Positions 1 through 34,137 of a stretch of DNA of 34,137 nt are shown in pieces. The stretch lies in NCBI GenBank assembly GCA_002699105.1, contig PABJ01000069.1, positions 1-34,137 of the forward strand. Reading direction: 5' to 3'. The translations under genes and the position numbers were made by a program. This stretch comes from Ectothiorhodospiraceae bacterium (GTDB lineage Bacteria; Bacteroidota; Ignavibacteria; SZUA-365; GCA-2699105). The notes under the pieces were generated by a model that was not told the DNA's origin, did not search any database, and saw nothing but the letters and a program-made list of their open reading frames with translations. Every line of letters starts with the position of its first letter. Within the stretch, counting starts at the first letter, position 1.

Positions 1-1201
1 CGTTGAGCTCGATCTGCTCGGTGTATGTTCCTGGAGCTACCTTAAATACCACCGGGCCGCAAACGCCGTTCGTCACCAGATCATCGATCGCGTCGGTGAA
101 ATTCGTGTAATCTCCGCTCGGTCCGATGGACATCGTACCGCTGATCGCTGCTTTGCGAACCACTGCGACCGTATCGTTATAATTCGTCGTATCCTGAACG
201 CCGTTCGGACTTTCGGTCCATACTGTGATCGCGTACGGTACGTTGCTGTTAAAGGTGTAGTTGCCGAGGGTGACCTGCGTCGAACGGCTGCTGATATCGT
301 TGGTATCGAGTGTACCAGACCAGGAATACGGTGTCTGAGCGACGCCGTTGATTTCCCAGTTGATGGTCGCGGATGTGAGCTGGTTGCTTCCATAATTGAC
401 GAGTGTGACCGTCACCGGTAGCGTACCCGCACAAAAATCGAGCGGCGAATCGATCGATGCGATTCCGGCGTCGTTCGGTGCAGGCGGTGCGAGGACCGAC
501 TTATCCCAGCTCATCGCAATTTCAGTGGCCGACAACGCACGGTTATACATGCGAAACTCGTCCATGAGCGCTCCATTCGGTAAGCCATCACTACTGCTGT
601 ACCCGCCGATTTTGAAATCGCCGGTCGATGTAATGTTGATAGCCGATTGGGTCACGGTCGTCTGGAGAACGCCGTTCCGGTAGCCAAGGAGCTGACCGGC
701 GGAAGCGTCGTAGACGAAGTGCACAACGGTTGCACTGCCGGAGATATTGTTCACGGTGATGTCTTCCACCGGGCCACGGAGCATGACATTACCTGCCCCG
801 GCAACACCGCCTGTAAAGGCACGCCATGAACCGGCGTCGTTATCACCGAAGAAATACTGCAGGGAAGTGGTTGAAGGAACATTGTTGAACCATACCGAAA
901 TAGTCCAACTGCTGTTGCCAAGATTAGGCGACCATCCTGTGGAAACATAATCGGAAGAGCTGGAGCCGCCGGTTCCGACGAGTGCGGTACCGAATTGGCC
1001 TGTGCTGCCTTGTGTCATTCCGCCATTCAGCGTTGCCGATGTAGAAACGCGTGTCGCTGGGACGGCCATATTTTGTACTGTCGACTGTCCGGATTCATCG
1101 AACCGGAAGTACATGAGTTCCGGACGCAAACTTTGTGCGCCGGCTTCGATCCCTATTGACATCAATAATGCCAACAGGGCGAAAGGTACGAGATTCTTCA
1201 T
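1..1201 (-). CDS. Secreted LamG-like / beta-helix surface protein (partial, C-terminus outside window)
   Basis: The reverse strand reads open without a stop from an ATG at 1201 to the window edge (400 codons), so the C-terminus is missing. Residues 1-23 look like a Sec signal peptide (basic MKN start, hydrophobic core, cut near GAQ). Residues about 30-215 resemble a LamG/concanavalin-like lectin fold, with the motif FNNVPSTTSL and the characteristic MDEFRMYNRALSATEI. A CARDB/Ig-like segment follows at about 225-330. From about 350 the sequence (SIGPSGDYTNFTDAIDDL, then VVFKVAPGTYTEQIEL) matches the first coils of right-handed parallel beta-helix proteins common among T9SS-exported proteins. 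The ligand is unknown. A T9SS sorting domain would be expected outside the window but cannot be seen. Confidence is high for a secreted LamG-type protein and low for function. Confidence 0.8.
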   Translation of the reverse strand, partial: MKNLVPFALLALLMSIGIEAGAQSLRPELMYFRFDESGQSTVQNMAVPATRVSTSATLNGGMTQGSTGQFGTALVGTGGSSSSDYVSTGWSPNLGNSSWTISVWFNNVPSTTSLQYFFGDNDAGSWRAFTGGVAGAGNVMLRGPVEDITVNNISGSATVVHFVYDASAGQLLGYRNGVLQTTVTQSAINITSTGDFKIGGYSSSDGLPNGALMDEFRMYNRALSATEIAMSWDKSVLAPPAPNDAGIASIDSPLDFCAGTLPVTVTLVNYGSNQLTSATINWEINGVAQTPYSWSGTLDTNDISSRSTQVTLGNYTFNSNVPYAITVWTESPNGVQDTTNYNDTVAVVRKAAISGTMSIGPSGDYTNFTDAIDDLVTNGVCGPVVFKVAPGTYTEQIELN

Positions 1202-1641
1202 TTCGCAGGTTCTCTCAGTTGATTGGATGTGGGATACATGTGTTGCTTGAAAGCTCTATATACGAAAAGATTACCCTATGTCTGGGAATTACTACAGGCG
1301 GCAGTGTATCTAGACAATAATTGCCGCTACGTAGGTAGTATGTTGAGGGAGAGATTGCCAGAAGTGCCCGGGACCGAGCTCTATCGCATGCTTATGACGT
1401 AGCGCCCCCGCTGAACTGTTTGGCGCAATTCATCTCCATTTCCTTGTGCAAGATAATAAAAATTGCAAGGTCATCAAACCTTTTACTCGCACAAAGGATA
1501 GACGTTCGTATTATGAAAAGGTTACAGGTGTGTGAAAATAAGTGAGATTTCCGTCTGTCATAATGCAATTGCAGCTGGATGCACCAAGGGCGCATTTGCT
1601 GCTACAGCAAACGGTCTCCGGGCGGGGTTACCGGGAAATGG
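1202..1641. other. Intergenic region with inverted repeats, no convincing gene
   Basis: About 440 bases upstream of the secreted LamG protein. Both strands were read and only short frames without ribosome sites were found. An imperfect palindrome lies at 1292-1334: arms GCGGCA (1298-1303) and TGCCGC (1322-1327) are flanked by CTAC (1292-1295) and GTAG (1331-1334). It sits about 100 bases upstream of the LamG start and could be an operator or a small structured element. A perfect 7-bp hairpin with a 3-base loop is at 1595-1611 (TTTGCTG/CAGCAAA), just downstream of the possible small gene at 1642-1836. It lacks a T-run, so it is only a weak terminator candidate. Confidence 0.4.
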
Positions 1642-1836
1642 TCACTTGTACGAGCGCAGGAGGGAACGCGTCGTTCGATCCGTCATTTTGTAGATAAAGC
1701 CGAGGTTGCGAACTTTTCCCAATTCGGCATCGCGATTCGCCGGCCTCTCATTGTCGTCACGGATATGAGTTTTGTCGATGATCGCTTCTGCATATGTCGT
1801 AAAGCCTTCAGGGAGAGGAAGTAACTGTTTTTTCAT
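1642..1836 (-). CDS. Possible small hypothetical protein (64 aa)
   Basis: A longer reading frame exists, but I place the start at the ATG at 1836-1834 because a GGAG Shine-Dalgarno sequence lies 5 bases upstream of it. The product begins MKKQLLPLPEGFTTYAEAII and ends SLLRSYK. It is charged and soluble, with no signal peptide, membrane segment or motif I recognise. It is followed about 30 bases later by a perfect hairpin at 1595-1611. It stands alone, divergent from the OsmC gene. The ribosome site and protein-like composition favour a real gene. Short length and no recognised family argue for caution. Confidence 0.4.
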   Translation of the reverse strand: MKKQLLPLPEGFTTYAEAIIDKTHIRDDNERPANRDAELGKVRNLGFIYKMTDRTTRSLLRSYK

Positions 1837-2064
1837 CAGTTCTCCGGAATGGAACATAATCTCGTGATCGTGGCAACAATCTAGGATGTAGTATAGCACC
1901 AAACAATGCAAAAGGAAAGCAGGGACGGATTTTTGCCCTATTTCGGATATCGTACAGGGAATAACTCCCACTTGAATCCTTTTCTTCTATGTTACATCTT
2001 ACCGAACGACAGGCATGCTGCGATACGAATACGAACGTTCCACTCATAGAAAGCACATTCGAAT

Positions 2065-2469
2065 ATGGAAATGAAAGTAACATTCCCCGGCGGGAAAAAA
2101 GTGAATGCCGAATACAAGGGATTTACGATTGCCACAGATCAGCCTGAACGTGCAGGCGGCCAAGGAAGCGCACCGGCACCGTTCGATCTTTTCCTCGCAT
2201 CCCTGGCCACATGCGCAGGTATCTATGTGAAAGGCTTTTGCGATCAGCGCGGGATATCATCCGAAGGCATCGAACTCGTACAGAACCTCGAGTACAATAC
2301 CGAAAAGCAGATGATCGGTAAGATCACCATCGATATCCGCGTGCCCGAAGATTTCCCGGAGAAGTATCACGACGCATTGATCAAATCGGCGAGCCTTTGT
2401 GCGGTGAAGAAGCACATACAGGATCCGCCGGAGTTCGAGATCAACACCGTTGTTAATGAATCCGCGTAA
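2065..2469 (+). CDS. OsmC/Ohr-family protein
   Basis: A 134-aa protein of typical OsmC-family length. Members reduce organic hydroperoxides or related electrophiles with a pair of cysteines. Two are positioned as in the family: Cys50 in the SLATCAGIYV segment at the start of the central helix, and Cys112 in SLCAVKKH. A further Cys59 is present. The stretch GSAPAPFDLFLASLATC is the hallmark N-terminal motif. The context does not identify the subgroup (OsmC, Ohr or YhfA-like). The exact start is uncertain: ATGs at 2065 and 2071 are both possible and neither has a good ribosome site. It converges on the GH15 gene across a shared hairpin terminator. Confidence 0.88.
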   Translation: MEMKVTFPGGKKVNAEYKGFTIATDQPERAGGQGSAPAPFDLFLASLATCAGIYVKGFCDQRGISSEGIELVQNLEYNTEKQMIGKITIDIRVPEDFPEKYHDALIKSASLCAVKKHIQDPPEFEINTVVNESA

Positions 2470-2492
2470 GAATTTCCCTCCTCCAAAGAAGC

Positions 2493-2514
2493 AGGGGCGC
2501 CGAAGGGCGCCCTT
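2493..2514. terminator. Hairpin terminator between OsmC and GH15 genes
   Basis: A 9-bp stem (AGGGGCGCC with GGCGCCCTT, one G-T wobble) with a 4-base loop lies 23 bases after the OsmC stop and just before the GH15 stop. A short T-rich run (GTTTGTT) follows on the plus strand. It probably ends OsmC transcription. It could also stop transcripts from the opposite strand, although there is little T-run on that side. Confidence 0.65.
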
Positions 2515-2519
2515 GTTTG

Positions 2520-4355
2520 TTATTCCCCTTCTCCTAATGCACGGTCGAGATTGTACGCCGCGCTGATAAGCGCAAGATGCGTAAACGCCTGCGGGAAATT
2601 TCCCAGCGCCTCACCGCTCGATCCTGTTTCTTCGGAATAGAGCCCTAAATGGTTCGCATAACCGAGCATGCGTTCGAACATGAGCCTGGCTTCGTCGAGG
2701 CGTTTCGGATCGTGTCTGCCCGCTCGGGTCATAGCTTCTACAAGCCAAAACGTGCATATGTTAAAGGTCCCTTCCTCGCCGCTTAATCCGTCAGAGTACT
2801 CTTTCAGGTTGTACCGGTACACGAGACTATTCGCGGTAAGTCCGCCTTTATCGACCGGCTGCAGGATAGCATCGAGCGTGTTGAGCATGCGCCTGTCCGT
2901 TGGTGAGACAAAGAACACAAGTGGCATAATAAGATTCGAGGCATCCAGGGAATCGCTACCGTAAGATTGAACAAATGCCTTTCTGTTCTTGCTGTATCCC
3001 TTGGCCATGATGTCTTCGTAGATCTCGTCGCGGGTTTGCAGCCACTTTTTCCGGTCCGCCGGGAAGCTTCGCTTATCGGCCAGCCGCAAACCGCGGTCAA
3101 CGGCAACCCAGGCCATGAGCTTGGAGTACACGAAATGCCGCTTCCCTCCGCGGACCTCCCAGATACCTTCGTCTTCCAGATGCCAGTGATCGGCGATCCA
3201 GTTTATCATCCGTCGAAGCTGGCACCATAGATCGTATGAAATCGGGCTGCCGTACTTGTTGAATAAGTACACGGAGTCCATCAACTCACCGTAGATATCG
3301 AGCTGCAGCTGATTGTAGGCACCGTTTCCGATCCGCACCGGCTTCGATCCTTTGTACCCTTCAAGGTGATCGAGCGTTTCTTCCGTCAGCGTATGGTCTC
3401 CATCGATGCTGTACATGATCTGGAGAGAGCCGTCGGGTTCGAGCTCGTTTGCCCGAGCCTCGATCCAGTGCATGAAGTCCGCTGCTTCTTCGGTAAAACC
3501 GATGCGCAGTAAACCATACAGGGTAAACGCGGCGTCCCTGATCCACGTGTAGCGGTAATCCCAATTCCGCTCGCCGCCGATCTCCTCCGGCAAGCTTGTC
3601 GTCGGAGAAGCGACGATTGCACCCGTTGGCCGGTATGTGAGGAGCTTCAACACCAAGGCTGACCTGTTTACCATCTCCCTCCATCGGCCGGTGTACTCGC
3701 TCTGGGATAACCATTTGCGCCAATACCGGACCGTCCTCTGGAAATGCTCCTCCGTCTGCTCCTCTGTCAGGCAAGGGCCGCAAATAGCGTCTTTCTCGCA
3801 TTCATGCAGGATAAACGATGCGCTTTCCCCTTCCGAAAGCCGGAAGATGGACCTGGCACCTCCTTTGTACTTCTCCAGATCCTGCTTCGTTACAAGGGCC
3901 ACTGTCAAGGCATCCGACTTGAAGATTGCGCCGTTTTCTGCTATGTGGGTTTCATGCTTTGCGCGTGCGTAGTCGAATGCCGGCAGGCACTCCATCACGA
4001 ACTCCATTTCACCGCGTACCACCTGCACCCGGCGGATGATCTGGTGAGCGCCGTGTTTGCCGTTGAGGTTGTGGATAGGCATGAAATCGGTCACTTCCCC
4101 AACCCCGTCATCGCAGAGGAAACGCGTAACAAGCACGTTCGTATCCGGCCAGTAGAATTGCTTCTCGTTCACACCTTCCGCAAGAGACATGATTTTGAAG
4201 TGCCCCCCGATATTGCTATCGAGAAGCGAAGCAAATATGCTCGGAGAATCGAATTTCGGGAAGCAGAGCCAATCGATTGAACCGTGTTTACCGACAAGCG
4301 CAACACTGTGCATATCGCCGATGATGCCGTAATTCTCTATTGGTTGGTAGGACAT
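2520..4355 (-). CDS. GH15 family glycoside hydrolase (glucoamylase/trehalase type)
   Basis: A 611-aa cytoplasmic enzyme with no signal peptide, the usual length for bacterial GH15 proteins. The N-terminal part ([26 protein letters not shown]) is the beta-sandwich 'trehalase-like' domain. The C-terminal (alpha/alpha)6 barrel carries the signature [19 protein letters not shown]. Inverting GH15 enzymes use two glutamates. The matching sites here are Glu400 in GIWEVRGG (acid) and Glu527/528 in [12 protein letters not shown] (base). Family members hydrolyse alpha-glucosidic bonds in malto-oligosaccharides, trehalose or isomalto-type sugars; the substrate cannot be told from sequence. The ATG at 4355 has a GGAGG site 6 bases upstream. 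It lies downstream of a same-strand lipoprotein gene but is separated by 139 bases. Confidence 0.92.
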
Positions 4356-4429
4356 GAGCTGCCTCCAATTCGCAGGATCAGACTATACTATGAGCAGATG
4401 AGAGTTCTAGGAAGGTACTCTCCGCCCCG

Positions 4430-4454
4430 CAAATAGCCAAAAATAGGCTGTTTG
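4430..4454 (-). promoter_or_regulatory. Hairpin overlapping a possible -7 element upstream of GH15
   Basis: A 9-bp stem (CAAATAGCC with GGCTGTTTG, one T-G wobble) encloses a 7-base A-rich loop. On the minus strand the loop and stem edge read TATTTTTG (4445-4438), a perfect match to the Bacteroidota -7 consensus TAnnTTTG. No TTG lies at the expected -33 distance. It could be the GH15 promoter with a 75-base leader, or a hairpin after the lipoprotein gene. No T-run follows the stem. Confidence 0.3.
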
Positions 4455-4494
4455 CAGCCGGTGAGGATGCGTGGAATGAGGGATTCCGCCGGGA

Positions 4495-5145
4495 CTATTT
4501 ACGCTCTATTGTTCCGGTAATGGATTCGTAGGCCGCAACGGCAGGCTTGATGTATTGGGGAGGTGCATAGAAATCGATGAGAATTGCCCGCTGCAGATCG
4601 GCGTGAGATAGCACCGTTTTAATATCTATCCGCTCCGCGCTTTTTGCGAGCAGCTGATGGACCTTCCACCCATTGTGGTAGAAGACCGCGCCCTGTATAT
4701 CATCCTTCCCGAGGGATGGATGGATCCTTTGCAACTTGGCGTGGTACTCCGCGATAGTGATGCTGGCGTCCGATGTATCGAATTCTCCAATCGTCGACAG
4801 AGCATACGTTGCGCCGGTGGGATGGCGGAATGCATGGCGCATGTGAATCTTCCGTAAAAACGCGGCCTCATCTGTCTGACCGACAGCTTCCATAGCCTGC
4901 TTTCTCGACATCGCTAACACCGAATCCGGAATGCGGGTCCATCCTTCAGGCGCAAAGAATGTAATCCCAGCCTTGGCATCGGTGATTTGGTTGCTGAGCA
5001 GGGTGCGGTTCACCGGGAAGTTCTCGACATCGGTCGGAGGTACTTTTGCCGGCTGGTCGGGGACGGGCTTTTCTTCTGTCTGCTTCTGAGACTGGCAGCC
5101 GATAATCAAGAAGGCAGCAATTGCTGCGAGGAGTACGCGTTTCAT
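4495..5145 (-). CDS. Hypothetical lipoprotein, possible PsbP/Mog1-like fold
   Basis: A longer reading frame exists, but I start at the ATG at 5145 because the product then begins with a lipoprotein signal: MKRVLLAAIAAFLIIG then Cys (lipobox LIIGC). The mature 216-aa product has a short acidic and Pro-rich linker, then a domain at about residues 50-215. The segments AGITFFAPEGWTRIP and a final AAYESITGTIE recall the PsbP/Mog1/DUF1795 fold, in which an amphipathic strand of this type opens the domain. That assignment is an inference. Probably anchored to a membrane and facing the periplasm or outside. Function unknown. Confidence 0.75.
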   Translation of the reverse strand: MKRVLLAAIAAFLIIGCQSQKQTEEKPVPDQPAKVPPTDVENFPVNRTLLSNQITDAKAGITFFAPEGWTRIPDSVLAMSRKQAMEAVGQTDEAAFLRKIHMRHAFRHPTGATYALSTIGEFDTSDASITIAEYHAKLQRIHPSLGKDDIQGAVFYHNGWKVHQLLAKSAERIDIKTVLSHADLQRAILIDFYAPPQYIKPAVAAYESITGTIERK

Positions 5146-5150
5146 GCTTG

Positions 5151-5181
5151 TAAAGATATCATCTTGGTTTGTCCTTGCCAA
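5151..5181 (-). promoter_or_regulatory. Possible Bacteroidota-type promoter of the lipoprotein gene
   Basis: On the minus strand, TTG (5181-5179), a 20-base spacer and TATCTTTA (5158-5151) match TTG-N20-TAnnTTTG in all but the last base. It lies only 5 bases before the ATG at 5145, so a transcript would be almost leaderless. Moderate to low confidence. Confidence 0.3.
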
Positions 5182-5375
5182 TCGCACGGTGTTACGATTG
5201 AAATATGTTTCTGTGACGAATCGCGGCATTCTACTGCCACGACAGAAAAAATCGTCGAAAACACCCGTCATTTGCTTGTTTCATGCAGGGTTTTTGCATT
5301 TCAACCCCGCCGTTCGTAAGTTTTCCGCCCATGCATTTTCCTAACTACAGCACTATTTGACGCAGTTGCACATAC

Positions 5376-6878
5376 ATGCAAACCGAAGAACTTAACGACC
5401 AGATGCAACGGCGGCGGGAGGAGTATCAGGAACTTCTCGACCGCGGCATCAATCCATATCCTTATCACTACGATGTAACCGAAACCGCAGCAGGTGCCGT
5501 CGCTCAATTCAGCGATGATGCCGAACCGCGCACCGTTGGCGTCGCCGGCAGGATCATGACGATTCGCCGCATGGGTAAGGCTTCCTTTGCGCATATACAG
5601 GATCACACCGGAAAGATCCAGGTGTATCTCAAGCGGGATGACCTCGGTGAGGATGTCTACAAGACGTTCAAGCTGCTCGATATCGGCGATATCATTGGCG
5701 TCACCGGATTTGTGTTCCGCACGCGGACGGGTGAAGTATCGGTGCATGCACAATCGCTGGAGTTATTGGCAAAGTCCCTGCGCCCACTACCGGTTCCGAA
5801 GGAAAAAACCGACGAGGAAGGCAACAAGATCGTCTACGATCAGTTCACCGATAAGGAACTACGCTATCGCAAGCGTGCCCTTGATCTGATCATGAATCCC
5901 CAGGTGAAAGAGGTATTTATCAAGCGCTCGAAGCTCGTGAGTTCGATGCGCAACTACCTCGACTCGCGCGGGTATCTGGAAGTCGAGACCCCTGTACTGC
6001 AGCCGCTGTACGGCGGTGCTGCAGCCCGCCCATTCGTTACGCACCACAATGCCCTTGATATGAAACTCTATCTGCGTATCGCAGACGAGCTCTACCTCAA
6101 GCGCTTGATAGCAGGCGGGTTTGACGGCGTGTACGAGATTAGCAAGGACTTCCGCAACGAAGGAATGGACCGCAACCATAATCCTGAATTCACGATGATG
6201 GAGCTGTACGTCGCGTACAAGGATTATGACTGGATGATGGGGCTCGTCGAAGAGATGATCGCCCATATCAGCAACGATGTGAACGGTACACTTGTTTTGC
6301 AGAATGGCGATCGAAGCATCGACCTCACTCCGCCGTACAAGCGCATCCCAATGCTGGATCTCATCAAGGAAGTGACCGGCGAGGAGCTTGATCCGCAGGA
6401 TGAAGCAGCGCTCCGCGCAGCAGCCAAACGCCTGGATGTGGAACTGGACGAATCTTTCGGCCCGGGTAAGATTATCGACGAGATATTTTCCGAGCGCGTC
6501 GAACACACGCTCATCCAGCCGACGTTTATTACCGACTACCCATTGGAGCTATCGCCGTTGGCGAAAAAGCATCGGTCCAAGGATGGCTTTGTAGAGCGGT
6601 TTGAATTGTATTTGAACGGTTCGGAAATCGCGAATGCATTTTCCGAACTGAACGACCCGATCGATCAGAAAGAGCGCCTCATGGAACAAGCCAACCTTCG
6701 CGCGCGTGGCGACGATGAGGCGATGACGTTCGATGAAGATTATATTGAAACCATGGAATACGGCATGCCGCCGACTGCAGGCTTGGGTATCGGCATCGAC
6801 CGTTTGACCATGATACTTACCGGGGCGGAATCGATTCGCGACGTAATTCTCTTCCCGACGATGCGTCCCGAGAAGTAA
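5376..6878 (+). CDS. lysS: Lysyl-tRNA synthetase, class II
   Basis: A 500-aa protein that charges tRNA-Lys with lysine using ATP. It starts with a helical extension, followed by an OB-fold anticodon-binding domain (about residues 55-145, including [18 protein letters not shown]). The class II catalytic core follows, with motif 2 ([20 protein letters not shown]) and motif 3 ([13 protein letters not shown] near the C-terminus). The length matches bacterial LysS. The ATG at 5376 has no clear Shine-Dalgarno sequence but gives the expected N-terminus. A hairpin at 6959-6978 follows. Confidence 0.97.
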
Positions 6879-6958
6879 ACAACAACGCGCCGCACGAGAG
6901 TGAATGCTTCAGGCGCAGTAGACAACGTAACCGACCACACGTAGTAGACCAGAACTTA

Positions 6959-6991
6959 GGATGCTGTGAATAGCATCCAGGGTAGATTTTT
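6959..6991 (+). terminator. Probable terminator after lysS
   Basis: A 7-bp perfect stem (GGATGCT/AGCATCC) with a 6-base loop occupies 6959-6978. A T-rich stretch begins about 8 bases later. It lies about 80 bases after the lysS stop and ends just before pcrA. The gap between stem and T-run makes it less than ideal. Confidence 0.5.
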
Positions 6992-7017
6992 CGTTTTATT
7001 CGAGATTGAACAGCCGC

Positions 7018-9225
7018 ATGTCATTGTTGAAAGAGTTGAATCCCGTACAGAGGGACGCCGTCAAAACTATCGAAGGACCGGTTATGATAGTTGCCGGCGC
7101 CGGAAGCGGGAAAACGCGAGTTCTCACCTATAGAATAGCCTACCTCCTGCAAGTCGGGGTCCCGGCCTACAGCATATTATCCCTCACATTCACGAATAAG
7201 GCAGCCAGAGAAATGCGTGAACGCATCGATGATTTGCTGCCGGGATTTCAGACCAACCAACTCTGGATGGGGACATTCCATTCAACGTTCGCAAAGCTCC
7301 TGCGGCGCGATGCGGATAAACTCGGATTCGACAGCAACTACTCCATCTACGATACGGACGACTCGCGGAGCCTGGTGAAAGGGATCATGAACGATCTCGA
7401 CATTAATATCCAGCAGGTTCCTCCTGCAGCTGTGCAGTCCAGAATCAGCAGGGCAAAGAACCAGCTGCTCAAACCCGCCGATATCGCAAACAGTGCGACC
7501 GATATGTTCGAGCAGCACACTGCAGAGGTGTACGAGATCTACCAGCAGAAACTGCGCGAGTTTAACGCGATGGATTTCGATGATTTGCTCATCCACCCCA
7601 TCACGTTATTCGACTCGTACCCGGAGGTGCTGGAGAAATACCAGAAGAAGTTTCAGTTCATCCTCATCGATGAGTACCAGGATACGAATCACGCGCAGTA
7701 CCAAATGCTGAAGCGGCTGGCTTCTTCGCACCAGAACATCTGCGTTGTTGGCGACGATGCACAGAGCATCTATGCATTCCGCGGTGCGGATATCACGAAC
7801 ATGCTGGAATTCGAAAAGGCGTTCACCAACACCAAGATCTTCCGGCTCGAACAGAACTACCGGTCCACGAAACATATCCTCGGTGGTGCTGATTCTGTTA
7901 TCAAGCACAATACCGCGCAGATAGAGAAAACACTCTGGACCGATAACACGCAGGGCGATCTTATTACGGTCATCGAAACCGCTGACGAAATGGACGAAGC
8001 ACAAAAGATCGTTCGCATCATCCAGCACGAAGGCGTACGGCGAAAACTTCAGCTCAAGGAATTCGCGATATTATACCGCGCGAATTCGCAGTCCAGAGCG
8101 CTGGAGGACGCCTTGCGCAGGAGCGGTATTCCCTATACCATCGTAGGCGGCGTTGCGTTTTACAAGCGCAAAGAAATCAAGGATATGCTTGCCTATTTAC
8201 GCGTAGTGGTAAATCCGAACGATCAGGAAGCGCTCCTGAGGATCATCAATTATCCTTTACGAAAGATCGGCGAGGTGACAATCAAGCGCCTCCAGGACTA
8301 CGCCGAGCAGCATGGGATCACCTTATACGAGGCGGCCAAAGAAGCGCACAACAACAAAGAACTTAACGCAGGGCATGTGAGCCGCATCCAGGGTTTCATC
8401 ACGCTTATGACGAAGTATCAGTCCCTGCGCAAAGAAATCTCGGCGGGTGAATTGGCCGGTTCCCTCGTCGATGAGTTGGGCATCATCCAGGACTTCAAGC
8501 TTGAAGGCACTCCCGAAGCTCGCACCCGGCTCGAAAACATCCAGGAGCTTCTCTCAGCCATTTCCGAGTATGAGAGCGAGGACGGCAACGATACGCTGGA
8601 GGCATTTCTTGCAGAAGCATCTCTCGTTGCTGATGTGGACTCGATGGATCCGAACCGCAACGCGGTCACGATGATGACGCTCCACGCAGCCAAAGGGTTG
8701 GAGTTCCCGGTTGTGGTACTTGCAGGGATGGAAGAAGGATTATTCCCTTCCTCCTTCTCCATCGACGAAGACAAGGTCGAGGAAGAACGCCGCCTTTGCT
8801 ATGTGGGCATGACGCGTGCAAAAGAAAAGCTGTACATGATGCACGCCGCCCAGCGAATGACATGGGGAGAACGAACGGTCCAGATGCCGTCGCGTTTCCT
8901 TGAAGAAATTGAGCCTTCACACATGGAGCGGGAAACGGCACGCCGCCGTGTGCAGCCGGATCCTGCGTTTTCACGGCATTCGAACGGCACCCCGCGCAAA
9001 CGTGCGAAACGATCCGAATACAGTCAGGAGTCAACCTCGAGCTTTGCGCAAGAGGAGATGACGATCAAAATTGGGGCCATGGTGCGGCATCAGACCTTTG
9101 GGCGCGGGAAGGTTGTATCTGTGCAGGGCGCAGGCGAACGCGCCAAAATAGCCGTCCATTTTGAATCTGTCGGCAGAAAGACTCTAGTCTTGAAATTCGC
9201 CGGGTTGCAGCCCTGCGAATCGTAG
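7018..9225 (+). CDS. pcrA: UvrD/PcrA-type ATP-dependent 3'-5' DNA helicase
   Basis: A 735-aa superfamily 1A helicase that unwinds DNA during repair and replication and displaces proteins such as RecA. Motifs in order: Walker A (GAGSGKTRVL) near residue 30, motif II (LIDEYQDTNHAQY), motif III (GDDAQSIYAFRGAD), motif IV (LEQNYRST), motif V (LHAAKGLEFPVVVLAGMEEG) and motif VI (RRLCYVGMTRAKEKLYM). The C-terminal segment (IGAMVRHQTFGRGKVVSV) is the Tudor-like RNA-polymerase-binding tail of PcrA/UvrD. I prefer the ATG at 7018. A TTG 12 bases upstream is in frame but adds only four residues. It is followed by priA on the same strand. Confidence 0.95.
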   Translation: MSLLKELNPVQRDAVKTIEGPVMIVAGAGSGKTRVLTYRIAYLLQVGVPAYSILSLTFTNKAAREMRERIDDLLPGFQTNQLWMGTFHSTFAKLLRRDADKLGFDSNYSIYDTDDSRSLVKGIMNDLDINIQQVPPAAVQSRISRAKNQLLKPADIANSATDMFEQHTAEVYEIYQQKLREFNAMDFDDLLIHPITLFDSYPEVLEKYQKKFQFILIDEYQDTNHAQYQMLKRLASSHQNICVVGDDAQSIYAFRGADITNMLEFEKAFTNTKIFRLEQNYRSTKHILGGADSVIKHNTAQIEKTLWTDNTQGDLITVIETADEMDEAQKIVRIIQHEGVRRKLQLKEFAILYRANSQSRALEDALRRSGIPYTIVGGVAFYKRKEIKDMLAYLRVVVNPNDQEALLRIINYPLRKIGEVTIKRLQDYAEQHGITLYEAAKEAHNNKELNAGHVSRIQGFITLMTKYQSLRKEISAGELAGSLVDELGIIQDFKLEGTPEARTRLENIQELLSAISEYESEDGNDTLEAFLAEASLVADVDSMDPNRNAVTMMTLHAAKGLEFPVVVLAGMEEGLFPSSFSIDEDKVEEERRLCYVGMTRAKEKLYMMHAAQRMTWGERTVQMPSRFLEEIEPSHMERETARRRVQPDPAFSRHSNGTPRKRAKRSEYSQESTSSFAQEEMTIKIGAMVRHQTFGRGKVVSVQGAGERAKIAVHFESVGRKTLVLKFAGLQPCES

Positions 9226-9267
9226 CCAACACTTCTCCTTAACATTCCACCCCAATCAACGCTCAGT

Positions 9268-11760
9268 ATGGCAGATGATCGGATATATGTAGATGTTGCG
9301 ATCGCGGGCATTCCTTTCTCCTCGCTCACCTATTCCGTACCCGAACATCTCCGGAACAATACATCGATTGGAAAGCGCGCAGTCGTATCCATCGGGAAAC
9401 GCATTGCGAACGGCTTCATAATCGATCGGCATTCCACGCCCCCCTCTCAGTCTGCCAAACCCATCCTCGAGATTCTGGATGCCAAACCGGTCGTCACACC
9501 GGCACTGATAACGCTGTGCAAATGGATGGCCCAGTATTACTACTGCCCGCTCGGCGATGCTCTGAAGACATCGCTCCCGCAAGGAGTCGATGTTGAGGGC
9601 GAACGTATGGTGTCGCTCCGCAACAGCGATCCCGCATTGCTGAAGAAGGCCATTGGGAAATCAGGTGTGAAGGGAAGCATCGTCGATGCGCTTCTTACCG
9701 GGGAGGTCCTGAGCGAACGGGACCTGCTGTACCTCAGCGGTGCAGCCTCCATCGCTCCGCAGCTTCGCGATCTTGCCGGTGTAGGTATCATCGAGATTGA
9801 GACAATACTCAAACCTCCGGCAGTCAAAATCAAGATGCAGAATGTCGTCAGGCTGCAAAGCGATTGGCAGCAGTACGAGCGGCTTGAGGAGCTGATGCAG
9901 ACACTCGAACGCCGCGCGCCCAAGCAGGCGAACGTCGTCGCACTGCTCTACAATGCCCATAAGCAAGGCAGGAAGACGATGTCAATGCCGGAACTGACAG
10001 AGTCCGCAGGCGCCAGCTCCGCGCAAGTAAGGGCGCTGGAAAAGAAGGATATCGTGGATGTGTTCGAAGAAGAGGTCGTCCGCGAAGCGCAGTACAGCTT
10101 CGAAGAGCATGACAAAGAGTTCGTTCTTACCCAGGCGCAGCAGGATGCCCTCGGGATCGTGACATCGCAGATAGATTCGGGGAAGTTTCATACGAATCTT
10201 CTCTACGGCGTCCCGGGCAGTGGGAAAACGCAGGTGTACATCGAAGCTGTGCGGCATGCCCGCGACGAAGGCAAGAACGCACTTGTATTGGTCCCTGAGA
10301 TCTCACTGACCCCGCAGGTGGTGTACAGATTCAGGAAGGCGTTTGGGAAGCAGCTTACCGTCATCCACAGTGGCTTGTCGCTCGGTGAGCGATACGATGC
10401 ATGGCGCAAGTGCGTCGATGGAGAATACAGGGTCGTAGTGGGCGTGCGCTCGGCAAGCATGGTACCCATCGATAATCTTGGCCTTATCGTCGTGGATGAA
10501 GAGCATGAAGCCAGCTACAAACAAAGCGATATGCAGCCGCGCTACCATGCCCGCGATGTCGCGGTTATGCGTGGTTTCATTGAGCAGGCGACTGTACTGC
10601 TCGGCAGCGCCACGCCTAGCGCCGAGACGTACAACAACGCGAAGTCAGGGAAGTACAACCTGCTGGAGCTGAACGAACGCGTACCCGGTGCCGAGCTGCC
10701 GTCAATACGCATTGTGGATATGGCTGAGGAGCGTCGGATGCTCGCGAACAAGGGCGAGTATTCTTCAGAGCTGCTTGCGAAGCTGGAGAGCACAATCGCT
10801 GAAGGCAATGGTGCGATCGTATTCCAGAACCGGCGGGGATACGCGCCACAAATGCACTGCAGGGAATGCGGGCACGTGGAGCAATGCGTGAACTGCAGTA
10901 TCTCGTTAACCTACCACAAGGATAGCAACAACCTTCGCTGCCATTATTGCGGCTATACCCGGTCGCTGCTGAAGGTGTGTTCCGAATGCGGTTCTCCCGA
11001 TCTGAAGATGATGGGCTTTGGGACACAGAAGCTGGAAGAAGAGCTCGCGGCCCTGCTTCCCGATGCAAAGATCATCAGGATGGATCTCGATACGACGCGA
11101 CGCAAAGGCTCTCACGATTTCATGCTCAGCGCGTTCACTGCAGGAGATGCGGATATCCTTCTGGGTACACAGATGGTCGCGAAAGGCCTGGATTTCGAGC
11201 GCGTATCGCTCGTTGGCGTCATCTCCGCCGAACACTCCCTGTTTATGCCCGATTTCCGGGCGGAGGAGCGCACCTTTCAGCTTCTGACCCAGGTCGCAGG
11301 ACGGGCGGGACGGGGGAAACACCGGGGCACGGTGCTTTTCCAAACAGCGAAAGCAGAACACCCGCTGTTTCACTATATTCTGAAACAGGATTATCGCTCA
11401 TTTATCGAAGTCGAACTCGAGCGGCGGAAATCGCTATCGTATTCGCCGTTTACGCGGATGGCGCTCATCACGTTCTCGGGCGAAGACGAACGGAAAACAG
11501 CCGCAGCTGCCGAAACGTACTTCGACCTGCTGACAGATCATCAAACGTACTTCAATTTGTATCCCGCACAGCCTGCAATTCTCGAGCGGGTTAACAAGCA
11601 GTACCGGTACCAGATTTTATTACGGATATTTAAACAGCGCGACGCCGACGGAGCGAAGATGAAAACGATATTCGACAGCGTCCGTGAGCGCTATTCGAAA
11701 TCAGGCGCATCGTCGAAGGTGCGGATTACGATTGACATCGACCCTCAGGATATGTTCTAG
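9268..11760 (+). CDS. priA: Primosomal replication restart helicase PriA
   Basis: An 830-aa protein that reloads the replicative helicase at stalled forks. The N-terminal DNA-binding domain is followed by an SF2 helicase core: Walker A (GVPGSGKTQVY), DEEH box (VVDEEHEASYKQ), LLGSATPS, and the late motif QVAGRAGRG. A zinc-binding insertion lies between the helicase lobes, with Cys pairs in CRECGHVEQCVNC, CHYCG and CSECG, characteristic of PriA. It follows pcrA by 42 bases and is 6 bases upstream of anmK, so pcrA-priA-anmK could be one transcript. Confidence 0.96.
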   Translation: MADDRIYVDVAIAGIPFSSLTYSVPEHLRNNTSIGKRAVVSIGKRIANGFIIDRHSTPPSQSAKPILEILDAKPVVTPALITLCKWMAQYYYCPLGDALKTSLPQGVDVEGERMVSLRNSDPALLKKAIGKSGVKGSIVDALLTGEVLSERDLLYLSGAASIAPQLRDLAGVGIIEIETILKPPAVKIKMQNVVRLQSDWQQYERLEELMQTLERRAPKQANVVALLYNAHKQGRKTMSMPELTESAGASSAQVRALEKKDIVDVFEEEVVREAQYSFEEHDKEFVLTQAQQDALGIVTSQIDSGKFHTNLLYGVPGSGKTQVYIEAVRHARDEGKNALVLVPEISLTPQVVYRFRKAFGKQLTVIHSGLSLGERYDAWRKCVDGEYRVVVGVRSASMVPIDNLGLIVVDEEHEASYKQSDMQPRYHARDVAVMRGFIEQATVLLGSATPSAETYNNAKSGKYNLLELNERVPGAELPSIRIVDMAEERRMLANKGEYSSELLAKLESTIAEGNGAIVFQNRRGYAPQMHCRECGHVEQCVNCSISLTYHKDSNNLRCHYCGYTRSLLKVCSECGSPDLKMMGFGTQKLEEELAALLPDAKIIRMDLDTTRRKGSHDFMLSAFTAGDADILLGTQMVAKGLDFERVSLVGVISAEHSLFMPDFRAEERTFQLLTQVAGRAGRGKHRGTVLFQTAKAEHPLFHYILKQDYRSFIEVELERRKSLSYSPFTRMALITFSGEDERKTAAAAETYFDLLTDHQTYFNLYPAQPAILERVNKQYRYQILLRIFKQRDADGAKMKTIFDSVRERYSKSGASSKVRITIDIDPQDMF

Positions 11761-11766
11761 ATCTTC

Positions 11767-12966
11767 ATGCCAACACCTGCGGACATATTACATGGACTCC
11801 AGCAAAAGGAAGAACGCCTGGTATGCGGCCTCATGTCGGGCACATCCGTGGATGCAGTGGATGCGGCCCTAGTTCGGATTCGCGGGAAAGCGCATGAGAC
11901 TTCGATCGAGGTCGTCTGCTGGACGGAACTCCCCTTTTCTGATGAAGTACGGAATGTCATTCTCGGCAATACCGATGTATCCACCAGCAATGTGAGCGAT
12001 ATCTGCATGCTGCAGGTCATCCTCGGACATCTCTATGCTGATGCCGTCGAGGCATGCTGCGAGGAAGCCGGTATCGATCCTGCGACGGTTGATCTCATCG
12101 GCATGCATGGGCAAACGCTGTATCATTTGCCGAATCCTGTGGCCATTGCCGAGCGAGAGGTAGCCGGGACGTTCCAGGCAGGCAGCGCTCCCGTACTTGC
12201 CTACAGAACCGGAACCCCGGTCGTATCGGATTTCAGATCGGCGGATATCGCTGCCGGCGGTCAGGGCGCACCGCTTCTTCCTTACGTGGACTACCTGCTG
12301 TTCGGCTCCGACAGTGAGCACAGGGTCCTGCTCAACATCGGCGGTATCGCAAACATCACCTGGCTTCCGCCGGATGCAGCAGAAGATCAGATCGTCGCAT
12401 TCGATTCCGGCCCGGGCAACATGGTGGTCAATGCACTCATGGAGCGCTTGTATGAACGGTCCTACGATCTCAACGGCGAGGTAGCATGTAAAGGCAGGCT
12501 GAACCAGGATCTTTTCAGCTGGATGATCGGCCATGAGTATTTCCGCCGCGCTTTACCGAAGTCGACAGGCCGGGAGGTGTTCGGAGGATCCTTTATCGAT
12601 GAGCTCCTTGAGATCGCTCGGGAGCTTGATGTCACCTCTCCCGAGGACATCATAAGCACGGCCTCCCAACTCACTGTCAAATCCATTGCAATTGCAATCG
12701 AACAGGTGACGCAAACCGCGCCGAGCTTCCGCGTGTACGCAGCCGGCGGCGGCGCAAGGAATAAGTTCTTCATGGATGGCCTGCACCACGCATTAGGACC
12801 GGGCAAAGTGCAAAATTTTGATGCACTTGGAATCTCACCAGACGCCCGGGAAGCAATAAGCTTCGCCGTGCTCGCAAACGAATGGCTTCATGGCATAAAA
12901 GCAAATCTCCCGGCCGTCACCGGAGCATCGAAAAAGGTGCTTCTCGGCAGTGTTACGATGCCGTAA
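11767..12966 (+). CDS. anmK: Anhydro-N-acetylmuramic acid kinase
   Basis: A 399-aa sugar kinase of the ASKHA fold. It opens and phosphorylates 1,6-anhydro-MurNAc in peptidoglycan recycling, giving MurNAc-6-phosphate. Diagnostic segments: GLMSGTSVDAVDAALVRI at the N-terminus (phosphate loop), GMHGQTLYHLP, VVSDFRSADIAAGGQGAPL (catalytic Asp region), NIGGIANITWLP, FDSGPGNMVVNALM, and GGGARNKFFM near the C-terminus. The start is 6 bases after the priA stop, suggesting coupled expression. No MurQ or other recycling gene is nearby. Confidence 0.95.
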   Translation: MPTPADILHGLQQKEERLVCGLMSGTSVDAVDAALVRIRGKAHETSIEVVCWTELPFSDEVRNVILGNTDVSTSNVSDICMLQVILGHLYADAVEACCEEAGIDPATVDLIGMHGQTLYHLPNPVAIAEREVAGTFQAGSAPVLAYRTGTPVVSDFRSADIAAGGQGAPLLPYVDYLLFGSDSEHRVLLNIGGIANITWLPPDAAEDQIVAFDSGPGNMVVNALMERLYERSYDLNGEVACKGRLNQDLFSWMIGHEYFRRALPKSTGREVFGGSFIDELLEIARELDVTSPEDIISTASQLTVKSIAIAIEQVTQTAPSFRVYAAGGGARNKFFMDGLHHALGPGKVQNFDALGISPDAREAISFAVLANEWLHGIKANLPAVTGASKKVLLGSVTMP

Positions 12967-13065
12967 TATTATCACGTAACACGTTGGTTTGTAAGGGATA
13001 AGACCGATCGTGCAGATTGCAAGTACTTAAAGTAATACTTGAAATATTTGCGGACATAAGGGCAT

Positions 13066-13107
13066 TGCTTTACAACCGCTTAGAGGATTCACCTAAAGCA
13101 TTGTTTT
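13066..13107 (+). terminator. Possible terminator after anmK
   Basis: Arms TGCTTT (13066-13071) and AAAGCA (13095-13100) can pair, with an inner AGG/CCT pair around a short loop and a bulge on the left side. A T-rich run (TTGTTTT) follows. It lies about 100 bases after the anmK stop and upstream of the proposed nrdJ promoter. An inverted repeat CAAGTA/TACTTG at 13020-13041 is nearby. Confidence 0.35.
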
Positions 13108-13128
13108 AAAAAATTTAACACACGGAAC

Positions 13129-13159
13129 TTGACCGATATAGGGGTGGAGCATATCTTTC
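13129..13159 (+). promoter_or_regulatory. Probable nrdJ promoter (Bacteroidota type)
   Basis: TTG (13129-13131), a 20-base spacer and TATCTTTC (13152-13159) match TTG-N20-TAnnTTTG except for the last base. Transcription starting about 6 bases on would give a leader of roughly 190 bases before the nrdJ ATG at 13356. The assignment is by pattern only. Confidence 0.4.
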
Positions 13160-13229
13160 AAGTTACAATTTGATAATAGCCGACCGCTACCATAGAATAA
13201 CTCTTCCGGTTCACTGTTTTTGAAACACA

Positions 13230-13355
13230 CCCTGGCTGCCAGGGATGGGAGTTGTTACCCGAAAAAAACAAACCGGAGAGTACACATATTGCCCGGAGAT
13301 GCGTCAGGTCAGCGCATGCCGGGGCCATATCACACCTGTCAGGAGGGGGTTGAGT
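13230..13355 (+). promoter_or_regulatory. Structured 5' leader of nrdJ
   Basis: Three hairpins precede the gene. The first is CCCTGG/CCAGGG with a 3-base loop (13230-13244). The second has an outer stem CCCGG/CCGGG and inner stem ATGCG/CGCAT (13292-13323), extendable by ATAT/ATAT. The third is a short CCT/AGG pair (13335-13343) that touches the Shine-Dalgarno AGGAGGGGG (13341-13349). The apical loop of hairpin 2 contains CAGGT (13305-13309), complementary to ACCTG at 13334-13338 next to the ribosome site, so a pseudoknot is possible. Together they could control translation. I cannot match the leader to a known riboswitch class. The canonical cobalamin box (GCCACTG) is absent from it. Confidence 0.45.
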
Positions 13356-16300
13356 ATGAAGTTTACGCGCCGATTTACGAGCGAAGGTCAGAGCGCATAC
13401 GAGCATTTCACGTACACCAAGCGTTCGTCCGTCTTGCGCAATGCAGATGGAAGCGTGGTCTTCGAACTTCACGATATCGAAGTTCCCAGCCACTGGTCGC
13501 AAGTAGCGACTGATGTGCTTGCGCAGAAGTACTTCAGAAAGGCAGGTGTTCCCCAAAAGCACGAAGACGGCAGCCCGGTGCTCGATGAGAACGGCAACCA
13601 GGTGTACGGTTCCGAGACATCGATCAAGCAGGTTGTGCATCGCCTCGTGGGATGCTGGAAACAATGGGGCCAACGCTACGGCTACTTTGATTCGGAAGCC
13701 GACGCGGACGCATACTACGACGACATGGCCTTCACCCTCCTGCAGCAGATGGCCGCTCCCAACTCCCCGCAGTGGTTCAACACCGGCCTGCATTACGCAT
13801 ACGGTATCACCGGCCCCGCACAGGGACATCATTACGTCGATCCTGACAACGGCGAATTGAAGCGTTCGGAAGATGCATACTCGCGCCCGCAACCCCACGC
13901 ATGTTTCATCCAGTCCGTCCGCGATGACCTCGTCAATGAAGGCGGCATCTTCGATCTCGTGACCCGCGAGGCCCGCATCTTTAAGTATGGTTCCGGCACA
14001 GGCACAAACTTCAGCGCGCTGCGCGCCAAGAATGAACCGCTCTCCGGCGGCGGATTTTCCTCCGGATTGATGTCCTTCCTGAAGATTAATGACCGCGCAG
14101 CCGGTTCGATCAAATCCGGCGGCACGACGCGCAGGGCGGCCAAGATGGTCATCCTCGATATCGATCACCCGGATATTGAAGACTTCATCGACTGGAAGGT
14201 CATCGAAGAACAGAAGGTTGCAGCGCTTGTCTCGGGGGCCGCAATGAACAAGAAGCACCTGCAGTCGGTGATGAACGCAGCAATCGAGGGCGGCTCCAGC
14301 GATCCGCGCAAGAATCCCAAGCTCGAAATCACCATGAAGCGCGCGTCGCATGCAGGTGTACCGATGAATTACATCTACCGCGCAATGCAGCTCGTGGACC
14401 AGGGATACACAGAATTCGAACTGCCGCTGTTCAATACGCATTACGAAGACGAAGCCTACCTGACGGTCAGCGGTCAGAACAGCAACAACAGCGTCCGCGT
14501 AACCAACTCGTTCCTTCAGGCAGTCGACCGCGGCGATTCGTGGAACCTGACCCACAGGAAAAACGGCGAAGTCGCGAAGACCGTCGAAGCGAAAGACCTC
14601 TGGGACCGCATCGCGTATGCAGCATGGTCTTCCGCCGACCCCGGCATCCAGTACGATACGACGATCAACGACTGGCACACCTGCCACGAAGACGGCCGTA
14701 TCAACGCGAGCAATCCCTGCTCGGAATACATGTTCCTCGACGATACCGCCTGCAATCTCGCCTCGTTCAATTTGAAGTACTTCTGGAGCGAAGAGAACCA
14801 CGAATTCGAGACGGAGAAATTCCGCCATGCAGTGCGCTTGTGGACGTTGACGCTCGAAATCTCGGTGCTCATGGCGCAGTTCCCCTCCGAAGAAGTTGCG
14901 CGCAAGAGCTATGAATTCCGGACGCTCGGCCTCGGCTACGCGAACCTCGGTACCGTGCTGATGATCGCCGGTGTGCCGTACGATAGCCCGAAGGGACGCG
15001 CGATTGCTGCAGGTATCACCGCCCTCCTTACCGCCGAATCCTATGCTGCCTCAGCAGAGATTGCCGGGGATGTCGGTGCCTTCCCGCGTTACGAGCCGAA
15101 CCGCGAGCACATGCTTCGCGTCATCCGGAATCACCGGCGTGCAGCGTACAACGCCAACCCTGAGGACTACGAGAATCTCTCCGTTCCTCCGGTAGGGATC
15201 GATCCGAAGCTTTGCCCGGAACCGCTTCTCGGCGCTGCGCAGCAATCCTGGGACAGAGCGCTGGAGCTCGGCGAGCAGAACGGCTACCGCAACGCACAGG
15301 TTTCCGTCCTTGCGCCTACCGGCACGATCGGCCTCGTCATGGACTGCGATACGACCGGCGTCGAGCCAGACTTCGCAATTGTGAAGTACAAGAAGCTCGC
15401 AGGCGGCGGCTACTTCAAGATCGTGAACCAGTCGATTCCGAAAGCGCTGGAATACCTCGGCTATAGCCAGCAGCAGATCGAGGACATAGAGAAATACGTG
15501 AAGGGACACGGCACTCTTGCCGGATGCCCCGATATCAATCGCGAATCCCTGCTCAAGCGCGGCTTCAATAGCGAAGCCATCGAGAAGATCGAAGCGCAAC
15601 TGGATTCCGTCTTCGAACTCAAGTTTGCGTTCAACAAGTACGTCCTCGGCGAAGACCTTTGCTTCAAGCTTGGGTTCACCGCCGAGCAGCTCGACGATCC
15701 GTCGTTCGATATGCTCACGGCGCTGAATTTCACGTCCGAAGAGATCGACCGTGCAAACGAATACGTCTGCGGTACAATGATGATCGAAGGCGCGCCGCAT
15801 CTGCGTGCTGCCGACCTGCCGGTCTTCGACACGGCAAATAAATGCGGAAAGCGCGGCGAGCGCTATATCAAGTATGAAGGTCATATCCGCATGATGGCAG
15901 CAGTGCAGCCGTTTATCTCCGGCGCAATCTCGAAGACGATCAACATGCCGGCCCATGCAACGATAGAAGAAGTCAAGCATGCCTACAAGCTCTCCTGGCA
16001 GCTCATGCTCAAGGCAATTGCGCTCTATCGCGACGGTTCCAAACTCTCGCAGCCTCTGAACACCGTCAGCGATGCGCACGCAGAAGCCCTCATGGAGATG
16101 GGCACGGAGGACGACTTCAACGAACAGATCGGGCCGAAGGAAATCCAGGAAAAGATCGTCTACCGTGTCGAGCGCAAGAAGCTTCCGGCAAAGCGCCAGG
16201 GCTTCATCCGCGAGGCGGTGGTAGGCGGGCACAAGGTGTTCCTCCGCACCGGAGAATATAACGACGGAAAGATCGGCGAGATCTTCATCGATATGTACAA

Positions 16301-16808
16301 GGAAGGCGCATCGTACAAGGGCCTTCTGAGCTGCTTTGCGGTTCTCGCATCCAAAGCACTGCAGTACGGCGTCCCGCTGGACGAACTGGTGGATACCTTC
16401 ACGTTTACCCGCTTCGAACCCGCCGGTACCGTCGTCGGGCACGAAGCAATCAAGAATGCAACTTCCGTGCTCGACTATGTCTTCCGCGCATTGGGGTACG
16501 AATACCTCGGCAGGAAGGACTTCGTCCATGTGAAATCCGTTGATGAGACACAGGAGAAGCCGCTCACGAGCTTCAATTCACCGCCGACCCTGCCCAAACG
16601 CGCCAAGAGCAGCGCAGGCGAAGAAGCCGCACCCGAACTCGTCGCTGAGAGCAAAAAGCAGAAGAAGGACGACACCGAGTCGGTGATGATGGCCAGAGCG
16701 CAGGGCTACACGGGCGAAATGTGCAGCGCCTGCGGAAGCGCGCGCGTCAAGCGGAACGGTTCGTGCACCGTATGCGAAGATTGCGGCACAACGAGCGGGT
16801 GTTCGTAA
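13356..16808 (+). CDS. nrdJ: Vitamin B12-dependent (class II) ribonucleoside-diphosphate reductase
   Basis: A 1150-aa enzyme that reduces ribonucleotides to deoxyribonucleotides using adenosylcobalamin and works with or without oxygen. An in-frame ATG exists at 13245, but I choose 13356 because a perfect AGGAGGGGG site lies 6 bases upstream and the family usually begins MKF-RRFT. The large-subunit barrel contains Cys183 in [13 protein letters not shown] at about residue 453 (thiyl-radical region), and the substrate-loop motif APTGTIG near residue 655. The C-terminal part has a TSCPD-type segment and a zinc-ribbon tail with four Cys pairs or singles (CSACGS, CEDCG, ending SGCS), typical of long NrdJ. 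No intein is visible. It is the only RNR in the window. Confidence 0.95.
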
Positions 16809-16849
16809 GAAAATCTCCTTACCCGTGCGAACGCCAAACGGCTTCGCAT

Positions 16850-16888
16850 CAACAGCCGTATACCTCTGGTGTACGGCTGTTGTGTTTT
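16850..16888 (+). terminator. Strong terminator of nrdJ
   Basis: A 14-bp stem (CAACAGCCGTATAC with GTGTACGGCTGTTG, one T-G wobble) with a 5-base loop occupies 16850-16882. It is followed by TGTTTTA and lies 41 bases after the nrdJ stop. Confidence 0.8.
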
Positions 16889-16936
16889 ATGGTGGGCTAT
16901 GCATTGTGCAGTGCAGAAAGCCTGCCCATGCCTATC

Positions 16937-16952
16937 CCCCGCGTAAGCGGGG
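16937..16952. repeat. Small perfect palindrome (CCCCGC-GTAA-GCGGGG)
   Basis: A 6-bp perfect stem with a GTAA loop in non-coding DNA. Sequences of the form CCCCGCGTAAGCGGGG are familiar as dispersed intergenic palindromes in many bacterial genomes. Only this copy is in the window. Confidence 0.35.
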
Positions 16953-17018
16953 AAGCTTGCCAAAGGGTGTGAAGTGAAGATGCCATAACCTCAGCCGTTC
17001 GAGAAGACCAAGTGTCTT

Positions 17019-17105
17019 GCACAGCCCCTTAAGGTCCGAAGGACCGGGCTAGGGGGTCGACTCGTTGCCATGAAATGGTACAACGAGTCGGGGGGATCTC
17101 TGTGC
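17019..17105. repeat. Structured palindromic element, three-way junction like
   Basis: Outer arms GCACAG (17019-17024) and CTGTGC (17100-17105) enclose two internal hairpins. The first is GGTCC/GGACC with a GAA loop (17033-17045). The second is a 10-bp CGACTCGTTG/CAACGAGTCG stem (17058-17090), which itself encloses CCAT/ATGG around a GAA loop. C-rich and G-rich strands next to the outer stem can also pair. The fold works equally on either strand. It may be a dispersed repeat (REP/MITE-like) or a small structured RNA. It is not a tRNA, tmRNA, RNase P RNA or SRP RNA as far as I can recognise. Confidence 0.5.
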
Positions 17106-17246
17106 ATATTAGTGCGCGGCACGGGGTTATCCTCGCAGAGGCCGAATGGTGCGCCGTGGCGTAGACGAGCAGGTGCCGTTCCCGCCCTTGATCTTCGCAG
17201 CACGATGAGGTACATTCTTGTGATCTGTTATGACTTAGGCAATCGC

Positions 17247-18497
17247 ATGTACCGCTACGTGATCTTTTTGTTACTTCTCTCCAGTATAGCCCCGGCACAG
17301 TATAGGTGGAGACTTTCTCCATTGCCGCTTTTCAATGAAGTAACAGAGCTTGCATTCGATTCAGAAGACAATCTGTATGCTATTACATATGGTCGAGGTT
17401 TGTGGGAGTCTTTGGATTTAGGGAAATCTTGGAATCCAAGTACACTTATCGAAAGGGAGATCAATACGGTGTATATAAGTCCCTCTGATAATATCTTCAT
17501 AGCGGGATATTACGGTACTGGTATTTACTTTTCTTCCGATGATGGGAATATGTGGGTGCAGCGCGGCTTGACCGACCACATCGTTAATTCACTCGATATT
17601 TCTGATAGCCAAATAATGTATGCAGCGGCTGATGATTCGGGGGTCCTACGGTCTTTTGATTTTGGCGCGAGCTGGGAGAAGACGCCTTTTAGGAAGGAAA
17701 ATGACAAATGCGTGCTGGTTGGCCAGAACAATAAAGTCTTCACAATAGCAGATGGAAAATTGTACTGCTCTAATGACGATGGAGTGAGTTGGCAACGAGT
17801 TATTGGGCAGCTTGGCGATGATTACATTGGTTCTATCGATACAGATTCAGATGGTGTGTTGTACGCTGGAACCTATGAATATGTGCCACGGGATAGCGGG
17901 TGGAGCAAAGGCAGAGTCGCAGTCTCCCACGATAATGGGGAAACTTGGACGAAACATCTGATTTCCCCTCAGCTTTTAGATGTGTCCGTATCTTCCGTTG
18001 CAAATGTTGAAGGCGTTGGATTGCTCGCGACTACATATGCGTACGGGGTCTGGCGAAGTGTAGATGGTGGCGTTACATGGGAACCGTTTATAAATGGTTT
18101 GCGTCGCACCCGTGTGCTTTGCAGCGCTGTATCTGCATCTGGTGAGATCGCGATAGGGTTGAGTGGTGGCGACGTCTATTTCCTCGAATCGGAGGAGACA
18201 GACATAGATAACCCACCCGCACCCACCTCGCTCGCGCTCTCGCAATCGTACCCCAATCCTGTTGGGCTACATGCGCAGTCGGCGGTAATAGAATACGACC
18301 TCCCGCGAGGCGGGTATGTCTCATTATCTGTGTATGATCTCTCCGGCAGGCTCGTGCAAACACTCGTAGATGCTCACCAGTCCCCCGGCAAGCACAGCGC
18401 AGTTTTTACTCCGGGGCATTTGCCCGCTGGACTATATATCTACCGGCTCTCTGCAGAAGGACAGACGATTACGAAAAAACTGAGTGTGGTGCGATAG
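17247..18497 (+). CDS. Secreted beta-propeller protein with T9SS type A sorting domain
   Basis: A longer frame runs upstream through the structured element, but I start at the ATG at 17247, which gives a clear signal peptide (MYRYVIFLLLLSSIAPAQ). The 416-aa product has repeated blocks with Ser/Asp-box (BNR/sialidase-like) motifs such as SSDDGNMW, SNDDGVSWQ, SHDNGETWT and SVDGGVTW at about residues 90-320. These suggest a multi-bladed propeller. The last 85 residues form a T9SS type A sorting domain: LSQSYPNP, then VSLSVYDLSGR, HLPAGLYIYRLS and TKKLSVVR. The protein is therefore predicted to be exported by T9SS. Its first 500 bases look AT-richer than neighbours, and palindromic repeats lie on both sides. 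Binding partner unknown. Confidence 0.85.
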   Translation: MYRYVIFLLLLSSIAPAQYRWRLSPLPLFNEVTELAFDSEDNLYAITYGRGLWESLDLGKSWNPSTLIEREINTVYISPSDNIFIAGYYGTGIYFSSDDGNMWVQRGLTDHIVNSLDISDSQIMYAAADDSGVLRSFDFGASWEKTPFRKENDKCVLVGQNNKVFTIADGKLYCSNDDGVSWQRVIGQLGDDYIGSIDTDSDGVLYAGTYEYVPRDSGWSKGRVAVSHDNGETWTKHLISPQLLDVSVSSVANVEGVGLLATTYAYGVWRSVDGGVTWEPFINGLRRTRVLCSAVSASGEIAIGLSGGDVYFLESEETDIDNPPAPTSLALSQSYPNPVGLHAQSAVIEYDLPRGGYVSLSVYDLSGRLVQTLVDAHQSPGKHSAVFTPGHLPAGLYIYRLSAEGQTITKKLSVVR

Positions 18498-18529
18498 GAT
18501 GCGTTTTAAACGTCATTCCAACGGGAGCC

Positions 18530-18578
18530 CATGCCCTCCCAACCCTTCGGCTTCGCTCAGGGCAGACGGGAGGGTATG
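18530..18578. repeat. Palindromic element after the propeller gene
   Basis: Arms CATGCCCTCCC (18530-18540) and GGGAGGGTATG (18568-18578) pair over 11 bp with one wobble. They enclose CCCT/AGGG around CTTCGG-type sequence. There is no T-run, so it is not a classic terminator. The inner 'CCTTCGGCTTCGCTCAGGG' type core is familiar from dispersed intergenic repeats. A further small hairpin GGCGG/CCGCC follows near 18594-18610. Confidence 0.4.
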
Positions 18579-18653
18579 CCCATGTGATGCCCGGGCGGTT
18601 TTCGGCCGCCATACGCGCGGGCGCGCGTGGAGATATATCTCTCCCCTCTCCAT

Positions 18654-18687
18654 CAAAGAAAAAGGGACACAGTTGCCTGTGTCCCTT
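18654..18687 (-). terminator. Strong terminator of the sigma factor operon
   Basis: A perfect 11-bp stem (AAGGGACACAG with CTGTGTCCCTT) with a 4-base loop lies at 18662-18687. On the minus strand it is followed by a run of T (TTTTTCTTT). It is 21 bases after the stop of the sigma factor gene and is the only strong terminator for the whole leftward run from 26502. Confidence 0.85.
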
Positions 18688-18708
18688 CCTCATAATGATC
18701 TATTGGGT

Positions 18709-19572
18709 CTAGCCGAGGTAGGAGCGGAGCTGCTTGCTTCTGCTCGCGTGGCGGAGCCGGCGGATCGCTTTTTCTTTGATCTGGCGAACGCGCTCGCGGG
18801 TAAGATTAAACTTCTCGCCAATCTCTTCGAGCGTCAGTGAATGATCGCGGTCGAGGCCGAAGTACAACCGGATAACCTCCGCCTCGCGCTCGCTGAGGCT
18901 CGCCAATGCACGCCGCACTTCCACACGGAGGGATTCGCCCATAAGCGTGGTGTCGGGGCTTGGCTGGCGGTCGTCCTGGATGACGTCGAGGAGGCGGTTG
19001 TCTTCGCCCTGCGCGAACGGTGCATCTACGGATATATGCCGGCCCGAGATCTTCAGCGTATCGGCAACTTCGAAGAGCGTCATGTCAAGCTCGCTCGCGA
19101 GCTCGCTGGCACTTGGCTCGCGCTCATAGCTCTGCTCCAATTCGCTGAACTTCTTCCCGATCTTGTTCAGCGCACCTACGCGGTTCAGCGGCAACCGGAC
19201 GATTCGGCTCTGCTCTGCCAATGCCTGCAAAATCGACTGCCTGATCCACCACACGGCGTAGGAAATAAACTTAAATCCGCGGGTCTCGTCGAAGCGCTTT
19301 GCCGCTTTGATGAGCCCGAGGTTGCCCTCGTTGATTAGATCGCCGAGGGATAGTCCCTGGTTTTGATATTGCTTTGCAACGGAGACCACAAACCGGAGGT
19401 TCGCTTTGGTGAGCTTCTCCAGTGCGCGCTGCGCGTCGGGCCCGTTGCGCTTTATTTTCCGCGCGAGTTCAATCTCTTCCTCAGGTGTCAGCAGATCCAC
19501 ACGGCCGATTTCCTGGAGGTACTTATCCAGCGACTGGCTCTCGCGGTTCGTATATTGTTTCGAAATCCTCAA
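18709..19572 (-). CDS. rpoD: Primary sigma factor (RpoD/SigA, short Bacteroidota type)
   Basis: A 287-aa housekeeping sigma factor without region 1.1, as in Bacteroidota, where it recognises TTG/TAnnTTTG promoters. Region 1.2 is at about residues 13-45 ([15 protein letters not shown]). Region 2 is at about 55-120 ([50 protein letters not shown]), region 3 about 125-200, and the region 4 helix-turn-helix near the C-terminus ([20 protein letters not shown]). The start codon appears to be TTG at 19572, with an AGAGG site about 8 bases upstream; no Met occurs in the early sequence. It lies 31 bases after the upstream EutN gene on the same strand, so it may be co-transcribed with it. Confidence 0.96.
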
Positions 19573-19603
19573 ATCTGGAACCTCTGTTTAAGGCAACAAC
19601 GCA

Positions 19604-19903
19604 TTACTTCTTTGTTGGCATTTCTTTGTTCAACTCCGGATCGACATCGATCCGGTCGACGATACCGACGATAGTGGCATCAGTGGGCGCCATTTCGGCA
19701 GGCAGTGGAATCGACGCCTCGCTTGCGGTGATATACATCACGGTCTCCCCTTCTCCTGCACCGATATTATTTACGGCTATAATCGGTTTCCCCGCATGAT
19801 TCCGGTTCGCATCGATAGGCTGAATTATTTCAAAGGAGGCATTCTGAAGGTGTTCATCCTTCACGGTAGCCCACACGGTGCCTATGATCTTCGCAAAAAA
19901 CAT
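19604..19903 (-). CDS. EutN/CcmL-family microcompartment vertex protein (BMC-P) 1
   Basis: A 99-aa protein with the Pfam EutN_CcmL fold, which forms pentamers that cap the vertices of bacterial microcompartments. Visible family features: IIGTVWATVKDEHL at the N-terminus, IIQPIDANRNHAGKPIIAVNNIGAGEGETVMYI in the middle, and TDATIVGIVDRIDV near the end. It carries the 'ITASEAS' variant of the pore-side loop rather than the GSSAR form of its neighbour. The ATG at 19903 has a GGGA-type site. It lies 95 bases downstream of the second EutN gene and 31 bases upstream of the sigma factor gene. No BMC-H hexamer or encapsulated enzyme is in the window. Confidence 0.9.
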   Translation of the reverse strand: MFFAKIIGTVWATVKDEHLQNASFEIIQPIDANRNHAGKPIIAVNNIGAGEGETVMYITASEASIPLPAEMAPTDATIVGIVDRIDVDPELNKEMPTKK

Positions 19904-19998
19904 GCGTTCCCGTTTTAGCCTTCTTTTAACATTGGTTCAGTACGAAAAAGTTTCAAAGCGCCTGAAATACGCCGCTCGGACGCAGTTGGCTGGTGATT

Positions 19999-20286
19999 TC
20001 AACCTGCCGCTTCTCCAAATACATCAAGTTTATCGACGATCGCCATCACAACGGCATCGATCGGTTTATTGTGTGTCAGCTTGGTTTGCCGGGCAGAACT
20101 CCCCTGCGCTATGAGCACAATCTCTCCAGCGCCCGCTCCGACGCTATCGACGGCAATCACAGGATTCGCTTCCTCATCGACGTCGTAGTTGAGATCAACC
20201 GGCTGAATGATGAGAATTTTCGTCCCGTTTAGACCTTCGTCCTTTCTGGTCGCCCAGACTGATCCGATAACTCTTCCGAGTGTCAT
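19999..20286 (-). CDS. EutN/CcmL-family microcompartment vertex protein (BMC-P) 2
   Basis: A 95-aa paralogue of the gene at 19604-19903 and closer to the classic sequence: RVIGSVWATRKDEGLNGTKI, then VIAVDSVGAGAGEIVLI, AQGSSARQTK, and PIDAVVMAIVDKLDV. The start is 3 bases after the stop of the PIN gene, so translation is probably coupled. Two different vertex proteins usually serve one shell with other subunits coded elsewhere. Alternatively they may form a shell-independent pentamer. Function is inferred from family only. Confidence 0.92.
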   Translation of the reverse strand: MTLGRVIGSVWATRKDEGLNGTKILIIQPVDLNYDVDEEANPVIAVDSVGAGAGEIVLIAQGSSARQTKLTHNKPIDAVVMAIVDKLDVFGEAAG

Positions 20287-20289
20287 TGA

Positions 20290-20739
20290 TTAGCCGCCGT
20301 TGATGATAATATTCGTTTGTATCGCATTCCAGCCGTCGCCCGGCTGAACCGTTGCCGCATCCAGAATCGCTAGCCCATCGAAAGCAGCGTAACGATCTGT
20401 ATCGTATGTCGCCAGCGGCAGTTTACTCAGGACGCACAGTCCGGCGATGATGCTGCTGCGGAGATCCTTCCGCGCGTCGGGAAGCTGCCGGTAGGTATCG
20501 CCGAACGTCAGCGAATACTTGTGATGAAAGCCTAACACCTTCAGACCCCATAACACGGATTCGGTATGGTAACGTTCATTTTCATTGGATGCAGCAGCGA
20601 TGCATTCGGTCGCATTTTGTACGGAAGTAAAACACATGGCTTGCGCGGCAAGCGTACGCAGCACGGATGGTTTGCCACCGTTGTGCGTCAGATAGGCCGC
20701 CAGGACGTCGGTTTCCACAAACACCTCGGCCTTATGCAC
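20290..20739 (-). CDS. PIN-domain-like protein (possible ribonuclease)
   Basis: A 149-aa protein whose order of acidic residues fits a PIN nuclease: Glu9/Asp11 in FVETDVLAAYL, Glu45 in SVQNATECIAAA, Asp92 in KDLRSSIIAGL, and Asp113/Asp115 in TYDTDRYAAF followed by ILDA. PIN proteins cut single-stranded RNA using Mg2+ or Mn2+ and are often VapC-type toxins. The start is a GTG at 20739 that overlaps the stop of the 61-aa gene by 8 bases (GTGCATAA). It runs on with 3 bases to the EutN gene. I call this PIN-like on motif pattern. The first acid is Glu, not the usual Asp, so activity is uncertain. Confidence 0.65.
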   Translation of the reverse strand: MHKAEVFVETDVLAAYLTHNGGKPSVLRTLAAQAMCFTSVQNATECIAAASNENERYHTESVLWGLKVLGFHHKYSLTFGDTYRQLPDARKDLRSSIIAGLCVLSKLPLATYDTDRYAAFDGLAILDAATVQPGDGWNAIQTNIIINGG

Positions 20740-20917
20740 TGCGCCGATCCGATCCTGATGCCAGCTCTTTTATCCGTTCGGCGTAGGAGGAATTGCGGAG
20801 TGCCCCTTCCGCGGCCAGAAACCGCTTGATCGCATCCACCGGGCAGGCTTGCCGCGCACTGATGTGCTCGGCATCGTGCGGGATGGGGTTGTCTTGTCGT
20901 TGCCGGTCTTCTGCCAT
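20732..20917 (-). CDS. Small protein overlapping the PIN gene (possible antitoxin or partner)
   Basis: A 61-aa protein starting at the ATG at 20917, MAEDRQRQDNPIPHDAEHIS and ending SGSDRRSA. It is charged and has no membrane segment. The central CPVDAIKRFLAAEGALRN and SYAERIKELAS segments look helical. Its stop overlaps the GTG start of the PIN gene, and a good promoter lies 30 bases upstream. An antitoxin before a PIN toxin would have this arrangement, but I recognise no VapB DNA-binding motif. No clear Shine-Dalgarno sequence precedes it. Confidence 0.55.
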   Translation of the reverse strand: MAEDRQRQDNPIPHDAEHISARQACPVDAIKRFLAAEGALRNSSYAERIKELASGSDRRSA

Positions 20918-20946
20918 GGTACGCCCGCGCCAAATTCGGACAAACT

Positions 20947-20977
20947 CAAATATACGGGCAACTTACCCGAATTGCAA
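20947..20977 (-). promoter_or_regulatory. Bacteroidota-type promoter for the PIN-EutN-sigma unit
   Basis: On the minus strand, TTG (20977-20975), a 20-base spacer and TATATTTG (20954-20947) match the Bacteroidota consensus TTG-N17-23-TAnnTTTG perfectly. The expected start is near 20940, about 20 bases before the ATG at 20917. A palindrome TGAGGATCCTCA (21005-21016) lies about 30 bases further upstream and overlaps the end of the preceding gene. Confidence 0.65.
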
Positions 20978-21013
20978 CGGGGCTTGGCTATCGATCGCAT
21001 CCTATGAGGATCC

Positions 21014-22852
21014 TCACACCACCTTTACGCAGTTGCCGCCGTCTTCCACGGCTTTATCAAGCACCTGGCGGGCTATGCGCTGAACTTCTTCCCGTTTCAT
21101 CCCCGGCGTTACGACACAGCCCGCGATCGAGACAGTGTAGGCGTACGAGAGCCCTTCGTCGTCGGCAGTCTGTGCGGTAATCTGCTTGCGGAGTTTTTCG
21201 CCGCGGAGGAAGGCCTCCTCGGCGTTGCTTTCAACGAGGAACATGCAAAACGAAGTCCCTCCGAACCGCCCGGCAATATCGAACGGCCGTGCAAGGGCTC
21301 GTACCGCCCCGGCAACTTTCGTCATGATCGTCTCGATTGCAACTTCGCCGTGCTTCTCGCGAATGTCGTCGCCGTTATCCAGGGCAACCTGGAAAAACAC
21401 GCCCCTGCCGTCCAGCGACGCGATGCGTTCAAATTCTTCATCCAGCCGCTGGAGCACATAGGTCCGGCTGGGCATCTGCGTATCTTCGTCGATGAGCAGG
21501 TACTTCGATGTGAGTTCGCTGAGCACGGCTACCTCAAGGTGGCGCGAAGCCAGCGTCCCGATACGGCGGAGGATGCCGAGATCGCGTTCGCCGTACTGCC
21601 CTTTCTCGCGGTACTCTACGACGATCATGCCGAGCACTTCGCGCTGACTGTAGAGCGGCAGCACGAGAAGCTCACCGCGGGATTCTATCGTCTCGCCCTC
21701 GGCAAACCGGTATTCGCGGGATTTCGGGGCTGGGAGCACTCCGCCGTTGTATGCTTCTACACCCTTTCCGAGAATGCTCCGCTCCATATTTACGATCGAT
21801 CCTTCGTTCACATACGGGAGGGAGGCCGATTTCGTTTGGCTCTTGACGGCGGTCCAGATGCGCTTGGCGCGCTGGTTCAGCAGCACTGCGATGTAATCCC
21901 AATCGAGCGAATCCATGACCGCGCGTGTTATCGCCGAAGCAATTCCGTACGTATCCATGTGCGATTCGATATAGCTCTCCATGCCATCGAGGACGTGGAG
22001 TAGATTCGCGTCGGTCTTCAGATCGAATTTCTGATTGTAGCTCTTGAGCAGCGATCCGATGACCTTCGATACGCGCGTAATCGTCCCGACGGTTTCGCTG
22101 CCGAATGCATCCGGCGCTTTGCTGTCCGCGGAGATCACGGCGATAGGTTCTCCCTGGTAAAACATCGGCACACCGATAATGGACTGGATGCCTTCCCGCG
22201 AAACGTAGTACGGCGCAACATCGAGTTCCGATGCCACGGTAAGCTGCGCAATCATTGCCGGTTCGCCGGAGACCCCGACATTGCTGATGAAGTCCGTCCC
22301 CAGAGCGAGCCGCCGCGCGGTGGTATAGTTGGAGGATTCGGTAACGAACTCCCCGATGATGATCTGACCGCGCTCCTGGTTAATCCAGTACAACCCGACG
22401 GTATGCGCCATGAGCTGTTCTTTCAGTACGCCGAGAACGGAGTGCGTCAATGCATCGAATTCCTCCTTCGGATCGTCGAAGTCGGGATTCTCGTCCGGGG
22501 CGTAGTCGGAAGGTGTTTCATGTTCGGGGGCTACCTGCGGCTCCGATGCCGGCTCAAGGTTTTCCTCGTCCAGTTCGAAGCCCGTGCTGTCCGGTGCTTC
22601 CTGTCTTGGTTCAGGCCGGGATTTTCCTGTTTCATACGTCGGCTCCGGCTTCTTTACCGGATCCGCCATTGGCTTATCGCCGGATGTGTGTTGTTCATCT
22701 TCCGATGGTGCATAGCGCAGGTAGATAACAACTGCAGATACAAGAAAGATGACGCCGGAAATGATTCGTATGACGAGACTTTCATCGAAGTAGATGAATG
22801 CTGCGATTGATGCGAATAGTCCGAGAAGAGCCGCTACAACGTATGACTTCAT
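21014..22852 (-). CDS. Membrane-anchored GAF-GAF protein with degenerate GGDEF domain
   Basis: A 612-aa protein. Two transmembrane helices (about 4-22 and 27-46) are followed by an acidic, Pro-rich linker (47-135), a GAF domain (about 140-285, with YVSREGIQSIIGVPM and PIAVISADS), and a second GAF domain (about 300-450, with LLVLPLYSQREVLGMIVVEY). A GGDEF-type C-terminal domain occupies about 455-612. The signature is GGTSF (531-535, bases 21262-21248), not GG(D/E)EF, so c-di-GMP synthesis is unlikely. A receptor, dimerisation or scaffold role is more plausible. It lies 68 bases downstream of the TPR gene on the same strand. The start at 22852 has no clear ribosome site. Confidence 0.85.
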   Translation of the reverse strand: MKSYVVAALLGLFASIAAFIYFDESLVIRIISGVIFLVSAVVIYLRYAPSEDEQHTSGDKPMADPVKKPEPTYETGKSRPEPRQEAPDSTGFELDEENLEPASEPQVAPEHETPSDYAPDENPDFDDPKEEFDALTHSVLGVLKEQLMAHTVGLYWINQERGQIIIGEFVTESSNYTTARRLALGTDFISNVGVSGEPAMIAQLTVASELDVAPYYVSREGIQSIIGVPMFYQGEPIAVISADSKAPDAFGSETVGTITRVSKVIGSLLKSYNQKFDLKTDANLLHVLDGMESYIESHMDTYGIASAITRAVMDSLDWDYIAVLLNQRAKRIWTAVKSQTKSASLPYVNEGSIVNMERSILGKGVEAYNGGVLPAPKSREYRFAEGETIESRGELLVLPLYSQREVLGMIVVEYREKGQYGERDLGILRRIGTLASRHLEVAVLSELTSKYLLIDEDTQMPSRTYVLQRLDEEFERIASLDGRGVFFQVALDNGDDIREKHGEVAIETIMTKVAGAVRALARPFDIAGRFGGTSFCMFLVESNAEEAFLRGEKLRKQITAQTADDEGLSYAYTVSIAGCVVTPGMKREEVQRIARQVLDKAVEDGGNCVKVV

Positions 22853-22920
22853 TGAAGGGTACGGTTAATGGATGAATACCCGAAGGAGGTCAAAAAAATG
22901 TACAACTGCGGGAGCCGAAA

Positions 22921-23862
22921 TCAAAGATCGGAAGGCGTTTCGCTGCCGGTTTCTCCGGGTTCCTGTTCCAGTTGGGAACGTTCATCGTCGCGAAGCATGT
23001 AATTCTCGCCCATGAATTTATCGCGCTCGTTTACCTCGGGCAGACCGAGTTCCTTCCTGAGCGTGCGAATCTGTGAGCGGATCGTCTCGATATGTTCATC
23101 GAGTTCCAGGGATTTCTGTTCCATGTCCTCGGTATCATGGATCAAGTCGTGCTGCTGCTTGACGAGTGCCCTGATCGAATGCTCGAGTGAATTCAGCAGC
23201 ACAAGTTTGCCGCGTTCTTCATCGGCCTCCTCCTGGGATTCGCGTTGTTCACCCGTCACCTGGGTATGCTCTTGCTCAGCCTTCTTGTAGATTGATGAGC
23301 GGATCTGCTTCATCTTCGCGATGCGTTCGAGGATGGGCTCGGGCGAGTCAAATCCATAGACGGTCGCGAGGCGGATATGCTCTTCCGCCTCCTCAATACG
23401 TCCGAAGACCGCCAGGACAAGCGCCAGATTGGCGTGCCCCACGGCATGATTAGGTTCAAGCTGAAGCGCCAGATCGAGATACGTTTTTGCCGTCCCCGGA
23501 TCGCTTTCCTTTAAGTGCAGCGAACCGAGATTTACGAGATAATCGGCGTTTTCGGGATCGTTCCTGTATGCGCGCTGCAGTGCTTCCGCTGCCTCCGCCG
23601 AGCGGTCCATCTTTCTGAGCAGCAGCCCCAGGTTGTTCCATGCGTCGGCAGCATCCGGACGCAGTTCAAGAGCTTGTTTCAAAGATTGAAGCGCTGCAAG
23701 AAAGTCCTCACGGTCTTCATACAAACTCGCCATGCCCATATGGGCTGCAAACTGTTCATCTTCCGAGACGACGCTATCCAGCACCTCGCCGTACAGACGG
23801 GATGCCTTCTCTGTATCGCCGCGTTCGTGTGCCTTCGCTGCCTCTGTAAGCAAATTATCCAT
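22921..23862 (-). CDS. TPR-repeat protein with C-terminal coiled coil
   Basis: A 313-aa protein with no signal peptide. About five tetratricopeptide repeats cover residues 1-190 (AAKAHERGDTEKASRLYGEV, ALELRPDAADAWNNLGLLLR, AYRNDPENADYLVNLGSLHL, ALQLEPNHAVGHANLALVLA, and AEEHIRLATVYG). A glutamine/glutamate-rich linker and a coiled coil (about 225-275, with SLELDEHIETIRSQIRTLRK) follow. TPR proteins mediate protein contacts; the partner is unknown. Its ATG overlaps the stop of the class D beta-lactamase gene by one base (TAATG), so the two are translationally coupled. It is 68 bases from the GAF/GGDEF gene downstream. Confidence 0.85.
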   Translation of the reverse strand: MDNLLTEAAKAHERGDTEKASRLYGEVLDSVVSEDEQFAAHMGMASLYEDREDFLAALQSLKQALELRPDAADAWNNLGLLLRKMDRSAEAAEALQRAYRNDPENADYLVNLGSLHLKESDPGTAKTYLDLALQLEPNHAVGHANLALVLAVFGRIEEAEEHIRLATVYGFDSPEPILERIAKMKQIRSSIYKKAEQEHTQVTGEQRESQEEADEERGKLVLLNSLEHSIRALVKQQHDLIHDTEDMEQKSLELDEHIETIRSQIRTLRKELGLPEVNERDKFMGENYMLRDDERSQLEQEPGETGSETPSDL

Positions 23863-24674
23863 TACAATCGATGCGGTTCCTTGCCTTTAAGTACGTGTAA
23901 ACGGTGCAGGACTTTTATAGTGATCTCTTCAGCTACTCTGCCGGTCGCCTCCGGACCGAGAATATTCGTAACGAAGATATGGTACTCGCCGTTTCTTTCT
24001 ACCCACCCAACATACCAGCCAATCCGTTCAGCGGTGCGAAGCGAGGTCCCGGTCTTGCCGCAGAAGTACCCGCCTTCCACTGTGCCCCGTGGAAAGATTT
24101 CATTGCGGAACGTATCCATTGTCTCCCTCGAAAACGGCAGCTCATTGAGCGCCAGCCGAACAAGGAAATCCCACTGCTGGTTCGCCGAGATCTTCAGACC
24201 CTTTTCGAGCCAGAACGTTGTAACGTCGTCTCCTATATTCTTATCGCCGTAGTTCAGCTTGTTCAGCCATTCCTGCATATTCTCTTTGCCGACCCGCCGT
24301 GCCATCTCCTGATAGAACCACACGGCCGAATGCTTGAACGCCATCCGCAGGTTGTGGTCCTGGTTCCACTTATCGTAGAACCGCTTCTCGCCGTCCCATT
24401 CCAGCATTTCATCCGGGCCGGAGATCGCGCCGGATTCGAGAGCTATCATTGAGTTAGGGATTTTGAACGTGGAGCACGGACTATAGGCTTTCATCGCCTG
24501 GAGGGAGCCGTCGGGGAGCGTATCCGTGTACATGTGCAGCATCTTGGCCTGCAAGTCGTAATGCAGGAACGAATAAGTATAGTCTCCGAACAGGTCCCGC
24601 AGTTCCTCCGCCTTCTGCGCCGAGGCCTGTCCGGTGAATAGCAGGACTGCCAGTATGCTAATCAAACGATACAT
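23862..24674 (-). CDS. Class D (OXA-type) serine beta-lactamase family protein
   Basis: A 270-aa periplasmic protein with signal peptide MYRLISILAVLLFTGQASAQ. Active-site elements of class D enzymes are all present: STFK at 68-71 (Ser68 nucleophile, Lys71 likely carbamylated), SAV at 116-118, YGD at 142-144 (YGN is usual; the third position is Asp here), FWLE near 155, and KTG at 207-209. The LPFS segment also fits. Family members hydrolyse beta-lactam rings, but the substrate range cannot be predicted. A GTG at 24686 is possible, but AGGAGG immediately precedes it, so I choose the ATG at 24674. The gene overlaps the TonB receptor by 17 bases and the TPR gene by one. Confidence 0.9.
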   Translation of the reverse strand: MYRLISILAVLLFTGQASAQKAEELRDLFGDYTYSFLHYDLQAKMLHMYTDTLPDGSLQAMKAYSPCSTFKIPNSMIALESGAISGPDEMLEWDGEKRFYDKWNQDHNLRMAFKHSAVWFYQEMARRVGKENMQEWLNKLNYGDKNIGDDVTTFWLEKGLKISANQQWDFLVRLALNELPFSRETMDTFRNEIFPRGTVEGGYFCGKTGTSLRTAERIGWYVGWVERNGEYHIFVTNILGPEATGRVAEEITIKVLHRLHVLKGKEPHRL

Positions 24675-26502
24675 TGTATGATACACCTCCTTGTATCCAT
24701 CTGCCGGGCATTGGGAGCGTGCCTATTTCGGTGTAGGAAACGTTTGTCAGGTTCGTTGCCGATAGGAATGTACTCACATCGCCAAAGCTCTTCGTAAGCC
24801 GCAAATCCAGTATGACGTATGCGTCCTGCTGATCTTCGCGCTTGAGAATACGTACTTGCCACGATGGCAGCAATCCGAGCGGCAATACTTGTACAATATT
24901 CATAACAAACTGATGACGCAAGTGATCGAGTATGTATTTCGACTCGGTTGCCGGTACCGAAAAATCGGAAGCAAGGTAGGTGTAGCCTAGTCTCACGCAG
25001 AATATAAACGGTGATATTGCATCCGGTAGTGTTGCCGATTCCACGCTGGTCTCGATTCCCCATGTATTCACGTTGGTAGCGTTCACAACCTGCCAGGGCG
25101 CCTGCTCCGATTCCCGAACCCAGTCAATCAGGTTCTCAGCCTCACGGCGAAAAACCGTCACGCTCCCTCTGAGCAGATGCCATTCGCTCCTAAGACCGAG
25201 TTCATAGGTCCAGGCGCGTTCCGGTTCAAGGTCCGGATTGCCGAGATTTGCCGGATCTTCGTAGTACAGTTCTGTATATGTGGGAATGCGGAAGGCACGG
25301 CTGACCGACCCGTGGATGCGCAGCGCATCGCTGAAAGCATACCCTGCACTTACACCCGGCGAATAGTCCCAGCCGAAGGAATCGAACTTGTTGGCATAGA
25401 GCCCGAAGTCCAGCACGGTTTCTTCAAATGGCTGCACTCTATGCTCTGCAAATATGCCGCCGATGGTCCGCTCGTGAATGCCCAGGTTGGTACTGTTGAT
25501 AGCCTGCAGCTCGGCTTCCGTACCGAGGGCTGTGGTGCCGAGTCCCCAATCGAACCGCGCGCCATACCGGAAATTGTACTTATTCGTGTTGTGGACGTTT
25601 CTGTAGAAATCCGGATCGTCGCGCCGCAGTAAAAACTCGTCGCTGCCGTTGCACCAAGCGAGATCGATGTGTGAAAGCCATCCGTCATGGTCGATCTCCC
25701 CGCCAAGTGCCGCGAACCCGGTTTTCACGGCTTCCCATTGATTGGGAAACCGCGAGCTATAGAATCCGTTGGCACCGAATTCTTTATCGGTATACCCCGC
25801 TTTCAAATCGAACACAGCACTCGATACTGGGAGCCGCAGACTGTATGATGCTGTATTCGTCCGGTAGTCGGTATTCGCGCGGTATCCATCGGAAGATTCG
25901 CGCTGGATCGTGATGCGCTGCTGCAAACCGCCTATGGGCAAGGATGCTGAAGCCATGCCTTCGAACAGCCCATACTCGCCGCCGCTTGCGCGGAACCGCA
26001 AGTTCGCATCATGCATGTTGCGGGTAATGATGTTGATCGCGCCGCTGAATGCATTCGCACCAAATCCTCGCGAACCGGGGCCGCGAAGGACTTCGATGCG
26101 CTGGACATCATCCATCGGGACGGGGAGGGATAGGGTATTATGCCCGGTCTGCGGATCGTTGACGGGGACGCCATCGAGCATGACCAGAGTTTGTTCGAAT
26201 CCCCCGCCGCGGAGAGCGATATCTGCCTGCACACCGTTCGGGCCGCGACGACGGATGTCCACGCTGGGAACGCTGGCCAGGACGCCTTGAAGCGAATAAT
26301 CCGGCGAGGAAGCGATCTCTGCCCTGGTTATGACCTCGATGTTCCGGGTAAGCTGCGAACGCTGAACCGGCAACCTGCCGGCGGTAATGATGATCTCTGG
26401 GAGGTTGTATTCGGTGGTATCAGATTGCTCCTGCGCGGGAAGCACCGGCGCAAAAGCAAGAAAAAGCAACGCTAGGTGCGCCGCCCGGTTGTTGAAATTC
26501 AT
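24658..26502 (-). CDS. TonB-dependent outer membrane receptor (BtuB/FepA-like)
   Basis: A 614-aa outer membrane importer. A signal peptide (about 1-24, ending PVLPAQ) is followed by a TonB-box-like/plug region: EIIITAGRLPVQRS near 35-50 and the plug domain to about 155 (VASVPSVDIRRRGPNGVQA, ALRGGGFEQTLVMLDGVPVN, VEVLRGPGSRGFGANAFSGA with a similar Ile). The 22-strand barrel then fills residues 160-614 (RAFRIPTYTELYY, LEPERAWTYELGLRSE). It lacks the carboxypeptidase-like domain of SusC-type receptors. Size and sequence style recall BtuB and siderophore receptors; substrate unknown. It is the first gene of the leftward run. Confidence 0.92.
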   Translation of the reverse strand: MNFNNRAAHLALLFLAFAPVLPAQEQSDTTEYNLPEIIITAGRLPVQRSQLTRNIEVITRAEIASSPDYSLQGVLASVPSVDIRRRGPNGVQADIALRGGGFEQTLVMLDGVPVNDPQTGHNTLSLPVPMDDVQRIEVLRGPGSRGFGANAFSGAINIITRNMHDANLRFRASGGEYGLFEGMASASLPIGGLQQRITIQRESSDGYRANTDYRTNTASYSLRLPVSSAVFDLKAGYTDKEFGANGFYSSRFPNQWEAVKTGFAALGGEIDHDGWLSHIDLAWCNGSDEFLLRRDDPDFYRNVHNTNKYNFRYGARFDWGLGTTALGTEAELQAINSTNLGIHERTIGGIFAEHRVQPFEETVLDFGLYANKFDSFGWDYSPGVSAGYAFSDALRIHGSVSRAFRIPTYTELYYEDPANLGNPDLEPERAWTYELGLRSEWHLLRGSVTVFRREAENLIDWVRESEQAPWQVVNATNVNTWGIETSVESATLPDAISPFIFCVRLGYTYLASDFSVPATESKYILDHLRHQFVMNIVQVLPLGLLPSWQVRILKREDQQDAYVILDLRLTKSFGDVSTFLSATNLTNVSYTEIGTLPMPGRWIQGGVSYNVSFD

Positions 26503-26522
26503 GTATGGTATCTTTCCATTTC

Positions 26523-26548
26523 CGCTATACGAAGCAAGAAATGTACGA
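26523..26548. repeat. 26-bp direct repeat, copy 1
   Basis: The 26 bases from CGCTAT to GTACGA differ by a single base from 28681-28706. This copy is in the leader of the TonB receptor and overlaps its proposed -7 element. Confidence 0.6.
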
Positions 26549-26569
26549 AAGCAACCGTCATTCCCACAA
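26538..26569 (-). promoter_or_regulatory. Probable promoter of the TonB receptor operon
   Basis: On the minus strand, TTG (26569-26567), a 21-base spacer and TACATTTC (26545-26538) match TTG-N21-TAnnTTTG except for the last base. The start would be about 30 bases before the ATG at 26502. The -7 part lies in a 26-bp sequence repeated at 28681-28706. Confidence 0.4.
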
Positions 26570-26786
26570 ATCGGGAGATCCTACCGTTACTATTTGTATA
26601 CAAGCAACACATTGCACACACAGTCTCTTAATCTTGTGATTCTTGCTCTGATTCCATATTCTGTCACTCTCCGATCACATTACAAACTCAGCGGCTATCC
26701 CCTTCTGGCGGATCCGCATTGTCACCACGTTCAGTGCCTCATGTAGGTGACACATACTTCTTCAACTACGTGAGGATCAGAACAGC

Positions 26787-27896
26787 ATGCCGATATACAT
26801 GGATCGCCATGACGTCCCAGGTGCAACTGCAGTCGATGTTGCAAGGGCGCATCAAGAAGACCTTCACATTCAGGATCAATACGAGTGCAAGGCCATAACA
26901 TATTGGTTTGATGAGGCGCACGGTGCAGCCTTTTGCCTCGTCGAAGCTCCCAATAAAGAAGCGGTGATGGCAATGCACGAGAACGCTCATGGCCTTGTGC
27001 CACATCAGATTATTGAAGTACAGAGTTCTGTCGTGGAATCGTTTCTGGGGCGCATCGTAGATCCTGAATCCGCAAATAGCAGGGAGAACGACGAGATCGT
27101 CATAAGTGAATCTGCCCTCCGGGCGATCATGTGCATCGGCTTGCATTGCACATATCCCGGTCAACATACATCGGATATAAGTACAATCCATGAGCGGAAG
27201 ATTCGCTCGGCAATATTAGATGCGTTCAAACATTTTGCAGCGCGACCAGTGGAGATTGCTTCGAGTCTTAATATTGCAACTTTTGCGTCCGTATCTTCGG
27301 CCGTGCAATGCGCAAAAGAGATTCAGCACCAAACGGAACAGTTCAGCCCAACACCAGAACACCGCGCGCCGTGCGTACGCATGTCCCTCAGTACCGGTAT
27401 CCCTGTTGACGGACGCAATGAGCTATTTGGCAAGACGTTACAGGAGGCCCGGCGGCTTTGCAGTTTCGCAAGAGGAGGTCAGCTGTTGCTCGCACCATCT
27501 GCAATGCAAATCTACCGTGATACCGCTGAAGGCGAACTGAAGACCGGAAACATCAGAGCAGTCAATCCCACCGACTTCTTCTTTCTTAACAACTTGATGA
27601 GTGTGATTGAGGAAACGTGGAACGATCCTGATATCCAGCTTGACGACATTAGAGATCGCATCGGGATCAGTAAGTCACAGTTGTACCGGAAGATCTCATC
27701 TTTGAGCGGATATTCTCCGATCGGGTTCCTCCGGGAATACCGGTTGCAACAATCAAGGGAATGCATTGAGAAACAATCCGGAACGGTAACAGAGATTGCC
27801 TACGAATGCGGTTTCGGCAGCCTATCATATTTCTCAAAGTGCTTTCGAAAGCGGTTCGGGATATCTCCTTCGGAGTTCTCAAGCACAACTGGTTGA
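26787..27896 (+). CDS. DUF4242 / cyclase-like / AraC-HTH fusion regulator
   Basis: A 369-aa soluble protein with three parts. Residues 1-80 resemble DUF4242 (begins MPIYMDRHDVPG; contains AVMAMHENAHG), a small His-containing dimeric alpha/beta-barrel fold related to a described nickel-binding protein. Residues about 105-250 resemble a class III nucleotidyl cyclase-like fold (IMCIGLHCTYPG, VRMSLSTGIPV, TLQEARRLCSFARGGQLLL) without the usual metal-binding Asp pair that I can see, so probably a sensor or dimer module. Residues about 268-369 are an AraC DNA-binding domain (DDIRDRIGISKSQLYRKI, TVTEIAYECGFGSLSYFSKC). The start ATG has a GTGAGGA site about 12 bases upstream. It is divergent from the TonB receptor and upstream of a truncated hemoglobin gene; targets unknown. 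Confidence 0.8.
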   Translation: MPIYMDRHDVPGATAVDVARAHQEDLHIQDQYECKAITYWFDEAHGAAFCLVEAPNKEAVMAMHENAHGLVPHQIIEVQSSVVESFLGRIVDPESANSRENDEIVISESALRAIMCIGLHCTYPGQHTSDISTIHERKIRSAILDAFKHFAARPVEIASSLNIATFASVSSAVQCAKEIQHQTEQFSPTPEHRAPCVRMSLSTGIPVDGRNELFGKTLQEARRLCSFARGGQLLLAPSAMQIYRDTAEGELKTGNIRAVNPTDFFFLNNLMSVIEETWNDPDIQLDDIRDRIGISKSQLYRKISSLSGYSPIGFLREYRLQQSRECIEKQSGTVTEIAYECGFGSLSYFSKCFRKRFGISPSEFSSTTG

Positions 27897-27968
27897 GTTG
27901 TGTCCCAGCAAATTGTAGCGTGGTCAAATAATGCCACATTATGAACCAAACGAAATAGCCAGTAGTCC

Positions 27969-28011
27969 GGAAGTCATGTAGCTTATAGGAGTTCACAGAA
28001 ACAGGACTTCC
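27969..28011. promoter_or_regulatory. Inverted repeat upstream of truncated hemoglobin
   Basis: GGAAGTC (27969-27975) and GACTTCC (28005-28011) are perfect inverted arms separated by 29 bases. They lie about 90-130 bases before the hemoglobin ATG, so a regulator site is possible. No conventional -7 element was found nearby. Confidence 0.3.
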
Positions 28012-28099
28012 ATAATGTCCGGTGAGTTCAGTATTGAGTGGCAAGTCAGTACTGTCGGCATGGAAGCCTATTGGCACTTACAACAAAAGGTTCATAACA

Positions 28100-28486
28100 A
28101 TGGAAACAATAACACAAGTATCTCTATACGAACGGCTTGGCAGTGCAAATGGCATAAAGATGCTCGTCGATGACGTCGTTGAGGCTCATATGCAGAATCC
28201 CAACGTTTCAGCGCGGTTTCTTCCCTATCGGGATCAGCCTGAACTCCTTGAGAAGATCAAGCAACATACATGCGAATTCTTTGCTATGGGTGCCGGTGGA
28301 CCCGAGGTGTATTCGGGCCGTGATATGGTATCAACGCATCAGGGGATGAATATCAGCGAGGAAGAATACATGCATGTAATTGACGATATTTTAATGGTCC
28401 TCGGCAAACATGGAATGGACGATCAAACACAGAAGGATGTCCTTGCGATCTTATGGTCGCTAAAAGGGGAAATCATGCACAAGTAA
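28100..28486 (+). CDS. Group 1 truncated hemoglobin
   Basis: A 128-aa heme protein that binds O2 or NO; group 1 members often detoxify NO or sense oxygen. I start at the ATG at 28100, 26 codons into a longer frame, because it gives the family N-terminus METITQVSLYERLGSANGIK and AAAAGG lies 11 bases upstream. The proximal His lies in STHQGMNISEEEY, and the helix B/E region is at SARFLPYRD and CEFFAMGAGGPEVYSGRDM. Its length matches group 1 trHb. It follows the DUF4242/AraC regulator by about 200 bases on the same strand and is ended by a strong hairpin terminator. Confidence 0.92.
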   Translation: METITQVSLYERLGSANGIKMLVDDVVEAHMQNPNVSARFLPYRDQPELLEKIKQHTCEFFAMGAGGPEVYSGRDMVSTHQGMNISEEEYMHVIDDILMVLGKHGMDDQTQKDVLAILWSLKGEIMHK

Positions 28487-28585
28487 TCCTCCCGTTTGCT
28501 TCTGCATTGAGTGTAACGCGCACCAGGCACAACCTGTGCTTGGCATGGAACAAATCCCTGAAAATCCATACGATTTTTACGCTAC

Positions 28586-28623
28586 CTGAAAGCCAGTCGC
28601 TGATTGGCTTTCAGCTTTTTTTT
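28586..28623 (+). terminator. Strong terminator of the truncated hemoglobin gene
   Basis: A 10-bp stem (CTGAAAGCCA with TGGCTTTCAG) with a 9-base loop at 28586-28614 is followed by C and eight T. It is about 100 bases after the gene's stop. Confidence 0.85.
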
Positions 28624-28680
28624 ATACCACACCGACAATCGGTAGAGGTATTTCATACATACATCGTTTCTACTTCCTTA

Positions 28681-28706
28681 CGCTATGCGAAGCAAGAAAT
28701 GTACGA
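28681..28706. repeat. 26-bp direct repeat, copy 2
   Basis: Same 26-bp sequence as 26523-26548 with one mismatch (G for A at the seventh base). It contains the same TACATTTC on the minus strand with TTA, not TTG, 20 bases upstream. No minus-strand gene lies directly downstream. Confidence 0.6.
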
Positions 28707-28739
28707 TAAGCGCGCGAACGGCATAACGGGGTTGCTGAG

Positions 28740-29036
28740 CTAGAAACTGATGTATTCGAACAGGTTGAAGACCGCTGCGGTTGCGAATCCGATGAGGGCG
28801 GTAACGAAGGCGATCCGCCAATACGATTGCGTCACGATACGAAACCATGTCGCCAGGACTCCCACCATGGCCATAAACAGTGATGTATTCACCAGATCCG
28901 AGCCGGACCCGCTATCGGCGTGCATCCCAAACACCAGGCTGAAGAGGACACTTGTCGCGCCCACGACGGTTGTTACAACTACCACGGCAAGTAACGCTGC
29001 CCAGGATGCCTTCGATTCCGCTACTTCTATAGTCAT
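28740..29036 (-). CDS. Small integral membrane protein (98 aa)
   Basis: A 98-aa protein with three predicted transmembrane helices at about residues 12-37 (LLAVVVVTTVVGATSVLFS), 52-68 and 75-95 (FVTALIGFATAAVFNLFEY), and short loops. I do not recognise the family. The ATG at 29036 has AAGGAG about 12 bases upstream, and a 12-bp palindrome lies at 29053-29064. It converges on the hemoglobin gene and is divergent from the aconitase gene. Confidence 0.7.
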   Translation of the reverse strand: MTIEVAESKASWAALLAVVVVTTVVGATSVLFSLVFGMHADSGSGSDLVNTSLFMAMVGVLATWFRIVTQSYWRIAFVTALIGFATAAVFNLFEYISF

Positions 29037-29052
29037 GTTTCGCGATTCTCCT

Positions 29053-29064
29053 TAATGATCATTA
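29053..29064. promoter_or_regulatory. Perfect 12-bp palindrome TAATGATCATTA
   Basis: It lies 16 bases upstream of the small membrane protein start and about 230 bases upstream of aconitase. It is a possible operator for either gene. It overlaps the ribosome-binding region of the membrane protein, so a regulator bound there could block that gene. Confidence 0.3.
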
Positions 29065-29293
29065 TGTAGGGTACTTTGGGCTCGTGTCTGAAATGTAGTA
29101 CTTCCCATACTTCCTTGCATGGCTGAAAAGGGGATGTTTCAGGCAAATTTGGTGTTCTTTTTGATGCTATGGGTATCATTTACTATCATTGATATCTTGG
29201 AGAAGATTGCGGAATCATTCCGCGTCATTCCCTCCAGGCAGCACCATGCTCTCGAAATAGCACATCCAACCCTTAACTGCGAGGATAGCACTC

Positions 29294-31549
29294 ATGACAA
29301 TGAATTTCGATATGATCAAGCGAGTGTACGATTCGATGCCTAATAAGATCGAAGCAGCCCGCAAGATCCTCAACCGTCCACTCACCTACACCGAAAAAAT
29401 TCTGTTCTCCCATACATGGAACGATGCCGAGGCCTACGAGCGCGGCAAGTCCTATGTCGATTTCTCCCCCGACCGCGTCGCGATGCAGGATGCAACTGCG
29501 CAGATGGCGCTGCTCCAGTTTATGAGTGCCGGGAAGCCCGAGGTCGCCGTGCCTTCGACCGTCCATTGCGATCACCTTATCCTCGCCGAAAAGGGCGCCA
29601 AGCAGGATCTGCTCTCGTCGATAGACACTAATAAGGAAGTGTTCGACTTCCTGCAGTCGGTTTCGAAGAAGTATGGCATCGGTTTCTGGAAGCCTGGCGC
29701 CGGCATCATCCACCAGGTGGTGCTCGAAAACTACGCCTTCCCCGGCGGTATGATGATCGGTACAGACTCGCATACACCGAACGCAGGCGGACTCGGCATG
29801 GTCGCCATCGGTGTTGGCGGCGCCGACGCGGTGGATGTCATGGCGGGTATGCCGTGGGAGCTGAAATTCCCAAAGCTTATCGGCGTAAAGCTGACCGGCA
29901 AGATGAGCGGCTGGACCTCGCCGAAGGACGTCATACTCAAGCTCGCAGGTATCCTCACGGTGAAGGGCGGCACGGGCGCAATCGTCGAGTACTTCGGCGA
30001 CGGTGCACGGTCGATCTCGGCAACCGGGAAAGGCACGATCTGCAATATGGGCGCCGAGATCGGTGCGACGACATCGACCTTCCCGTTCGATGAGAAGATG
30101 GCAGCCTACCTGCGCAGCACGGAACGCAGCGATGTGGCAGAACTCGCCGAGGGCATTGCCGAACACCTCCGCGCGGACGCCGAAGTAGAGGCCGATCCCG
30201 AGAAGTACTACGATCAGGTTATCCATATCGATCTCGATACACTCGAGCCTCAAATCAACGGGCCGTTCACGCCGGACCGCGCGCATTCCATAAGTGAGTT
30301 TGCCAAGGCCGTGAAAGAAAACGACTGGCCGGAAGAACTGCGCGTTGCGCTTATCGGCTCCTGCACGAACTCCAGCTACGAAGATATCGACCGCGTGGCG
30401 GCGATTGCGAAGCAGGCCAAGGCAGCCGGCATCAAAGTGAAGAGCGAGTTCACTATTACGCCGGGCAGCGAACAGGTGCGCGCTACGATTGAACGCGACG
30501 GGCAGCTTGCCCTCCTTGAAGAGATCGGCGGAAAGGTGCTGGCGAATGCATGCGGTCCATGCATCGGGCAGTGGAAGCGCCACGATGTGCAGAAGGGCGA
30601 TAAGAACTCCATCATCACATCCTTCAACCGGAATTTCACCGGCCGTAACGACGGCAATCCCGATACGCATGCTTTCGTGGCGAGTCCCGAGACGGTTGCC
30701 GCACTTGCGCTGGCGGGAAGCTTAACCTTCGATTTCACGAAGGACACCCTTTCGAACGGCAACGGCGGGCAGGTAAAACTTGAACCGCCTACTGGCGACG
30801 AGCTTCCCGGAAGCGGATTCGTGCCAGATCCGGAAGGATTCGTGCCGCCTGCGAAGGATGGTGCAAGCGTCGACGTAGTAGTGAAGGACGATAGCGAACG
30901 TCTGCAGCTTCTGACGCCGTTCAACGCGCCAACACAGGACGATTACACCGATATGCGACTGCTCATCAAGACGAAGGGCAAAACCACCACCGACCACATC
31001 TCCATGGCTGGACCGTGGCTGCGCTTCCGGGGCCACCTGGATAACATCTCGAACAACATGTTCATCGGCGCGACGAATGCATTCAACGGTAAGATGAACA
31101 GCGTGAAGAACCAGAATTCCGGCGAATACGGCGAAGTGCCAGCAGTGGCACGCGACTACAAAGCCAACAACCAGCCGTGGCTCGTCGTCGGAGACGAAAA
31201 CTACGGCGAAGGCTCCAGCCGCGAACATGCCGCTATGGAACCGCGTCATCTCGGCGGGAAGGCCATTGTTGTGAAGTCCTTCGCGCGCATTCACGAGACC
31301 AATCTCAAGAAGCAGGGTCTCCTCCCGCTTACCTTCGCCGATCCGGCGGACTACGAGAAGATACAGGAAGACGACCGCTTCAAGCTGGATATCGCACAGC
31401 TTGCACCGGGCAAGCAGATGACGCTGCACGTCACCCACCCCGACGGCAGCACGGACGCCATCCCGCTCAACCACACCATGAACCAAACCCAGATAGAATG
31501 GTTCAAAGCCGGCAGCGCGTTGAATCTGATAGCAAAAGAGAATAAGTAA
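29294..31549 (+). CDS. acn: Aconitate hydratase (mitochondrial/bacterial type)
   Basis: A 751-aa [4Fe-4S] enzyme that interconverts citrate and isocitrate in the TCA cycle. Cys residues for the cluster are in [10 protein letters not shown] (about residue 356) and the pair in ACGPCIGQW (about residues 418-421). Other family landmarks: [39 protein letters not shown], and [18 protein letters not shown] in the swivelling C-terminal domain. Its length and sequence style match the mitochondrial-type aconitase found in Bacteroidota. A GAGGAT site lies 8 bases before the ATG at 29294. Confidence 0.97.
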
Positions 31550-31558
31550 ATAGACGAT

Positions 31559-31592
31559 TACACCAAGCCCCTCGCAAGAGGGGCTTGGTGTA
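31559..31592 (+). terminator. Strong hairpin after aconitase
   Basis: A perfect 15-bp stem with a GCAA tetraloop (core CACCAAGCCCCTC/GAGGGGCTTGGTG at 31561-31590) starts 10 bases after the acn stop. There is only a short TATA stretch after it, so it may act as a terminator or as a stabilising 3' hairpin. Confidence 0.7.
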
Positions 31593-31620
31593 TACCACGT
31601 GTCTATGAAAGTCGATGCCA

Positions 31621-31786
31621 AAGCCCCGTAGGGGCGACCTGCGGAACGTCCGCCGTGTCGGATATGTAGCAAAATCCACCACCGTTTCCATTGATGCCGA
31701 TGCACCCGTCCTTGGGACAGGCGCATCGGCCATAGGGATTTCATATGATATGATGTATCTACAAACCGCACGCCCCTACGGGGCTT
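31621..31786. mobile_element. 166-bp element with perfect terminal inverted repeats (MITE-like)
   Basis: Ends AAGCCCCGTAGGGGCG (31621-31636) and CGCCCCTACGGGGCTT (31771-31786) are 16/16 inverted. Each end is itself palindromic (GCCCCGTAGGGGC). The centre holds a second hairpin with arms CCGATGC and GCATCGG near 31698-31731. It has no gene. This architecture is typical of non-autonomous dispersed repeats. A target duplication was not recognised. Confidence 0.5.
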
Positions 31787-32218
31787 GAAGACGAATGGCC
31801 AATCCTTCAAGTACCGGCCAGGGCATCTCACCCCTCCTAAATCACAATTCTACCCGCCTCAACAAACCTCTATGGATCGCCAGCCGGGGATATTTGATTG
31901 CCTTGACACTTGCAAAGCGGTTCGTTCACTCTAGAAACCTTAACTTTCCACGAGGATCGCTAAATACTTCACGGGTTCACTCGGCGGAATCTCGCCCCCT
32001 ATCTCGTGAAAAATTTGCTGCTTAGGTACACACCTCGACTTGATATTGGGTATTATTCTCTTAATTTAGTTATCGGATTAGTCCGCCGTGTAATAGCGGC
32101 GCAACGCCGGATAATTGCTAGCCTATCGCAGGGATGCCCGCCTGGCTTCCTCGCATGTCCTGCCGTAGACCGGCTCGCTGAGTCGTACTCCTGATAATGG
32201 ATCGAATGGAGGAATTGG
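31787..32218. other. Intergenic region before the PAS sensor gene
   Basis: About 430 bases. Two short plus-strand frames (around 31795-32025 and 32006-32194) lack ribosome sites and protein-like composition, and I do not call them. A small hairpin CGCCG/CGGCG lies near 32091-32108, and a GGCG/CGCC pair follows. No clear promoter matching TTG-N20-TAnnTTTG was found. Confidence 0.4.
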
Positions 32219-34137
32219 ATGGGTAACACATCGGATGGAACGTTTACGACATTCGAAATCCCGGATAGCTTTGGGGAGAAGTGGCGCCGTATGTTCACAA
32301 GTGCGGCGGAAGTATTTGACTTCGATCTTTCAACGCTCTCTATCCTGTATGAAGATCGTGTTCACATCTTGGCGCAAGGCGGTACAGTCGATGACCTGAC
32401 GAACAGGGTCATTGATTACGATTTTATCAAGTGCATCATCGAGCGAAACCAACCGCACGCCATTTTCGATCTCCGAGAAGACTCTCAGTGGCAAAACTCT
32501 CCCATAGTACAGGCAGGATTCGTTTCAGCCGCAGGTTTTCCACTCCGAGACGATGACGGCACCCCATTCGGCACACTATGCGTCCTGCGTACACATCCAG
32601 CACCGTATCCAGATTCCCATTTCAAACTCTTTGAGTCGTTCGCGCATTCAGTCGAGGTGGAGATAAATGCGTTCAGGGATAAGGCGAAACTCCACGAAGA
32701 GCGGGAGCGCAGGCAGACTGCAGAGCACCTCGTTGAGAATGCAAAGGACCTTCACTCCATGCTGTTCGATTCATCGCTGGATATGATGCTCATCCACGAT
32801 GAAACCGGGAAAATCCTCGATGTCAACGCACGCGTACTCGAGCGGCTCGGCTACGATACTAGCGAACTCATCGGTCAATCCCCGGGTATTATCGCCGCAC
32901 CGGAATACGCCCCGAAAGCGAAAATGCGCCTGGAGCAGATATTCACTCACGGCGAGGCGTTCTTCCGAACACAACTCATCACGAAAAGCAGTGAGGAATT
33001 GGCAGTCGAAGTCACTTCCCAGCTCTTCAAATGGAAGGGCAAACCTGCAATCTTCTCAGTCGTCCGTGAACTGGAGAGCAGACGGATTCCGGAAGAAGAA
33101 CTGGAAGATCACAAATATATGATTCGCGTCTCTGAGAAAGTGGGTAACATGGGGCACTGGATCATAGATTTGATCGATGGGAATCTTGAGTGGTCTGCTA
33201 CGCAATACCTGCTGCATGGCGTGGAGCCTGGTTCTGTCGATGCAACTATGGACTTCTTCTTAAGTACGGTCCATCCTGATGATAGACAATGGGTGCAGAA
33301 TGCCGTTGAAGAAGCGATTGCGACCAAGACTCCTCGGGAAGCTGAATTCCGGATTGTCCTACCGGATGGCAGAATACGCTGGATACGATCACAGAACACC
33401 TTCCTCTACCGCGGAGAAAAAGCCGTCAAGTTCTTCGGAATCGATCAGGATATCACCGAAGAAAAGGCGCTCATTCAAGAGCTTGAGGAAAGCCGGGAGC
33501 ATTACAAGTCCCTGATTGAGAACCTGGGTGATACCACCGCTGTGCTACGCCATGCAATCGATGGTACGATACTGTATCTGAGTCCCAGCATTGAACCCAT
33601 GTTCGGTTATAAGCCGGAAGAAGGTCTTGGGAAAAAAGTCCAGGAAGTGTGTGAGTATTCTCCCGAATCTCTCGCGCGGATTGAGACGGCAATAGGTGAG
33701 ATGGTCACTTCGGGGAAAACCATCACAATCGAGGTTGCCTTCAAACATCGGGATGGTTCATGGCGCTGGAATATCTCTCACGCCCACCCTGTCCGAAATT
33801 CCAGCGACCAAATAGAATGCATTGAAGTTGTCGCAACGGATATCACTCGCCGCAAAATACTTGAACTGGAACTGGCAGAGAACGAAGCGTTGCTCAAAGA
33901 AGCGCAGCGCGTTGGTATAATAGGTCATTGGAGTCTCGTTCCCGAATCCGGCCACTTGGAATGGTCCGATGAAACCTATCGTATCTGGGGCATTGAGCCC
34001 GGCAGCATCGACCTCAATCTGGAGTACGCCCTATCAAGTGTGCATAGAGAAGATAAAAGCAGAGTAGCGAAGGAGCTACAACGTGCAATTGAGTCCGACA
34101 TCCCATTCTCCGTAGAATTTCGTGTTACTCGCCCTGA
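32219..34137 (+). CDS. GAF and multi-PAS sensor protein (partial, C-terminus outside window)
   Basis: It starts at the ATG at 32219, with GGAGG 6 bases upstream, and stays open to the window edge (639 codons). There is no signal peptide or membrane segment. Residues about 15-150 form a GAF domain (SILYEDRVHIL, SAAGFPLRDDDGTPFGTLCVL). A short coiled coil follows, then four PAS domains at about 175-290 (MMLIHDETGKILDVN), 300-420 (MGHWIIDLIDGNLEWS, FRIVLPDGRIRWIRS), 427-545 (GTILYLSPSIEPMFGYKPEE, FKHRDGSWRW), and 555 on (IGHWSLVPESGHLEWSDE). The output domain (histidine kinase, GGDEF or other) is outside the window. It probably senses a small molecule or redox state in the cytoplasm. Confidence 0.85.
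   Translation, partial: MGNTSDGTFTTFEIPDSFGEKWRRMFTSAAEVFDFDLSTLSILYEDRVHILAQGGTVDDLTNRVIDYDFIKCIIERNQPHAIFDLREDSQWQNSPIVQAGFVSAAGFPLRDDDGTPFGTLCVLRTHPAPYPDSHFKLFESFAHSVEVEINAFRDKAKLHEERERRQTAEHLVENAKDLHSMLFDSSLDMMLIHDETGKILDVNARVLERLGYDTSELIGQSPGIIAAPEYAPKAKMRLEQIFTHGEAFFRTQLITKSSEELAVEVTSQLFKWKGKPAIFSVVRELESRRIPEEELEDHKYMIRVSEKVGNMGHWIIDLIDGNLEWSATQYLLHGVEPGSVDATMDFFLSTVHPDDRQWVQNAVEEAIATKTPREAEFRIVLPDGRIRWIRSQNTFLYRGEKAVKFFGIDQDITEEKALIQELEESREHYKSLIENLGDTTAVLRHAIDGTILYLSPSIEPMFGYKPEEGLGKKVQEVCEYSPESLARIETAIGEMVTSGKTITIEVAFKHRDGSWRWNISHAHPVRNSSDQIECIEVVATDITRRKILELELAENEALLKEAQRVGIIGHWSLVPESGHLEWSDETYRIWGIEPGSIDLNLEYALSSVHREDKSRVAKELQRAIESDIPFSVEFRVTRP

What the first reader, a model, noticed from the sequence alone, without database searches (positions are those of the whole stretch)
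18654..20977. Two microcompartment vertex proteins and a PIN protein in one unit with the primary sigma factor
Seen: a 61-aa gene, a PIN-like gene, two EutN/CcmL genes and the short RpoD are all on the minus strand. They have 8-base overlap, 3-, 95- and 31-base gaps, a perfect Bacteroidota promoter upstream (20947-20977) and one strong terminator at the end. Known: EutN/CcmL proteins cap microcompartment vertices and normally sit with BMC-H genes and enzymes; none is present here. Inference: shell vertex production may be tied to growth via the housekeeping sigma factor, or these pentamers have a non-shell role. PIN and the 61-aa protein may be part of the same unit.
Basis: partly seen in the sequence, partly recalled or inferred. 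Interest (0 to 1): 0.7.

Follow-up and report, generated by a model that had tools for sequence, protein, structure and literature searches.

The report
Dispersed nucleoside-sugar organelle genes beside rpoD
The two shell-corner genes beside the main sigma factor belong to a real but scattered bacterial microcompartment; in related bacteria its other pieces point to breakdown of DNA-derived sugar, and its genes sit among growth genes instead of in a catabolic operon.

Summary
In detail: ORF61, PIN, two EutN/CcmL (BMC-P) genes and rpoD form one minus-strand unit with the stated gaps, one perfect Bacteroidota-type promoter and a strong terminator. The idea that the pair is isolated is wrong. The same 74%-complete genome encodes two BMC-H, a PduT-like BMC-T, a third BMC-P, a PduS-like protein and an acetylating acetaldehyde dehydrogenase with an encapsulation-peptide-like tail, on separate contigs among housekeeping genes. 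The order GGDEF-deoB-(PIN)-BMC-P-BMC-P-rpoD recurs across Ignavibacteria and reaches Calditrichota. All 21 relatives with BMC-P have BMC-H; none of 14 without does. BMC+ relatives also carry DeoC with a targeting-like N-terminus and an extended RpiB; in Planctomycetota and Gemmatimonadota the orthologous BMC-P triplet sits beside DeoC and nucleoside-catabolism genes. So this is a FRAG-type (fragmented) shell with SPU-like cargo, a link not stated in the 2021 catalogue. PIN is VapC-like and also sits beside rpoD in shell-less genomes: a bystander. Caveats: deoB and deoC were not found in the window's own assembly, its RpiB copy looks decayed, and growth-linked expression is inferred from gene position only.

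The parts
18658..18691 (-). intrinsic terminator after rpoD
   Evidence: fold -29.2 kcal/mol, z -6.6
18709..19572 (-). rpoD, primary sigma factor, 287 aa, TTG start
   Evidence: single copy at E<=1e-60; 75-88% identical in relatives
19604..19903 (-). BMC-P B (EutN/CcmL), 99 aa
   Evidence: PF03319 91 bits; clade B in the BMC-P tree
19999..20286 (-). BMC-P A (EutN/CcmL), 95 aa; closest solved chain is 5v74 (E 2.4e-21)
   Evidence: PF03319 103 bits; clade A
20290..20739 (-). PIN-domain (VapC-like) protein, 149 aa, active site incomplete; probably a bystander
   Evidence: AlphaFold2 pLDDT 90.9, Foldseek to VapC structures, alignments
20732..20917 (-). ORF61; C-terminus resembles the small ORF before PIN in relatives (possible antitoxin remnant)
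   Evidence: no Pfam or NCBIfam hit
20947..20977 (-). Bacteroidota-type promoter TTG-N20-TATATTTG
   Evidence: only zero-mismatch match in the window
21014..22852 (-). GAF-GGDEF protein, conserved upstream neighbour of the unit (in most BMC+ relatives deoB lies between it and PIN/BMC-P)
   Evidence: Pfam; maps

Best explanation
The two EutN/CcmL proteins are pentameric vertex proteins of a genuine microcompartment whose shell genes are dispersed over the chromosome (FRAG-type) and sit inside housekeeping operons. In relatives with the same shell, the cargo is a sugar-phosphate (SPU-like) pathway: DeoB makes (deoxy)ribose-5-phosphate, DeoC with an N-terminal targeting-like helix splits deoxyribose-5-phosphate inside the shell into glyceraldehyde-3-phosphate and acetaldehyde, an acetylating aldehyde dehydrogenase with a C-terminal targeting-like helix makes acetyl-CoA, and PduS with the PduT-like BMC-T probably carries electrons out. 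The BMC-P pair is made with rpoD because both belong to an old linkage group (GGDEF-deoB-PIN-BMC-P-BMC-P-rpoD), which implies housekeeping-type rather than substrate-induced expression. Shown: genes, domains, synteny, co-occurrence, conserved terminal extensions. Inferred: encapsulation, substrate, electron export, growth-linked expression. In the window's own lineage the shell set, the aldehyde dehydrogenase and PduS are present, but deoB and deoC were not found.
For: Same genome: BMC-H x2 and BMC-T, third BMC-P, acetylating acetaldehyde dehydrogenase with EP-like C-terminus, PduS-like protein. BMC-P and PF00936 co-occur in 21 of 21 genomes and are both absent in 14 of 14. The aldehyde dehydrogenase is in 14 of 14 BMC+ and 0 of 7 BMC- genomes. 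N-extended DeoC in BMC+ relatives, not in the BMC- genomes examined. N-extended RpiB in 14 of 14 other BMC+ genomes. deoB-BMC-P-BMC-P-rpoD synteny. Orthologous BMC-P triplet beside DeoC, RpiB, cytidine deaminase, uridine or thymidine phosphorylase in other phyla.
Against: In the window's own genome deoB is absent from its slot and not found, deoC is not found by two models, and the extended RpiB has lost key motifs. The helices are only modestly amphipathic sequence by sequence. BMC-P-rpoD linkage is looser in Rhodothermales-type loci (2.8-5.1 kb) and absent in Planctomycetota-type loci. No expression data.
Confidence: 0.72

Rival explanations
1. In the window's own lineage the shell and acetylating aldehyde dehydrogenase are kept for another acetaldehyde source; the sugar-phosphate steps have been lost, so the organelle is a repurposed acetaldehyde metabolosome.
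For: deoB missing from its conserved slot, deoC not found, RpiB copy lacks the SDH, catalytic-loop and REHN motifs, while the shell, aldehyde dehydrogenase and PduS remain.
Against: The assembly is only 74% complete, so a single missing gene is expected; Kryptonia-like f18 genomes lack deoB yet keep extended DeoC and RpiB.
Confidence: 0.3
2. The BMC-P-rpoD linkage is a frozen ancestral neighbourhood without regulatory meaning: rpoD and BMC-P are transcribed together at most by accident.
For: GGDEF-rpoD, GGDEF-deoB-rpoD and PIN-rpoD arrangements exist without BMC-P, so rpoD is expressed without the pair; rpoD is kilobases away in Rhodothermales-type loci.
Against: Short or overlapping BMC-P-rpoD junctions in many genera; only one promoter match on the minus strand of the unit.
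Confidence: 0.45
3. The EutN-fold pentamers have a non-shell role tied to the sigma factor.
For: Only the adjacency to rpoD.
Against: Strict co-occurrence with BMC-H, three orthologous BMC-P clades shared with loci carrying BMC cargo in other phyla, and conserved rpoD neighbourhoods that lack BMC-P.
Confidence: 0.05

Closest known systems
FRAG-type BMCs (Sutter, Melnicki and Kerfeld 2021, PMC8217296)
   Same: Shell genes dispersed over several genomic places, three BMC-P, found in Ignavibacteriae, Gemmatimonadetes and Planctomycetes
   Different: The catalogue gives FRAG no signature enzyme or function; here EP-like DeoC, extended RpiB and acetylating aldehyde dehydrogenase are tied to it, and the deoB-BMC-P-rpoD operon is described
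SPU (sugar phosphate utilisation) BMC
   Same: Same signature enzymes in BMC+ relatives: DeoC (PF01791) and RpiB (PF02502), with an acetaldehyde-type aldehyde dehydrogenase
   Different: No single main locus in Ignavibacteria; cargo and shell scattered in housekeeping operons; extended RpiB has Cys-to-Asp at the catalytic loop
HO BMC of Haliangium ochraceum
   Same: BMC-P A is closest among solved chains to 5v74, a BMC-P which from background knowledge is from the H. ochraceum shell; BMC-P triplet; PMC8217296 notes HO genomes with DeoC elsewhere bearing an EP-like N-terminus
   Different: HO has a main shell locus; here shell genes are dispersed and linked to rpoD
Pdu/Eut metabolosomes (PduS-PduT)
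   Same: PduT-like BMC-T next to PduS-like protein; EutE-type acetylating aldehyde dehydrogenase
   Different: No PduL except in G026, no signature dehydratase or ammonia-lyase seen near the shell genes, no inducible operon
VapBC toxin-antitoxin (PIN/ORF61)
   Same: PIN fold matched to VapC; short ORF overlaps it upstream
   Different: Active-site acids incomplete; ORF61 has no recognised antitoxin domain; conserved chromosomal place beside rpoD

Membership tests
Functional BMC shell | BMC-H/BMC-T (PF00936) and BMC-P (PF03319) in one genome | tested here: met
FRAG BMC | Shell genes at several separate genomic places | tested here: met
   four contigs in G000; separate places in relatives
FRAG BMC | BMC-P triplet | tested here: met
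   three BMC-P in G000 and most BMC+ relatives; three clades
FRAG BMC | FRAG1-7 assignment by the catalogue's own shell-protein HMMs | not testable with these tools
   HMM set not held
SPU BMC | DeoC (PF01791) cargo | tested here: inconclusive
   met with N-terminal extension in BMC+ relatives; not found in the 74%-complete G000
SPU BMC | RpiB (PF02502) cargo | tested here: inconclusive
   N-extended RpiB in 14 of 14 other BMC+ genomes; G000 copy retained but degenerate
SPU BMC | Single main locus with BMC-H, BMC-P and enzymes | tested here: not met
   dispersed in Ignavibacteria; hence described as SPU-like, not filed as SPU
Metabolosome core | Acetylating aldehyde dehydrogenase with encapsulation peptide | tested here: met
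   TIGR02518 571 bits (curated cut-off 620), conserved EP-like C-terminus; encapsulation itself untested
VapBC | PIN fold | tested here: met
VapBC | Intact acidic active site | tested here: not met
   RSS in place of RDA and Glu for the first Asp in the window protein

The most novel reading that the evidence does not exclude
A housekeeping, growth-linked microcompartment: its vertex proteins are co-transcribed with the primary sigma factor and its other shell and cargo genes sit in growth and stress operons (relA/spoT-ruvX-BMC-H, valS- or folD-like-deoC), so cells build it during ordinary growth to recycle DNA-derived deoxyribose. This would give the unassigned FRAG class a function.
Probability: 0.35. 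Interest if true: 0.78.

Novelty: new variant of a known kind. Interest (0 to 1): 0.62.

Why it matters
FRAG microcompartments were catalogued in 2021 without a signature enzyme or function. Tying their shell to DeoC with a targeting-like extension, an extended RpiB and an acetaldehyde dehydrogenase across phyla makes a concrete, testable assignment (deoxyribose and pentose phosphate catabolism). The conserved deoB-BMC-P-rpoD unit raises the question whether some microcompartments are housekeeping structures, unlike the inducible Pdu and Eut organelles.

Tried and rejected
Non-shell pentamer role: rejected on strict co-occurrence with BMC-H. PIN/ORF61 as part of the organelle: rejected, PIN occurs beside rpoD without BMC-P and BMC-P without PIN. 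The phosphohexomutase next to the third BMC-P as a phosphopentomutase substitute: its best model is phosphoglucosamine mutase, dropped. PduL as phosphotransacylase: only in G026, in a separate locus. The aldehyde dehydrogenase 2.5 kb from BMC-H on C80: a different PF00171 subgroup that also matches in BMC- genomes, set aside. ORF61 has no Pfam or NCBIfam hit. No paper assigning FRAG a function was found, but subscription papers and supplements could not be searched.

Full report
OBSERVATION. The five genes, their gaps, the promoter and the terminator are as described. RpoD is the only match at E<=1e-60 in the genome and is the primary sigma factor. Both EutN proteins score 91-103 bits against PF03319. 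The missing context is that the window is one contig of a 3.2-Mb, 208-contig genome estimated 74% complete.

THE SHELL IS ELSEWHERE IN THE SAME GENOME. PF00936 finds two adjacent BMC-H genes on C80 (L008:12004-12288 and 12313-12837, EutM-like) and a tandem-domain BMC-T on C77 (L010:7506-8054, PduT-like). A third BMC-P lies on C152 between a GlmM-like mutase and a gene that reads as enolase. None lies beside BMC signature enzymes. This fits the FRAG architecture of Sutter et al. 2021: shell genes at up to six places, a BMC-P triplet, Ignavibacteriae among the hosts, no signature enzyme (PMC8217296). Contig lengths of several relatives equal those of public Ignavibacteria and Melioribacter records, so the window's class is most likely Ignavibacteria (inference).

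CO-OCCURRENCE. Among the window's genome and 60 relatives, 21 have BMC-P, usually an adjacent pair plus one elsewhere. All 21 have PF00936 and none of 14 tested genomes without BMC-P has it. The sampled order-mates (families f2, f3) have no BMC-P.

GENE ORDER. Around the pair, relatives show rpoA-rplQ-engB-GGDEF-deoB-small ORF-PIN-BMC-P A-BMC-P B-rpoD-lipoprotein, with parts missing in some families. EutB-rpoD gaps are -4 to 108 bp, with 4-base overlaps in G023 and G050. In 80 public loci found with the EutA profile, rpoD follows within about 0.6 kb in 51 (hand count), including Kryptonia, Thermochlorobacteriaceae and Calditrichota; in 10 mostly Rhodothermales-type loci rpoD is 2.8-5.1 kb downstream, usually with deoB-A-B still together; in 8 mostly Planctomycetota loci A, B and C sit with DeoC. 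These 80 are the best matches, so the sample leans to close relatives. In shell-less relatives the neighbourhood persists without BMC-P: GGDEF-rpoD, GGDEF-PIN-rpoD, PIN-rpoD, GGDEF-deoB-rpoD. BMC-P was therefore probably ancestral and lost, and PIN is not tied to it.

CARGO. DeoC in BMC+ relatives has about 60 extra N-terminal residues: a short helix-like stretch, a Cys/Gly-rich linker and a conserved AVKNII..GAERI segment before a full TIGR00126 core. The shell-less genomes examined have a plain 214-230 aa DeoC or an E. coli-like one with an unrelated N-terminus. An acetylating acetaldehyde dehydrogenase (TIGR02518, 571 bits for G000, under the curated 620; closest solved chain 3k9d, E 2.4e-138) is in 14 of 14 BMC+ and 0 of 7 BMC- genomes and ends in a conserved linker and G.GI(S/T)EEEI.KII.EF helix. 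An RpiB with a 60-90 residue N-terminal domain (K.LITE..I......ITP.A.D) is in 14 of 14 other BMC+ genomes; the shell-less RpiBs examined start at the core. A PduS-like gene sits next to BMC-T in 11 genomes and one exists in G000, on another contig; G016, G049 and G058 lack both BMC-T and PduS. DeoC plus PF02502 is the SPU signature in PMC8217296.

CROSS-PHYLUM SUPPORT. A tree of 80 BMC-P rows gives three groups A, B and C, each on one side of a branch and each including Planctomycetota and Gemmatimonadota members (few columns, inner branching weak, support for A 95/54). In those phyla A-RpiB-B-C-DeoC lie together (L169, L195), with a uridine-phosphorylase-like gene (L169), or A-B-C-DeoC with cytidine deaminase and thymidine phosphorylase (L210). 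This independently points to nucleoside-derived sugar.

PIN/ORF61. AlphaFold2 gives a confident PIN fold (pLDDT 90.9) that matches VapC structures. The window copy has RSS for the RDA motif and Glu for the first Asp. Relatives have a 48-97 aa ORF before PIN with a C-terminal motif resembling ORF61. A decayed VapBC-like pair is the likeliest reading.

MECHANISM AND LIMITS. Likely flow: nucleosides to (deoxy)ribose-1-phosphate, DeoB to the 5-phosphate, DeoC in the shell to acetaldehyde plus glyceraldehyde-3-phosphate, aldehyde dehydrogenase to acetyl-CoA, electrons out by PduT/PduS. Encapsulation and flux are inferred. In the window's own lineage deoB is missing from its slot, deoC was not found by two models, and the RpiB copy has lost key motifs. 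Incompleteness may explain deoC; a repurposed acetaldehyde organelle is the rival. Growth coupling is suggested by gene positions only. The per-sequence amphipathicity test is modest; the argument rests on conservation and on presence only where the shell is present.

Noticed in passing
L256:2495-3175 (G000:C40) and extended RpiBs of relatives: All N-extended RpiBs aligned have Asp in place of the catalytic-loop Cys (MID.. for VCG..); the G000 copy has also lost the SDH and REHN motifs, and like relatives it lies next to a gene that reads as a mannose-1-phosphate guanylyltransferase.
   Followed up: partly
L008:12313-12837 and the second BMC-H of relatives: The second BMC-H of the pair carries a long C-terminal extension (protein 136-274 aa) with no Pfam match outside the BMC domain.
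   Followed up: no
L078, L080, L082-L086, L096: In Melioribacter- and Ignavibacterium-type genomes the BMC-H pair lies just downstream of a RelA/SpoT-family gene (TIGR00691, 727 bits) and a RuvX-like gene, and upstream of a YbbR-like gene.
   Followed up: partly
window 13245-16808: B12-dependent ribonucleotide reductase (1868 bits) downstream of rpoD on the other strand; its relatives also lie near rpoD in four f13 genomes and near DeoC in G016 and G044.
   Followed up: partly
window 23862-24686: Class D beta-lactamase-like gene (221 bits, curated cut-off 250) two genes upstream of the GGDEF gene.
   Followed up: no
L111 (G026:C45:465000-484000): G026 has its BMC-P genes in a compact locus with PduL, an aldehyde dehydrogenase, BMC-H and a class II aldolase, besides the dispersed BMC-H pair and BMC-T.
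   Followed up: no
L218 (G022): In a relative without BMC-P, deoB between the GGDEF gene and rpoD looks broken (two partial matches, 181 and 56 aa).
   Followed up: no
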